A stretch of 64,000 nt of DNA, taken from assembly GCA_024635795.1 (NCBI GenBank), contig JAGXIH010000013.1:62001-126000 (forward strand), written 5' to 3'. This document shows, piece by piece, positions 1-64,000 of this stretch. The stretch is from Salegentibacter sp. Its GTDB lineage: Bacteria; Bacteroidota; Bacteroidia; Flavobacteriales; Flavobacteriaceae. The notes under the pieces are model-generated. The model made no database searches, had not been told where the DNA came from, and saw only the letters and a program-made list of their open reading frames with translations. Position numbers and translations under genes: made by a program. The number at the start of each line of letters is the position of its first letter. Position 1 is the first letter of the stretch.

Positions 1-80
1 AAATCATGCCCCAGCCTAAGAGCTTCCTCTTTGCTGTAAGCGATTACGTCTTTTACTCTTGGGGAAAAATTATCATCCAT
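1..80 (-). CDS. clpC: ATP-dependent Clp protease ATP-binding subunit (ClpC-like), N-terminal fragment running off the window edge
   Basis: Reverse strand from 80 reads MDDNFSPRVKDVIAYSKEEALRLGHD, a typical ClpC N-terminus. Confidence 0.85.
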   Translation of the reverse strand, partial: MDDNFSPRVKDVIAYSKEEALRLGHD

Positions 81-325
81 CTTTATCTTCCTTTCTCTCT
101 GTTATTTCAACTCAAACTTTCAAAAATCATACCTTTTGGGGAGTCTTAAGCTAATTGACAAAATTACTTTCAATTATCAAAATGGAAAGTAAGGAACTTA
201 TTAACGAAACTCCACTAAAAATTTGTTAATAAAATATAGGTAATATCCGGCTGAAAGAGCCGTTCAACAGAGATAAAATATGTAAATTGGCTCGTTAGAT
301 TTTAGAACTAAAATAAACTTATAAT

Positions 326-2857
326 ATGGCTGAAGGAGAAAAGTTAATTCCTATCAACATTGAAGACGAAATGAAGTCGGCTTACATTGATTATTCAATG
401 TCGGTCATTGTGTCACGTGCTCTTCCCGATGTGCGTGATGGTTTAAAACCGGTACACCGCCGGGTTTTATTCGGGATGCACGAACTTGGTGTACTTTCTA
501 ACCGGTCCTATAAAAAATCTGCAAGGATCGTTGGGGAAGTTTTAGGTAAGTATCACCCTCACGGCGATTCCTCAGTTTATGATACAATGGTGAGGATGGC
601 TCAGCACTGGAGCATGCGCTATATGTTAGTAGATGGCCAGGGTAACTTTGGTTCAGTCGATGGCGATAGCCCTGCCGCAATGCGTTATACCGAAGCTCGT
701 ATGCGGAAGATAAGTGAAGATATGCTTATTGATATTGATAAAAATACGGTTGATACCCAACTGAATTTTGACGATTCTCTTTCAGAGCCAAAAGTTCTTC
801 CTACCCGAATTCCCAATCTTTTGGTAAATGGAGCCAGTGGAATTGCAGTAGGAATGGCGACTAATATGGCCCCTCATAATTTAGCAGAAGTTATTGACGG
901 TACTATAGCCTATATCAATAATCATGATATCGAGATCGATGAACTAATTGAGCATATTAAAGCCCCCGATTTCCCAACCGGAGGAACCATTTATGGTTAT
1001 GATGGAGTTCGGGAAGCTTTTAAGACAGGAAAGGGCCGTGTTGTTCTCCGGGCTAAATCTTCTTTGGAAGAAATTAACGGCAAAGAATTTCTTGTGGTTA
1101 CCGAAATTCCTTACCAGGTAAACAAGGCTGATATGATCAAGAAAACAGCCGACCTGGTAAATGAAAAGAAAATAGAAGGTATTTCGCTTATAAGGGATGA
1201 ATCAGACCGTAATGGGATGCGCATAGTTTATCAGTTAAAAAGAGATGCTATTCCAAATATTGTTTTAAATACCTTATATAAACATACTGCACTTCAATCT
1301 TCCTTTAGCGTAAATAATATTGCCCTGGTAAATGGCCGTCCTGAGTTACTTAACCTAAAGGAAATTATTCATCATTTCGTAGAGCACCGTCATGTGGTGG
1401 TGGTGAGAAGGACTGAATTTGAATTGAAAAAAGCTGAAGATCGTGCTCACATCCTTGAAGGTCTTATTATAGCTTCAGATAATATTGATGAAGTTATCGC
1501 ACTTATAAGATCTTCCGGTAATGCTGAAGAAGCAAGGGAAAAGTTAATGAGCAAGTTTGAATTAACGGAAGTTCAGGCAAGAGCTATCGTAGAAATGCGA
1601 TTAAGACAACTTACCGGACTGGAACAAGACAAACTTCGTGCAGAATATGATGAAATCCTTAAAACCATAGATGATCTTAAAGACATTTTGGCACGTAAAG
1701 AACGCCGAATGCAAGTAATTCAGGATGAACTCCTGGAGGTAAAAGAAAAATATGGCGACGAGCGTCGTTCTGTTATAGAATACTCCGGAGGAGATTTAAG
1801 TATAGAGGATATGATTCCGGATGAGCAAGTGGTAATTACCATTTCGCACGCCGGTTATATTAAAAGAACTTCCCTTAATGAATACAAGACCCAAAATAGG
1901 GGCGGAGTAGGTCAAAAAGGTTCTACCACCCGAAATGAGGATTTCCTGGAATATCTTTTTGCAGGAACTAATCATCAGTATATGCTTTTCTTTACTCAAA
2001 AAGGAAAATGTTTCTGGATGCGCGTTTACGAAATTCCGGAAGGTAGTAAGGCTTCAAAAGGTAGGGCAATTCAGAATTTAATCAATATAGATCCAGATGA
2101 TCGGGTTAAAGCCTTTATCAATACACAGGACCTCAAAGATGAGGAATATGTGAACAGCCATTATGTAATTATGGCGACCAAAAAAGGGCAGGTGAAAAAA
2201 ACTTCCCTGGAGCAATATTCCCGTCCAAGAACCAATGGAATTAATGCCATTACAATTAGAGAGGATGACGAATTACTGGAAGCTAAACTTACCAATGGAG
2301 AAAGTCAGGTTATGCTTGCAATAAAAAGCGGAAAAGCCATCAGGTTTGAAGAAAGTAAAACCCGTCCCATGGGTAGAAATGCTTCAGGGGTAAGAGGTAT
2401 CACCCTTGCCGATAAGGATGACGAAGTAATAGGAATGATTGCAGTAGAAGACTTTAATTCTGATATCCTGGTAGTTTCCGAAAATGGATATGGAAAACGC
2501 TCCAGCCTGGATGATTACAGAATCACAAATCGTGGAGGTAAAGGAGTAAAGACCATTTCTATTACCGAAAAGACCGGAAATTTAGTCGCGATTAAAAATG
2601 TCTCTGATGAGGATGATGTTATGATCATTAATAAATCTGGAATTGTAATAAGAATGGAAGTTGCAAATTTAAGAGTTATGGGACGTGCAACTCAGGGGGT
2701 TAGACTTATTAACTTAAAAGGTAATGATTCTATTGCAGCAGTAGCGAAAGTGCTTCATGATGAAGATGATGTAGAGCATATGGAAGACGCCATAACACCT
2801 GAACCTACTGAGCCAGATGCCCATGGCACAACTATTGATAAGGATAGTGAAGAATAA
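326..2857 (+). CDS. gyrA: DNA gyrase subunit A
   Basis: 843-aa ORF with [39 protein letters not shown] and [19 protein letters not shown] motifs plus C-terminal beta-pinwheel repeats. Confidence 0.98.
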
Positions 2858-2880
2858 ATTAAATATAAAACCAAATCAAA

Positions 2881-4131
2881 ATGAAAATTAATATTTTAAC
2901 ACTAGCTCTGTCATTATTTACCCTGGCAGCGGTTGCTCAAAAAAGTGAAATTAGAAACGCCGGAAACGCGGTGGAAGATGGTAATTACACTGAAGCCAAG
3001 GCTGAAATAGAAAAAGCTGAATCCATGTTAGCTGATGCTAATGATAAATGGAAGGAAAGATTTTATCTTTATAAAGGTCAGGCCTATCTAGGAACCGGTG
3101 AAAATGTAAAAGTTGATGATATGCTCATCGCATCTGAAGCTTTTAAAAAAGCTGTAGAGATGGGAAGTTCTGAAGCTCAGGATGGTATATTAAAAGTAAG
3201 AAACAGCTTGGTGCAAAGTGCAGTGGAGGATCAAAACGCTGAGAACTATAAAAGTGCTGCAGAAAAACTGGTTACCAGCTATAAAATTAACCCTCAGGAT
3301 ACCTTGTATCTTTATTATGCTGCTGCAAACTCCCTTAATGCTCAGGATTACGATACTGCCCTGGAATACTATAAGGAACTAAGAGATTTAGGCTTTGATG
3401 GTACAGAGGTAGAATACCTTGCCACTAACGTTGAGACTGGAGAACAAGAAGCTATGCCATCAAAGGAACAACGGGACCTTATGGTGAAAACCGAGGATTA
3501 TACAGATCCTGAAGACAGAAAATCTCCTTCTAAAAAAGGTGAGATCGCTAAAAACATTGCTCTTATATATATTAACCAGGAGAAAATGGATGAAGCTGTT
3601 GAGGCGATGGAAGTGGCTAAACGCGAGAATCCAGATAATGTAATGTTAATTCAGGCTGAAGCAGATATGTATTACCGAATGGGGGATAAAGAAAAATATA
3701 ATGAGCTAATGAAAAAGGTTCTCGAGAAAAGCCCTGATGATGCTACTATCTATTATAACCTTGGTGTAACTACTGCTGAATTAGGTGATACTGAAGGAGC
3801 TATTGAATACTACGAGAAAGCCCTGGAGCTTGATCCTGATATGTCAGAAGCTAGAATGAATATTGTTGTAGCAATTCTTGCTCAGGAGAGAGAGATCATT
3901 GATCAAATGAATCAATTGGGAATGAGCAAAGAAGACAACAAACGTTACGAGGAGCTTGAAGAAGAGCGTTTGGAAGTGTACGAAGAAGTAATTCCTTACC
4001 TTGAGGATGCTATTGAGCATGATCCTACAAATGTTGAAATTATCAGGACTGCTATGAATATATTTAGTGCCCTGGATGAACAGGAAAAAGCTCAGATAAT
4101 GAAAGATAGAATAGAAGAACTACAACAGTAA
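2881..4131 (+). CDS. Secreted/periplasmic tetratricopeptide-repeat protein
   Basis: N-terminal signal peptide and several TPR-like repeats (DDATIYYNLGVTTAELGDTEGAIEYYEKALELDP). Confidence 0.85.
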   Translation: MKINILTLALSLFTLAAVAQKSEIRNAGNAVEDGNYTEAKAEIEKAESMLADANDKWKERFYLYKGQAYLGTGENVKVDDMLIASEAFKKAVEMGSSEAQDGILKVRNSLVQSAVEDQNAENYKSAAEKLVTSYKINPQDTLYLYYAAANSLNAQDYDTALEYYKELRDLGFDGTEVEYLATNVETGEQEAMPSKEQRDLMVKTEDYTDPEDRKSPSKKGEIAKNIALIYINQEKMDEAVEAMEVAKRENPDNVMLIQAEADMYYRMGDKEKYNELMKKVLEKSPDDATIYYNLGVTTAELGDTEGAIEYYEKALELDPDMSEARMNIVVAILAQEREIIDQMNQLGMSKEDNKRYEELEEERLEVYEEVIPYLEDAIEHDPTNVEIIRTAMNIFSALDEQEKAQIMKDRIEELQQ

Positions 4132-4156
4132 CTCTTTATAAAATAAATATTTAGGA

Positions 4157-4185
4157 AAGACCGCTGGAAACAGCGGTCTTTTTTT
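4157..4185 (+). terminator. Rho-independent terminator after the TPR gene
   Basis: AAGACCGCTG-GAAA-CAGCGGTCTT followed by a T tract. Confidence 0.9.
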
Positions 4186-4933
4186 ATATAATCTTTTTAA
4201 TGACCCTTAATTGATGGGTATGCCTGCGAAGTTCTGTGTTAAAAATGCCGGAGTGGTCCAGCCGGTCTATTCTTACTTTTCCATCTGCGTGAATTATGTA
4301 ATTGTCGGTCATAATAATACCCACATGATTTATAATTCCCTCTTTGTCGTCAAAAAAGGCAAGGTCGCCAACTTCACTTTCTTCAATAAAGCTTAGTGCT
4401 TCACCCTGTCCTGCCTGTTCAGCAGCATCACGGAAAAGTTTATAACCATTTAATCTGTATACCATTTGGGTAAAACCACTGGAATCTATTCCCAGCGGGG
4501 ATTTTCCACCCCAGGCATACGGGCTGTTCAAGTAGAGAAGCGCGGTGTCAATGAGGTGCAGTTTTGGTTTTTCACCAGTTTCACTATACCCTTCGTACAC
4601 GTGTCGAAATAATGCAAGGGAATTTAAAACCGATCCCATTGGGATGGGCATTAAATGCCCTTTCTCATCGGTAATATAATTTATTACATCTGCAGAAAGC
4701 TCAGGTTTAGCTTTCTTTAGTTTCAGATAATGTTCCTCCTGGATTTTAAGGAACTGCTTATTACTTATCCAGGCTTCATAATTATCGAATGCAACACGAA
4801 TTCTGCTCCACTGAGCTCGTTCTTCTAAAATTTTAAAATATTCTCCATAAAGAATCTGAGATACCATTTCACTTTCATCTGAAGCTGAACTGCGAAGCGG
4901 TACTATGCTTAAGTGGCAAACTCCGTATTGCAT
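4184..4933 (-). CDS. NlpC/P60 family C40 cysteine peptidase with N-terminal SH3-like region
   Basis: SH3-like N-terminus (VVPLRSSASDESEMVSQILYGE), then YAWGGKSPLGIDSSGFTQMVY and NHVGIIM. The usual catalytic Cys position (D-C-S-G) reads D-S-S-G. Confidence 0.8.
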   Translation of the reverse strand: MQYGVCHLSIVPLRSSASDESEMVSQILYGEYFKILEERAQWSRIRVAFDNYEAWISNKQFLKIQEEHYLKLKKAKPELSADVINYITDEKGHLMPIPMGSVLNSLALFRHVYEGYSETGEKPKLHLIDTALLYLNSPYAWGGKSPLGIDSSGFTQMVYRLNGYKLFRDAAEQAGQGEALSFIEESEVGDLAFFDDKEGIINHVGIIMTDNYIIHADGKVRIDRLDHSGIFNTELRRHTHQLRVIKKII

Positions 4934-4953
4934 TCAATATCTATTTCTAAGTC

Positions 4954-6132
4954 TTAAGCGTTTCTTTCAATAACCATTGCAGAGGCACCACCGCCACCGT
5001 TACAAATAGCTGCTGCACCAATTTTAGCATTATTCTGCTCCAAAACATTTAGTAGCGTAATTAGAATTCTTACTCCACTACAGCCTAATGGATGTCCAAG
5101 CGACACAGCCCCACCATTAACATTGGTTTTGTCTGCACTTATATCTAATAATTTCATATTGGCAAGACCTACAACAGCAAAAGCTTCATTGAATTCAAAA
5201 TAATCTACATCATCTTTTGAAATTCCTGCCTTATCAAGTGCTAATGGTAAAGCCTTGGCCGGAGAGGTCGTAAACCATTTTGGTTCCTGTGCTGCATCAG
5301 CAAAAGATTTAATAGTAGCCAATACTTTTAATCCTAATTCCTCGGCTTTTTCACGACTCATTAAAATCATCGCTCCAGCTCCATCATTAATGGTAGAGGC
5401 ATTAGCAGCTGTTACAGTACCATCTTTACTAAAGGCAGGTCTAAGAGAGGATAATTTATCCATTCTTACATTCTTAAATTCCTCATCTTCTTTTACTATT
5501 ATAGGATCTCCTTTGCGTTGTGGTACTTCCACAGGAACAACTTCATTGTCAAATTTTCCTTCAGCCCAGGCCTTCGCAGAGCGCTCGTAAGACTGTCTTG
5601 CAAAATCATCCTGGTCTTCCCTGGAGAAATTATGTTCTTTAGCACAAAGGTCACCACAAACTCCCATCGCATTTTGGTCGTAGGCATCTACCAAGCCATC
5701 ACGTTGTAAACCGTCTACCATCGTGACAGCTCCAAATTTCTGGCCTTTACGCATAGGTACATAATGTGGAATTAAACTCATATTTTCCATTCCACCGGCA
5801 ACAATAATGGAACTATCTCCAAGCATAATGGATTGTGCTGCCTGCATAACAGCTTTCATTCCGCTGGCACATACTTTATTTACCGTGGTGCAGGGTACAG
5901 TGTCGGGAATTCCGGCCCCAAGTGCGGCCTGTCTGGCGGGAGCCTGGCCAACGTTAGCCTGGACAACATTTCCCATCAAAACCTCTTCAACCAATTCTGG
6001 CTTTAGCTTAATCTTATCCATTGCACCTTTAATAGCAATAGATCCTAATTTGGTGGCCGGAACCGTAGATAAGCCACCTAGAAAACTTCCTATAGGCGTA
6101 CGTGCGGCACTTACAATAACAACTTCTTTCAT
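4954..6132 (-). CDS. Acetyl-CoA C-acetyltransferase (thiolase)
   Basis: VCASGMKAV, NVNGGAVSLGHPLGCSG and CNGGGGASAMVIE thiolase motifs. Confidence 0.95.
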   Translation of the reverse strand: MKEVVIVSAARTPIGSFLGGLSTVPATKLGSIAIKGAMDKIKLKPELVEEVLMGNVVQANVGQAPARQAALGAGIPDTVPCTTVNKVCASGMKAVMQAAQSIMLGDSSIIVAGGMENMSLIPHYVPMRKGQKFGAVTMVDGLQRDGLVDAYDQNAMGVCGDLCAKEHNFSREDQDDFARQSYERSAKAWAEGKFDNEVVPVEVPQRKGDPIIVKEDEEFKNVRMDKLSSLRPAFSKDGTVTAANASTINDGAGAMILMSREKAEELGLKVLATIKSFADAAQEPKWFTTSPAKALPLALDKAGISKDDVDYFEFNEAFAVVGLANMKLLDISADKTNVNGGAVSLGHPLGCSGVRILITLLNVLEQNNAKIGAAAICNGGGGASAMVIERNA

Positions 6133-6250
6133 ATTATGTTTTGTTTTAGTTTTTCCTTCTATGCGAATTTAGTGATTTTAATAGGAACTTGACTAACCGC
6201 TCACCATTCACGCCTATTTTTTAGTACATTTGGGCTATAGTACTTTTTGT

Positions 6251-8296
6251 ATGACAAAATTCGTAAATGGCCTTTATAAAAATCAGGCTTTATTTTACAA
6301 AGTATTTTTATTTGCGCTTACCGCGATTTTAATTGTGTACCTCTTACCCAAGGGTGGGAAATTTAAATATGAAATTCCTAAAGGTAAGCCCTGGCAATAT
6401 GAAAATCTCTATGCTCCCTTCGATTTTGCTATTCTGAAGACAGAAGAGGAGATCCAAGCCGAGCGCCAGGAAATCACCCGAAATCACACGCCTTATTTCC
6501 AATTGGATGAATCCAAATTACCTGAAATAAAAGACCAGGCCCAGTCAGAAATCGGGCTAATCTTTACAGATAGTATCTTAAATATTCACCAGGAGCAGAT
6601 CTCGGATTTTGTTAAAACCAGTCTTGATGATTTGTATGAGAATGGGATCCTGCAGGAAAGCAATCGCCTGGACCCCGATCAGCTAGTGTATCTCCGCCGG
6701 GGTAATGAAGCCTTTGAAATTCCATATAAAAGAATTCTCAAATTAAACCAGGTTAGAGATGCCCTTGTCGGGAAAATTGAAAATTCAAATCTCACTTCCC
6801 TAAAAGATGGTTTACTGGAGGTTTTCTTTAATTCAGTAGAACCTAATGTGGAATTTGACAACGAACTCACACAGCGGGAACTCGAAAGCAAACTGAACAA
6901 TATTTCCTACACCCGTGGTAACGTGGAACAGGGAAGCCGCGTAATCGCTAAAGGAGAGGTGGTTGAAGGTAATAAATATGATATTTTGAGGTCCCTCAGA
7001 ACTGAATATGAATCACAGGTATGGACCGGTAGCAATTATGTCTGGGTTATCGTAGGATACAGTACCCTGGTGGCCCTGGCCTTGCTTATGCTGCTACTTT
7101 TCATAAGAAAATACAGGTATGATATTTTTGAAAATAATGTAAAGGTCACTTTTATTTTCTTTAATATTCTGTTTATGGTTATGCTCACTACTCTGGTGGT
7201 AAGGTTTAATATAGAGTACGTATATGTAGTTCCCCTGGCGGTTTTACCGCTTACCTTAAAAGCTTTCTTCGATTCGCGCCTGGGACTCTTTACCCATGTG
7301 GTAACAGTACTTCTTCTTGGTTTTATAGTACCCAACAGTTATGAATATATGTTCCTTCAAATTATTGCGGGAATCGTTACAATTCTCACTGTTTCTGAAT
7401 TGTATAAACGGGCAAACCTGTTCATCTCGGTTGGAGAGATCACCCTGGTCTATATCATTAGTTACTTTGCATTTACGATAATTCAGGAAGGAAGTATTGC
7501 TGAAATAGAAGCCGAAGTTTTTCTCACTTTTTTACTGGGTGGGCTGGCTACGCTATTTGTGCAACCGCTTATTTATATCTATGAGAAAATCTTCGGATTG
7601 GTTTCAGATATGTCTTTGCTGGAACTTTCAGATACCAATTCCAAATTGCTGAAAGAGATGGCCGAAAAGGCACCGGGAACTTTTCACCATTCCCTTAATG
7701 TTGCCAATCTCGCTGAAGCTGCTGCCAATGAAATCAAAGCAAATGCGATGCTTGTGCGGGTTGGTGCCCTTTACCACGATATTGGGAAAATGCATAATCC
7801 CACCTATTTTTCTGAGAATCAAACCAGTAATGTGAATACCCACGATGATCTTGATCCACATGAAAGTGCCCAGATCATTATTGAACACGTGATCAAGGGA
7901 ATTGAAATAGGCAAAAAGAATAATTTACCAGACCGGGTGATTGACTTCATAAGAACACATCACGGTACCAGTACCGTTTATTTCTTCTATAAAAAAGCAA
8001 AGGAGAAAGACGAAAACGTCCCGGCAGATGCTTTTCGTTATCCTGGGCCGATTCCATTTAGTAGGGAAACGGCAATTTTAATGATGTGTGACGGGGTAGA
8101 AGCTGCAAGTAAGAGCCTTAGAGAGCCTACAGCTGGACTTATAGATAATTTCGTAGAGAAGATCGTAAATAAACAAATGGAAGAAGGGCAGTTTCTCAAT
8201 GCTAATATTACCTTCAAAGAAATTCAACTTATCAAGAAGATTCTTAAACGAAAACTTAAAAATATATATCATTTAAGGGTGGAATACCCAGAATAA
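6251..8296 (+). CDS. PgpH-like 7TM-HD phosphohydrolase (candidate c-di-AMP phosphodiesterase)
   Basis: Extracellular region, multiple TM helices, then an HD domain (GTFHHSLNVANLAEAAA, GALYHDIGKM). Start set at ATG 6251 instead of ORF-track 6230. Confidence 0.9.
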   Translation: MTKFVNGLYKNQALFYKVFLFALTAILIVYLLPKGGKFKYEIPKGKPWQYENLYAPFDFAILKTEEEIQAERQEITRNHTPYFQLDESKLPEIKDQAQSEIGLIFTDSILNIHQEQISDFVKTSLDDLYENGILQESNRLDPDQLVYLRRGNEAFEIPYKRILKLNQVRDALVGKIENSNLTSLKDGLLEVFFNSVEPNVEFDNELTQRELESKLNNISYTRGNVEQGSRVIAKGEVVEGNKYDILRSLRTEYESQVWTGSNYVWVIVGYSTLVALALLMLLLFIRKYRYDIFENNVKVTFIFFNILFMVMLTTLVVRFNIEYVYVVPLAVLPLTLKAFFDSRLGLFTHVVTVLLLGFIVPNSYEYMFLQIIAGIVTILTVSELYKRANLFISVGEITLVYIISYFAFTIIQEGSIAEIEAEVFLTFLLGGLATLFVQPLIYIYEKIFGLVSDMSLLELSDTNSKLLKEMAEKAPGTFHHSLNVANLAEAAANEIKANAMLVRVGALYHDIGKMHNPTYFSENQTSNVNTHDDLDPHESAQIIIEHVIKGIEIGKKNNLPDRVIDFIRTHHGTSTVYFFYKKAKEKDENVPADAFRYPGPIPFSRETAILMMCDGVEAASKSLREPTAGLIDNFVEKIVNKQMEEGQFLNANITFKEIQLIKKILKRKLKNIYHLRVEYPE

Positions 8297-8334
8297 AAAA
8301 AGGTGCATTTAATGCACCTTTTTTATTTCGCTTT
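8295..8334. terminator. Bidirectional terminator between convergent genes
   Basis: AAAAAAGGTGCATTTAATGCACCTTTTTT palindrome. Confidence 0.85.
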
Positions 8335-8758
8335 CCTTGTCTTTAAAACTGAAACTGTCTCCGGCTTTTTTGTCTTTCATTACCTGATAAATAGGAGCTT
8401 CAGTTGAAATGGCATAAACCGTGCTGCCATCTTCAAGTTCAATTTCTCCTATGGGAACAGCTACGAAATATAAATCCTTATCTGTTTCTACCACACTACC
8501 AAAATTAACGGTTTCACTGTAATGCTCCAGATCTATGGCAGCCAGTTTTTCTTTCATTTCCTGGGCCTGATTAAGGTATTCGGCATATTTTTCAAAATCT
8601 CCCAGTAATTGACCTTTATTATCTTCGTCGTAATCGGTTTTTACATCATTGGCCTCCATGGATTCTTTGATCATATCCATTTCTTTTTCATATTTTTCAA
8701 TTCTCCGGTTTACAGCTTCAAGGCTCTTGTAGTAAATTTCTTTTTTATTAATTGCCAT
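8309..8758 (-). CDS. GreA/GreB-like protein with coiled-coil N-terminus
   Basis: Coiled-coil N-terminal half; C-terminal VNFGSVVETDKDLYFVAVPIGEI... APIYQVMKDKKAGDSFSF resembles the Gre C-terminal fold. Confidence 0.6.
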   Translation of the reverse strand: MAINKKEIYYKSLEAVNRRIEKYEKEMDMIKESMEANDVKTDYDEDNKGQLLGDFEKYAEYLNQAQEMKEKLAAIDLEHYSETVNFGSVVETDKDLYFVAVPIGEIELEDGSTVYAISTEAPIYQVMKDKKAGDSFSFKDKESEIKKVH

Positions 8759-8887
8759 TTTTTATTTTTTTGGTGTTTTTTAAAATTAAGTATCGGAATT
8801 TCTCTAAAAGAACATTTAGCAAAAATTTAATATCAGAAAATCCTTCAATCTTTTAGGCGCATAAGCTTAATAACTTAAAAGATTAAT

Positions 8888-8909
8888 ATATAAGTTAATA
8901 GACTTATAT
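8888..8909. promoter_or_regulatory. Candidate operator: inverted repeat ATATAAGT-N6-ACTTATAT upstream of the SatD-like gene
   Basis: 8-bp arms match exactly, with spacer TAATAG. Confidence 0.4.
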
Positions 8910-8954
8910 TAATATATTATAAGGTTATATACTAATATTTTGTATATTTGGTTT

Positions 8955-9605
8955 ATGATAGCAGTCTTAACAGCAGATCTAATAGATTCTACAAATTATT
9001 CAGAAACCCTGATGAGCCGTGTTATGGCTGTTTTGAAAGAGGAGTTTACCGATACAGAAACAAAGTACCCTTCTTCAGATTTTAATATCTATCGAGGTGA
9101 TAGCTTTCAGGGAGTACTTCAAAATCCAGCAGTGGCTCTGGCGGTAACGCTGCATCTCAAAACAGCCATCTTAAGAATTTCTACAACAAAAAAAGGGAAA
9201 TCAAGGGAGGCCGATCTTAGAATAGCCATTGGCATTGGTAGCCTGGATTACCAGGGCAATACCATTGAAGAATCCAATGGACAGGCTTTTCAATTTTCAG
9301 GGAGATCTTTGGATGAAATGAAATACGAAGGTCGTAAAACCCGTTTAAAAACTCCGAGTGAAACAATAAACGGCGAGTTTGATGCGAGCTTTTTTCTTCT
9401 CGATGAAATTTCCGATAGGTGGAGTACTGCCTCGGCAGAGGTAATTTATTTTCTTCTGAAAGGATTAAAAGAGAAGGAAATTGCCACAGAATTAGGCATT
9501 AGCCAGTCGGCAGTGAATCAACGCAAAAAAGCAGCCGGTTGGGAAGCAGTAAATGCACTTTTAGTACGTTACAATAATATAATTTCCAAAACCTTTACTG
9601 AATGA
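8955..9605 (+). CDS. SatD-family protein with C-terminal HTH
   Basis: MIAVLTADLIDSTNYSE..., NIYRGDSFQG, RIAIGIG; C-terminal LLKGLKEKEIATELGISQSAVNQRKKAAGW is HTH-like. Start set at ATG 8955 instead of 8940. Confidence 0.75.
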   Translation: MIAVLTADLIDSTNYSETLMSRVMAVLKEEFTDTETKYPSSDFNIYRGDSFQGVLQNPAVALAVTLHLKTAILRISTTKKGKSREADLRIAIGIGSLDYQGNTIEESNGQAFQFSGRSLDEMKYEGRKTRLKTPSETINGEFDASFFLLDEISDRWSTASAEVIYFLLKGLKEKEIATELGISQSAVNQRKKAAGWEAVNALLVRYNNIISKTFTE

Positions 9606-10333
9606 ACGAGGCAATAATCATTTTACTTCAGCTGTTGCTGGCTCACGTATTGACAGATTTTGTACTGCAGCCCACCAGGTTCATTAAACATAAACAGCGT
9701 TTAGTGCTAAGATCTTGGTTCCTGTATGTGCACGCCTTTCTCGCCGGTTTTCTAAGTTTGTTATTTCTCCAGGATCCTGGACTGTGGTATATCGCAGTAT
9801 TAATTGGAGTTACTCATTTTTTCATTGATCTTTGGAAACTTCAGCAGAGAAAAGATAATTTAAGATTTTTTCTTTTTGATCAATTTCTACATTTACTGGT
9901 AATATTCCTGGCCTGGTTATACATTATAGATGGATTTGTTGAAATTTTCCCGGTGCTGCAAAACCTGCTTACCAACACTTACTTCCTTGCCGTATTAATT
10001 GGTTTTCTCCTTATAATTTTCCCAACGGGATTTCTCATCGGTAAGGCCACTCAGCGCTGGCAGGAGGAAATAGAAGTAGCTCACAAAAAGGATAGCCTTG
10101 AAGCGGCCGGGCGTTACATAGGTATTTTCGAAAGAATTCTTGTACTCACATTTATTCTTACGGATAACTTTTCGGCCATAGGATTTTTGATCGCAGCAAA
10201 ATCGATCCTCCGTTTTAGCGATAAAAGCGGGACAGGGGCCCGTAAACAAACCGAATACGTCCTTATTGGTACTTTAATGAGTTTCGCGATTACTATTGTT
10301 ATAGGCCTGCTAATACGCCAATTCGCGCTCTAA
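9602..10333 (+). CDS. DUF3307-type integral membrane protein
   Basis: LLLAHVLTDFVLQP... HFFIDLWK pattern, many TM helices; overlaps the upstream gene by 4 nt. Confidence 0.75.
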   Translation: MNEAIIILLQLLLAHVLTDFVLQPTRFIKHKQRLVLRSWFLYVHAFLAGFLSLLFLQDPGLWYIAVLIGVTHFFIDLWKLQQRKDNLRFFLFDQFLHLLVIFLAWLYIIDGFVEIFPVLQNLLTNTYFLAVLIGFLLIIFPTGFLIGKATQRWQEEIEVAHKKDSLEAAGRYIGIFERILVLTFILTDNFSAIGFLIAAKSILRFSDKSGTGARKQTEYVLIGTLMSFAITIVIGLLIRQFAL

Positions 10334-10717
10334 TAATTGAATTCTTCCCTGGAGATTTTGTTTTACGATATTCATCATCCGCTTGTTCAGCGCAGAAGAA
10401 TTTAAAATATACTTCCGGTATTCCTCAAGGCTAAACTGACCTATAATAATCCCTTTTAAACTGTTGCGGAACTTGATGTCTTTAAGAATAGCATTCTCGA
10501 TGTAATCAAGCCTTTTCTCCAGATTTAGTTCATAGAACGAATTTTTATGTTTTACGATGTAATTTCTAAAAACTTCCAGAATAAGGTCTTCCTGAAGTTT
10601 AGTAATGGGACGAAGAGTTTGGTTTTGAAAGCACTCATCCGAACTCATTTTCTCTGAAACTTTAGCCGAAGCAATTTCGGGTCTCATTTCAACCACTTGT
10701 AGATCTCGTAGGTTCAT
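10310..10717 (-). CDS. Conserved hypothetical protein
   Basis: 135-aa ORF with coding-like composition; no family recognised with confidence. Confidence 0.65.
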   Translation of the reverse strand: MNLRDLQVVEMRPEIASAKVSEKMSSDECFQNQTLRPITKLQEDLILEVFRNYIVKHKNSFYELNLEKRLDYIENAILKDIKFRNSLKGIIIGQFSLEEYRKYILNSSALNKRMMNIVKQNLQGRIQLLERELAY

Positions 10718-10896
10718 AACTAATAGAGTTTATTAAATTTAAGTAATTAACAGGTTGATTTTTACATATTCTTAAAAGACTTGTAAACCACTTATAAACA
10801 CCAGGAATTCCGTTAAAATCCTCTTAATCGCCCTAGAAGGCCGCTAACTTCTTTTTATCTTTAAATGAATCTACTCTATAATACTAACTAATTAAA

Positions 10897-12249
10897 ATGA
10901 TAATTTCCAAAAATCCTTACACCGGAGAAGAACTCTCCAAAATAAAGGAATTCACCAAAAACGATATCGAAATTGCTCTGGCTAATGCCGAAAAGAGATT
11001 TCAATCCTGGAAAACCACAAGCTTTAGTGAGCGGTCGAAGCTTTTGCAAAACCTGGCTAAAGAACTTAAAAAGAATTCCAGGGAATATGCCACAGATATA
11101 AGCCTGGAGATGGGCAAACCAATTTCTCAGTCCATCGCCGAAATTGAAAAATGCGCCTGGGTTTGTGAGTATTATGCTGAAAATGCCGAGAAGCAACTTT
11201 CAAACGAGATTATAAAAACAGATGCCTCAGAATCTTACGTAAGTTTTGAACCACTTGGTGTACTTCTGGCCGTAATGCCGTGGAATTACCCCTTCTGGCA
11301 AGTATTTAGGTTTGCAGCTCCGGCCTTAATGGCTGGAAATATCGCTGTGCTTAAACACGCCAGCAATGTAATGAAATCTGCGGCGAATATCCAGAAGGCT
11401 TTTGAAAGAGCGGGTTTTCCAAAAGATTGTTTTCAGAGTTTGGTGATTGGCAGTGATAAAGTAGAAGCTATAATCAGGGATCCAAGAGTAAAAGCGGTTA
11501 CGCTTACCGGGAGTAATCCCGCCGGAAGTGCTGTAGCATCTGTAGCAGGGGAAGAGATCAAGAAAACAGTTCTGGAACTGGGTGGCAGTAATGCCCTGGT
11601 TGTTTTTGAGGATGCCAATCTTGAGGAGACGGTAAAAACCTGTGTGATGGCGAGATTTCAAAATACGGGACAAAGTTGCATTGCAGGGAAACGTCTTCTG
11701 CTCCATAAAAACATAGCTGAAGATTTCCTGGAAGAATTCACCAAACAGGTGCGGGAACTTAAAAGTGGAGATCCAATGGATGAGGAGACCTTTATCGGGG
11801 TGCTTGCACGTGAGGATCTGGCGAAGGACATTGAAGAGCAGGTTCAGAAATCATTGGATATGGGGGCAGAGATTATTTTAGGCGGAAACCGGGATTCGGC
11901 TTATTACGAACCCAGTATTTTAATAAATGTAAAACCCGGGATGCCCGTTTTTGATGAAGAAACTTTTGGACCAGTAATAGGAGTGACCACTTTTAAAGAT
12001 GAAAAAGAGGCTTTAGAATTGGCTAACCATTCCAATTATGGGTTGGGCGTGTCGGTTTTTACCGAAGACCTGGACTTTGCTAAAAAATTAATCCCTCAAT
12101 TTGAAGATGGGGCGGTTTTTATTAATGATCTGGTAAAGAGTGATCCACGTTTACCTTTTGGCGGCACCAAAAGTTCGGGTTATGGAAGAGAATTGTCAGA
12201 ACATGGAATAAGAGAATTTGTTAATCGTAAAACAGTATATTTTAAATAA
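10897..12249 (+). CDS. NAD(P)-dependent aldehyde dehydrogenase (succinate-semialdehyde dehydrogenase-like)
   Basis: MPWNYPFWQ, LELGGSNALVV and FQNTGQSCIAGKR motifs. Confidence 0.93.
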   Translation: MIISKNPYTGEELSKIKEFTKNDIEIALANAEKRFQSWKTTSFSERSKLLQNLAKELKKNSREYATDISLEMGKPISQSIAEIEKCAWVCEYYAENAEKQLSNEIIKTDASESYVSFEPLGVLLAVMPWNYPFWQVFRFAAPALMAGNIAVLKHASNVMKSAANIQKAFERAGFPKDCFQSLVIGSDKVEAIIRDPRVKAVTLTGSNPAGSAVASVAGEEIKKTVLELGGSNALVVFEDANLEETVKTCVMARFQNTGQSCIAGKRLLLHKNIAEDFLEEFTKQVRELKSGDPMDEETFIGVLAREDLAKDIEEQVQKSLDMGAEIILGGNRDSAYYEPSILINVKPGMPVFDEETFGPVIGVTTFKDEKEALELANHSNYGLGVSVFTEDLDFAKKLIPQFEDGAVFINDLVKSDPRLPFGGTKSSGYGRELSEHGIREFVNRKTVYFK

Positions 12250-12254
12250 AAATT

Positions 12255-12665
12255 ATGGAACAGGAGATAGCTGTAACAGTAGATATAGTTGCTTTTTGCA
12301 ATGCGAATAATAGAATGAATGTATTATTAATCAAACGAAAGAATGATCCTTTTAAGGGGCAATGGGCCGTTCCCGGCGGTTTTGTTGATAAAGATGAGAA
12401 TCTTGAGGATGCCGCTAAACGTGAATTCGCTGAAGAAACCGGAATAAAGGTCAAAACCATAGAGCAGGTTAGGGCTTTTGGAACTCCGGGGAGAGATCCG
12501 CGCGGACGCACCATTTCCATAGCTTTTTTAAGTTGGATAGACTGCGAAGAAAATCTGATTGCCGGTGATGATGCCGCAGAAGCTAAATGGTTTAAACTTG
12601 ACGAGCTTCCCGAACTGGCTTTTGATCATACCCAAATAATTAAAGCCGCTGAGAATTACCTGTAG
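12255..12665 (+). CDS. NUDIX hydrolase
   Basis: Nudix box GGFVDKDENLEDAAKREFAEETGI. Confidence 0.93.
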   Translation: MEQEIAVTVDIVAFCNANNRMNVLLIKRKNDPFKGQWAVPGGFVDKDENLEDAAKREFAEETGIKVKTIEQVRAFGTPGRDPRGRTISIAFLSWIDCEENLIAGDDAAEAKWFKLDELPELAFDHTQIIKAAENYL

Positions 12666-12795
12666 CAAGAATCCTAAATTAAATCCGCAAAAAATTTAAT
12701 TTTCTGTTTTTACTTGGGGTGTAATTATGGAATTTCGTAAAAATGAAAGGAGATTCTTTCAGCCGGGGTATTGTTCATTACCTTTAAAATAAAAA

Positions 12796-13191
12796 ATGAG
12801 ATTTCATACCAGAAAATGGGTAAAGCCCCAGGATTTAAACCCCAACGGAACACTGTTTGGAGGTAGACTTTTAGAATGGATCGATGAAGAATGTGCTCTT
12901 TACAGTATCATTCAGTTAGAAAACCCGCGAACGGTAACCAAATACATTAGCGAGATCAATTTTCAGAATTCTGCCCATCAGGGCGATATTATAGAAATAG
13001 GAATTGATGTCTTGAAATTTGGGAGTTCTTCTTTGAGTTTACGTTGCGAGGTAAGGAATAAAATGACCAGAGCAGTTATTATTACCATTGAAAAAATAAT
13101 TATGGTCACTCTAGATAAAGATGGCAAGCCAGCTCCGCATGGAAAAACAAAGATAGAATTTGTAAAAGACAGGCTTAATCAAAAAGATTAG
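12796..13191 (+). CDS. Hotdog-fold acyl-CoA thioesterase
   Basis: LNPNGTLFGGRLLEWIDEECALYS. Confidence 0.9.
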   Translation: MRFHTRKWVKPQDLNPNGTLFGGRLLEWIDEECALYSIIQLENPRTVTKYISEINFQNSAHQGDIIEIGIDVLKFGSSSLSLRCEVRNKMTRAVIITIEKIIMVTLDKDGKPAPHGKTKIEFVKDRLNQKD

Positions 13192-14279
13192 TCTTCAGCT
13201 TCTTTAGCTTTTTCAAGGTTTTCTTCTTCCTCCTCCTTTATTTGCTCCTTAGCTCTTTTCAATTGATTTTCATTGGGCGCTTCAGCTTCCTGTTCTTTAG
13301 CTTTTTCCGGTTCAAGACTGAGGGTAACAAAAAAGGGAAAATGATCAGATCCGGTTTCTTCTCCGAGCTTAATTTCTTTAAGCCTGAATTCTTCAGAAGT
13401 ATAGATATAGTCCAATGGCCATCTCATAATTAAATTCTTAGCATTGAAAGTATTGTAAAAACCACGGCCAACCCTTACATCTAATAGCTTGCCGACGCTC
13501 TGAAAAAGTGAGGTGGTTTCAGACCAGGCGACATCATTAAAATCCCCGATTACGACTAACGGAAGTTCCCGTTCCAGACTCATTTTTGCGATTTTCATCA
13601 TTTCGGCATCGCGGTCTGAGGAACTGGGATTATGCTGTGGCATTGGGGGAGTTGGATGAATAGCATAAAGCTGAATCAAATTACCTTCTGGAAGTTTTAT
13701 TCGGGTGTGAATTGAAGGGATACTGTCATCAACGAGGTACCGCACCTGTGGGTCGATAAGTTCAAATTTGGAATATAGCAGCATTCCATAGGTGTTCTCC
13801 AGAGGAACTTCAACTTTATAACGATAGGACTCATTAATGTTTTTTGAAATTTCATTTTTCCAACGGGTATTGGTTTCTGTAAATACCATTACATCGGGAT
13901 CGAAACGATTTATTTCGCTTACCAGTTTCTCGTGTTCTTCATTCTTCTGAAGCACATTTGCGGTAAAAAGGCGAATTTGAGGAGCTTGAGGATTTTTACT
14001 TTCTCCAATTTCATAGGTAGAGAAGGGAGTGTAGGGATAGATCTTCCCAAACTGAAAAACAAAACAGGTCAGTAGGATTCCCATAAAAACATAGTCCTGA
14101 ACCCATTTTATATCAAACCGGATGAAATAGGCTGCAATAGCGGTTAGTGTTAATAATGTTAACTGGATATGCAGGTAATCAAATACTCTTATCCACCAGA
14201 AATCGGCTGCGACCAATGGAATTAATGTTAAAAGAACAGCAATGGCACCAAAGATCTGTAGAAAGGTTTTTAATCTCAT
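13188..14279 (-). CDS. Endonuclease/exonuclease/phosphatase family membrane protein
   Basis: TM N-terminus, FDPDVMVFTETN, VVIGDFNDVAWS, GSDHFPFFV; charged Glu/Lys-rich C-terminal tail. Confidence 0.9.
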   Translation of the reverse strand: MRLKTFLQIFGAIAVLLTLIPLVAADFWWIRVFDYLHIQLTLLTLTAIAAYFIRFDIKWVQDYVFMGILLTCFVFQFGKIYPYTPFSTYEIGESKNPQAPQIRLFTANVLQKNEEHEKLVSEINRFDPDVMVFTETNTRWKNEISKNINESYRYKVEVPLENTYGMLLYSKFELIDPQVRYLVDDSIPSIHTRIKLPEGNLIQLYAIHPTPPMPQHNPSSSDRDAEMMKIAKMSLERELPLVVIGDFNDVAWSETTSLFQSVGKLLDVRVGRGFYNTFNAKNLIMRWPLDYIYTSEEFRLKEIKLGEETGSDHFPFFVTLSLEPEKAKEQEAEAPNENQLKRAKEQIKEEEEENLEKAKEAED

Positions 14280-14297
14280 CGGTTAGATATAGCAGAT

Positions 14298-15593
14298 TTA
14301 ATCTTTGGAGGATTCAGAAAGCTGGTGTAAATATTTATTGATATCGTCACCCGATGGAGATTCAAACAGCTGCAGACCAAAATAAGGGACCGCGGCAATT
14401 ATGTGATCGAAGATATCGGCGGAGATATATTCGAAGTTTTCCCAGCGTTTGTCACGGCTAAAACAAAGAATTTCCACCGGAATACCCTGGGGAGTAGGTG
14501 CAAGATGTCTCACAATAATATAGAGTTCTTTATGCACCGCAGAATGGTTTTGGAGATAGGTATCTACATATTTCCTGAAGATTCCCAGGTTGGTCTGATT
14601 TCGTCCATTAATAGGTATGGAGCGGTCAATTTTTTGGGAATCGTTATAGGAATTGATTTCATTTTGACGGGTCTCCAGATATGGTTCTATAAGCTGGATC
14701 TTTTTGAGTTTTTCCAGATCAGCATCGGTCATGAATTTTACTGAATTCTGCTTAATAAAGATAGCCCTTTTAATTCTTCTTCCGGGAGATTCCTGCATTC
14801 CCCGCCAGTTCTGAAAAGAATCCGAGATCAGACTGTAAGTTGGAATTGTTGTGAAAGTATTGTCAAAGTTCTGCACCCTCACGGTTGAAAGGTTGATCTC
14901 GGTAACAGTTCCATCAGCACCATATTTGCTGAAAGTGATCCAATCACCAATTCTAACGATATCATTCACAGTTACCTGTATAGACGCTACAAAACCTAAA
15001 ATGGTATCTTTAAAGACCAGTAGTAATATGGCTGAAGCCGCCCCAAGAGAAATTATAAATTTCACTACTGATTCGCCGGTAATTTCTGCAAACATAAAAA
15101 GCAGAGCGATTATCCAAACCACGATCATCACAACCTGAATATAGCTTTCAACCGGTTTATCTCTAAATGATTCCTGGGTTTTCAGATAAGCTTTCAGAGT
15201 TCGCATGAAACTTCGGAAGATCCAAACTACCAGGATAATGACATAAATATTGAAAAGGAAATCAAATACTTTAATAACCAGTGGAAAGTCATTAAATATA
15301 AATGGAACCAAATAGTAAAGGATCAACAGCGGAACTATCCTACCAATATATTTCGGGAATTTGGTTTTAATAAGAAAATCATCAAAGGTGGTCTTGGTTT
15401 TATTGGTAAATGCCTTAAAAGCCTCTATTACAAAGGTCTTAATGAGGTAATTCACCCCAAGGATCATGAGGATAAGAACCAGGATATTGATCGTTAAATT
15501 GATATACTGGGCTACTATGGGATCAAGACCATTGTCTATAAGTAAATCTTCAACAAGGCAAACCAGGTTTTTTAACCACCCATCAAATTCCAT
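14298..15593 (-). CDS. Mechanosensitive ion channel (MscS family)
   Basis: TM helices followed by FVASIQVTVNDIVRIGDWITFSKYGADGTVTEINLSTVRVQNFDNTFTTIPTYSLI. Confidence 0.93.
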   Translation of the reverse strand: MEFDGWLKNLVCLVEDLLIDNGLDPIVAQYINLTINILVLILMILGVNYLIKTFVIEAFKAFTNKTKTTFDDFLIKTKFPKYIGRIVPLLILYYLVPFIFNDFPLVIKVFDFLFNIYVIILVVWIFRSFMRTLKAYLKTQESFRDKPVESYIQVVMIVVWIIALLFMFAEITGESVVKFIISLGAASAILLLVFKDTILGFVASIQVTVNDIVRIGDWITFSKYGADGTVTEINLSTVRVQNFDNTFTTIPTYSLISDSFQNWRGMQESPGRRIKRAIFIKQNSVKFMTDADLEKLKKIQLIEPYLETRQNEINSYNDSQKIDRSIPINGRNQTNLGIFRKYVDTYLQNHSAVHKELYIIVRHLAPTPQGIPVEILCFSRDKRWENFEYISADIFDHIIAAVPYFGLQLFESPSGDDINKYLHQLSESSKD

Positions 15594-15595
15594 AG

Positions 15596-15874
15596 CTATA
15601 AATATTTTCTTTCAACATAGAAGGGTCCGAAAGGAACCAGAGAGCATGCTAGAATTATAGAAAGTTCCTTGAAGTTCCAATTCATTGGTTTAAAAAGATA
15701 AATAGCACCTAAAACATACGCAATAAAGAGTAGCCCGTGTGCCATACCAATATTTTCAACCATAGCAGGTTTATCCAACACATATTTTAAAGGCATTGCA
15801 ATAAACAGCAATAGTAAAAAGGACAGTCCTTCTAAAATGCTCACCCATTTAAAAATTTTCTTCTTCTTTTCCAC
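15596..15874 (-). CDS. DUF3817-type small membrane protein
   Basis: FKWVSILEGLSFLLLLFIAMPLKYV... GMAHGLLFIAYV... PFGPFYVERKYL. Confidence 0.8.
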   Translation of the reverse strand: MEKKKKIFKWVSILEGLSFLLLLFIAMPLKYVLDKPAMVENIGMAHGLLFIAYVLGAIYLFKPMNWNFKELSIILACSLVPFGPFYVERKYL

Positions 15875-16041
15875 ACTATATAAATTTAACAGCGCAAAGA
15901 TAGTTTTTATACGAGATTTATGCAGAGAGTAGCGCTCTATTTTTAGTTGGTGAGAAGCATAGCTAAAATCAAATTAGCGTTTCGTTAACGGGTGCTTGTT
16001 TAACATTTTTCTTAATTTGCACAATCAACAAAAAATATTAA

Positions 16042-17082
16042 ATGAACTCTAAAATATTAGTTACCGGTGGTCTCGGATTTATAGGATCGCATACAGTGGT
16101 GGCTCTGCAGGAAAAAGGTTTTGAAGTAGTAATTATAGATAATTTATCCAATACCAGTATCGATGCATTGGGGGGAATTACAAAAATAAGTAAAAAAACT
16201 CCGGTTTTTGAAAACTTTGATCTCAGGGATAAGGGCAGAGTAAGGGAGTTTTTTGAAAAACACCCCGACATTGATGGAGTGATACATTTTGCTGCTTCAA
16301 AAGCGGTAGGAGAGAGTGTTATAAATCCACTTTTATATTACGAAAATAACCTTGCCAGCCTAATCTATTTGCTGAAGGAACTCAATAAGAAAGAGAATCC
16401 CGGCTTTATTTTCAGTTCTTCCTGCACCGTTTACGGGCAAGCCGATGAGTTACCTATTACCGAGGATGCTCCCGTAAAGAAAGCTGAATCGCCTTATGGT
16501 AACACCAAGCAGATTGGAGAAGAAATAATTGCAGATACCTGCAAGGCAAACCCTGGATTCAGGGCAATATCCCTGCGTTATTTCAATCCTATTGGAGCAC
16601 ATCCAAGTGCAGAAATTGGGGAACTTCCAATAGGAACTCCCCAAAATCTTATTCCGTATATCACACAAACGGCTATTGGCGAAAGAGAAGAATTATCGGT
16701 TTTTGGAGATGACTACCCAACATCAGATGGAACCTGCATCAGGGATTATATTCACGTAATGGACCTTGCCCGGGCACATGTTGTGGCTTTAGAACAGCTT
16801 ATGGAAAATAAGGAAGAGGCTAATTATGAAGTATTCAATCTTGGTACGGGGAAGGGAAATTCAGTTTTAGAGGTGATTCAGAGTTTTGAAAAAGTTAGCG
16901 GTGAGAAGTTACCCTATAAGATTACCGATAGGAGAGAGGGTGATATAACCGCTGCCTATGCAGATACAACCAAAGCAAACAAAGTGCTCAACTGGAAAGC
17001 ACACCTTAGTCTTGACGAGGCTTTAAAAAGTGCCTGGGACTGGCAAAAGGAGGTCAAAAGAAGAGCCGAAACCGAGAATTAA
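16042..17082 (+). CDS. galE: UDP-glucose 4-epimerase
   Basis: VTGGLGFIGSHTVVAL; YGNTKQIGEEI (YxxxK); RYFNPIGAHPS. Confidence 0.93.
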   Translation: MNSKILVTGGLGFIGSHTVVALQEKGFEVVIIDNLSNTSIDALGGITKISKKTPVFENFDLRDKGRVREFFEKHPDIDGVIHFAASKAVGESVINPLLYYENNLASLIYLLKELNKKENPGFIFSSSCTVYGQADELPITEDAPVKKAESPYGNTKQIGEEIIADTCKANPGFRAISLRYFNPIGAHPSAEIGELPIGTPQNLIPYITQTAIGEREELSVFGDDYPTSDGTCIRDYIHVMDLARAHVVALEQLMENKEEANYEVFNLGTGKGNSVLEVIQSFEKVSGEKLPYKITDRREGDITAAYADTTKANKVLNWKAHLSLDEALKSAWDWQKEVKRRAETEN

Positions 17083-17094
17083 AAATATTACTAT

Positions 17095-17136
17095 TAAAAA
17101 ACGTCCCGGTCAAATTTGACCGGGACGTTTTGTTTT
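17095..17136 (+). terminator. Strong Rho-independent terminator after galE
   Basis: 28-nt palindrome ACGTCCCGGTCAAATTTGACCGGGACGT flanked by A and T tracts. Confidence 0.9.
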
Positions 17137-17151
17137 CTGAAAGTTTTACTT

Positions 17152-17310
17152 TTATTCTGTCCCATTCACAAGAAAAGCGTGAATTACACCTGGAAGCCAC
17201 CCCAAGGCTGTAAGTATCAAACTTATAACAAATGTTCCACTTAGGCCGTGTTTTAAAAAGACTGCCAATGGTGGTAAAAGAATATTCAATATTATAGTTA
17301 ATAAAGACAT
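17152..17310 (-). CDS. YqaE/Pmp3-family small membrane protein (52 aa, not in ORF track)
   Basis: MSLLTIILNILLPPLAVFLKHGLSGTFVISLILTALGWLPGVIHAFLVNGTE. Confidence 0.9.
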   Translation of the reverse strand: MSLLTIILNILLPPLAVFLKHGLSGTFVISLILTALGWLPGVIHAFLVNGTE

Positions 17311-17561
17311 AAATAAAGTTTTAATTGATTAGTAATATTGAAGATAAATAATCTCAAAGAATTAAATTCCTCCTTTAAGATGGATTTGCGATAGTTTAAC
17401 AGCGACTTAAGTTCTGAATTTCCTGTATTTTACCATCATAAAGACATAGATCGAATAGCAAATCATTCCCGCGGCTACAATTCCCATTAACCAATCAATT
17501 CTATAGAGGAGAAAGTGCTGTAAGGAAAAATTCAGAAATTTTGAATGAATGAAAACAGGAG

Positions 17562-18182
17562 TTAAACCATTTCAAAAATGACGAGGGCATATAGATAAAA
17601 GCGCACAAAACGCAGGAGCCCAAACACTAAAAAGCTAGGGAAGGGAAATTTAATTATTCCAGCAGCGATACTGGTCATAGCAAAAGGAATAGGTAACAAG
17701 GCTCCTACAATAATTAAAAAACCACCCCATTTACGGGTGTTTTTAATATGATCGGCCATTTTCACTTCTATATCCTGATGTACCGCAGGAATTTTTGTGA
17801 TAGCCCTTCCAATATAATAAGAGATTATTCCTCCAAAATAGGAGGCAAGGGCAAGTAATGAAAGGTAAAGTATGGGGCTGGAGGATTTGCCAGACCAGGC
17901 GATAAACAATTCAGGGGGAATTAAACCTAAAATAGATTCAGAAAGAAAAAATACTCCCAGGATCCCCAGCGGAGAATAGGTATCGGTAACCGTGATCAAC
18001 ATCTGGTCAATGTCCAGAACGTATCTGTCTAATGCAAATAATGCAGCGAGGAATAATACTATGGGTATTATGGCCTTTTTTACGCTACGCCATACAAATT
18101 TGTAGAAACCTGTATAACTATAATACTGGTGCAATAAACGTATGCGCGACTTCTTTTTTTTAGATTTCGCTTCTTTTTTCAT
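17562..18182 (-). CDS. DedA/VTT-domain (SNARE-associated-like) membrane protein, YqaA type
   Basis: PELFIAWSGKSSSPILYLSLLALASYFGGIISYYIGRAI; KWGGFLIIVGALLPIPFAMTSIAAG. Confidence 0.85.
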   Translation of the reverse strand: MKKEAKSKKKKSRIRLLHQYYSYTGFYKFVWRSVKKAIIPIVLFLAALFALDRYVLDIDQMLITVTDTYSPLGILGVFFLSESILGLIPPELFIAWSGKSSSPILYLSLLALASYFGGIISYYIGRAITKIPAVHQDIEVKMADHIKNTRKWGGFLIIVGALLPIPFAMTSIAAGIIKFPFPSFLVFGLLRFVRFYLYALVIFEMV

Positions 18183-18274
18183 TTAGAAAAAGTGTTTTAG
18201 CATTTTTGGTGGTAAGGGCACCAATAAAAGCGCAGCTATTTCAAATTTCGGACCCAAAGAGAACTTTTACAGAA

Positions 18275-18652
18275 TTAATTTTCTTCTGCATAAGTATTTA
18301 GAGCATTTACATACTCTCTTAATTCTATTTTATTGACCTTATTCTCAGGGTCAGCCATTAAAGACAAAAGATAATCAAGGCTTTCCTGTCCGGTTGCAAC
18401 GGTATTTTCAGGTGTTTCCTCACCTTCTTCCACCGGTTCATCATCGGGAATAGCAATTTCAAAACCTTCAAAATTCTCAATATGCTCGTAGGTTAACCTT
18501 AATGCTTTCGCAAGCAGCGGGTTTGCTTCTTCCTCAACAACAATTGTTCTTAGTTTTTTGAGATCGTTTAACAGAGTATTGATGATAATACCATTGCGCA
18601 TAAGATCACGTTGGATTTTATTGAGTAACTGCTGTGCCTTTATATTTTTCAA
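18275..18652 (-). CDS. Conserved hypothetical protein
   Basis: 125-aa acidic coding-like ORF; no family recognised. Confidence 0.6.
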   Translation of the reverse strand: MKNIKAQQLLNKIQRDLMRNGIIINTLLNDLKKLRTIVVEEEANPLLAKALRLTYEHIENFEGFEIAIPDDEPVEEGEETPENTVATGQESLDYLLSLMADPENKVNKIELREYVNALNTYAEEN

Positions 18653-18864
18653 AAGAAAGATTTTATTCTGATTAAACTTTTCTAATAGCTTTCTGCGACT
18701 ATTATTTTTTGCAAAGTTACTTCTTTCAGTCTTTTCTGAAACATTTTAACACAGAATTATTGCCGCTTTTCAGCCTTAAAATTAACAATATCTTAGTCTC
18801 CTAAATTTTAGTGAAACTGCAATCTTTAGTAGCTTTAGATTGAAATATTAATAAAAAATTGAAA

Positions 18865-19578
18865 ATGAAATCATTAGAAAACAAAGTAGCGTTTATAACC
18901 GGTGGAAGTAAAGGAATAGGTTTTGGCGTGGCTAAATCGCTCCTGGAATTAGGGATGAGGGTAGCCATAACAAGCCGTTCCATGGAAAATGCTAAAAACG
19001 CTGCTGCTAAGTTAGGCAGCAACGATAAAGTTATGCCCCTGGAAGCGGATGTACGCGATTATGAAAGTCAGCAAAAAGCGGTTGATTCATTAATCCAGGA
19101 ATGGGGCCAGATGGATGTGCTAATTGCAAACGCAGGTATCGGCCATTTTGGAAATATCGATGAACTCTCAGTCAAACAATGGCAGGAAACTTTAGATACT
19201 AATTTAAGTGGGGTGTTTTACAGTATTAAATCTTCCCTGGAACCTTTGAAAAAGTCAAAAGGTTATGTAATAACCATATCAAGCCTTGCAGGAACCAATT
19301 TCTTCTCTGGCGGTGCGGCGTATAATGCGAGTAAATTTGGGTTAACAGGATTTACCCAGGCGGTGATGCTGGATCTTAGAGATAAGGGTATAAAAGTGAG
19401 TACTATAATGCCGGGTTCTGTCTCAACCTATTTTAACGATCATACGCCTACTGAAGAAGATGCCTGGAAGATCCAACCCCAGGATATTGGAGAATTAGTG
19501 GTAGATCTTTTAAAAATTAACCCAAGGACGCTACCAAGTAAAATTGAAGTGCGACCTTCACAACCTCCAAAAAAATAA
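18865..19578 (+). CDS. SDR-family oxidoreductase
   Basis: AFITGGSKGIGFGVA, NAGIGHFG, S-YNASK motifs. Confidence 0.93.
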   Translation: MKSLENKVAFITGGSKGIGFGVAKSLLELGMRVAITSRSMENAKNAAAKLGSNDKVMPLEADVRDYESQQKAVDSLIQEWGQMDVLIANAGIGHFGNIDELSVKQWQETLDTNLSGVFYSIKSSLEPLKKSKGYVITISSLAGTNFFSGGAAYNASKFGLTGFTQAVMLDLRDKGIKVSTIMPGSVSTYFNDHTPTEEDAWKIQPQDIGELVVDLLKINPRTLPSKIEVRPSQPPKK

Positions 19579-19599
19579 AGAAATACTCAAAAAATAATT

Positions 19600-19631
19600 A
19601 AAGCAGTTCGTGATTCGAGCTGCTTTTTTTT
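19600..19631 (+). terminator. Rho-independent terminator
   Basis: AAAGCAGTTCG-TGATT-CGAGCTGCTTT then T tract. Confidence 0.85.
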
Positions 19632-19750
19632 TATTGAAATTTATTGAATTCTATCCCTGCTGAGGTTAAGATAATTTTACAATTAATTATAATTAAAAAA
19701 TAATATATCTCCTTCAAATTCATTAACTTACATTTTTAATTCGGGGGCTT

Positions 19751-20158
19751 ATGAAGGAGAAAATTACTTATATCGCATTAATATTATTGTTGTCTTTTAC
19801 TTCTTGTAATAGACTGTCAGCACCGGGACAGGAGAAGCAATTTGAGGATAAATCTTATGTCAGGTTATTTTTCAATTCTGAAAAAGAATGTATGGATGCC
19901 CAACCCCCGGACTTTTTCATCAATTGCCATCAACAAGTCGATTTTTTAAAAAACAATGAAGTAGAGATTATGCTTACCGATGTCATTTGGAGAGGTGCTT
20001 ATGAAGTGGTAAACAAGAAAATCATTATTTCTATGGAATCAAATTTTGAGGTTCCATCCGGAGAAATAATCTTTGAGGTAAAAAATAACACTCTTCTTAT
20101 TAAAGCTGATGACAAGACAGAATGGAGAAAAATGAAGGGGAATTCTATTTGGAATTAG
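19751..20158 (+). CDS. Putative lipoprotein of unknown function
   Basis: Lipobox-like LLLSFTSCN; remainder unrecognised. Confidence 0.6.
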   Translation: MKEKITYIALILLLSFTSCNRLSAPGQEKQFEDKSYVRLFFNSEKECMDAQPPDFFINCHQQVDFLKNNEVEIMLTDVIWRGAYEVVNKKIIISMESNFEVPSGEIIFEVKNNTLLIKADDKTEWRKMKGNSIWN

Positions 20159-21150
20159 ACTTCTACGATCATTTTTCCCTTGTTCTTTCCTTCAAAAAGA
20201 TCCAGGAAGGCCTGGGGAGTGTTTTCAAATCCTTTTTTGATGGTTTCCTCATATTTTAATTTTCCTTCTCCCAACCAGGTTGCGAGTTGATTAATGGCAG
20301 GACCAAAATCCTTGACGTGGTTTCTTACCAGGAATCCTTGCATTAACGCACTTTTCTTTATGAGAATACCTTCCACGCGAGGGCCGGTGGGCATTTCTTC
20401 TTTATTGTAAAGTGAAATAGCCCCACAATTGATAATTCGAGCAAAGTCATTTATATTTTGCATTACAGCATCCAGGATTTCACCTCCAACATTATCATAG
20501 TAAACATCAATGCCATTAGGACAATTTTCTGCCAGAGCCTTTTTCATATTTGAAGTGGTTTTATAATTTATTCCCGCATCAAATCCAAATTTCTCTGTAA
20601 TATGTCTGATTTTTTCATCGCTACCAGCTATTCCTACCACTTTACAGCCCTTTATTTTTCCGATCTGTCCTGCCACGCTTCCAACGGCTCCCGCAGCCCC
20701 GGAAACTACCATCGTCTCTCCTTCTTTGAGGTCAGCAATTTTATCCAGGGCAATGTAAGCCGTGAGCCCTGTTAGGCCAAGAATCCCTAAATATGCTGAA
20801 AGTGGTGCTTTCTCCTTGTCAATTCTATTTAGTCCCTTTCCCTGTGAAATTTGAAACTCCTTCCATTGAAGCATTCCGCTTACAAATTCCCCTTCCTGGA
20901 AATTGGAATTATTAGATTTAATGACTTCAGCAATTATCATTGATTCCAGGGGCTTTCCTACCTCAAAAGGTGGGATATAAGATTCCTCATCGCGCATTCG
21001 CCCCCGCAAATATGGATCTACAGAGATATATTTAGATTTAAGCAATAATTCCCCTTTTTCCGGCTCGGGTTTTTGCTCTTCAGTAATTTTGAAATTTTCA
21101 AGGCTGGGAGTCCCCTTAGGTCTGGAATTTAGAAGTATAATTTTATTCAT
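20155..21150 (-). CDS. NADP-dependent oxidoreductase, MDR superfamily (PTGR/zeta-crystallin-like)
   Basis: DPYLRGRMRD; VSGAAGAVGSVAGQIGKIKGCKVVGIAGS; DVYYDNVGGEILD. Confidence 0.93.
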   Translation of the reverse strand: MNKIILLNSRPKGTPSLENFKITEEQKPEPEKGELLLKSKYISVDPYLRGRMRDEESYIPPFEVGKPLESMIIAEVIKSNNSNFQEGEFVSGMLQWKEFQISQGKGLNRIDKEKAPLSAYLGILGLTGLTAYIALDKIADLKEGETMVVSGAAGAVGSVAGQIGKIKGCKVVGIAGSDEKIRHITEKFGFDAGINYKTTSNMKKALAENCPNGIDVYYDNVGGEILDAVMQNINDFARIINCGAISLYNKEEMPTGPRVEGILIKKSALMQGFLVRNHVKDFGPAINQLATWLGEGKLKYEETIKKGFENTPQAFLDLFEGKNKGKMIVEV

Positions 21151-21289
21151 AGGTATATTCAGTTAAGCGGTGAAGGCTTAATTTACTACCTATAAGAAAT
21201 GTGGACAAGCTTTAACTGCTAATTTATCCTTAAAAAATTCCTACGGCTAAATCCTGCAGAATCATACCTGTTAAGATTTAAAATGCTTG

Positions 21290-21297
21290 TACTTTTG
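21290..21297 (+). promoter_or_regulatory. Candidate Bacteroidota -7 element (TACTTTTG)
   Basis: Matches TAnnTTTG; no clear -33 element seen. Confidence 0.4.
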
Positions 21298-21316
21298 TAT
21301 ACTAATCAACACCAGC

Positions 21317-23560
21317 TTGAATAGAATAAAGAACTATTTTGATGATCTTCTTAAGTTTTTCCGCAGTCCGGACTTTTCCAAGGCGGTGATACTTAGTATT
21401 GCAATTAGTTTACCTATTGCTGTCTTTAGTTATCTGGGTAATTATGAGATTGGTGTGGCCCTGGCAATAGGATGTCTCCTGAGTTCTCCCAGCGATATCC
21501 AGGGAAGTTTTAGTCATAAGATTATTGGAGTATTTCTGGCAGCAATTCTCGCCGGTATGGTTTCGCTAATTTTTGGTTATGCTTCAGTGAAAATCTGGAT
21601 ATTATTACCGGTTTTGGCCCTTTTGGTTTTTGGTATCGCATATCTGGCGGTCTTTGGTTTCAGGGCTTCCCTGGTTGCTTTTTCGGGTTTGTTTGCCATA
21701 GTCTTGAGTTTTGCCAATATTTCTACGGCACTTGAAATTTGGGAACGTGCGCTATTAATAGTTTTAGGTGGCTTATGGTATTTATTATTAAGTGTATTCT
21801 GGCATTATTTAAATCCAAAAAGAGCTACTGAACAACTTCTGGCCCAAGCAATGGAACTTACTGCCCTGTATTTAAAAACCCGTGCGGAATTATTAACTGA
21901 AACCGAAAAAAGAGAAAGCCTGAAGAAGGAACTCTTCAGGATACAGGGGGAACTAAATGAGAAACACGAAAGTTTAAGGGATACCCTTATAAGATCAAGG
22001 TTAAATTTTGGGAATTCTAATTATGCCCGTAAAAGGCTGCTCATTTTTATAGAACTGGTGGATGTCCTGGAACTGGCTATTGCTAATCCGGTAGATTACG
22101 ATAAAATGGATGAAGTTTTTGGGGATAAATCGGTGATGCCAGAAAAACTGAGTTCCCTTGTGGAAAGTCTGGCACTTCAGCTAGACGAGATCTCTATCTC
22201 ACTTCAGAAGAATTCTAATTATACCCAAAAAGAAATCCGGGAGAATCTGGAGAAAATTCAAACCGGGTTTAGTACTTTCAGAAAAAACCTTGATTCTAAT
22301 GATAATAAAGAGCATATGTTTCTGCTTCAGAATCTTTTCGATTACCTGGAGAGACAAGCTCAAAAAATAAATACAATAATCAGGATTCTGTATAACCTGG
22401 AAGACAGAAAACGGGTTTTTCCGAAGAAAAAAGAGGTTCTGAAGTTCATAACACCACAGGATTATGATCCCAAAATTTTGCTTGAAAATCTAAATTTGGA
22501 TTCTACAATTTTCAGACATTCCTTGCGGCTTGCGGTGGTGGTGTTGGTAGGTTTCTCCATTGGAGCTTATTTTTCCCTGGATAATGCATACTGGATTCTT
22601 TTGACAATTATTGTGATAATGAGGCCCAATTACGGTCTTACAAAAGAACGCTCCAAACAAAGGATTATCGGCACGCTTATAGGCGGTGCTATCGCTATTG
22701 GGATAGTCTTTTTTATAAAGAACCAGATCGTGTATGCGGTTTTAGGCTTGCTTTCTCTAACCCTGGCTTTTTCCCTGGTTCAGAGAAATTATAAAACGGC
22801 TGCGGTATTTATTACACTTAGTATAGTCTTTATTTATTCGTTATTACAACCAGATGTTTACAATGTAATTCAGTACAGAATTATTGATACACTGGTAGGA
22901 GCAGGTCTGGCCGCCTTTGGTAACCTGGTCTTGTGGCCGGCCTGGGAAGTTAAAGGGATTAAAAATGTTATGCTGAAAAGTATTGAGGCAAATAAAATTT
23001 ATCTTGAAGAAATTGCCCGGTTCTATAAGGAAAAAGGAAGCTTACCGGTTTCCTATAAACTTGCCAGAAAGAATGCTTTTCTTGAAACCGGAAACCTCAA
23101 TACGGCCTTTCAAAGGATGACTCAGGAGCCCAGATCGAAACAGAAAGAAATAAGTGGTGTTTACGAGATCGTAGGGATCAATCAAACTTTCCTGGGAGCT
23201 CTGGCCTCCCTTGGAACATACATCAGAAACCATAAAACTACCAGCGCTTCAGAGCATTTTGATATTTTGGTACAACATACGCTTCAAAATTTAAGAAATA
23301 CCGAAAATGTCCTTTCTGAACAGAAAATAAAGAGGCTGCCCGATCAGGAAAATACCCTTAGAGCGGGGAAAGCCCTGGATCTTAATTTTGAAGACTTACT
23401 GCAGAGGAGTGAAGCCCAAATAGAAGACGGGAATTCTCAAGCAGGTGAAAATCTACAAGAGCAACTCCGGGAGGCACATCTGGTTATCAATCAATTAAAC
23501 TGGCTTTTGGAACTTTCAGAAAAACTGCAAAAGAACATCGCAAAAACACAACTTTACTAA
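21317..23560 (+). CDS. FUSC/YccS-type inner-membrane protein
   Basis: Two blocks of TM helices, the second with YWILLTIIVIMRPNYGLTKERSKQRIIGTLIGGAIA. Start proposed at TTG 21317 because a TAnnTTTG promoter box covers 21290-21297. Confidence 0.85.
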   Translation: MNRIKNYFDDLLKFFRSPDFSKAVILSIAISLPIAVFSYLGNYEIGVALAIGCLLSSPSDIQGSFSHKIIGVFLAAILAGMVSLIFGYASVKIWILLPVLALLVFGIAYLAVFGFRASLVAFSGLFAIVLSFANISTALEIWERALLIVLGGLWYLLLSVFWHYLNPKRATEQLLAQAMELTALYLKTRAELLTETEKRESLKKELFRIQGELNEKHESLRDTLIRSRLNFGNSNYARKRLLIFIELVDVLELAIANPVDYDKMDEVFGDKSVMPEKLSSLVESLALQLDEISISLQKNSNYTQKEIRENLEKIQTGFSTFRKNLDSNDNKEHMFLLQNLFDYLERQAQKINTIIRILYNLEDRKRVFPKKKEVLKFITPQDYDPKILLENLNLDSTIFRHSLRLAVVVLVGFSIGAYFSLDNAYWILLTIIVIMRPNYGLTKERSKQRIIGTLIGGAIAIGIVFFIKNQIVYAVLGLLSLTLAFSLVQRNYKTAAVFITLSIVFIYSLLQPDVYNVIQYRIIDTLVGAGLAAFGNLVLWPAWEVKGIKNVMLKSIEANKIYLEEIARFYKEKGSLPVSYKLARKNAFLETGNLNTAFQRMTQEPRSKQKEISGVYEIVGINQTFLGALASLGTYIRNHKTTSASEHFDILVQHTLQNLRNTENVLSEQKIKRLPDQENTLRAGKALDLNFEDLLQRSEAQIEDGNSQAGENLQEQLREAHLVINQLNWLLELSEKLQKNIAKTQLY

Positions 23561-23604
23561 GTATTGTTTTTTCGCCGTAAGGAGTATTCATAATTTTACA
23601 GCGA

Positions 23605-25464
23605 ATGAAATATCTATTCCTTTTTGCCTTATTTATAACTACTTCTCAGGCTTTTTCCCAATTAGGATTTTGTGAGGGCAGCAAGGGAGAGCCCATTTTT
23701 CATGAAGCCTTCAATGGGGGAGGGCCATTACTACACGGAACTACCAGTTATACATTTGTAGATGGCCACGACCCCAACGATGGTGAATATACTATTTCCG
23801 ACGAAATAGGTAAAGAAATAGGTGGTTGGTTTACTCATCTGCCAAATACCACAATTTCGAATGGAAATGCCCTTATCGTAAATGCCGATTTTACTTCCGG
23901 TCAGTTTTATGAATACAGAGTTTCCGGACTTTGTGAAAATACCAGTTATGAATTTTCTGCCTTTCTTATGAATATTTTAAGTCCGACCAGTATATGTGAG
24001 AATGGAGGAATCCCGATAAATGTAAAGTTCCAGATATGGGACCAAACCGATACAGAATTATTGGCTGAAGGAAGTACGGGGAATATTCTTTCCACAAATA
24101 CGCCGCAGTGGGAGCAATATGCATTAACCTTTAAAAGTGAGCCGGGGCAGGCTTCTGTAATCTTAAGGATGTTCAATAATGCTGTTGGTGGCTGCGGAAA
24201 TGATCTTGCCATAGACGATATTATTTTCAGGTCTTGTGGTGATTTGACTGAAATCTCTACCCCGGTTGTAAATGCTTCAGAATTAAACCTATGTGAAGAA
24301 AATGCACCCATCAGTCTTGACCTAACTGCAACTCCGGATTTCTCGGCATATAACGATCACTATTTTCAGTGGCAGGAAAGTACTAATAATCAAGACTGGG
24401 ATGATCTTTCCGGGGAGATTACGAATGAATATACTACACCACAACTCAGCAGCTCCAGATATTACCGGGTAAAGGTAGCCGAGGACCCGGTGAATCTCGC
24501 CAATAATTTGTGCAGCACAGTTTCTGAACCTTTCTTTGTAAATATAGTTGAAACTCCTGAGGCTCCGGTTAGTAACGGGGATAAAACAATTTGCAGGAAC
24601 AAAGAAATTCCCTCACTTAGTGTGGAAATCGAGGATGATGAAACCGTAAATTGGTATGCATCTGAATCCGGTTCAGATCTGTTGCTTGAAAATTCGAAAA
24701 ATTTCACTCCGGAAAATGAGGGAATCTATTATGCTGAAGCAGTTAAAACCGGTTTTGAATGTGCAGCCAGCAAGCGAACCCCTGTAAGACTGGAAATACA
24801 TGAATTGCCGGTAGCAGAAGATGAAAAGCTTCAGATCTGTGAGCAGGGAGAACTGGAACTTGATGCCGGCGCTGATGTTTTGGCGTATAATTGGAGTACA
24901 GGGGAGACAACAAGGAAAATAAGGATTAATACTCCCGGAAATTTTAGCGTAGAACTTATCAATTCCAATGGTTGTTCAGCCATTAAAAATATAGAAGTCA
25001 CAGCAGTAGATTTAGTAGGAATAGAAGATATAATTTCAGAAGATAGAAAGCTTATTATTATACCGCTGGTAGATGGTGAATTTGAATATTCCATTGACGG
25101 AAATAATTTTCAGGATTCTAGGGAATTTGATGTTTCGGGTGGGATTTATACGGTTTTTATGAGAGATAAAGCAGGCTGTGAGACAATTTCGCAAGACTTC
25201 CCCCATCTTGTATTTCCGAAGTTCATAACCCCTAATGGCGATGGTTACAATGATGTTTTTAGAGTTAAAGGTCTTGATTTTTTCAGCAAATCAAGGATAA
25301 GTATCTATGATAGGTATGGGAAGTTGTTAAAATCGGGAAATGGGCAAAACTTCAATTGGGACGGAAGGCTGGATGGTCGTGAGCTGCCGTCTACCGATTA
25401 TTGGTATGAAATAAAGATTGAGAATTTCCCGGTGCGAAAAGGTCATTTCAGCCTTATACGCTAA
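23605..25464 (+). CDS. Large secreted adhesin-like protein with gliding-motility/T9SS type-B C-terminal domain
   Basis: Signal peptide, Ig-like segments, C-terminal FPKFITPNGDGYNDVFRVKGLDFFSKSRISIYDRYGKLL...DYWYEIKIENFPVRKGHFSLIR. Confidence 0.88.
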   Translation: MKYLFLFALFITTSQAFSQLGFCEGSKGEPIFHEAFNGGGPLLHGTTSYTFVDGHDPNDGEYTISDEIGKEIGGWFTHLPNTTISNGNALIVNADFTSGQFYEYRVSGLCENTSYEFSAFLMNILSPTSICENGGIPINVKFQIWDQTDTELLAEGSTGNILSTNTPQWEQYALTFKSEPGQASVILRMFNNAVGGCGNDLAIDDIIFRSCGDLTEISTPVVNASELNLCEENAPISLDLTATPDFSAYNDHYFQWQESTNNQDWDDLSGEITNEYTTPQLSSSRYYRVKVAEDPVNLANNLCSTVSEPFFVNIVETPEAPVSNGDKTICRNKEIPSLSVEIEDDETVNWYASESGSDLLLENSKNFTPENEGIYYAEAVKTGFECAASKRTPVRLEIHELPVAEDEKLQICEQGELELDAGADVLAYNWSTGETTRKIRINTPGNFSVELINSNGCSAIKNIEVTAVDLVGIEDIISEDRKLIIIPLVDGEFEYSIDGNNFQDSREFDVSGGIYTVFMRDKAGCETISQDFPHLVFPKFITPNGDGYNDVFRVKGLDFFSKSRISIYDRYGKLLKSGNGQNFNWDGRLDGRELPSTDYWYEIKIENFPVRKGHFSLIR

Positions 25465-26653
25465 TAGTTTTAATACGCTGATTATTAAGCGCCACTAAAG
25501 TCATAATTCCGATAATCATCAGCATAATATAGCTAAAGTCTATATTTAAATCTAAAAGGAAACCAACCAAAAGAGGGCCCAGGGCGGTACTAATAACCAT
25601 AAACATAGTAAAGACACTCCTGATGGCTCCCATTCTCTCTGTTCCGTACATTTCAGCAATAAGGGACGTTTGCACGGTGCCCGACATACCTACCGTAATT
25701 CCCGCAAGGATAAGAAAAATGAAAGCGCCCATTATACTTTCCATAAACGCAAAAGGTACAAGGCCAATTATAATGGGAATTAAAAACCAGCGAAACATTT
25801 TTCTGGCGGTGAATTTATCGACCCACATTCCGCCGAAAATAGAAAACAGCAGTCTAGTGATCGCGTAAACCGTAAAGAAACTGGCGTACAACTGCACCGA
25901 CCAGCCTTTATTTTCAACAAAAACATATTGGTAGAAAAATATCGCTGTAATAGAAAAACTCAGAATAAAACTCGCGGGCATCATTATGCCAAATCGCTTT
26001 TCAAAAACCACACTTTTATAATCTTTAAGCAGAGTCCAGGTTGAAGGTCTTTTTTGTGTTGAAAGCTGTTTGTCGAATTCACTTAAGTCGGTAAAGCGTA
26101 ATCTAATTAAGTAAAGCAATAAGCCAATACCACTAGCAATAGTAGCTACACGCCAGTCAAACCAGGAAATCAATAAAGCAATGATAACGGGAAAGATTGC
26201 TTCTCCAATTGAATAGCCCAAAGAAGAAATGCTTAGGGCCTTACCGCGATTTTTATTGAAGTATTTCGAAATTATCGTCATACTTATATGACTTAATAAG
26301 CCTTGCCCCATTAATCTTAATCCCATTAATGCGATAAAGAGGAGAAAAATGTTGAAGGAAAAACCTAAAAGAATTGCAGATAGAGCAAGGCCCAGAACCG
26401 TATATGCGGTAACTTTTTTCGCCGGTTTATGATCTACGGTATGCCCTACAGTGAGCATTATTATGGAAGCAGCCACGGTGCATCCGGCATAAATGGCTCC
26501 AAAAGAACCTTCGGTTAGACTGAAGTCTCTGATTATCTCAGGAACGTAAAGTGATATAAGAAAGGTTTGTCCAAAACTTGAAAGAAAAGTCAATAACCAA
26601 CCAAAACTTACTTTTCTAAAATGTTCTTTTGCGAAATAGTAAAACTCCTTCAA
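25454..26653 (-). CDS. MFS transporter
   Basis: About 12 TM helices; GAIYAGCTVAASIIMLTVGHTVDHKPAKK cytoplasmic loop motif. Confidence 0.9.
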   Translation of the reverse strand: MKEFYYFAKEHFRKVSFGWLLTFLSSFGQTFLISLYVPEIIRDFSLTEGSFGAIYAGCTVAASIIMLTVGHTVDHKPAKKVTAYTVLGLALSAILLGFSFNIFLLFIALMGLRLMGQGLLSHISMTIISKYFNKNRGKALSISSLGYSIGEAIFPVIIALLISWFDWRVATIASGIGLLLYLIRLRFTDLSEFDKQLSTQKRPSTWTLLKDYKSVVFEKRFGIMMPASFILSFSITAIFFYQYVFVENKGWSVQLYASFFTVYAITRLLFSIFGGMWVDKFTARKMFRWFLIPIIIGLVPFAFMESIMGAFIFLILAGITVGMSGTVQTSLIAEMYGTERMGAIRSVFTMFMVISTALGPLLVGFLLDLNIDFSYIMLMIIGIMTLVALNNQRIKTISV

Positions 26654-26835
26654 ATCCTGTTTTAATTAAAGTTAGGCTGTCAAAGGTAAAATCTATAATT
26701 CAAAGTTTATTATTATTTTCAGCATTTTCAAAACCGTTTCGGTGTGCTCTTTTAAGTATTTAAGGAAAATTCAAGAAAATTTGTTTTTCTATTGATTACT
26801 TTTGAAATAGTGCTTAACAATCAATTATTATGTAG

Positions 26836-27624
26836 ATGATAGAAAAAAAGGTAATTGCCGATATTCAGAAGCAAAAGCAACTTCCCAACTTAAAGTTAAG
26901 TATTAAGGAAAAAACTGAAGCTTTCGTCGATAAGCTCTTCTATACCCTTTTTGACGCAGATACCCGGGTGGAGGATAATATTGAGGAACTGGAAAAGGAT
27001 TTTTCTGAACTGGCTGAACTCGTATGCTGGCAACCGGATAAATCCTGTCACGAAATTTGGTGTGGTTACCTGAGACTTCTTCCGGAAATACTAACAAAAT
27101 TGAATAAGGATGCCAGTGCTATGGCCCAGAATGATCCCGCTGCGAATTCTGTTGAAGAAGTATATTTATCTTACCCGGGATTCTTTGCCATTGCCATTTA
27201 CAGATTAAGCCACGAATTTTATAAGATTGGCTTTCCGTTGGTTCCAAGATTAATGACCGAATGTGCACACACCCTAACGGGAACAGATATTAACCCCGGT
27301 GCAGAAATTGGAGTTCCCTTCTTTATAGACCACGCAACAGGAGTTGTTATAGGTGAAACAGCCATTATAAAAAACAATGTAAAGATCTATCAGGGAGTCA
27401 CTCTTGGAGCTCTTTACGTAGACAGGAATTTAAGGGATACCAAGAGACATCCTACTATTGAAGATAATGTGACCATTTATGCCAATGCCACCATTCTTGG
27501 AGGAGAGACGGTGGTTGGGGCAAATAGTATGATTGGAGGGAATGTGTGGTTAACAAAATCGGTTCCGGAGAATTCTATAGTCACTCATAACCCGCAGATT
27601 AACATTAAAAACAGCATGGAATAA
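26836..27624 (+). CDS. cysE: Serine O-acetyltransferase
   Basis: Hexapeptide repeats: DINPGAEIGVPFFIDHATGVVIGETAIIKNNVKIYQGVTLGAL. Confidence 0.93.
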   Translation: MIEKKVIADIQKQKQLPNLKLSIKEKTEAFVDKLFYTLFDADTRVEDNIEELEKDFSELAELVCWQPDKSCHEIWCGYLRLLPEILTKLNKDASAMAQNDPAANSVEEVYLSYPGFFAIAIYRLSHEFYKIGFPLVPRLMTECAHTLTGTDINPGAEIGVPFFIDHATGVVIGETAIIKNNVKIYQGVTLGALYVDRNLRDTKRHPTIEDNVTIYANATILGGETVVGANSMIGGNVWLTKSVPENSIVTHNPQINIKNSME

Positions 27625-27625
27625 T

Positions 27626-28513
27626 ATGAATGATTCAATATTAAATCTAATAGGAAATACTCCCCTGGTAAAAGCCAATAGATTGGTTAAAAACCCCAAT
27701 GTTCAGCTTTATTTTAAGCTTGAGGGCCAGAATCCCGGTGGAAGTGTGAAGGACAGGGCTGCTTATAATATGATAAAAAGTGCTTTGGAGAGAGGTGAAA
27801 TTAATAAGGAGACCAGGTTAATTGAACCTACAAGTGGAAATACAGGAATTGCTCTTGCGATGATCGCTGGTATTTTTCATCTGAATTTAGAACTCGTAAT
27901 GCCAGAGAATTCTACAATAGAACGCGTGCAAACCATGAGAGCCTATGGAGCGACCGTAACTTTAACAGATGCTGAAGGAGGCATTGAGGGAGCCCGTGAT
28001 TATGCTGAAGCCAAGCTAAAAGATGGAGATCATTATATGTTCAATCAATTCGCAAATGACGATAACTGGAAAGCACATTATAACAGCACTGGTCCCGAGA
28101 TCTGGAACGATACCCATCATAAAATAACTCATTTTGTTTCATCTATGGGAACCACAGGTACAATTATGGGAACTTCAACCTATTTAAAAGAAAAGGATAA
28201 AGATATTCAAATTGTTGGGGTGCAACCTACTGATGAATCCAGGATTCCGGGAATCCGGAAATGGAAAGAAGAATATCTCCCTAAAATATTTAAAAAAGAG
28301 AAAGTAGATCGTATTCTGGAAGTTAGTGAAGAAGAGGCAAAACTAACAACTATAAAACTTGCCCGCCAGGAAGGTATTTTTGCTGGAATGAGTAGTGGTG
28401 GAGCAGCGGCAGCGGCAGTTCGCTTATGTGAAGAGTTAGAAAGCGGCCTGGTGGTAAGCATAATTTGTGATCGTGGCGATCGCTATTTATCATCTGATCT
28501 TTTTGACGTATAA
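27626..28513 (+). CDS. cysM: Cysteine synthase (CysM-type)
   Basis: FKLEGQNPGGSVKDRAAYNMI, PTSGNTGIALAMIAG, GTTGTIMG. Confidence 0.92.
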   Translation: MNDSILNLIGNTPLVKANRLVKNPNVQLYFKLEGQNPGGSVKDRAAYNMIKSALERGEINKETRLIEPTSGNTGIALAMIAGIFHLNLELVMPENSTIERVQTMRAYGATVTLTDAEGGIEGARDYAEAKLKDGDHYMFNQFANDDNWKAHYNSTGPEIWNDTHHKITHFVSSMGTTGTIMGTSTYLKEKDKDIQIVGVQPTDESRIPGIRKWKEEYLPKIFKKEKVDRILEVSEEEAKLTTIKLARQEGIFAGMSSGGAAAAAVRLCEELESGLVVSIICDRGDRYLSSDLFDV

Positions 28514-28543
28514 AAAAACACGGCCCTAACCAGGGGCCGTGTT
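28512..28543 (-). terminator. Terminator, strongest for the minus-strand gene 28563-29120
   Basis: ACACGGCCC-N-GGGCCGTGT with a T tract on the minus strand. Confidence 0.75.
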
Positions 28544-28562
28544 CTCTTCTGAAAAACTAAAA

Positions 28563-29120
28563 CTACATTGCTGCGAGTTTACCCATTCCGGATTTATCTA
28601 AGTTTACCCTGATGTTTTTGCTTTTAGACCCGTTTCTAAGTTTAATTTTATAGAACTCCTTATCCAAAGCCCAGCTGTTCCTGGAGGACGCGATATGCTT
28701 ATTTCCTACAATCGAGTAATCTGGATTTTGTTTTAGTATACTTACTGTAGTCTCATAAGGCATTTTTACATTTTTGAAAACCTGGTGACTGGTTAATAGA
28801 TCCCCTTTTTCATTAAACCTAACTTTTAGGTCTCCTTTGTTAGTCTTAAAGGTGACATAGTAAGTGTCGTAATCTGAATCCCGGTTGGCAGCGATAAATT
28901 TTTGAATATCAAAATTTTCACGTACAAACCTTAGAGGGCTTTCATTAAAGTGCCCGGTGTATTTCTCTGGAATACTCACAATTAATGCATGTGAATCGGG
29001 ATCCAATTTGAGTGCTTCGGAGCTTAGCTCCATTGTTACTTCATCCAAACGGATGACTTTTTGTGCATAGCTGGAGAATACAATCCCCATAAATACTATG
29101 CTGAAAATTAACTTTTTCAT
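28563..29120 (-). CDS. Secreted protein of unknown function
   Basis: Signal peptide MKKLIFSIVFMGIVFSSYAQ; 185 aa. Confidence 0.75.
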   Translation of the reverse strand: MKKLIFSIVFMGIVFSSYAQKVIRLDEVTMELSSEALKLDPDSHALIVSIPEKYTGHFNESPLRFVRENFDIQKFIAANRDSDYDTYYVTFKTNKGDLKVRFNEKGDLLTSHQVFKNVKMPYETTVSILKQNPDYSIVGNKHIASSRNSWALDKEFYKIKLRNGSKSKNIRVNLDKSGMGKLAAM

Positions 29121-29227
29121 GACAGTATATTTTTTAGATTCATGTAAAGATATCGCAGGTATAAAAGAAGAAATACTACGTAAGTAGCACTAAGTCAATA
29201 TTATATAATATTTAACGCTTGTTGTAT

Positions 29228-29926
29228 TTAACCGGAAGAGTGATTTTTTTCGGCTTGCTTTAAAAGTAATTCCAGGTTTTTGATTTCAACTTTTTTCCGA
29301 CTAATTTTTAGAATACCATCTTTTTTAAATTGCTGCAGATGCCTGTTCACCACAGCACGGGTAGAACCTATTAGATTAGCCAGTTCGTCATTAGAAAGAT
29401 CATTTATTAGTTCCAGTTTTTTTGACTTCTTGTTAATATGCGTCAATATTAATCTAGCAAGACGACTGGAAATATCTGCCAACACAACGTTTGAAGTGTA
29501 TTCCTCGAGGATACGAATCTGTCTGCCCATATAGTGCAAAAGCGATTTATTGATCTGCGGAAATTTCACTATCCACTCACGCATAGTTTCAATGGGAACA
29601 GAAAGAAGGATGGCTTCATCTAAAGTTTCATAAAAAACCTTGTGCTCACAGTTTTCAAGAAGGCATAAAACATCAAATACATCGTTCTTTTTTAAAAGAA
29701 ACAAAGTGAATTCCCTGGCGCTTTCGGGGTCTACGCGGTAAATTTTCACTCTTCCTTCAGCGATAATGTAGAATTTATAAAGGGTTGGAGTTTTGGTGAT
29801 ATTACAGGTGTTTTTTGGCCAGACCTCTTCCTGAAATGCAGTTAAAAAACCAGCTAGTTTTTCCTCCTCCAAATCTTTAAATAGAATATTTTCCCTTAAT
29901 AAGTCTATATAATTTTCCCCAATCAT
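29228..29926 (-). CDS. Crp/Fnr-family transcriptional regulator
   Basis: Cyclic-nucleotide-binding-like N-terminus; C-terminal NDELANLIGSTRAVVNRHLQQFKKDGILKISRKKVEI HTH. Confidence 0.92.
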   Translation of the reverse strand: MIGENYIDLLRENILFKDLEEEKLAGFLTAFQEEVWPKNTCNITKTPTLYKFYIIAEGRVKIYRVDPESAREFTLFLLKKNDVFDVLCLLENCEHKVFYETLDEAILLSVPIETMREWIVKFPQINKSLLHYMGRQIRILEEYTSNVVLADISSRLARLILTHINKKSKKLELINDLSNDELANLIGSTRAVVNRHLQQFKKDGILKISRKKVEIKNLELLLKQAEKNHSSG

Positions 29927-30117
29927 AAAATCGAAATTTATGTTTTTGCAATTTCAGAAAACAAGGGGGGAGTGAGGAATTTTCAATTTGAGGTGAACGA
30001 AGATATTTCTATAAAAATATAAAAAAAGAAAATTCAATTTTTTATTTCCTACATAAATATTTTCCTAAACTTAAGAAATCAGCTATTTTTGCAAAATTGG
30101 AGTTATTAAAAGATACT

Positions 30118-31632
30118 ATGGAGGTTGAAACATTTGGAATTGAAGACAAGAAAGTAGATAAGCAATTATATGATTATCAGCAGGAAGATATTAAAAAGAT
30201 CTTCAAGGTAGTCGATGAACACCCTGAGCATTATAATTTGCTTTATCAATTGCCTACCGGCGGGGGAAAGACCGTAATTTTCTCTCAAATGGTGAGGGAA
30301 TACATTCAGCGTACCCAAAAGAAGGTGTTAATTCTTACCCACCGCATTGAATTGTGTAAGCAAACCTCAACAATGCTTACCGACTTTGGAGTGCGTAACA
30401 AGATAATTAACAGCAAGGTTAAAGAGTTACCCGATCAGGAAGATTATATGTGTTTTGTAGCAATGGTAGAAACACTTAATAACCGACTAAATGATGAAAA
30501 GCTTGAGATTGAGGATATCGGGATGGTTATTATCGATGAGGCCCATTACAATTCCTTCAGAAAACTGTTCAAATTCTTTGAAAAATGCTTCATCCTTGGT
30601 GTTACGGCGACTCCCTTAAGCTCCAATATCAAATTACCAATGAAGGATAATTATCGGGAATTAATTGTTGGAGATTCAATTGCTTCACTCATCGACAAAG
30701 GCTTTCTTGCCAAAGCAAATACCTACAGTTATAATGTTGGTTTAACCAGTCTTAAGGTGGGAATGAACGGGGATTATACGGTGAAATCTTCCGAAGAACT
30801 TTATACCAATTACAGCATGCAGGAGAAGCTCCTGAATGCTTATTACGATAAATCCAGAGGTAAGAAAACCTTAATCTTCAATAACGGTATCAATACTTCT
30901 ATTGAAGTTTATGAGACTTTTAAAAATGCTGGACTTCCTATACGTCATCTTGACAATACCACCGGGAAACAGGACCGTAAGGATATTCTAAAATGGTTTA
31001 AACATACTCCCGGTGCCATTGTTACTTCGGTTAGTATTTTAACCACTGGTTTTGATGAACCTACTGTAGAAACCATTATTTTAAACCGGGCCACAAAATC
31101 GCTTACTCTTTATTTTCAGATGATTGGTAGGGGCTCAAGAATTCTACCCGGCAAATCTGAATTTTCGGTTTTAGACCTGGGGAACAACCTTTCTCGTTTT
31201 GGTGAATGGAGTACCCCGGTAGACTGGCGACAAATCTTTAGAGCTCCGGACTTCTATTTTGAAAATCTACTTAGTGATGAGGAGATCGAAAGGGAATTTA
31301 AATATGAAATGCCTCCGGAAATAAGAGAGAAATTCGCCAAAACTGAAGATGTTGATTTTGATGTGGAAGCTGCCTATGATAGAGTGGTTAAGCAGGGGCT
31401 TAGGTCCAAAGCAGTGTTGGAATGGTCTATGGAGCAACACGTAAAAATGTGTGTTGAAAATAGTGAAGATGTTTTTGATGCCAGGCTGCTGATTAAAGAA
31501 TTAAAGGATGATATATCGTCCAGGATCAAGCAGTATTCTTATTGCATTAGTAAGAGCACACAAAACTATAGGGATTGGCTGGAAGAGGATTATTCCCGAA
31601 AACTAAGATTAGCTATCAATAAGGAGTTTTAA
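30118..31632 (+). CDS. DEAD/DEAH-box helicase (SF2)
   Basis: QLPTGGGKTVIFSQMV, VIIDEAHYNSF, GVTATPLS, QMIGRGSRILPGK. Start may be ATG 30118 instead of TTG 30097. Confidence 0.92.
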   Translation: MEVETFGIEDKKVDKQLYDYQQEDIKKIFKVVDEHPEHYNLLYQLPTGGGKTVIFSQMVREYIQRTQKKVLILTHRIELCKQTSTMLTDFGVRNKIINSKVKELPDQEDYMCFVAMVETLNNRLNDEKLEIEDIGMVIIDEAHYNSFRKLFKFFEKCFILGVTATPLSSNIKLPMKDNYRELIVGDSIASLIDKGFLAKANTYSYNVGLTSLKVGMNGDYTVKSSEELYTNYSMQEKLLNAYYDKSRGKKTLIFNNGINTSIEVYETFKNAGLPIRHLDNTTGKQDRKDILKWFKHTPGAIVTSVSILTTGFDEPTVETIILNRATKSLTLYFQMIGRGSRILPGKSEFSVLDLGNNLSRFGEWSTPVDWRQIFRAPDFYFENLLSDEEIEREFKYEMPPEIREKFAKTEDVDFDVEAAYDRVVKQGLRSKAVLEWSMEQHVKMCVENSEDVFDARLLIKELKDDISSRIKQYSYCISKSTQNYRDWLEEDYSRKLRLAINKEF

Positions 31633-31654
31633 TGCTAAAAAAATATAAAATTGA

Positions 31655-31690
31655 GCCGGCAAGATTTTCCTTCCGGCTTTTTTTTATTCA
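31655..31690. terminator. Terminator after the helicase gene
   Basis: AGCCGG-N-CCGGCT followed by a T run. Confidence 0.75.
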
Positions 31691-31842
31691 TCTTCCGCAT
31701 CCACCGATTTTATATCCTGTTCTACGAATTCTCTTTCCCTAACTGAGCCTCCGGCCACAATTGCTGCAGCGATTATTACAAGATTTTTAATGATGTATTG
31801 TCCTTCGGTTGTGAGCACAAAAGGAAATTCTTCAAAACAAAG
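31684..31842 (-). pseudogene. C-terminal remnant of a DUF417/DoxX-like membrane protein
   Basis: Minus-strand frame reads EEFPFVLTTEGQYIIKNLVIIAAAIVAGGSVREREFVEQDIKSVDAEDE*, preceded by an in-frame stop; resembles only the last TM region of the family. Confidence 0.6.
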
Positions 31843-31849
31843 TCAGCAG

Positions 31850-32101
31850 GCTTTAAAAAAGGAACCCAAGGCTATTCATATCTTAAATGAAGGCTACAAA
31901 CATTGCAAGGCAATTGCTTCTGATAAAGAATCTACCCTTTTAGAGGAAACCCATTTCTGGAAAAAACTTAATAATAAAAATCTTAAAGAAGATGGAGTGA
32001 TTTTCAGTGAAGGTAAATCTTTAGATCCGGAGGCTTTTGTTGAAGCGATAGGGAAACATCGCTTCTGGGACCGGAAGAAATCAGATGATATTCCTGCATA
32101 A
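31850..32101 (+). pseudogene. C-terminal remnant of a large-subunit (HPII/KatE-type) catalase, GATase1-like domain tail
   Basis: KAIHILNEGYKHCKAIASDKESTLLEETHFWKK...GVIFSEGKSLDPEAFVEAIGKHRFWDR resembles the C-terminal end of clade-2 catalases; no catalase core upstream. Confidence 0.65.
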
Positions 32102-32124
32102 GGTTAAGGTAGGTAGATTGCCGA

Positions 32125-32162
32125 TTAAAGGTTTAAAGGACTTAGGCTCTTTAAACCTTTAA
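32125..32162. terminator. Long-stem hairpin/terminator between convergent genes
   Basis: TTAAAGGTTTAAAG / CTTTAAACCTTTAA, 14-bp perfect stem. Confidence 0.7.
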
Positions 32163-34474
32163 TTGTTTTTCTTTCCACCAAACAGTCTTTTAAAAAATCC
32201 TTTCTTCTCTTTCTTTTCCTCCTGTTTTTCGGTGTGTTTATTTCGTTCCTCGTTCTGATCATTTTTACCAAACAATCGTTTAAAGAAACCGTCACGTTTT
32301 TCAGGTTCGCAATCCAGCATCTCGATCACTTCAGCTGAAACCGGAAATTTTGCCCGGGTTATTTCCTTAAATTGAGGTTCGGCGTTCATTCTTTGCATCA
32401 GTTTTCCGAAGACCGGCAAGGCAGAATTCGCGCCCTGGCCTATATAGGTATTCCTGAACCCAATACGATGATCGTCACTTCCCACCCAGGTTACGGTAAC
32501 CAGGTTTGGGGTCATCCCCACAAACCATCCGTCTTTATTGTTTTGAGTAGTTCCGGTTTTCCCGGCAATGTCGTTTCTTAAACCATAGGTGCTTCTAAGC
32601 CTGGATGCCGTGCCTTCATTTACCGTAGCTTTCATCATTTCCACCATCACCTGCCTGTTCGTTTCAGAAAGGGCAGGGGTGTTGCCGTTTGTAGGTTTAA
32701 ATTCAACTAAGAGATTTCCGTTGCCATCTTCTATTTTGGTGATATAAAAGGGCTCACTATATATTCCATCATTAACAAAAGGGGTGAAGGCAGTAGTAAG
32801 TTCCGCCAAGCTCATTGAAGCCGTACCCAGAGCAATGGAAGGCACCGCCGGAATTTCAGAATCGATTCCCATTCTCCTGGCCTGATCGATGACATTGTCG
32901 ATGCCGGCCTCCATTAAAACCTTTACCGCGATGGTATTCATAGACTTGCTCAGAGCCTCCTTCATGTTATAGTTCATATAGGGATCGTCGTCATCACTGC
33001 CGGAATTAGATGGTGTCCATCCGCCTTCATAGGTGATTTCCCGGGCAGAGAAGTAGGTGCAGGGCTCGATCCCATTTTCCAGGGCTGCCGAATAAACTAT
33101 AGGCTTAAAAGTGGAACCTACCTGGCGTTTACTCTGTGATACGTGATCGTACTGAAAATAACGGTAGTCAATGCCACCAACCCAGGCCTGAACCGCTCCG
33201 GTACCGGGTTCTACCGCCAGCATCCCCGAATTCAAAAACTTAAGGTAGTGCTCAATACTGTCTTTTACACTGGCAGTTTTGGTGACAGTACCATTATATT
33301 CAAAAAGTTCCATTGGCCGGGTTCTATCCAGCTCAGCCATAATTTCTTCTGCAGATAAACCTTCATTTTCCAGATTTTTATAAGGTCTGGAGCTCTTTAT
33401 CGCGTCTTCCAGAATTTTAGGATTTCGTTTCCAGGGTGTCGCCTCGCCGTAGGACTTTTCGTGCTGTTCCTGTAAAGCAGCCATATGTTCCTGCATCGAT
33501 TCTTCGGCCAGCTCCTGCATTCTGTAGTTTAATGTGGTGTGCACAATGAGTCCGTCACGGTAAATATTATATTTCTTGCCATCTTTATTTTTTAGAGTAT
33601 CAAGGACCTTGCTTACATCCTTGCGAACCTGTTCTCTAAAATAGGGTGCCAGACCCTTATCGTGGCCGTAATTTTTATAATTCAAAACCAATTCTGCTTC
33701 CTGGGCTTCTTTTTCTTTTTCTTTTGAAATGAAATCATACTTTTCCATTTGTGAAAGCACAACGTTTCGCCTTTGTTTGCTGCGTTCAGGGAAGATGCGA
33801 GGATTATAATAATGTGAAGCCTTAAGCATTCCCACCAATACCGCAGATTCTTCTATATTTAATTCTGAAGTGTGTTTTCCGAAGAATTTCATTGAGGCGC
33901 TCTCAATTCCGAAAGTATTATCGCTAAACGGTACGGTATTGAAATAAAGCCTGATAATATTTTTTTTATCATAAGTTCCCTCCAGTCTATTGGCGATCAC
34001 AACCTCCTGAAATTTATTCACTACAATTCCCAGGAATCCATAATCCTTTCTTCCGTAGATATTTTTAGCGAGCTGAAGCGTGATGGTGCTGCCGCCTCCT
34101 GCAGATTCATCCTGAAGTAAAATAGATTTAAAAAACACCCGCATGAGGCTTCGGGAATCAATACCGCTATGATTATAGAAGCGAACGTCTTCAGTAGCGA
34201 TAAGAGCATCTATCAAATGCTGTGGAAATTCTTCATATTTTACCGGCTGCCGGTCGTGAATATAAAATTTTCCTATCAATTGGCCTTCCGAAGAAAGCAC
34301 CTGGGTGGCACGGCTTTGTTGTAGTTCGCTTAATTCTTTGGAAGATGGAAGTTTGCCCCAGGCACCAAAATAAATACTTGCAAAGAACAAGATCCCGAGC
34401 GCAACTAAACTTCCAATTATAATTAAACCCAATTTAAGTTTGGGTGAGTTTTTAATCTTTAATAACAATGACAT
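32159..34474 (-). CDS. Bifunctional penicillin-binding protein 1A (transglycosylase/transpeptidase)
   Basis: ALIATEDVRFYNHSGID, GGSTITLQLAKN, SKRQVGSTFKPIVY, AGKTGTTQNNKDGWFVG. Confidence 0.95.
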   Translation of the reverse strand: MSLLLKIKNSPKLKLGLIIIGSLVALGILFFASIYFGAWGKLPSSKELSELQQSRATQVLSSEGQLIGKFYIHDRQPVKYEEFPQHLIDALIATEDVRFYNHSGIDSRSLMRVFFKSILLQDESAGGGSTITLQLAKNIYGRKDYGFLGIVVNKFQEVVIANRLEGTYDKKNIIRLYFNTVPFSDNTFGIESASMKFFGKHTSELNIEESAVLVGMLKASHYYNPRIFPERSKQRRNVVLSQMEKYDFISKEKEKEAQEAELVLNYKNYGHDKGLAPYFREQVRKDVSKVLDTLKNKDGKKYNIYRDGLIVHTTLNYRMQELAEESMQEHMAALQEQHEKSYGEATPWKRNPKILEDAIKSSRPYKNLENEGLSAEEIMAELDRTRPMELFEYNGTVTKTASVKDSIEHYLKFLNSGMLAVEPGTGAVQAWVGGIDYRYFQYDHVSQSKRQVGSTFKPIVYSAALENGIEPCTYFSAREITYEGGWTPSNSGSDDDDPYMNYNMKEALSKSMNTIAVKVLMEAGIDNVIDQARRMGIDSEIPAVPSIALGTASMSLAELTTAFTPFVNDGIYSEPFYITKIEDGNGNLLVEFKPTNGNTPALSETNRQVMVEMMKATVNEGTASRLRSTYGLRNDIAGKTGTTQNNKDGWFVGMTPNLVTVTWVGSDDHRIGFRNTYIGQGANSALPVFGKLMQRMNAEPQFKEITRAKFPVSAEVIEMLDCEPEKRDGFFKRLFGKNDQNEERNKHTEKQEEKKEKKGFFKRLFGGKKNN

Positions 34475-34566
34475 AGGTTAAATTAACGGCTACAAATTAA
34501 CGAAGACTTGAAAAGAGTAGTTCACTATTTATGCCAACTTTAAGTTTTACCCGCGGATATAAAAAA

Positions 34567-34594
34567 AGCCGGCCACAAATTGAATTGTGCCGGC
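34567..34594 (-). terminator. Terminator downstream of the small-ORF array
   Basis: AGCCGGCCACAA / TTGTGCCGGCT hairpin; T tract on minus strand. Confidence 0.75.
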
Positions 34595-34626
34595 TACTTT
34601 TGGGCAAAGTTCATAAGACTTGGTGT

Positions 34627-34770
34627 TTATGGTTCTATTACTAAATTCTTGTGATGTTTCCAGGCTGATGCAAAATGGTTGTTTTTAATTACGCGGAAAT
34701 GCTTCCTGCGTTTTAAGAACCCTGCCTTGCGTTGTCCAATTTCCATCATCATATTCTCCAGGGTTTTCAT
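34627..34770 (-). CDS. Small basic ORF of 47 aa, last of the array, unknown function
   Basis: MKTLENMMMEIGQRKAGFLKRRKHFRVIKNNHFASAWKHHKNLVIEP; same strand and same type of spacer as the paralogous ORFs upstream. Confidence 0.5.
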   Translation of the reverse strand: MKTLENMMMEIGQRKAGFLKRRKHFRVIKNNHFASAWKHHKNLVIEP

Positions 34771-34797
34771 AATCTATAAAATTAAATGGTTGAATTA

Positions 34798-34893
34798 TTA
34801 ACTTAAATAGCGTCTTTGGCTATCCCAGCTGCTTCGGCTGTTTTGTTTCTTTGTGTTTAAAAATGCTCTGCGGTTAATCTTTGAAGGTTTCAT
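34798..34893 (-). CDS. Micropeptide copy 1, 31 aa
   Basis: MKPSKINRRAFLNTKKQNSRSSWDSQRRYLS; paralogous to copies 2 and 3, no frame-disrupting indel. Confidence 0.65.
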   Translation of the reverse strand: MKPSKINRRAFLNTKKQNSRSSWDSQRRYLS

Positions 34894-34919
34894 AATAATT
34901 ACTTTTAAAGGTTGAACTA

Positions 34920-35015
34920 TTAACTTAAATAACGTCTTTGTTTATCCCAGCTGCTTCGGCTGTTTTGCTTCGTCGTGTTTAAAAATTCTCTGCGGTTGAT
35001 CTTTGAAGATTTCAT
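34920..35015 (-). CDS. Micropeptide copy 2, 31 aa
   Basis: MKSSKINRREFLNTTKQNSRSSWDKQRRYLS. Confidence 0.65.
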   Translation of the reverse strand: MKSSKINRREFLNTTKQNSRSSWDKQRRYLS

Positions 35016-35040
35016 AATACTTGTTTTTAAGGTTGATAAA

Positions 35041-35136
35041 TTAACGTAAATAACGTCTTTGACTATCCCAGCTGCTTCGGCTGTTTGTTTTCTCTGTGTT
35101 TAAAAATGCTCTTCTTGTGGTTTTGAAAGTTTTCAT
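35041..35136 (-). CDS. Micropeptide copy 3, 31 aa
   Basis: MKTFKTTRRAFLNTEKTNSRSSWDSQRRYLR. Confidence 0.65.
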   Translation of the reverse strand: MKTFKTTRRAFLNTEKTNSRSSWDSQRRYLR

Positions 35137-35339
35137 CGTTTAAAAGTTTTATTGTTTACCTAATAGACTTAGATAGAATAGGTTTGTTACAGTACTATGC
35201 ATAAAACAGTAGTAAATTAACATATTATTAACTATTAGACTGGTTTTCAATAGTAAAAGAGTGGGGGTAAGGACAGATTTAAATAAAAAATGCGAACCCA
35301 TCGGTTCACATTTTTCTATAAGTAACAAGGAAGTGTGAT

Positions 35340-36626
35340 CTAAGTTTTCTGAATTTCTCTAGCAACAGCTTGAACTTCGTCTAATACCCTTAGCAGATTT
35401 TCTCCCCAGAGCTTTGCAATTTCTTTTTCGGTATAGCCTCTTTTAACGAGCTCTGCCGTAACATTGAGGGTTTCTGAAGCATCCTGCCAGCCTTCTATTC
35501 CGCCACCGCCGTCAAAATCAGAGCTAATGCCAACATGGTCTATTCCTATTAAGTCGACCATATAATCTATGTGGTCTACAAAATCGCTAACGGCCACCGG
35601 CTGTATTTCCTCTTTAAGTTTTGCAACATCTCCCTCAGCAGCGGTTCTTATTTTTTGGAATTCGGCATAATAAATATTTCTGTCGGCCTGTGGGAGGTTA
35701 CTGATACTGTCCCGCTCAAGAATAGAGAAATTCATCTCCTCTGCCTTTTTCTCGTACACTTTGTTTCTGGCTTCAGAAAAAGCTTTGTTTTTTTCGGTAT
35801 TTACATACCCGCTGAAAGCTACTGTTTGTACAACTCCGCCGTGTTCTTTGAATAGCAATAATAACTCGTCATCTAAATTCCTGCTGTGGTCACATAATTC
35901 CCTGGCTGAGGAATGAGATGCGATAAGAGGCGCTTTGGAAAGCTCGAACATTTGTTTGATAGATTCTTTTGAGGGGTGCGAAACGTCTATCATCATTCCG
36001 TATTTATTCATTTCAGCGATAACCTCTCTTCCAAGATCGCTTAGCCCATTGTGAAGCCAAACATCGTTTTCTTCTCCGGTATTCGAATCGCAAAGCTGAC
36101 TGTGGCCCTGGTGAGAAAGAGACATATAGCGTGCGCCCAGTTCATAGAATTTCTTTACGTTCTTAATGTTCTCTCCAATTGGATATCCGTTTTCAACACC
36201 AATCATTGCAACCTTTTTACCAGAGGCATGTATTTGTCTGACCTCTTCTGAAGTGGTTGCAAGCCCAATTTTATCAGGAGCGAGTTCATTTACCAATTTA
36301 TGGATGGCGATAAATTTCTGCATTGCATTATTATATGCGGCCTCAAAGCCTTCTGCATTCATTTCATCCTGGCCGGTGTAAACAATAAACCACGCAACAT
36401 CCAATCCGCCGGCTTCCATTTTAGGAAGATTCACCTGGGTGTCCAGGTTCATGGAATAGTTGCTTTCATCGGTGAAGTTATTCACGTTGATATCGGCATG
36501 GGTATCTATGGTAATAATTTTATCCTGGATCTTTTTGGCTTTATCAAGAGTTTCCTGGTCGTAGTTTTGAGCTTGTACACTAAAGGCACTCAGAAGCACC
36601 AGTAAAGAGGTTTTAAAAATTTTCAT
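35340..36626 (-). CDS. Membrane dipeptidase (peptidase family M19)
   Basis: IDTHADINVN, VAMIGVENGYPIG, DVSHPSKESI, ASHSSAREL, GIDHVGISSDFDGGGG. Confidence 0.93.
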   Translation of the reverse strand: MKIFKTSLLVLLSAFSVQAQNYDQETLDKAKKIQDKIITIDTHADINVNNFTDESNYSMNLDTQVNLPKMEAGGLDVAWFIVYTGQDEMNAEGFEAAYNNAMQKFIAIHKLVNELAPDKIGLATTSEEVRQIHASGKKVAMIGVENGYPIGENIKNVKKFYELGARYMSLSHQGHSQLCDSNTGEENDVWLHNGLSDLGREVIAEMNKYGMMIDVSHPSKESIKQMFELSKAPLIASHSSARELCDHSRNLDDELLLLFKEHGGVVQTVAFSGYVNTEKNKAFSEARNKVYEKKAEEMNFSILERDSISNLPQADRNIYYAEFQKIRTAAEGDVAKLKEEIQPVAVSDFVDHIDYMVDLIGIDHVGISSDFDGGGGIEGWQDASETLNVTAELVKRGYTEKEIAKLWGENLLRVLDEVQAVAREIQKT

Positions 36627-36758
36627 GATAGCTTATTTTATAATTGTTGAAATTAGGAATATTTTTTCAATAGGCATAAGATATAGGCCCTCATTGTGAA
36701 TCATAAGCAGACCTCAGATTTTTTAGATTAGTATCAATTTTTTCAGCTTGCGATTATT

Positions 36759-36792
36759 TTTGTATTTTCAATAGGATTTTCAGCTACATTTG
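36759..36792 (+). promoter_or_regulatory. Candidate Bacteroidota promoter for the amidoligase cluster
   Basis: TTTG (36759-36762), 22-nt spacer, TACATTTG (36785-36792), 21 nt before the ATG. Confidence 0.5.
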
Positions 36793-36812
36793 GTACTCAT
36801 TTAGTCTTATTA

Positions 36813-38264
36813 ATGGAAAAATTTATTGTGGTTAACCAGCCTGAAACCTGGAACTTAGCACTTGAGAAGGTTCAGATAATTTCAGCACATTCTTATCTTA
36901 CGAATCCGGAATATGCGAAAATTAAAAAGGCACGGATTTTTAACCTATGTAAGGATTATTCTTACCAATCCCGCGGATATTATGTTTCACTTTTAGCCGA
37001 AGCCAGGGGCCATCTGGCGATTCCCACAGTTACAAATCTGGTAGATCTTCGTGAGCCAAAACTCGTAAAAATCGTTTCTGAAGAATTTGATGATCTCATC
37101 CAAAAAAGCCTGAAAAATATTAAATCTCAGGAATTTACCCTTAGTATTTATTTTGGTCAAAACGTTGCTCAAAAATACCGCGAACTTAGCGCTATGTTCC
37201 ACCGGCATTTTCAGATACCCTTTCTAAGGGTGAAATTTAACTTTACTACCAAATGGAATATTAAAAATATAAAAGCAATTTCAGAGGCCGAAATCCCTGA
37301 AGAACATAAAGAAAGTATGCGGGTATTTGCCGCCCAGTATTTTGCCAAAAAACGTTATGATACTCCTCGCCTGGTCAATGCAGATTATGACCTGGCGATT
37401 CTGGTTAATCCAGAAGATCCTGCGCCACCAAGTAACCCCAAGGCCATTAAAAAATTCATTGAAATTGGGGAAAAAATGGGGTTTAATGTTGAAGTAGTAT
37501 CCCCTAAAGATCTTTCCCGTTTATCTACTTTCGATGCATTATTTATTAGGCAGAGCACCGAGGTTAACAACGAGGCCTATGCCTTTGCCCGAAAGGCCCA
37601 ACAGGAAGAAATAGCCATTATAGATTATCCCGAGGCGATTTTAAAATGCTGTAACAAGGTATTTATGGCCGAGGCCCTTCAAAACGCCGGGATTCCTACG
37701 CCTAAAACGGTGATTGTTCATAGAGATAATAAAAATTCGGTTCTTGAAACCACAGGGCTCCCTGTAGTTTTAAAATCTCCCGATTCCACCTTTTCCTTTG
37801 GTGTAAAAAAAGCAACCACCGAAGATGAATATCAGGAAATGGTAAATACTATGCTGAAAAAATCTGATCTGGTAATTGCCCAGGAGTTTTTACCCTCAGA
37901 ATATGATTGGCGCATAGGTATTCTGGATGACAAACCATTTTATGCCTGCAGGTATTATATGGCAAAAGACCATTGGCAGATCTATAACTGGAACGCCGCC
38001 GAAAAGGACAATCAGGACGGAAATGCCGATAGTTTGCCTATAGAGGAAATACCTAAAAAAGTATTGGATGCCGCCCTGAAATCGGCTAAAATAATGGGGA
38101 AAGGCCTGTATGGAATTGATGTAAAAGAGATAAATGGTAGGGCCCTGGTTATAGAAATTAACGACAATCCTAATATAGATGCCGGAGTAGAGGATGGGTA
38201 TTATGGCGATCAGGTTTATACTGATATTCTCGGCGCTTTAAAAAGCAGACTTGAAAAAAAATAA
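36813..38264 (+). CDS. RimK-family ATP-grasp ligase with RLAN-like N-terminal domain
   Basis: C-terminal ATP-grasp: NAGIPTPKTVIVH, PVVLKSPDSTFSFGVKKA, FLPSEYDWRIGILDDKPFYACRYYM, GIDVKEINGRALVIEINDNPNIDAG; separate ~180-aa N-terminal domain. Confidence 0.9.
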   Translation: MEKFIVVNQPETWNLALEKVQIISAHSYLTNPEYAKIKKARIFNLCKDYSYQSRGYYVSLLAEARGHLAIPTVTNLVDLREPKLVKIVSEEFDDLIQKSLKNIKSQEFTLSIYFGQNVAQKYRELSAMFHRHFQIPFLRVKFNFTTKWNIKNIKAISEAEIPEEHKESMRVFAAQYFAKKRYDTPRLVNADYDLAILVNPEDPAPPSNPKAIKKFIEIGEKMGFNVEVVSPKDLSRLSTFDALFIRQSTEVNNEAYAFARKAQQEEIAIIDYPEAILKCCNKVFMAEALQNAGIPTPKTVIVHRDNKNSVLETTGLPVVLKSPDSTFSFGVKKATTEDEYQEMVNTMLKKSDLVIAQEFLPSEYDWRIGILDDKPFYACRYYMAKDHWQIYNWNAAEKDNQDGNADSLPIEEIPKKVLDAALKSAKIMGKGLYGIDVKEINGRALVIEINDNPNIDAGVEDGYYGDQVYTDILGALKSRLEKK

Positions 38265-38266
38265 TA

Positions 38267-39487
38267 ATGAACTATCATCTCTTTGAAGTTTTTGGCATTG
38301 AGCTGGAATATATGCTGGTACGAAAGGAAGGTTTGAAAGTAAATCCGATTGTAGACCAGCTTCTCACTAAGAAAAACGGAAGTTTAACCCCTGATATTGA
38401 TAATGGTAAAATTGAATGGAGCAATGAGCTGGTAGCGCATGTGCTCGAACTTAAAACCAATGGACCAACAGGAAACCTGGAAGATCTTGATACGCTTTTT
38501 TCTGAAAATATTCAGGAGATCAATTCCCTGTTGGAGGAATTTGATACTTTGCTTTTGCCTTCGGCCTCTCATCCCTTAATGCAACCAAAAACTGAAACTC
38601 AGCTCTGGAAGCATAGTTACAGTAAGATCTACGCCTTATATAACCGCATTTTTGATTGCAGCGGCCATGGATGGAGCAATGTGCAGAGTATGCATATTAA
38701 CTTACCATTTTATAATGATGCTGAATTTGGAAAATTACACGCAGCCGTGAGGATCCTGCTACCAATAATTCCCGGGTTAAGCGCGAGCTCCCCAATTTTT
38801 GAAGGAAAAGCAACAGGATTTAAGGATTCCCGCCTGGAGGTCTATAAAACCAATCAAAAAGAGATTCCGACAATGACGGGGAAGGTTATCCCCGAACAGG
38901 TTTTTACCAAAGCAGACTACTACCAAAGAATTTTCAAACCCATTAATACCGCTATAAAGCCCTTTGATACTGAAAATATCCTGGATCATCATTTTCTCAA
39001 TTCCCGAGGAGCAATAGCACGATTTGACAGAAACGCTATTGAAATACGCGTCATAGATATTCAGGAGTGCCCGGCCGCAGATATCGCAATCGCCGTTTTA
39101 ATAATTGAAAGCTTGAAATTATTATTAAGTGGGGAATTGATTGCCCTGGATGAACTCAAGAAATGGCATGAAGATGACCTCTTCGGAATCTTTAATTCGG
39201 TAATTCAAAATGCTGAAAACACCCAAATTAGTAACGAAGCCTATTTAAAGATTTTCGGAATAGAAGAGGAAGTAAACGTCAGGCAAATCTGGGAGAAATT
39301 ATACGAAAGGGTACAATCCCAAATTTCCTTAAAACATCAGAATACCATTGAATATATTCTAGAGAATGGCAGCCTGTCTACCAGAATACTCAAGAAAATC
39401 GATGGGGATTTTTCAAAAGAAAAAATAAGAAAGGTCTATTCTCAACTCGGGGAATGCCTGGCTAACAATCAATTATTAAAAGTGTGA
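38267..39487 (+). CDS. GCS2-like glutamate-cysteine ligase family (carboxylate-amine ligase)
   Basis: FEVFGIELEYMLV, MHINLPFYNDAEF, RGAIARFDRNAIEIRVIDIQECPAADIAI. Confidence 0.85.
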   Translation: MNYHLFEVFGIELEYMLVRKEGLKVNPIVDQLLTKKNGSLTPDIDNGKIEWSNELVAHVLELKTNGPTGNLEDLDTLFSENIQEINSLLEEFDTLLLPSASHPLMQPKTETQLWKHSYSKIYALYNRIFDCSGHGWSNVQSMHINLPFYNDAEFGKLHAAVRILLPIIPGLSASSPIFEGKATGFKDSRLEVYKTNQKEIPTMTGKVIPEQVFTKADYYQRIFKPINTAIKPFDTENILDHHFLNSRGAIARFDRNAIEIRVIDIQECPAADIAIAVLIIESLKLLLSGELIALDELKKWHEDDLFGIFNSVIQNAENTQISNEAYLKIFGIEEEVNVRQIWEKLYERVQSQISLKHQNTIEYILENGSLSTRILKKIDGDFSKEKIRKVYSQLGECLANNQLLKV

Positions 39488-40167
39488 GGTTAATCTTAAC
39501 CTGCGAACATGCATTCAATAAAATTCCTGAGGAATACAGAGACCTATTTCCGAAAACCAGGGGTATTCTTGGGAGTCACCGTGGCTACGATCCTGGTGCC
39601 CGGGATCTATTTGAACATCTTATAGCTTTAGGGGACTTTAATTATACTTATAAAATTAGCAGATTGCTGGTTGAAGTCAACCGCTCCATTGATCACCCTC
39701 ATTTATTTTCTGAATTCACTAAAGGAATTTCTTCAACAGAAAAAAATAAAATAATCACCAGATGGTATATTCCATATAGGAATGAAGTAGAAGATCAAAT
39801 TAGAAAATTAATTGGCAGCGGGGAGAAGGTGGTCCATTTATCTGTTCATAGTTTTACTCCCGTTCTAAAGGGGGAGATACGGAATGCAGATATTGGTCTT
39901 CTTTATGATCCATCTCGCAAGGAGGAGAAAGTAATTTGTAAAGATTTAAAATCAAAGTTAAGAGAAGAAGATTCCACTTTAAAAATAAGGTTTAATTATC
40001 CCTACCTGGGAAAGGCTGATGGATTTACAACCTATTTGAGAAAGAAATTTCCGGAGAATTATTCGGGGATAGAGCTGGAGGTAAATCAGAAATTCGTAAA
40101 AAATAATAAGATGGATATAAAACTAAAAGAGGCCATTTTTAAAGCCCTTCAAAAAACTTTAAAATAA
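39484..40167 (+). CDS. N-formylglutamate amidohydrolase-like protein
   Basis: LILTCEHAFNKIPEEYRDLF, SHRGYDPGARDLFEHL, VNRSIDHPHLFSEF, HLSVHSFTP; GTG start overlaps upstream stop by 4 nt. Confidence 0.88.
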   Translation: MRLILTCEHAFNKIPEEYRDLFPKTRGILGSHRGYDPGARDLFEHLIALGDFNYTYKISRLLVEVNRSIDHPHLFSEFTKGISSTEKNKIITRWYIPYRNEVEDQIRKLIGSGEKVVHLSVHSFTPVLKGEIRNADIGLLYDPSRKEEKVICKDLKSKLREEDSTLKIRFNYPYLGKADGFTTYLRKKFPENYSGIELEVNQKFVKNNKMDIKLKEAIFKALQKTLK

Positions 40168-40248
40168 TCCCTGAATTGCAAACTTTCCCTTATTGATGAA
40201 CCCCTTAAAATTGCCGAATATTTCATAAATTGAATAAATTTTCAAGTG

Positions 40249-40422
40249 ATGAAATTTATAGAAATCAAAGATCTGAACGATGATACGTTCTATCTTAACA
40301 AGGCACAGATCATGTATGTTGCCTTTCAGGAAGATTCAGGATGTCATGTGGGACTTAGCAACGGATTGCAGATTAAAACCAATGCCAGCTACGAGGAACT
40401 AAAAGATCTGATGGACGATTAA
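40249..40422 (+). CDS. Small conserved-looking protein, 57 aa, FlbD-like pattern
   Basis: MKFIEIKDLNDDTFYLNKAQIMYVAFQEDSGCHVGLSNGLQIKTNASYEELKDLMDD; followed by a terminator. Confidence 0.65.
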   Translation: MKFIEIKDLNDDTFYLNKAQIMYVAFQEDSGCHVGLSNGLQIKTNASYEELKDLMDD

Positions 40423-40424
40423 AA

Positions 40425-40461
40425 AAAACCCTGAAATCATTAGACTTCAGGGGTTTTTTAT
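40425..40461. terminator. Bidirectional terminator between 40422 and the FKBP gene
   Basis: AAAACCCTGAA-N-TTCAGGGGTTTT. Confidence 0.85.
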
Positions 40462-40479
40462 ATAAAAAGTGTGTGATGA

Positions 40480-40911
40480 TTACTTGATCTCCACTACTTC
40501 AAGGTCAAAAACAAGATCTTTTCCGGCTAGAGGGTGATTTCCGTCTACCACGATAGATTCGTCTTTTACTTCTTTTACTACAAGATTCATTTCTTGTCCG
40601 TCAGGGCTTTTAGAAACTAGTCCCATTCCAACTTCAGGTTTGATCTCTTCGGGAAGTTGAGATTTTGGCACTTCCTGGATAAGCTCTTCTCTTGGCTCTC
40701 CGTAAGCTTCTTCTTTAGAAATATTGATGGTTTTCTTCTCGTTTACTTTCATGTCGATAAGGCCATTTTCAAAACCTGGAATTAACTGTCCTTCACCCAT
40801 AGTGAACTCAATTGGCTCCCCACGTTCAACAGAGCTATCAAAAACCTGTCCGTCAGTTAGTTTTCCGGTGTAATGTACCTTAACCGTGTCATTTTGCTTT
40901 ACTTGACTCAT
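40480..40911 (-). CDS. FKBP-type peptidyl-prolyl isomerase (SlyD-like)
   Basis: VKVHYTGKLTDGQVFDSSVERGEPIEFTMGEGQLIPGFENGL. Confidence 0.95.
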   Translation of the reverse strand: MSQVKQNDTVKVHYTGKLTDGQVFDSSVERGEPIEFTMGEGQLIPGFENGLIDMKVNEKKTINISKEEAYGEPREELIQEVPKSQLPEEIKPEVGMGLVSKSPDGQEMNLVVKEVKDESIVVDGNHPLAGKDLVFDLEVVEIK

Positions 40912-41309
40912 AATAATATTTTTCGAGTTTAAAAATAGGCTAATCTTCAGCCATTTAAAGCTGCAAAGTTACAGTTATTAAGATGAAACCCAAATTAAGC
41001 GCCGGCGAATCCCTTATCTTGTGTAAAGATTAACAATGTTTCCAAAATAAGAAATTATTAAATTCCGGTATATCTCGCAGCACACAAGAGTCTGGTAATC
41101 AATGTAAGAACCTATTTAATTGGAATTTTAAATATTAAAAGATACATTTATTAACTTAAATTTAGAATTTCCGGGTAGTAAATTTACCAAGGAATGACAA
41201 AGTACGAGTAGTAATCCGGTTCATGAACGAGACAACGGTACCGTTTGGTAATATGCTCCAAGATTCCTAAAATGTCTTCATTTGGAAATAAATTAAATTT
41301 CTAAGAGTA

Positions 41310-41759
41310 ATGATCGTGATGCGCTTAATGTCAACAGTGACTTTCTTAATGTTTCTCTCTATGCTTGCAGGTTTTTCAGCCTGCAATTTTGAAACTAAAA
41401 AATCTCCTGAATCTACAGTGATTTGGGATAGTCTTGAAGTTACTGCTTCGGCATATAATTCCTTAAGTTGGCAAACCGCAGGAGGTAATCCCAGCATTAC
41501 CGCTTGGGGAGATACCCTGAAAACAGGCTTAAAAGCGATCGCTGTTTCCAGGGATTTAATCGAAAAAGGTCTTGATCATAATACCCCCGTTAAAATTGAA
41601 GGTTTTGACGGGGTTTTTCTTGTAAAAGATAAGATGCATTACCGGTGGAAAAATAAAATAGACATTTATATGGATGAAGATGTTCAAAAAGCAAGGGAGT
41701 GGGGCAGACGTAAGGTGAAGATATATTTTGCGAAAACAGAAGTAGACACACTCAATTAA
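41310..41759 (+). CDS. 3D-domain lipoprotein
   Basis: Lipobox LAGFSAC; VTASAYNS...ITAWGDTLKTGLKAIAVSRDLI...KNKIDIYMDEDVQKAREWGRRKVKIYF. Confidence 0.85.
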   Translation: MIVMRLMSTVTFLMFLSMLAGFSACNFETKKSPESTVIWDSLEVTASAYNSLSWQTAGGNPSITAWGDTLKTGLKAIAVSRDLIEKGLDHNTPVKIEGFDGVFLVKDKMHYRWKNKIDIYMDEDVQKAREWGRRKVKIYFAKTEVDTLN

Positions 41760-41770
41760 AAATTCTAAAA

Positions 41771-42529
41771 ATGAAACATCATGTGAGAGCAGCACTGGAA
41801 AAAATCATTTATTTTTTCAGAGTGCATGTATCCAGAAAGCATGATGAATTTCCTTATTATCTTCTCATATTTATTTCATTCATAATCTTTATTGGCGGGA
41901 TCAATATTTTTGTGGAATTAACCGAGGAATTATCAAGCAAAGCCCTTTTAAAATTTGATCACCAGGTAACTTCTTTTATTGTCTCCTTTAGAGATCCCGA
42001 TTATCACGGATTCATAGAATTTATTACAGATATAGGCGACTTTTATGGTTACCTCATAAGTACAACTCTAGTTACCATATTCCTGTTTTGGAAGCTTAGG
42101 AACTGGAAATTCATCATTCAGCTGGTAGGAGTAATAATTCTGGCTTCTCTTTCAAATATTGGTTTAAAAAGGGCTATTGATCGTGCCAGGCCCGATGTAG
42201 AACACCTGGTGGTAGTAGAAAGCTTAAGTTATCCCAGCGGTCATTCAATGAGTGCAATGGCTTTTTACGGATTTCTTATTTACCTGCTTTTTCATATTAA
42301 AATGTCCAGATTTTTACGAAGCTTTCTTGTAGTGTTTTTTGTTCTGGTTATTCTTAGCATAGGTTTAAGCCGAATTTATCTTGGAGTACATTATCCTTCA
42401 GATGTTATTGCGGGCTTTCTTGGAGGTTTTATTTGGGTAGCTTTTTGTATAGTGCTTTTTAACCTGATTGACCTTTTAAGAAGGAGAAAAAGAAATAACA
42501 GCGAAATGGAAGAAAACCTGCAAACCTGA
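41771..42529 (+). CDS. PAP2-family membrane phosphatase
   Basis: KRAIDRARPDVE, SYPSGHSMSAMAF, SRIYLGVHYPSDVIAG. Confidence 0.95.
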   Translation: MKHHVRAALEKIIYFFRVHVSRKHDEFPYYLLIFISFIIFIGGINIFVELTEELSSKALLKFDHQVTSFIVSFRDPDYHGFIEFITDIGDFYGYLISTTLVTIFLFWKLRNWKFIIQLVGVIILASLSNIGLKRAIDRARPDVEHLVVVESLSYPSGHSMSAMAFYGFLIYLLFHIKMSRFLRSFLVVFFVLVILSIGLSRIYLGVHYPSDVIAGFLGGFIWVAFCIVLFNLIDLLRRRKRNNSEMEENLQT

Positions 42530-42614
42530 CTCTATTTTTCTTTATTAATTCGGTTTAAAATCAGATATTTGGATAGACTTTTAAGATGTTTATAGTTTAA
42601 TTTTAAACTATCAA

Positions 42615-43247
42615 ATGAACTTAAGAAAAATATATTATTCTACGCCATTTAAAATTTCAGAACTTCTGGTCTTCTTTGGGTTGGCACCTTATTTAACCGG
42701 AATTTACCTGGAAGGATGGAATAAAATTATTCCACTTGTATTCATTGCTGCCTTCTTCTTTATTTTGCTTTCCCGGTTTACCAATTTTAATCATGAGATC
42801 TTCTTTCGTTTTGATCCCGTTTATTTTAGAAAAAGCATTCCAAGGTTGGTTTCCATTACCCTTCTAATGATAATATTTACTGGCTGGGTTTTCCCGGATC
42901 TGTTTTTTGAATTTCCTGTAGAGGAATCACAGAAATATTTAATTACTTTTTTCCTGTATCCTATAGCCTCAGTAGTGCCGCAGGAATTTATTTACAGGGT
43001 TTATTTTTTCGAGAGATACAGAAATCTATTGCCTTCAAAGTTTTTGTTGATGTTCGCAAATACACTTATTTTTGGTCTTACCCATTTAATCTATGATAAT
43101 TGGTTGGCACCTATTGCCACCTTTCTGGCCAGCTGGATTTTTATCTTTAACTATTTTAAAACCGAAAGCTTTCTCAATGTTTCCCTTGAGCATTATTATT
43201 ATGGATTTATAATTTTTACTGTAGGATTAGGGCATTTTTTCAAGTAG
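42615..43247 (+). CDS. CPBP-family intramembrane protease homologue
   Basis: Hydrophobic; PQEFIYRVYFFERYR and FGLTHLIYDNW; EExxxR degenerates to QEFIYR. Confidence 0.75.
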   Translation: MNLRKIYYSTPFKISELLVFFGLAPYLTGIYLEGWNKIIPLVFIAAFFFILLSRFTNFNHEIFFRFDPVYFRKSIPRLVSITLLMIIFTGWVFPDLFFEFPVEESQKYLITFFLYPIASVVPQEFIYRVYFFERYRNLLPSKFLLMFANTLIFGLTHLIYDNWLAPIATFLASWIFIFNYFKTESFLNVSLEHYYYGFIIFTVGLGHFFK

Positions 43248-43255
43248 ACAACTTT

Positions 43256-43384
43256 CTAAAAACCAAGGTTTCCTAATATCCACCAGAGAATAATAAAAAC
43301 CACGATCATCCCAAAACACCCACAACCACCTCCTAATTTTTTAGCTCCCCATCCTGCCAGTAAAGCTCTGATTATATTTTTCAT
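43256..43384 (-). CDS. Small Gly/Cys-containing single-TM protein, 42 aa (not in ORF track)
   Basis: MKNIIRALLAGWGAKKLGGGCGCFGMIVVFIILWWILGNLGF. Confidence 0.7.
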   Translation of the reverse strand: MKNIIRALLAGWGAKKLGGGCGCFGMIVVFIILWWILGNLGF

Positions 43385-43509
43385 AACATCTTAGAATTAG
43401 TTAGTAATTCCAAATTGGGGAGATTTACTTTTACTGAAATCCGGATTAGGAAAACTTTAGGCAGCGTGTAGAAATTTCCTAAAAGCGATTTTATAGGTTT
43501 TTTCGTATA

Positions 43510-44379
43510 TTGAAGGTCCTTAAAACAAAAATGAATCCAATGAGAAGTTTATTATTGTTCGCCATTCTTATTACCGGCACTTTTGCATTTGCCCAACAAA
43601 AAGGTGCAAAACTGATAAAAAAAACTAATGGTTTCAGCCATCCAGAATCAGTGGTGTTTGATCAAGATCGGGAATTTGTTTATATCTCCAACATTGGGGA
43701 GAAAAAACCGGGAGATGGATTCATTTCTAAAACAAATCTTGATGGGGATGTGCTCGAGTTAAACTGGATCACGAATCTGAATGATCCCAAAGGATTGCTT
43801 ATTCAGGACGATTTACTATATGTTAGTGATAATACCGATCTCGTAATAATGGATATAGAAACAGGGAGTATAACCAGTCGTATCGAGGTTGAAGGTTCAA
43901 AATTTCTAAACGATATAACCGCAGATGAAGAAGGCAATATCTATATTTCAGATACCGGGAACAGTAGTATTTATAAATTGCAAAAAGATTCTGATATGGT
44001 TACCCAATGGCTGAGTACAGAGGAACTTGAATTTCCTAATGGCTTGCTCGTGGTTGATGATCATATCTATGTTGCTGCATGGGGCAAGGAAGAGGGTGGA
44101 AATCTTTTAAAGGTATCACTTGAAACCAAAGAGATTTCTAAAATTTCTAGAAATCCTGTTGGTAATCTGGATGGAATTCAGCTAAATAATGATAACAATT
44201 TTTATATTTCAGATTGGGCCACCGGTGATGTGTTTGAAATTGACAGGAAAGGAAAATCCAGCAAAATACTAACTTCTGAAGTAAGCGCAGGAGATATTCT
44301 TTTCCACCCAGATTCCGGAAAAATGGTTTTGCCCATGAACCGACAGAATTCGGTGTGGTGGTATCAAATAAATGAATAG
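43510..44379 (+). CDS. Secreted SMP-30/NHL-like beta-propeller protein
   Basis: Signal peptide; repeats such as LNDITADEEGNIYISDTGNSSIYKL and NLDGIQLNNDNNFYISDWATGDVFEI. Confidence 0.82.
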   Translation: MKVLKTKMNPMRSLLLFAILITGTFAFAQQKGAKLIKKTNGFSHPESVVFDQDREFVYISNIGEKKPGDGFISKTNLDGDVLELNWITNLNDPKGLLIQDDLLYVSDNTDLVIMDIETGSITSRIEVEGSKFLNDITADEEGNIYISDTGNSSIYKLQKDSDMVTQWLSTEELEFPNGLLVVDDHIYVAAWGKEEGGNLLKVSLETKEISKISRNPVGNLDGIQLNNDNNFYISDWATGDVFEIDRKGKSSKILTSEVSAGDILFHPDSGKMVLPMNRQNSVWWYQINE

Positions 44380-44396
44380 TCTAAAAATTATTTTCG

Positions 44397-44549
44397 ATGC
44401 AAATAAGGGACAAAAACGATGATGAATCTGAAGACTATATTCTTCAGGATAATAAGAAAACCAGGTTTGGTACAGTTTTCATTATTATAATTCTGGCGAT
44501 ATTAATTGCAGCTGTGGCCATCACAGGTTTCTATTTTGATTTCTGGTAG
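44397..44549 (+). CDS. Small single-TM protein, 50 aa (not in ORF track)
   Basis: MQIRDKNDDESEDYILQDNKKTRFGTVFIIIILAILIAAVAITGFYFDFW. Confidence 0.65.
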   Translation: MQIRDKNDDESEDYILQDNKKTRFGTVFIIIILAILIAAVAITGFYFDFW

Positions 44550-44550
44550 C

Positions 44551-45195
44551 CTATTGCTTTATTTCATTCAGCAGTAAAAATGCCTTGTTGACATATTCTT
44601 TCTCCAGGAAAATGGCAAAATAGTTGGAGGTAGAAATCATCTCGAAAACCGGAATTCCTTCATACGCCAAAAGTTTAAACAGGTAGAAATAAAGACCCAC
44701 AGACTGTGAACTGTTTTTTGGTAGGGCAATGGTTATTGAGGATAGTTCCTTCTTTACAGAAACTCTCACTTCATTCTTAAAGCAATCCTGAACCAAATCG
44801 GTGAGACTTGCAGAAACCAGGATGTTACTTTCCTGGTAATTACTCGAATAATTCAGATAAACCCCTGTTTGATCCTTCACAGATTCAAGCAATCTTGCTT
44901 TATTAGCGATAATTGTTTTTGAATTAAGAAAGGTATATTCCGTTATTCCCGAACGAACCACAATATCACCCAATTCCCGGAGATGCCTCATATTTATTTT
45001 AGTCCTGCGCGGAGCATACCTGCGCAAAGCCATAATAATAGATCCCTGTTTTACCGGTTTCTTCATTTCAGCTTCAACTTCAGGTTGGATATCGGCCGCA
45101 AGACCGCTAAAATTAACGATATCTCTCGCGATCGCATCATCTAAAAAAGGTTGATGCCGGATAATATCGTGAACACAGGTCGTTATGGCTTTCAT
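44551..45195 (-). CDS. ACT-like regulatory protein, divergent to aspartate kinase
   Basis: C-terminal SSITIALPKNSSQSVGLYFYLFKLLAYEGIPVFEMISTSNYFAIFLEKEYVNKAFLLLNEI has ACT-like pattern. Confidence 0.6.
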   Translation of the reverse strand: MKAITTCVHDIIRHQPFLDDAIARDIVNFSGLAADIQPEVEAEMKKPVKQGSIIMALRRYAPRRTKINMRHLRELGDIVVRSGITEYTFLNSKTIIANKARLLESVKDQTGVYLNYSSNYQESNILVSASLTDLVQDCFKNEVRVSVKKELSSITIALPKNSSQSVGLYFYLFKLLAYEGIPVFEMISTSNYFAIFLEKEYVNKAFLLLNEIKQ

Positions 45196-45289
45196 TGTTA
45201 ATTATTATACATTTTGTGCAAATGTATATAAAATGAATTATAATTTTTGTCTCCCTTATTCATAAGCCTAATTATGCACTTTCAAATAA

Positions 45290-46633
45290 ATGCAAATGAA
45301 GGTTTTAAAATTTGGAGGGACATCGGTTGGTTCGGTAGAAAGCATTAGAAATGTGAAATCGATTAGTTGTACCGGGGATGAAAAAAAATTATTGGTTCTT
45401 TCTGCAATGAGCGGAGTCACCAATCAACTCGTGAGTATAACTGAATACATCAAATCTGATGATGTGACCGGGATAGCCAAAATTATTGCTGACCTCCAAA
45501 TAAAACATTCTGAGGCTATTGAAGACCTTATTCAGGATGATTTACTTCAATTCGAAACCAAAAGAGAAATCTCTGGAATTCTTGCTGAACTCGAAGCAAT
45601 TGCAAAGCTTGAATATACTGAGGAAGTTTATTCCCGGGTTGTGACTTCCGGCGAAAGGATGCTTACCTGTATTTTTTCAAAGTACCTTGAATCCTGTGGG
45701 GTTGAAAATCATTTACTCGATGCTCGTGATTTCATGAAAGTAAACAATCTCGAGAACCCAGATACAGATCTTGTAGGTGATAATTTCAGAAATACAGTTT
45801 CAAGCCTCTCAGAAGCTGATATTTATATTACCCAGGGATTTGTTCGTCTTGATGAAAATAATAAGATAAGCACCCTAAAAAGGGGAGGGAGCGATTATAC
45901 CGCTACTATTCTGGGAGCAGCATTAAATGCCGAAGCTGTACAGATCTGGACCGATATAGATGGCTTTCACAATAACGATCCGCGCTATGTGGAGCAAACA
46001 CATCCTATTGCAGAACTGAGCTTCGAAGAGGCAGCAGAACTTGCTTATTTTGGAGCGAAAATTCTCCATCCCCAAACGGTATCGCCGGTTATTCATAAAA
46101 ATATCCCGGTTTACCTTAAAAATACTTTCACACCACATTTACCGGGAACCAGGATCTCCGGACAATCAACCGGACAAGGTTTAAAAGCAATTTCGGCAAA
46201 AGACGGGATCACTGCCATTAAGATAAAATCTAACCGAATGTTGATGGCACATGGATTTTTGCGAAAAATATTTGAGGTTTTTGACCGGCATCAAACGGCC
46301 ATAGATATGATCACCACTTCTGAAATTGCAATTTCACTTACTATTGATGATAACCGAAACCTGGATAAGATCATTGAAGAGATCCAAGATTACGGTGAGA
46401 TTATCGTAGAACGGGACCATTCTATTATTTGCCTTGTGGGAGAAGGAGTGATCGAAGATAAAAAAGCCAGCAGAATCTTTGAGCTGCTACATGATACCTC
46501 CATTAGAATGATCTCTTACGGAGGAAGTAACAACAATATTTCCTTACTGGTGGCTACCAGCAATAAAATTAACGTGCTTCAAAAACTTCATCAAAAAGTG
46601 TTCGAGGTGAAGCCCGTTGGAGGGTTTGTTTAG
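45290..46633 (+). CDS. Aspartate kinase
   Basis: KFGGTSVGSVESIR, VTSGERMLT, TLKRGGSDYTATILGAALNAEAVQIWTDIDGFHNNDPR, C-terminal ACT domains. Confidence 0.95.
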   Translation: MQMKVLKFGGTSVGSVESIRNVKSISCTGDEKKLLVLSAMSGVTNQLVSITEYIKSDDVTGIAKIIADLQIKHSEAIEDLIQDDLLQFETKREISGILAELEAIAKLEYTEEVYSRVVTSGERMLTCIFSKYLESCGVENHLLDARDFMKVNNLENPDTDLVGDNFRNTVSSLSEADIYITQGFVRLDENNKISTLKRGGSDYTATILGAALNAEAVQIWTDIDGFHNNDPRYVEQTHPIAELSFEEAAELAYFGAKILHPQTVSPVIHKNIPVYLKNTFTPHLPGTRISGQSTGQGLKAISAKDGITAIKIKSNRMLMAHGFLRKIFEVFDRHQTAIDMITTSEIAISLTIDDNRNLDKIIEEIQDYGEIIVERDHSIICLVGEGVIEDKKASRIFELLHDTSIRMISYGGSNNNISLLVATSNKINVLQKLHQKVFEVKPVGGFV

Positions 46634-46674
46634 TTTTTCTGTTAGTGAACAGTTTCTGTTCCTTTTGTGTAGTG

Positions 46675-46712
46675 AAAACCGTCGGTTGCTAATAATTAGC
46701 CGGCGGTTTTAT
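46675..46712. terminator. Terminator between aspartate kinase and glycosyltransferase
   Basis: AACCGTCGG / CCGGCGGTT hairpin then T tract. Confidence 0.8.
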
Positions 46713-47931
46713 TTTTTTCTTCAATAAACCGGGCCATAAAATATGTACTGCGATGCAGGTGATGTCTTAACATGGCTCCGATGAAATTCTTTTCCCGATG
46801 CCCAGGGAGGCGGTCCAGAATTTGTAATTTTTTCTGAAACTCCTTTCTAAAAGTTTCTGCAGAAAACCGGGAATTAATTATTTCGAAACCACACGTTTGT
46901 ACAATTTTCCACTCTGATTCATCCAGGTATAACTTAACAGCAGCATCAGAAAATTTTTCAGGATCATTTTCAATAACACCATCCCAGGGAAGATTTCCGG
47001 GGATTCCTTCAGCCCCAACTTCAGTAGTGACAGTAGGAGTGCCGCATTGCATTGCCTGGATTAGTTTTCCTTTCAATCCGGCTCCAAATTGTAGTGGAGC
47101 AAGACAAATTCGGGCTTTTTTCATTTCTTTTTCGGCATTTTCCGCTCTTCCGTGCACTAAAAAGCCATTTTTGGGATCATTTAATTTGAAGATCTTTTCA
47201 GAGGGATAGGCTCCATAAATATGCAAATTAGCTTCAGGAAGTTGCTTTCTTATCATTGGCCAGATCTTTTCTTTCAGAATTAATACTGCATTCCTATTGG
47301 GCTCATGAAGAAAATTCCCGATGCTTATAAAATCTTTTCTTTCGTTAAATCCCGACAGGGTATCAATTTCTTTAGAAGTGATTTCTTTCAGCATAAAGGG
47401 TAAATAAAGCAGTAGGCTTTCGGGAATATTAAATTCAGTAGAGAGCAATTGCATTTCCACCTCAGAAATAATCAGACTCAGGTCACAGCGATAAATTGAA
47501 GCGATCTCCCTTTTGGCAATTTCAGAGCTTAAATAGATTTCTTTGGGGTCTTTGTTTTCCTTGTAGGCCGAATGCCTTGCTTTACGAATAAAATGGAGAT
47601 CTTCAGTATCCAGAATCTTAAGGGCAGCAGGGCAAAATTGGTCGACCCTCCAGCTAAACTGTTCCTCCATCATGAACCTGTCAAATAGTACTATATCAGG
47701 TTGTAAGTCTTCAATGTAACTATCAAAACTTGGAGAGTTCAGCTCGATGGCTTTTGTTATTATCCCCAAGCCTTCCAGTTCAGGAACAAAGACAGTTCGG
47801 GTGGTCGTCGTGGCAAAATGAACCTCATAGTTTTCCATCAGAAAAAAATCTATCAACTGCATCATTCGGGTGCCGGCAGCAGAAGAGGTAGGTTCTGGCC
47901 ATACATAGCCAATTATGAGCAATTTTTTCAT
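46696..47931 (-). CDS. Glycosyltransferase family 4-like (group 1)
   Basis: KLLIIGYVWPEPTSSAAGTRMMQLIDFF; CLAPLQFGAGLKGKLIQAMQCGTPTVTTEVGAEGI. Start set at internal Met in the 46696-48003 ORF. Confidence 0.88.
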   Translation of the reverse strand: MKKLLIIGYVWPEPTSSAAGTRMMQLIDFFLMENYEVHFATTTTRTVFVPELEGLGIITKAIELNSPSFDSYIEDLQPDIVLFDRFMMEEQFSWRVDQFCPAALKILDTEDLHFIRKARHSAYKENKDPKEIYLSSEIAKREIASIYRCDLSLIISEVEMQLLSTEFNIPESLLLYLPFMLKEITSKEIDTLSGFNERKDFISIGNFLHEPNRNAVLILKEKIWPMIRKQLPEANLHIYGAYPSEKIFKLNDPKNGFLVHGRAENAEKEMKKARICLAPLQFGAGLKGKLIQAMQCGTPTVTTEVGAEGIPGNLPWDGVIENDPEKFSDAAVKLYLDESEWKIVQTCGFEIINSRFSAETFRKEFQKKLQILDRLPGHREKNFIGAMLRHHLHRSTYFMARFIEEKNKTAG

Positions 47932-47963
47932 CGGTAGATCTGAATTTGTAAAGCAAAGATAAT

Positions 47964-49769
47964 TTAAAAGCTCCCCGCCAATAATATTGAGCCAACAATC
48001 CATAAAATAAGGGAAACTACGCCTCCAATAATGAAGAAATGCCGGAAACGGTAAATTCCCATACCATAGATAATTGTATTGGTCTGGTAGCCCACGGGAG
48101 TAAAGAAACTAAAATTCGCTGCAAATAACACAGCAAGAATAAAGGGTTTTGGATCCATTTTTAAAGCAAGGGCAATGGTAATCGCAATAGGGGTAATAAT
48201 TATGGCGGTAGCGTTGTTAGACACAAAGCCGCTCATAATCATGGTTACCAGAAAGAGCAATCCAATTACAACGATATTTGTTCGCTCAGTGAACAGTTTC
48301 AGGAGTTGGATAGAAAGCCATTGATCGGCTCCGGTATTACTCATAGCCACACCAAGCGGAATCATTCCTGCCAGAAGGAAAATAATTTGCCAGTTTACCC
48401 GGGAATAAATTTTACCCAGATCTATGCATTTAAAAAAAATCATTAAAAAGCAACCTACCAGGGCGCTTTTAAGAATAGGGAAAATCCCAAAAGCAGATAA
48501 TGCAATTACCAGCAACAGAATAAACAGGCTTAAGTATTTTTTTTTAAGATTGCTTACTTTTATATCCCGGTGCTCCTGGAGAATGGTTACATTTTCTATT
48601 TTCAGAAGTTCCTCCATAACTCTTTCCGTAGCCTCTACCAGCAGGCGGTCCCCAACTCTTAGTTCTATTTGGCTCCGGGTTTTATCAAAAATTCTACGGC
48701 GGGGATTCATAAAATTCCTTCTTTTTCTTATAGCAAGTGGCACGGCGCCATATAATTCATAACTCCCCACGTGTTTTAATCTTTTCCCCACCAGCGGGGA
48801 GTTTGGCAGGATTAATAATTCAACTACCTCAACATTTTCATCAAGTTCTGTATCCTTTTCAACATTATTTTGGGTGAGTTTTTTATCTTTTATTACTGAA
48901 ATCCCTTTTGTTTTTTTTAGCTTCATTAGGTTCTCCAGGTTGCAGCGCAATAAAAATTCATCGGCTTCTCTAATGCCTGTGTTCTTGCCGGGTTTGTCGT
49001 TAATTATCCCTTCTCTTTTTAATCTTAAAACTTCAACATTGGGATTATTTTGAAAGAAGGTATCTTCTATATTTTTTCCTATAAGGTCTGAATCTTTCTG
49101 AATAATGATCTTGGTGATAAATTCATCCAGGTCGTATACATCGGTGTAATGGGAAGGTTTTTTATTCGGAAGAAATTTGATCATTAAACTAACCACGACA
49201 ATGGTTATAGCCATAAAGATCACGCCATACCAGGTGAATTCAAAAAAACTAAATCGCTCCACACCACGCTCCACGGCTACAGCATTAACGATAAGGTTCG
49301 TGGAAGTTCCCATCAGAGTACAACTTCCTCCTATAATTCCGGCAAAAGAAACAGGTAAAAGTAACTTTGAGGCTGGAATATCGTAACGTAAGGAAAGTTC
49401 ATTAATAATTTTGATAAAAACAATCACTACCGCAGTTGTATTTATAAATGCTGAAATTCCACCTGCTATGAACATAAAAGCCGGAACCATAAGGTAAACC
49501 GGTAGGCCCCGCAATTTCCTTAATCCATTGGCAAGCCAGTCTATCACTCCATTGGTTTCCAGGCCAATAGCCATTATCATAAGTGCCAGCACCGTAATAG
49601 TGGCCGGACTAGAAAAACCGGAAATAGCTTCTTCAGGACTTATGATATTGGTTACCAGAAGGCTTACCATGATAAAAAAGGCGATCTTATCTACCGGAAA
49701 TAACTCGAGGGCGAAGAGAACAATAACAATTCCCAGAATTATAAATAAAAGGAGAATCTCGGTAGTCAT
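47964..49769 (-). CDS. SLC13-family permease with central TrkA-C (RCK-C) domains
   Basis: TM blocks, INTTAVVIVFIKI, GSCTLMGTSTNLIVNA, VSNNATAIIITPIAI; two soluble RCK-C-like segments. Confidence 0.92.
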   Translation of the reverse strand: MTTEILLLFIILGIVIVLFALELFPVDKIAFFIMVSLLVTNIISPEEAISGFSSPATITVLALMIMAIGLETNGVIDWLANGLRKLRGLPVYLMVPAFMFIAGGISAFINTTAVVIVFIKIINELSLRYDIPASKLLLPVSFAGIIGGSCTLMGTSTNLIVNAVAVERGVERFSFFEFTWYGVIFMAITIVVVSLMIKFLPNKKPSHYTDVYDLDEFITKIIIQKDSDLIGKNIEDTFFQNNPNVEVLRLKREGIINDKPGKNTGIREADEFLLRCNLENLMKLKKTKGISVIKDKKLTQNNVEKDTELDENVEVVELLILPNSPLVGKRLKHVGSYELYGAVPLAIRKRRNFMNPRRRIFDKTRSQIELRVGDRLLVEATERVMEELLKIENVTILQEHRDIKVSNLKKKYLSLFILLLVIALSAFGIFPILKSALVGCFLMIFFKCIDLGKIYSRVNWQIIFLLAGMIPLGVAMSNTGADQWLSIQLLKLFTERTNIVVIGLLFLVTMIMSGFVSNNATAIIITPIAITIALALKMDPKPFILAVLFAANFSFFTPVGYQTNTIIYGMGIYRFRHFFIIGGVVSLILWIVGSILLAGSF

Positions 49770-49915
49770 ATCTAAATTTAAACATAAAATTAAACTCAGA
49801 AGGAACAGCTGTATGAATTCTTGTGAAATATTTATGACTTAGTTTAAACCTGGCTAAATTTCCCATAGTGACTACGCAGAAAAAAATTATTAACTTGAAT
49901 TAAAATGAATGAGTC

Positions 49916-50419
49916 ATGAGCAGAGGATTTGTAAAAGAAGAAGACCAGGAAGAAGCTCCATTAATACCACCGCGTGCAGCCTTGCCCGATGGTGTTACAA
50001 ATTATGTAACACCACACGGTTTTGAATTGCTACAGGAGGAGAAAAAAGATCTTGAGCAGCAACGTACTTCCATTAAAATTAAAGATGAGGCTGAATCGCG
50101 AAGAGCAAAATCTGTTATAGACGGAAAATTAAAATTACTCAATGACCGTATCGCTACGGCGCGCATTCTTGACCCTCAATCCCACCAAGCCAAAGATGAA
50201 GTAAGATTTGGGGCCAAGGTAAAATTTAAGCAGAAAGAATCTGGGGAAGTTCAACAATTTACGATAGTAGGTGTTGATGAAGCCGATGTGAAGAAAAAGA
50301 AAATTGCCTTTATTGCTCCCATTGCCCGGGCGGTAACTGGGAAAAAGATAGGAGAAACCGTGGAGTTCACCTTAGGCCCGGAAACCCGTAATCTGGAGAT
50401 TCTGGAAATTTCCTATTAA
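49916..50419 (+). CDS. GreA/GreB-family elongation factor
   Basis: ITARILDPQSHQ-like region, VRFGAKVKFKQKESGEVQQFTIVGVDEADVKKKKIAFIAPIARAVTGKKIGETVEF. Confidence 0.88.
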   Translation: MSRGFVKEEDQEEAPLIPPRAALPDGVTNYVTPHGFELLQEEKKDLEQQRTSIKIKDEAESRRAKSVIDGKLKLLNDRIATARILDPQSHQAKDEVRFGAKVKFKQKESGEVQQFTIVGVDEADVKKKKIAFIAPIARAVTGKKIGETVEFTLGPETRNLEILEISY

Positions 50420-50456
50420 AGTTGTAGCTTGTTCTCTGTAAATTTAATCTTAGCAT

Positions 50457-50879
50457 ATGAAAAAAACTTACTTAACCACATTAAACCTTCAGCAGGTTGA
50501 TATAGGCCTGCTTATTTTTAGACTGGCAATTTCGGGGCTCATGCTCACCCACGGAATTCCAAAACTCATCCGGTTTTTTGGTGATGCACCCATTCAATTT
50601 GCAGATCCATTAGGAATAGGGGAAGTTACCACTTTTACCTTGGCTGTTTTTGCTGAATTTGTTTGTTCGGTGTTGGTGATCCTGGGATTGGGGACCAGAT
50701 TCGCCGTTCTTCCCTTAATCGCTACAATGGCAGTAGTGGCGTTAATAGTACACGTTCCCGATGGTTTTGGTAAACAGGAGTTACCTCTTTTGTATTTATC
50801 GGGATGGATTCTGCTATTTTTCACCGGTGCTGGGAAATACTCTTTGGACCATTATTTTCTAGCAAAAAAAAGAAAATAA
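50457..50879 (+). CDS. DoxX-family membrane protein
   Basis: DIGLLIFRLAISGLMLTHGIPKLIRFF...EFVCSVLVILGLGTRFAVLPLIATMAVVALIVH. Confidence 0.92.
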   Translation: MKKTYLTTLNLQQVDIGLLIFRLAISGLMLTHGIPKLIRFFGDAPIQFADPLGIGEVTTFTLAVFAEFVCSVLVILGLGTRFAVLPLIATMAVVALIVHVPDGFGKQELPLLYLSGWILLFFTGAGKYSLDHYFLAKKRK

Positions 50880-50881
50880 AA

Positions 50882-50911
50882 AAACGGCTTTCCATTTCCG
50901 GAAAGCCGTTT
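50882..50911. terminator. Bidirectional terminator
   Basis: AAACGGCTTTCC-ATTTCC-GGAAAGCCGTTT, 12-bp perfect stem. Confidence 0.9.
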
Positions 50912-50933
50912 ATAATTCAGTATGATCTAATTA

Positions 50934-51761
50934 TTATTCTGATTCCAGCATTGCAAAGAATTTATCCAGGTTTGGAATTATCACAATTCTGGTTCTTCTA
51001 TTCTTAGCCATATTATTAGAAGAATCGTTATCTACAAGTGGAGAATAACTACTTCTTCCGGCCGCGATAAGTTTTGAAGGATCTACATCATATTTATCCT
51101 GTAATATTCTTACGATAGAGGTAGCTCTTCGTACACTTAGATCCCAGTTATCTTTAAGGTAAGAACCTTCTACCATTGTACGATCGTCGGTATGACCTTC
51201 AACCATAACTTCCATGCTTGGTTCAGAGTTAATAACTTCGGCAAGCTTTTTCAATAACTTGTTCGCATCATTTCTAACCCGGTAACTACCATCACCAAAT
51301 AGAAGCTTATCGGATACGTTGATCATTACCACAGTCTTGTCTACGCTGATATCTACATCATCTTCGTCTGCTCCTTCAGAAATAGACTGCTTTAAATTGT
51401 GAGATACCGCGAGGTTGATAGAATCTTCCAGGGTTTCTGCTCCCGCAACCTTAGCCGGATCCATCTTGGCGATCGTTGCCCGCATTTTTGCCTTATTGTT
51501 ATTAGACATTACAGTAAGGTCATTCATTTCCATTTTTTCATCACTTTCCTCGCGCAAGGAATTGATTTTTGCATTGTAATCGGCTACACGAGCCTCAACT
51601 TTTGCATATTTGGCTTCAATTTCTTCCTTCTCTACCTGTGTTTTTTGAAGGGTACTTCTGGTATCGTCGAGTTCAGACTCCAGTTCTACATATTTTTTCT
51701 TTGAAACACAAGATGTCAGCATTGCTGCTGATAAAACAGTAATTGCTACAGTTTTTCTCAT
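50934..51761 (-). CDS. OmpA-family lipoprotein
   Basis: Lipobox AAMLTSC, coiled coil, then MVEGHTDDRTMVEG...NWDLSVRRATSIVRIL...AAGRSSYSP. Start set at internal MRKTVAITVL. Confidence 0.93.
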   Translation of the reverse strand: MRKTVAITVLSAAMLTSCVSKKKYVELESELDDTRSTLQKTQVEKEEIEAKYAKVEARVADYNAKINSLREESDEKMEMNDLTVMSNNNKAKMRATIAKMDPAKVAGAETLEDSINLAVSHNLKQSISEGADEDDVDISVDKTVVMINVSDKLLFGDGSYRVRNDANKLLKKLAEVINSEPSMEVMVEGHTDDRTMVEGSYLKDNWDLSVRRATSIVRILQDKYDVDPSKLIAAGRSSYSPLVDNDSSNNMAKNRRTRIVIIPNLDKFFAMLESE

Positions 51762-52188
51762 AATTAGTTTATTTTTAATTTTTGTCCAGTTAAGTGTTAG
51801 TTTATATGTTTTTGGACGCACCAAGGAAAACGAGACGGTTTTCTTTATCGTATCTAATTTTACCGTTTAACGTTTTATTAAGGGAGATTTATCATTTCAT
51901 TGTAAGAAAAAACCTGCATAATCAAGGATAATTATTTAGACCTCCCTGAGGTTAAAATTAAGATCCGGGATACTATTGTAGGGACGTTTACGTGCTTAAC
52001 TTATTTACAAACCCAGATCTCCCGGAATCATTTTCAGAGTCCGAAGATATGACCCCACCGGCTGATATCCCTGAGAATGAATTGGAGCCTACCGGATAGC
52101 CCCCTATCTGCTTTAACAGAATTTTATTGAAAATCCCTCTGTTAAAATGCTTATTATGGGCTAAATTTGAAGGAAAGCGTCAGAGAAA

Positions 52189-55100
52189 TTGAATAAAAAG
52201 TCAAAAAAAAAGGGGTATAAATTATTGAGGATCCTCGCAAAAATCATTGCGGGGGTTCTTATTTTAATCTTATTGCTTATTCTTTTCATAAGATCACCCT
52301 GGGGACAGAATATTATAGTTGATAAAATCACTTCATCTTTTGCTGAGAAAACCAACACCAAAATTGAAATTGATCGCTTGTTCTTCACGTTTTATGGAAA
52401 CATCAATCTGGATGGATTATATCTTGAAGATCAACAAGGAGATACTCTTATTTATTCTAAAAACCTTGAAGCCGATATTCCTATTTGGCCAGTAATAAGA
52501 GGTCGTGGCATTAGTGTAAATTCGTTGGATTGGATTGGAGTTAGGGCCAATATTCACCGCGAGGATTCCCTGAAGGGCTTTAATTTTGATTATTTATTAG
52601 AAGCGCTTACAGCTTCAGATACAACTACCTCGCAAGATACTACCCAAGCTGCTCCAATGCAAATCGAAATCGGGGAAGTCCACCTAAGCAATTTCAATCT
52701 TAGATATGATGATAAAGTTTCGGGTATTGATTCTGAAATAGATGTAGGGAGATTAACCCTGGAAATGGATAAAACAGACCTTGAAAATATGGATTTTCAG
52801 ATTGCCGATCTGGAGATAAAAAATAGCCGAATCAAATACCACCAGACAAAAGCTTTTCCTGAATCTGATGAGGAGGAAGTTCCCTTGCCAAAATTATCGG
52901 CTAATTCTGTGCGCCTGGAAAATATTGAAGCCATGTATAATTCCGTGCCCGATTCTTTGGAAGTCCAGGCTGATATTGGCAGGTTCCTAACTTTAAATCC
53001 AAATCTGGATCTCCCGCAAAACCGCATAGGTATAGATCAAATCGATCTTGGATCTTCGCAAATAGCAGTTAATATTCAAATCAATCCGGATATAGATGAT
53101 ACCTCCCTACAAAATCAGGAAGGTTTTACCTGGCCGGAATATTATTTAAGTCTGAAGGAATTAAATCTGGAAAATAATAGTTTCACTTTTACCGAAAATG
53201 GCAGGGAGCCGCAAGAAAATAATTTTGATCCTACCGCTATTGCATTAGAAAATCTAAACGGCCGGGCTACTGATTTTCTATTTGAAGAACAGAAGGCTTT
53301 ATTAACTCTGGAAACACTCACTTTTAACGAATACTCCGGCCTGGATCTTAAGGAATTCTCTGGTGACTTTAAGGTGACAGATGTGAGTATGAATTTCTCT
53401 GACCTGCAATTTCAGCTGAATCAGAATAATCTTCAGGGAGATTTTTCGGCGGAATACACTTCCATAAATGATTTTATTCAGAATCCGGAAAGTTCAATGG
53501 TTTCTTTAAACCTATCGGAATTCAGAATAAATATCGATGATCTTTTCAGATTTCAACCAGAGCTAAGGGAAAATGAATATCTGCTGGCACTCAGTAAAAA
53601 ACTTGTGAACGGCCAGGTGCAGGCAAATGGGAAACTTGTAGACCTTTCTGTTTCGACGGCCAAAATATATTGGGGAGAAACTTATATTAATGCCAATGGC
53701 CAGATTAAAAATGCTACCGATCCGGATAGAATCAGTTTTAATTTCCCTAATGCAAAAATTGTTTCTACGAGACAGGACCTTGAGCAATTAGTAGATGAAA
53801 GTGAGTTGGGTTTTCGTATTCCCAATGAAATAGACCTTCAAGGTAGCATAAGTGGAACACTAACGAATATTACGGCCGATGTTATCCTTAATACAAGTGA
53901 CGGGCAGATCGACTTGGATGGGAATTTCAGAAATGAAAAGATTATGGCTTTTACTGCTGATCTCACTTCTACAGAACTCGACCTGGGAAATCTCCTTAGC
54001 AATAAAAGTATGGGAATCATGAATTTAGATATTACTGCTTCCGGGGCCGGTAATAATATTAATTCTATGGATGCCGAGGTTGAGGGGATGATTAATTCCT
54101 TTAGTTATAATGATTATCAAATAAATGAGCTTCCTCTTTCGGGAGAACTTGAAGACGGTAAAGGCCTGTTCACAAGTTCTTACCGCGATGATAACCTGGA
54201 TGCTTCACTTGAAGCCTATGTACAACTGGATTCTGTAGCTCCCGAGACACAGATCGACCTGGATCTAAAAGGTGCCGACCTCCAGGCTTTAGGTTTTACA
54301 TCCCGACACATAAAAACAGGATTTAAACTAAAGGCAAATTTTAAGGGCAATACAGAAAATTATGATGTAGATGCTCAGCTTACTGACGCAATTGCGGTAT
54401 ATGAAAATGAACCCTATTTTTCGGGAGATCTGAACCTCGATGCCCACGTAACCACAGATACTACTGCTTTACATATTCATAACAAAATTCTGGAGCTTAA
54501 TCTTGAATCTAATGCCGATCCCGTTGATTTTGCGAAAGCTCTTGAAAGGCATTATATGAGCTATTACAGAGATACGAAAATTGATACCGCCAGCAATCCG
54601 GTAAATATTAAACTGCGGGGAGAAATAAGGCAGGCCCCGATCTTAACCGATGTTTTCATCTCAGGCATTGAAGAAATGGATACCATTAAACTGAATATGG
54701 GTTTCAGGGAAAAAGAGCGGGATTTAACTGCAGCTATTAATCTTCCAAAACTTCAGTATGGATCGAATGTAATAGATAGTCTTGCCTTTAGAGTGAATTC
54801 TAATAAGGAGAACCTGGATTTTGAGTTTGGTTTTAATTCCCTGGAAGGTGGCCCACTGTTGGTCAAAAAGACCTTCCTCCAGGGCAAAATGCAAGACCAG
54901 AAGCTGTACCTTGATTTTGTTTCTAATGATAAGGATAGTCTTTTGGTGCACGTGATGACAGAAACCATTAGACAGGGTGATAGTGTGAAGGTGAGCGTAA
55001 ATTCTTCAGAATTAATTCTGAATAAAAATAACTGGAATATTCCGGAGAATAACAGCATCGTATATACTCAGAATAAGCTTGAATTCAACAATTTCAGAAT

Positions 55101-57135
55101 TAGCCGAAATCAGCAGGAAATAAGCATTGATAATTCTTCGGGTAACACAGATAAGCAACATATCGCCCTCAATTTTAAAAATTTTAATCTTGCTACCATT
55201 TTCTCCTATTTTAATCCTGAAACAGAACTGGCAGGAGGGAAGATGGATGGTGGTTTGGTTGTGGAAGAACCTTTTGGAAGTACTGCGATGCTGGCCGATT
55301 TAGAGGTTAGAGATTTCAGGGTTATGGAAGCTCCCCTCGGTGTCTTAAGCATCGATGCAAGCGCCAAAGGCGGAGGAAATTATGCCATGGATCTTTCTAC
55401 AAAAGGAGGGGAACTGGATATGGACCTAACCGGGGAATATGCAGCAAATGAAGAGACTGCTCAATTAAACCTGGATCTTCAGATCAATGAATTGCAGCTA
55501 AGCGTTTTGGAACGTTTTTCCAGGGGAGAGATAAAAGAGACGAGCGGGAGTATTGCAGGAAATGTAAAAATTGGAGGCACCACCCTGGAGCCTGAGTATT
55601 CCGGGACATTGAATTTTCAAAATGCAGGGTTTAATGTAGCAAGATTAAATGCCGCTTTTGAACTTAGACAGGAAAAAATAGATATCGATAACGATGGGAT
55701 CTATCTTGATGATTTTACCATAAGAGATAGAAATGAAAATGAGTTCGTGGTTTCAGGGGAAATTTTAACCAAAACATTTTTAAATCCCGAATTCGACCTG
55801 AGGCTTGAAGCTAATGATTTTAATGCCTTGAATTCTACACGAGAAGACAACGATCGTTTCTTCGGAAAAGCAAATTTTGATGTAGATGCCAGGATAACCG
55901 GCGATCTTAAACTCCCCAGAATAGATGGAAATCTCAGAGTGAATTCTAATACCGATCTTACCTATATAATGCCAGATGCCGAACTGGAAATGATGGAAAG
56001 GGATGGTATTGTGCGTTTTGTTAATCGCGAAGATCCAGACGATATTTTAACAGGGAATACCGAAGAAGCAACTGCGGTAGTTTCGGGAATCGTTGTAAAT
56101 ACCCTTATAGAAATAGATGAAGATGCGGTTTTCACAATTATTATTGATGATAATACAGGGGATAATTTTAGAGTTGCCGGGGAAGGTGAGCTAACTTTTA
56201 ATATAGCTTCAAATGGTCGCACCAGTCTTTCCGGGCGTTATGTAATGAATCGCGGACACTACGAGATGAGCCTGTATGAATTGGTTAAAAGACGTTTTGA
56301 AATCGTAGAGGGAAGCAGTATTTCCTGGTCTGGCGATCCTATGGAAGCCAGATTGGATATCAGTGCCCTTTATGAAGTTGAGACTTCTGCAAGCTCTCTA
56401 ATGGCCGGAGGACCAACCAGAAGCGATTTCGGAAGGTTCAGGCAGGAACTACCATTTCAGGTTTATCTTAACGTTGATGGAGAACTTATGCAGCCCGAAT
56501 TGAGTTTTGGTCTTGATATGCCAGAGGAACAGCAGGGTGCCATAGGTGGAGAGGTATATGGTAGAATTCAACAGCTTAACCAGCAAGAAGCTGAGCTTAA
56601 TAAACAGGTCTTTTCTCTACTTGTCCTTAACCGGTTTTTTCCTGAAGGAAGTAGCGATGGTAGTCGCGGCGGGACTATGAATATAGCCAGGGATAATTTG
56701 AATCAGGCATTGTCAGATCAGTTAAACAGATTTTCCGATCAATTAGTGGGAGACACAGGGATCGAGCTAAACTTTGGAGTAGACAGTTTTACCGATTACC
56801 AGGGAGAAAGCCCGCAGGAGCGCACCCAGGTGGACATAACCGCCCGCAAACGCCTGATGGACGATAGATTGATTGTAAGTGTGGGGAGTCAGGTAGATGT
56901 TCAGGGAAGTAATCCTACAGGTGAAAGCACCCCAATGATAGGAAATGTAAGCCTGGAATATCTTCTAACTGAAAACGGACGTTTCCGGCTGAAAGGTTTC
57001 CGAAGAAATACTTATGAAAATGTTATAGATGGGCAGATTATCATAAGTGGAATCGCTCTGATTTTTACCCGGGAATTCAATAAATTCAAAGAATTGTTTG
57101 AAAAGGAACTGCAGGAAACGCAGAAAGAAAAATAG
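52189..57135 (+). CDS. tamB: Translocation/assembly module TamB-like protein (AsmA/DUF490)
   Basis: Single N-terminal TM, 1648 aa of beta-rich repeats, C-terminal GRTSLSGRYVMNRGHYEMSLYELVKRRFEIVEGSSISWSGDPMEARLDISALYEVET. Confidence 0.92.
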   Translation: MNKKSKKKGYKLLRILAKIIAGVLILILLLILFIRSPWGQNIIVDKITSSFAEKTNTKIEIDRLFFTFYGNINLDGLYLEDQQGDTLIYSKNLEADIPIWPVIRGRGISVNSLDWIGVRANIHREDSLKGFNFDYLLEALTASDTTTSQDTTQAAPMQIEIGEVHLSNFNLRYDDKVSGIDSEIDVGRLTLEMDKTDLENMDFQIADLEIKNSRIKYHQTKAFPESDEEEVPLPKLSANSVRLENIEAMYNSVPDSLEVQADIGRFLTLNPNLDLPQNRIGIDQIDLGSSQIAVNIQINPDIDDTSLQNQEGFTWPEYYLSLKELNLENNSFTFTENGREPQENNFDPTAIALENLNGRATDFLFEEQKALLTLETLTFNEYSGLDLKEFSGDFKVTDVSMNFSDLQFQLNQNNLQGDFSAEYTSINDFIQNPESSMVSLNLSEFRINIDDLFRFQPELRENEYLLALSKKLVNGQVQANGKLVDLSVSTAKIYWGETYINANGQIKNATDPDRISFNFPNAKIVSTRQDLEQLVDESELGFRIPNEIDLQGSISGTLTNITADVILNTSDGQIDLDGNFRNEKIMAFTADLTSTELDLGNLLSNKSMGIMNLDITASGAGNNINSMDAEVEGMINSFSYNDYQINELPLSGELEDGKGLFTSSYRDDNLDASLEAYVQLDSVAPETQIDLDLKGADLQALGFTSRHIKTGFKLKANFKGNTENYDVDAQLTDAIAVYENEPYFSGDLNLDAHVTTDTTALHIHNKILELNLESNADPVDFAKALERHYMSYYRDTKIDTASNPVNIKLRGEIRQAPILTDVFISGIEEMDTIKLNMGFREKERDLTAAINLPKLQYGSNVIDSLAFRVNSNKENLDFEFGFNSLEGGPLLVKKTFLQGKMQDQKLYLDFVSNDKDSLLVHVMTETIRQGDSVKVSVNSSELILNKNNWNIPENNSIVYTQNKLEFNNFRISRNQQEISIDNSSGNTDKQHIALNFKNFNLATIFSYFNPETELAGGKMDGGLVVEEPFGSTAMLADLEVRDFRVMEAPLGVLSIDASAKGGGNYAMDLSTKGGELDMDLTGEYAANEETAQLNLDLQINELQLSVLERFSRGEIKETSGSIAGNVKIGGTTLEPEYSGTLNFQNAGFNVARLNAAFELRQEKIDIDNDGIYLDDFTIRDRNENEFVVSGEILTKTFLNPEFDLRLEANDFNALNSTREDNDRFFGKANFDVDARITGDLKLPRIDGNLRVNSNTDLTYIMPDAELEMMERDGIVRFVNREDPDDILTGNTEEATAVVSGIVVNTLIEIDEDAVFTIIIDDNTGDNFRVAGEGELTFNIASNGRTSLSGRYVMNRGHYEMSLYELVKRRFEIVEGSSISWSGDPMEARLDISALYEVETSASSLMAGGPTRSDFGRFRQELPFQVYLNVDGELMQPELSFGLDMPEEQQGAIGGEVYGRIQQLNQQEAELNKQVFSLLVLNRFFPEGSSDGSRGGTMNIARDNLNQALSDQLNRFSDQLVGDTGIELNFGVDSFTDYQGESPQERTQVDITARKRLMDDRLIVSVGSQVDVQGSNPTGESTPMIGNVSLEYLLTENGRFRLKGFRRNTYENVIDGQIIISGIALIFTREFNKFKELFEKELQETQKEK

Positions 57136-57137
57136 AT

Positions 57138-59420
57138 ATGCTTAACAGAAATAACATATTAAAAATTTTTGTGCTTGTTGTTGCAGGAGTTCTAGTGCAG
57201 GCTTGTAATGTAAAGCGTTTTCTCCCTGAAGATGAAATTCTTTACACCGGCGCAGAAATCAATCTGGAAGCAGAAGACAGTATAAAAGCAAAGAACAGGA
57301 TCAGGGAGGAAATAGAAGCTGTGCTAACGCCAGATCCAAACACAAAAATTCTGGGAAGCCGTCCCGGATTGTATTTTCATTACAAAGCGCAGAGAGAAAA
57401 ACCGGGATTCATCAACAAATTCCTGAATGACAAGATAGGAGAGGAGCCGGTTTACACTTCAGATGTGGATTTAGATCAAACTTCCGATCTTATTAATAAT
57501 CGCCTTGAAAACCGCGGTTTTTTCTACAGTGAAATTGGGGCTTCAATTGAAGAAGATTCTACAGCGAAAAAAGCTAAGGCAATCTATAAAGTTAATTTAT
57601 CACGGCCCTACAGGTTGGAAAATTTTGAGTTGGATGCCGATTCGTTGGATATCTATACGGAAATTAAAAAAAGCCTCGCAGACACCTACATAGAACCAGG
57701 AATGAGATTTGATCTCACTATCCTCAAGGCCGAACGTGAACGAATAGATAAACATCTAAAAAACCGTGGTTATTATAACTTCAATCCATCGTTTTTGATA
57801 TTTGAAGCAGATACCAATCAATATGATAACAAAAAATTCAACCTTTATCTGAAACTCAAAAAAAAGGTTCCGAAGGAAGCAATTATTCCTTATCAAATTG
57901 AAAAGGTAAATGTCTATGCCAATTATGAAGTGGGAGCCGATAGTATTCCACGGGATACGGTTAGATATAGGGAAAAGAATTTTATTCAGGATCCTGAATT
58001 CTTTAAACCCAAATATCTTGAGCCTTATATTTTAATAGAGGAGGGGCAATATTTTAATCCGGATGATTCCCGTAATACAGGCAGAAGGCTGGGCTCAATT
58101 GGGGCCTATAAATTCGTGAATATTCGCTATGATGGAACAGACACTACAGTTACAGATAGTCTTGGCAAACTTGAAGCCAATATATACCTATCGCCTCTTA
58201 ATAAAAGATCAATAAGAGCCGAATTACAGGCTGTAACGAAATCCAATAATTTTGCCGGTCCGGGTCTTGCCGTCACATTTACCAACCGAAATTTATTCCA
58301 CGGGGGAGAAATACTCAATGTTACGGGGAAATTCAATTATGAAAAACAGATCTCCAGTGGGAACCAGCGGGGTTTGAGTAGTACCCAGTTTGGCCTTGAG
58401 ACAGATCTGATATTTCCGCGTTTATTATTTCCGGTGAAAATAGATCATAACTGGTTCCGGTATTCTATTCCAAAAACCAAAGTAAGCCTGGGAGGCGATT
58501 ATTTAAACCGAAGTAAACTATTTAGTATGATCTCTGCTTCTACAAGGTTTGGTTATTATTGGGATGCCAACCGGTATGTAAGTCATGAGTTTAATCCCAT
58601 CTCCCTGAATTATCTGAGACTGGCTAATACTACCGAGGAGTTTAAGAAAATTCTGGATGATAACCCTTATTTGCGCAATAGCTTTGACCAGGAATTTATT
58701 TCAGGCTTAACCTATTCCTTTATCTACAACGGGCATATAGATCCATGGAAGAAGCATCAGTTTTTCATGCATTCAAGCCTTGATATTGCAGGAAACAGTG
58801 TTGCTCTTTTAACCAGTAAGGCCAACCCAAGACCACGTACTTTTTTAGGACTTGAATATGCACAATATGCCAAGGCCGATATTGATTTCAGATATCATTT
58901 AAGGATAAAAGGAGAAAATAAAATAGCTACAAGGATATTTGCCGGATATGGAATTCCTTATGGGAATTCTGAAGTTTTACCATTTACCAAACAATATTTC
59001 GCTGGTGGCCCATATAGCGTAAGAGCATTCAGAATACGGTCTTTAGGCCCCGGAACTTATAATCCGGAGGAAAGTGATGAAAGCTCCTTCTTTGACCAGG
59101 CGGGAAACATCAGGCTGGAGGCAAATGCTGAATACAGGTTTCCTATAATTTCATTCCTAAAAGGTGCTGCATTTGTAGATGCTGGAAATGTTTGGAATAG
59201 CAAAGTTAATGAGAAGCTACCCGGAGGAAAATTTAGCTCAGACTTCCTAAATGAATTCGGGATTGGCGGAGGAGTTGGCCTAAGAGTAGATATTCAAAAT
59301 TTCGTGATTCGTTTTGACCTTGCTGTTCCCTTTCATGATCCCGGCTTAGCAAAAGGTGAGCGCTGGACTTTTGCCATAGATGAACCAGTCCTTAATTTTG
59401 CGATTGGATATCCATTTTAA
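57138..59420 (+). CDS. BamA/TamA-family outer membrane protein
   Basis: Lipobox-like VLVQACN, POTRA-like region, barrel motif KQYFAGGPYSVRAFRIRSLGPGTY. Confidence 0.93.
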   Translation: MLNRNNILKIFVLVVAGVLVQACNVKRFLPEDEILYTGAEINLEAEDSIKAKNRIREEIEAVLTPDPNTKILGSRPGLYFHYKAQREKPGFINKFLNDKIGEEPVYTSDVDLDQTSDLINNRLENRGFFYSEIGASIEEDSTAKKAKAIYKVNLSRPYRLENFELDADSLDIYTEIKKSLADTYIEPGMRFDLTILKAERERIDKHLKNRGYYNFNPSFLIFEADTNQYDNKKFNLYLKLKKKVPKEAIIPYQIEKVNVYANYEVGADSIPRDTVRYREKNFIQDPEFFKPKYLEPYILIEEGQYFNPDDSRNTGRRLGSIGAYKFVNIRYDGTDTTVTDSLGKLEANIYLSPLNKRSIRAELQAVTKSNNFAGPGLAVTFTNRNLFHGGEILNVTGKFNYEKQISSGNQRGLSSTQFGLETDLIFPRLLFPVKIDHNWFRYSIPKTKVSLGGDYLNRSKLFSMISASTRFGYYWDANRYVSHEFNPISLNYLRLANTTEEFKKILDDNPYLRNSFDQEFISGLTYSFIYNGHIDPWKKHQFFMHSSLDIAGNSVALLTSKANPRPRTFLGLEYAQYAKADIDFRYHLRIKGENKIATRIFAGYGIPYGNSEVLPFTKQYFAGGPYSVRAFRIRSLGPGTYNPEESDESSFFDQAGNIRLEANAEYRFPIISFLKGAAFVDAGNVWNSKVNEKLPGGKFSSDFLNEFGIGGGVGLRVDIQNFVIRFDLAVPFHDPGLAKGERWTFAIDEPVLNFAIGYPF

Positions 59421-60076
59421 TGCTGCATCTTTTCCCCATAACTGAGATCTCCGGCATCGCCCAGGCCAGGCACAATGTAGCCATGCTCGTTTAGTTTTTT
59501 ATCAATGGCCGCGATCCATAACTGCGTATTTTCCGGGAAATTTTCAGAAATATGTTCCACTCCTTCTTCAGCACCAATTACAGAAACCAAATGAATTTGT
59601 TTGGGTGTTCCCATTTCCTGTAAAGCATTAAAAACATTCACAAAAGACCGACCTGTAGCAAGCATAGGGTCTGCGAGGATAAGGGTTTTTCCTTCCAGGG
59701 AAGGTGAGGCAAGGTACTCGACTATTATTTCAAATTTTTCATCATCAAAAGGATGATGACGATAAGCGGAAATAAAAGAATTTTCAGCCTCATTAAAATA
59801 GTTAAGCAAACCTTCATGCAATGGTAATCCCGCTCTCAAAATACTACAAATCACAATATCTTTTTCAGGAAGATGCATTGATGCTGGACCTAAGGGGCTT
59901 TTAATTTCAGCTTTATTATAATTAAGCGATTTACTGAGCTCGTATCCCAGGATTTCCCCCAAACGTTGAATATTTCTTCTGAACCGCATTCTATCTTTTT
60001 GAATGCTTACATCCCTTAATTCGGCTAAAAATTTGGAAGCGATGGAATTTTGTTCCAAAAGGTGGTGAACCTGCAT
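59417..60076 (-). CDS. upp: Uracil phosphoribosyltransferase
   Basis: CSILRAGLPLHEGL, LILADPMLATGRSFVNV, GYIVPGLGDAGDLSYG. Confidence 0.94.
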   Translation of the reverse strand: MQVHHLLEQNSIASKFLAELRDVSIQKDRMRFRRNIQRLGEILGYELSKSLNYNKAEIKSPLGPASMHLPEKDIVICSILRAGLPLHEGLLNYFNEAENSFISAYRHHPFDDEKFEIIVEYLASPSLEGKTLILADPMLATGRSFVNVFNALQEMGTPKQIHLVSVIGAEEGVEHISENFPENTQLWIAAIDKKLNEHGYIVPGLGDAGDLSYGEKMQH

Positions 60077-60201
60077 TTTATATGTGTTTTAGCAAAGATA
60101 ATAAATCCAATAGCCAATCAAGATTAAAATTAACCTCGGTAATTTCATAATCTCTTAATTTGGCTATATTTTTGATATATATTGCTCAAATTCAATTCAG
60201 T

Positions 60202-60820
60202 TATGAAAGCGAGATTATTACTTTTTATTATGATGATGGCTGGGCTGGGAACTTATGCCCAGATCGAGATCCCCAGGACTACAAATACCGCTGGAGTACT
60301 AAAAGCCGAACCCGAATCAAAATCTGGCTTTCCTTTGCTGAAAGCAGAAGAACCAAAAGAAAGTAAATACCTTAGGAATGATAAGCCTGAAAAAATAGAT
60401 TTCAGGCAGACCAATAAGGAGTTAATTACTGCGGGGGAGGTGGTGGAAAAGAAATGGAAAAAAGACCGGGATATTAAAAACGCCCATAAGGCAGACCAAT
60501 ATCTGGGGGATTTCACAACAGGTGGGAAATTTGTAGAGTTGTATGCCCGCGATCACGAATATGTAGATGGAGATAAAGTAAGCATTATCGTAAATGGCGT
60601 GGAAATACAAAGTATTACTCTAGGTGCCGGGTATCATCCCATCCTGGTGAAACTGGAAAGCGGCTTTAATAATATTGAATTTGAAGCTTTAAACCAGGGA
60701 ACATCTGGTCCCAACACCGCTGAACTAAAGGTGTTGGATGAAGATGGCAAACTTGTAACTTCCAAAGTCTGGAACCTGCTTACCGGAGCTAAAGCAAGCC
60801 TTATTGTTGTAAAAAAATAA
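60202..60820 (+). CDS. Secreted protein of unknown function
   Basis: Signal peptide MKARLLLFIMMMAGLGTYAQ; C-terminal region VELYARDHEYVDGDKVSIIVNGVEIQSITL. Confidence 0.75.
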
Positions 60821-60962
60821 CCGCTGGCCTAAAGCAGAATCATCTGTATTTTTACTAACTTTAATAGACGTATACACTTTAGGTAACAATTGTTACACTA
60901 TGATTTGTGCAATAATTTTATATTCGGGCGCTTCACTAAATTAACAGGCTTGCAATTGTATT

Positions 60963-61991
60963 ATGGATAAAAGAAACGTTTTTAAGACTATATCTAAGAT
61001 TTTCCTCGGATTCTTTGTATTTATCGTACTCTTATTTGGAGGACTTATTCTCTTTGTTGAATCGCCCGAACTATTTCTTAAGGAGAAGATCGCTGCCGCC
61101 GATTGGGAGCCGAAAACGGTAGATGAAGATCTGGAATATAATATTTTAGATCCTGAAGTCGAATATGGCTATCGCTTAGTAGTCGAATCTGCAAAATATA
61201 TGGGACCCGGAGCCGATCATCCTGAAATGCGCTATGCCGGCAATAATTTGGCTTGTGTAAATTGCCATTTAAAAAACGGAACTCAGGCCGGCTCCGGCTC
61301 CTGGGTAGGAGTCCTGAAAAGATTTCCTCAGTACTCGAAAAGGGACGGAAAAGAGTCTACAATTGAAGACCGGATAAACGGATGCATGGAGCGAAGTATG
61401 AATGGGAGAAAACTTCCGGTAGATTCCAAAGAAATGAAGGCTATCATTGCTTATATGGATTATGTAAGTGAAGGCATACCCGAGGAAAGAAGGGCTGAAT
61501 TTAAAGGTTATCCTTCTATAGAACTCCCCGATTTTCCAGCCGATCCACAGATAGGAAAAGATTTATATACTAAAGAGTGTGCGGTTTGTCATGGAGAGGA
61601 CGGGCAAGGGCAGAGGCTGGCAGAAGCTGAAAAAGGATATTTATACCCACCACTTTGGGGTGACGATACTTTTAATCACGGGGCAGGAATGCACCGGGTT
61701 ATTACCGCCGCCGAATTTATAAAAAGCAATATGCCCTTCGAACAAGCAACCTGGGATAATCCAAAGCTAACAGACGAAGAGGCATATCATATCGCGGCTT
61801 ATATAAACAGTTTCGATAGACCACAGAAAGCTAATACCGAACAGGATTTTCCTGATAAAAAATTTAAACCGGTCTCAACTCCCTATGGTCCCTGGACAGA
61901 TGATTTTTCTCCCGAACAGCATAAATATGGGCCCTTCCCTCCAATTATCGCCTATTACAAGGAGAAATATAATATTACTAAAAGTAAATAA
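60963..61991 (+). CDS. Membrane-anchored diheme cytochrome c, TsdA-like
   Basis: N-terminal TM; CVNCH and CAVCH heme-binding motifs; DRINGCMERSMNGRKLP. Confidence 0.85.
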   Translation: MDKRNVFKTISKIFLGFFVFIVLLFGGLILFVESPELFLKEKIAAADWEPKTVDEDLEYNILDPEVEYGYRLVVESAKYMGPGADHPEMRYAGNNLACVNCHLKNGTQAGSGSWVGVLKRFPQYSKRDGKESTIEDRINGCMERSMNGRKLPVDSKEMKAIIAYMDYVSEGIPEERRAEFKGYPSIELPDFPADPQIGKDLYTKECAVCHGEDGQGQRLAEAEKGYLYPPLWGDDTFNHGAGMHRVITAAEFIKSNMPFEQATWDNPKLTDEEAYHIAAYINSFDRPQKANTEQDFPDKKFKPVSTPYGPWTDDFSPEQHKYGPFPPIIAYYKEKYNITKSK

Positions 61992-61997
61992 GATAGA

Positions 61998-62474
61998 TTA
62001 ATCAGCCAGGTCCTCGAGGTGTTGAATTTCAGAAACCGTTGTTCTTATTTCTTGTAATTGCTTTTCCAGCATTGCTTTGGTATCAGGAGAAAAGGCGGTT
62101 TTCTCTAATTTTTTTTCATATTCCTTGAGGCTTGCTTTTTCCCCCCGGAGACATTCTTCAAGAACCGCTTCATCATCATTTTTAGTGAATATGGTTTTAA
62201 TGTCTATCCAGGTACGATGCAAATCTGCAGTGGCACTGCCTTTTTCCTTTGGTTCAGCATTAAGTGCTCTTATCGCCTTATGAATTTCGGTCGCAAACCT
62301 ATTCCGCATTACCGCTTGTTTCTTAAGAAAATCTTTTAAACTCTCACTATCTGCTTCTTCCAAAACTTTCTTATAGCCTTTTTCAGCATCATAGTTTTTT
62401 TCTAAAAGTTCTTGCAAACTATGGATTCGCTCCTTTTGGCTTTCTTCTTTCGCAGATTCTCTTGTGGTTTTCAT
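61998..62474 (-). CDS. DUF2383/PA2169-family four-helix-bundle (ferritin-like) protein
   Basis: SLQELLEKNYDAEKGYKKVLEEADSESLKDFLKKQAVMRNRFATEI. Confidence 0.8.
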   Translation of the reverse strand: MKTTRESAKEESQKERIHSLQELLEKNYDAEKGYKKVLEEADSESLKDFLKKQAVMRNRFATEIHKAIRALNAEPKEKGSATADLHRTWIDIKTIFTKNDDEAVLEECLRGEKASLKEYEKKLEKTAFSPDTKAMLEKQLQEIRTTVSEIQHLEDLAD

Positions 62475-62616
62475 AATTCATTCATTTTAAAAGGTTAATA
62501 CCTTTAAATTTACGGCTTCGGAATCTAATAGCAATTGATTTTAAATGGGTTTTAACAGAAATTAATTTAAAATATTCTTCTTAAATTCAAACCGCTAACC
62601 AAAATCAACTTTAGCT

Positions 62617-63075
62617 ATGAAAAAAGTACTTATTGCCATAGATTACCATCCCGTTTCTGAAGAGGTCGTAAATGCCGGTTATGAATTAGCCAAAAAAATG
62701 AGTGCAGAAGTATGCCTGGTTCATGTCTTGGCAGATGTGGCCTACTACGGAATTCAATATCAGCCATTTATGGGATATGAAGGCTATAGCGAAACGGCAA
62801 TTGATTTAAACGTAGCCTCAGAAATGCGAGAGGTAGCTGAAAACTATTTAGAAAAAGCGGCAGAACATTTAAATGATGAAAAAGTCGGGAGACATCTTGC
62901 TGAAGGAGATACCGCGCGGGCACTGCTGGATTATGCCGACGAATGGCAGGCAGATTTAATAGTGATGGGAACCCACAGCCACTCATTTTTAGAGAAACTG
63001 ATTATGGGAACTGTTGCGGCACAGGTACTGGAAAAAACGAAAGTTCCGGTTTATATGATTCCTGTGAAAAAATAA
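62617..63075 (+). CDS. Universal stress protein (UspA family)
   Basis: KKVLIAIDYHPVSEEVV; IVMGTHSHSFLEKLIMGTVAAQVLEKTKVPVYMI. Confidence 0.95.
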   Translation: MKKVLIAIDYHPVSEEVVNAGYELAKKMSAEVCLVHVLADVAYYGIQYQPFMGYEGYSETAIDLNVASEMREVAENYLEKAAEHLNDEKVGRHLAEGDTARALLDYADEWQADLIVMGTHSHSFLEKLIMGTVAAQVLEKTKVPVYMIPVKK

Positions 63076-63183
63076 TCTTTTTTCTCCCGTGTTTTATACC
63101 AACTTTTTCCTGCCGGAAGTCAAAAAAAATTGATTTTATGAGTTTAAAATACGTTTTAATTAGGAAAAGCTGTAGCCAGGCAT

Positions 63184-63191
63184 TAATTTTG
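63184..63191 (+). promoter_or_regulatory. Candidate -7 element (TAATTTTG) upstream of the cold-shock gene
   Basis: Matches TAnnTTTG; implies a 5' leader of roughly 160 nt; no clear -33 element. Confidence 0.4.
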
Positions 63192-63354
63192 CATACTAAG
63201 AAATATGCTGCAATAATTGTATTTCCGGTTATAAAACCTTATAATATCTCTATTGCATCGTAAAGCAGCTTTCAGGTTAAACCTTACCTGCTAGGTTACT
63301 TTACAGAAGAAAATAAGTTCAAACAATTAATAATCAATAGGTAGTTAACAACGA

Positions 63355-63795
63355 ATGGCAAAATCGCAACAAACATTTAATAAAATAGAAAAAGAGAAAA
63401 AACGTTTAAAAAAACGGGAAGAGAAAAAGAAGAAAAAGGTAGAACGGAAAGCTTCTAATTCTGATAGTCCTGAATTCGCTTATGTAGATCAGTATGGGAA
63501 TCTTACCGATACTCCACCAGATCCTGATCAAAAAGTAGAAGTAGATGCCGAAAGCATTGAAATTGGTGTACCTAAAAAAGAGGATATGCCAGAGGAAGAT
63601 CCGCAACGGGAAGGAAAAGTTTCCTTTTTCGATCACTCTAAAGGCTTTGGTTTCATTTTGGATACCCAAACCCAGGAAAAGTATTTTGTCCATATAAGCG
63701 GTACCCTCGAAGATATCGATGAAAATGACAAAGTTTCTTTTGAACTTGAAAGAGGCATGAAAGGAATGAATGCCGTAAAAGTTAAAAAGATATAA
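63355..63795 (+). CDS. Cold-shock-domain protein with Lys-rich N-terminal extension
   Basis: REGKVSFFDHSKGFGFILDTQTQEKYFVHIS. Confidence 0.93.
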   Translation: MAKSQQTFNKIEKEKKRLKKREEKKKKKVERKASNSDSPEFAYVDQYGNLTDTPPDPDQKVEVDAESIEIGVPKKEDMPEEDPQREGKVSFFDHSKGFGFILDTQTQEKYFVHISGTLEDIDENDKVSFELERGMKGMNAVKVKKI

Positions 63796-63926
63796 TTTCA
63801 ATTCTAAGGCTTCGGTGTTAAACACCTTGTTTTACCGAAGCTTCTTCATTTTTAGGCCATTATTTGGCCTGTTACTCCCAGGAGCCTGATTTTACAATTT
63901 CCGGTTATCCCCATTTTATATATTTC

Positions 63927-64000
63927 ATGCATAAAACTAAAAAAAATCATCAGGAGATCCTGACCAAGCTCGGTATATCTGAACTTAATCCTATGCAAAA
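63927..64000 (+). CDS. Probable DEAD-box RNA helicase, N-terminal fragment running off the window
   Basis: MHKTKKNHQEILTKLGISELNPMQ (Q-motif-like). Confidence 0.6.
   Translation, partial: MHKTKKNHQEILTKLGISELNPMQ

Follow-up and report, generated by a model that had tools for sequence, protein, structure and literature searches.

A conserved tandem array of genes for basic microproteins, preceded by a putative ECF-type promoter, in Salegentibacter and related genera

Introduction

Promoters recognized by ECF sigma factors follow a consensus with a TGTAAC-like -35 element and a (C)GTCT-like -10 element at a fixed spacing, while leader-peptide attenuators, i.e., TnaC and the trp leader, constitute the system with which very short ORFs of the type described below may be compared. 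Among small basic proteins, CcaF1 of Rhodobacter sphaeroides, a small DUF1127 protein encoded behind an RpoHI/RpoHII promoter, has been demonstrated to bind RNA, and its operon, which terminates in a Rho-independent terminator, includes four homologous tandem units, the CcsR1-4 RNAs (PMC10253847). Agrobacterium possesses three small DUF1127 proteins, which bind the sensor kinase PhoR (PMC12501420). The locus analyzed here, a tandem array of micro-ORFs, is located on a 64,000-nucleotide stretch of Salegentibacter DNA (hereafter, the window) and is compared below with each of these systems. Literature searches for the array locus and for its promoter motif returned no reports.

The array and its encoded peptides

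The three tandem 31-aa ORFs described in the initial annotation were reproduced exactly, both in position and in sequence, as ORF 1 (35041-35136; MKTFKTTRRAFLNTEKTNSRSSWDSQRRYLR), ORF 2 (34920-35015; MKSSKINRREFLNTTKQNSRSSWDKQRRYLS) and ORF 3 (34798-34893; MKPSKINRRAFLNTKKQNSRSSWDSQRRYLS), all on the minus strand. These ORFs are separated by homologous spacers of 25-26 nt, with a unit spacing of 121-122 bp, and across their intervals the annotated frame alone is open, stops being present in the remaining five. A fourth family member, the divergent long-form paralog ORF 4 (34627-34770, minus strand; 47 aa, MKTLENMMMEIGQRKAGFLKRRKHFRVIKNNHFASAWKHHKNLVIEP), had been overlooked, as had the promoter and the 6-codon ORF fused to the terminator. 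ORF 4 can be aligned with the 44-aa forms of the family, and the homologous position is occupied in S. flavus and S. sediminis; its own sequence was part of the search profile, so that its score against this profile is not independent. In the source genome, represented by a 62%-complete assembly, the 31-aa peptide was found at the array only. The three ORFs are part of what sequence comparison predicts to be a larger conserved operon, consisting of one promoter, one to six basic micro-ORFs of 28-47 codons each (four in the window), a mini-ORF and a terminator.

The encoded peptides, of 28-47 aa, are hydrophilic and lack export signals, with a pI of 10.7-11.8 and a net charge of approximately +6 to +8. 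Their conserved core reads R-x-F-[LFM]-N ... R-x-x-W ... R-R-Y/F, with one Trp and a terminal RRY or RRF, and AlphaFold returned low-confidence helices only (pLDDT 64 and 61). No significant match to the family was obtained in Pfam, NCBIfam, PHROGs or the PDB, in agreement with the initial statement that the peptides match no known family, and the phage and plasmid collections were equally devoid of matches. The family is small, arginine-rich and positively charged, as DUF1127 proteins are; Pfam scans of ten family members at E-values up to 1 gave no match to DUF1127. This small-protein family, with short and long types in four genera, has not previously been described and is absent from the databases searched.

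Distribution and synteny

In Salegentibacter, a marine bacterium, the peptides are present in 13 of the 15 genomes, directly 5' of the same gene, which encodes a class A penicillin-binding protein with Transgly and Transpeptidase domains (PBP1A; 32159-34474 in the window, minus strand, assigned by Pfam and synteny), and the layout is one to five short copies followed by an ORF of 44 to 47 aa. When PBP1A was used as an anchor to find related loci, the same layout was recovered in Christiangramia/Gramella (five ORFs each), in Gillisia (four and two ORFs) and in genus g132 (one and four ORFs). Arrays hold one to six members and copy number differs between species; near-identical copy sets occur in C. 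gaetbulicola (four 33-aa ORFs) and in genome G304 (four 29-aa ORFs), the other sets having diverged. The survey of PBP1A-upstream regions revealed arrays in the Salegentibacter-Gramella-Gillisia-g132 group only, with none 5' of PBP1A in approximately 60 other, more distant Flavobacteriaceae genomes. Profile searches of 400 Flavobacteriaceae and 398 Flavobacteriales genomes returned strong matches in g1, g65 and g132 only; weaker matches elsewhere were rejected, being short and mostly located within other ORFs or broken by stops. In S. echinorum the whole cassette is absent, promoter and terminator included, and since the array was not found in two of the 15 Salegentibacter genomes, it is not essential to the clade. 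The array, its synteny with PBP1A and the basicity of its peptides are shown by comparison between genomes.

Several further loci were observed. In Gramella, two solitary long-form members, each followed by a second small ORF of the MKAHINIKQQPRGMYNGLNLRRLAETVIIR type, occupy non-PBP1A loci (L099:2345-2602 and L101:2145-2424). In genome G009 an insertion of roughly 100 bp interrupts the second copy within the array (L042, approximately 5625-5810), with remnants of the family motif left; here, single copies decay while others stay intact. Finally, another Flavobacteriaceae genome (G138; L189, approximately 1611-2050, plus strand) carries, 5' of PBP1A, unrelated tandem repeats of 115 bp, each of which contains a near-identical, putatively coding 30-aa ORF (MKPRLQIQSQVLRTIDFYFLNS...).

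Coding constraint and RNA folding

Omega values were calculated by the Nei-Gojobori method, and are to be read as guides rather than tests, as related sequences do not count as independent and certain synonymous distances approach saturation. This dN/dS analysis, which the initial annotation had proposed as a check, yielded 0.07-0.09 in the best sets, i.e., 0.09 across 14 type-A copies, approximately 0.07 across eight 45-aa ORFs, at the place of ORF 4 in other Salegentibacter, and 0.08 among the four G304 copies, while the four copies of G014 differ by 10 synonymous and 0 nonsynonymous changes. Higher values were obtained among the three copies of the window (0.38) and the four of S. flavus (0.53), so that certain copies are under relaxed constraint or diversifying. 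Where similar copies differ in length, they do so by whole codons; in C. oceanisediminis, for example, one codon has been lost in frame.

Compared with synonymous shuffles, the copies showed no excess of RNA structure (mean z of -0.02 over 85 copies), the RNA of the window array folded more weakly than its dinucleotide shuffles (z = +1.4), and the array had no match in Rfam. The proposal that the repeats are sRNA-like units is consequently not supported. Purifying selection and the lack of excess folding together argue for a translated protein family rather than a structured RNA, and the coding status of the peptides, which are clearly selected as proteins, is well supported by these comparisons. 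The concept of tandem paralogous genes for strongly basic micropeptides, derived by duplication of a whole unit, is supported, and now covers four genera in which purifying selection acts at the level of codons.

The putative promoter and its upstream box

The first ORF of the window array is preceded by a putative promoter of the ECF-sigma type, TGTAAC-N17-GTCTA (35164-35191, minus strand). ECF-type -35 and -10 elements, with a spacing of exactly 17, are located 5' of the first gene at every aligned array locus, and every intact array carries TGTAAC, exactly 17 bases and GTCTATTA at this position. The strict pattern was found once per genome in 12 of the 15 Salegentibacter genomes, and the reversed control gave 0 matches. 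Looser matches are located 5' of DUF4870 and response-regulator genes. Within the same clade, TGYAAC-N17-CGTC-like sites also lie 5' of several ECF sigma genes; in G014 and G081, sites of this kind resemble the array promoter without being identical to it. As a predicted element the array promoter is well supported by comparison, and we infer from its sequence that it belongs to the ECF-sigma type. No TGTAAC-N17-GTCT promoter was seen at the solitary long-form loci of Gramella (L099 and L101).

Directly 5' of the promoter, an upstream box, GTTAA...GTTAA...CTACTGTTTTATGCATAGTAC (35192-35233, minus strand; also written GTTAA...GTTAA...GTAC...CATAGTAC), could be aligned at the same place in four genera. 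One occurrence of its motif is found in the window, where 0.01 would be expected, and the box includes an inverted repeat (AGTACT..ATAGTACT in most Salegentibacter), which borders the -35 element. The box, apparently better conserved than the peptides, may serve as a binding site for an activator or extend the contact with the sigma factor. In S. tibetensis (G013), promoter and array are located at the ends of different contigs (L107, G013:C24, and L037, G013:C166), which indicates an insertion or an assembly break between them, likely either an insertion between the promoter and the first codons or a break caused by repeats.

The terminator and its mini-ORF

The terminator that had been noted 3' of the array is genuine: an intrinsic terminator is located at 34561-34596 (minus strand), where a U run comes after a fold of -19.6 kcal/mol (z = -3.3). 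A 6-codon mini-ORF (ATGAACTTTGCCCAAAAGTAG, MNFAQK; 34594-34614, minus strand) ends with its UAG at the base of the terminator stem. A mini-ORF of 6 or 7 codons ending at the terminator is present in all 23 array loci (19 aligned, the last four inspected by eye), and in 22 of these its UAG is positioned at the base of the 5' arm of the terminator; G148 carries a UAA immediately 5' of that UAG. The ATG does not vary across the 19 aligned loci and has an A-rich box some 11-14 bases upstream, while the codons between ATG and stop are not conserved. Terminator-like sites with such an ORF numbered six among 65 scanned in the same sequences, a scan that missed the interrupted Salegentibacter stems; four of the six belong to arrays and two represent one unrelated site in two loci. 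The selected feature of the mini-ORF seems to be the position of translation rather than the peptide; this might tune how efficiently the terminator works, shield the end of the RNA or allow ribosomes to be released.

Neighbouring genes

After the terminator comes a promoter-like motif belonging to PBP1A itself (GTATTYGTTTATTTG and close variants), irrespective of whether the array is present, a similar motif being retained in S. echinorum. PBP1A, while a constant neighbour of the array, probably forms a transcription unit of its own, and the constant synteny may reflect simple inheritance, since PBP1A occurs without the array in most genera and the motif is independent of its presence. On the other side of the array, genes for a RimK-like ATP-grasp protein, GCS2 and an N-formylglutamate amidohydrolase (FGase) lie in a row in the window (36813-40167, plus strand), representing an amidoligase-type cluster. 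Of the array loci, only those of the window, S. flavus and S. sediminis were seen to have this cluster nearby, and the other Salegentibacter have a different gene upstream of the array.

Proposed function and alternatives

The explanation that we tentatively prefer, ahead of one based on a protein partner, is that of an ECF-driven array of microproteins that bind RNA or the ribosome under stress, a binding role of this kind being among those suggested in the initial annotation. An envelope or stress cue would act through an ECF sigma factor to switch on the array as a single transcription unit starting at the ECF-sigma-type promoter, and each ORF would be translated from its own A-rich leader. 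The unit would provide, at an amplified dose, a set of paralogous basic microproteins of the cytosol and would end at the intrinsic terminator with its tiny ORF. The R/K-rich peptides with their conserved Trp would associate with a polyanionic partner, RNA or the ribosome being the most likely one, and adjust RNA stability or translation in a manner functionally like that of the RpoH-driven small basic CcaF1 (DUF1127). Tandem duplication and loss of units would tune the dose, leaving copies free to diverge into short and long types. In this scheme the sigma type, the stress induction and the RNA or ribosome target are steps that we infer.

The RNA target is rendered less certain by the fact that small basic proteins may also act through protein-protein contact, as DUF1127 proteins of similar size and charge do when they bind PhoR in Agrobacterium (PMC12501420). 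The same ECF-driven peptides might accordingly contact a sensor kinase, a sigma/anti-sigma pair, RNA polymerase or an envelope enzyme such as PBP1A rather than RNA, a somewhat unlikely alternative that is consistent with the constant array-PBP1A linkage in four genera and with the related promoter sites 5' of DUF4870 and response-regulator genes, which suggest an envelope regulon. However, many genera that do not have the array conserve PBP1A, the catalytic part of this enzyme would lie on the periplasmic side whereas the peptides lack an export signal, and the solitary members in Gramella are located away from PBP1A.

The ORFs, above all the mini-ORF, might instead form a translation-sensing attenuator, in which a ribosome on the mini-ORF would mask the terminator 5' arm and allow transcription into PBP1A, with the peptides stalling the ribosome. 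A short ORF does overlap the terminator in all 23 loci, with its stop at the stem base and unconserved residues, the scarcity of such ORFs at other terminator-like sites points in the same direction, and peptides of 28-33 aa approximate the length of the exit tunnel. This explanation is nevertheless improbable in view of the separate promoter-like motif of PBP1A, present even in S. echinorum, of the constraint on N-termini and whole peptides rather than on a C-terminal arrest region only, and of the variable copy number, which would be odd for an attenuator. A combined mechanism, whereby the microproteins would act together on ribosomes or RNA under stress and the mini-ORF would make the terminator translation-sensing, reporting translation status to the cell-wall synthase gene, appears quite improbable.

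A very unlikely explanation is that the ORFs encode precursors of modified or exported peptides, either RiPP-like or signalling, whose copies would represent product variants. Paralogous short ORFs with invariant and variable positions would suit such a role, as would the RimK/GCS2/FGase cluster 1.7-5 kb away in the window, but neither a leader cleavage site nor a signal peptide was seen, conservation extends across the whole peptide, and no maturation or transport gene is consistently linked; the earlier suggestion of substrates of a modifying enzyme is weakened likewise, as the array has no enzyme gene as a consistent neighbour. A structured or antisense RNA array in which the ORFs are incidental, which the tandem repeats, conserved spacers, promoter and terminator would recall by their resemblance to an sRNA cluster, is scarcely tenable and largely refuted by the codon-level constraint, i.e., the low omega values and whole-codon length differences; the lack of excess folding and of an Rfam match also speaks against it.

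Beyond the preferred role in RNA or ribosome binding, the array is of wider relevance in that it represents a small-protein family likely missed by gene annotation owing to size. Its copy-number-variable tandem layout, with one to six members and species without the array, provides a natural series for probing small basic stress proteins, and, with the mini-ORF conserved at the base of its terminator, it offers a concrete example from Bacteroidota of termination that may be under translational control.

Comparison with known systems

The DUF1127 proteins, i.e., CcaF1, the Agrobacterium set and YjiS, resemble the array peptides in being small, arginine-rich, positively charged and often present in several copies; they differ in that the array peptides have no Pfam DUF1127 match and in that DUF1127 is known mainly from Alpha- and Gammaproteobacteria. 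The CcaF1 operon shares with the array an alternative-sigma promoter, a terminator and tandem homologous units, yet its repeated units are non-coding RNAs whereas those of the array are protein genes, and its sigma class is RpoH whereas that of the array is ECF-like. With TnaC and the trp leader, the array has in common a short ORF whose stop is located at a terminator hairpin and a conserved Trp in a short peptide. In contrast to these leaders, however, the array contains several independently constrained ORFs in variable number, its terminator lies between two units with apparently separate promoters, and the residues of its mini-ORF are unconserved. The ECF-sigma regulons of Bacteroidota are matched by the TGTAAC-N17-(C/A)GTCT promoter and by the related sites 5' of ECF sigma genes of the same clade, from which the array is set apart by its additional conserved upstream box.
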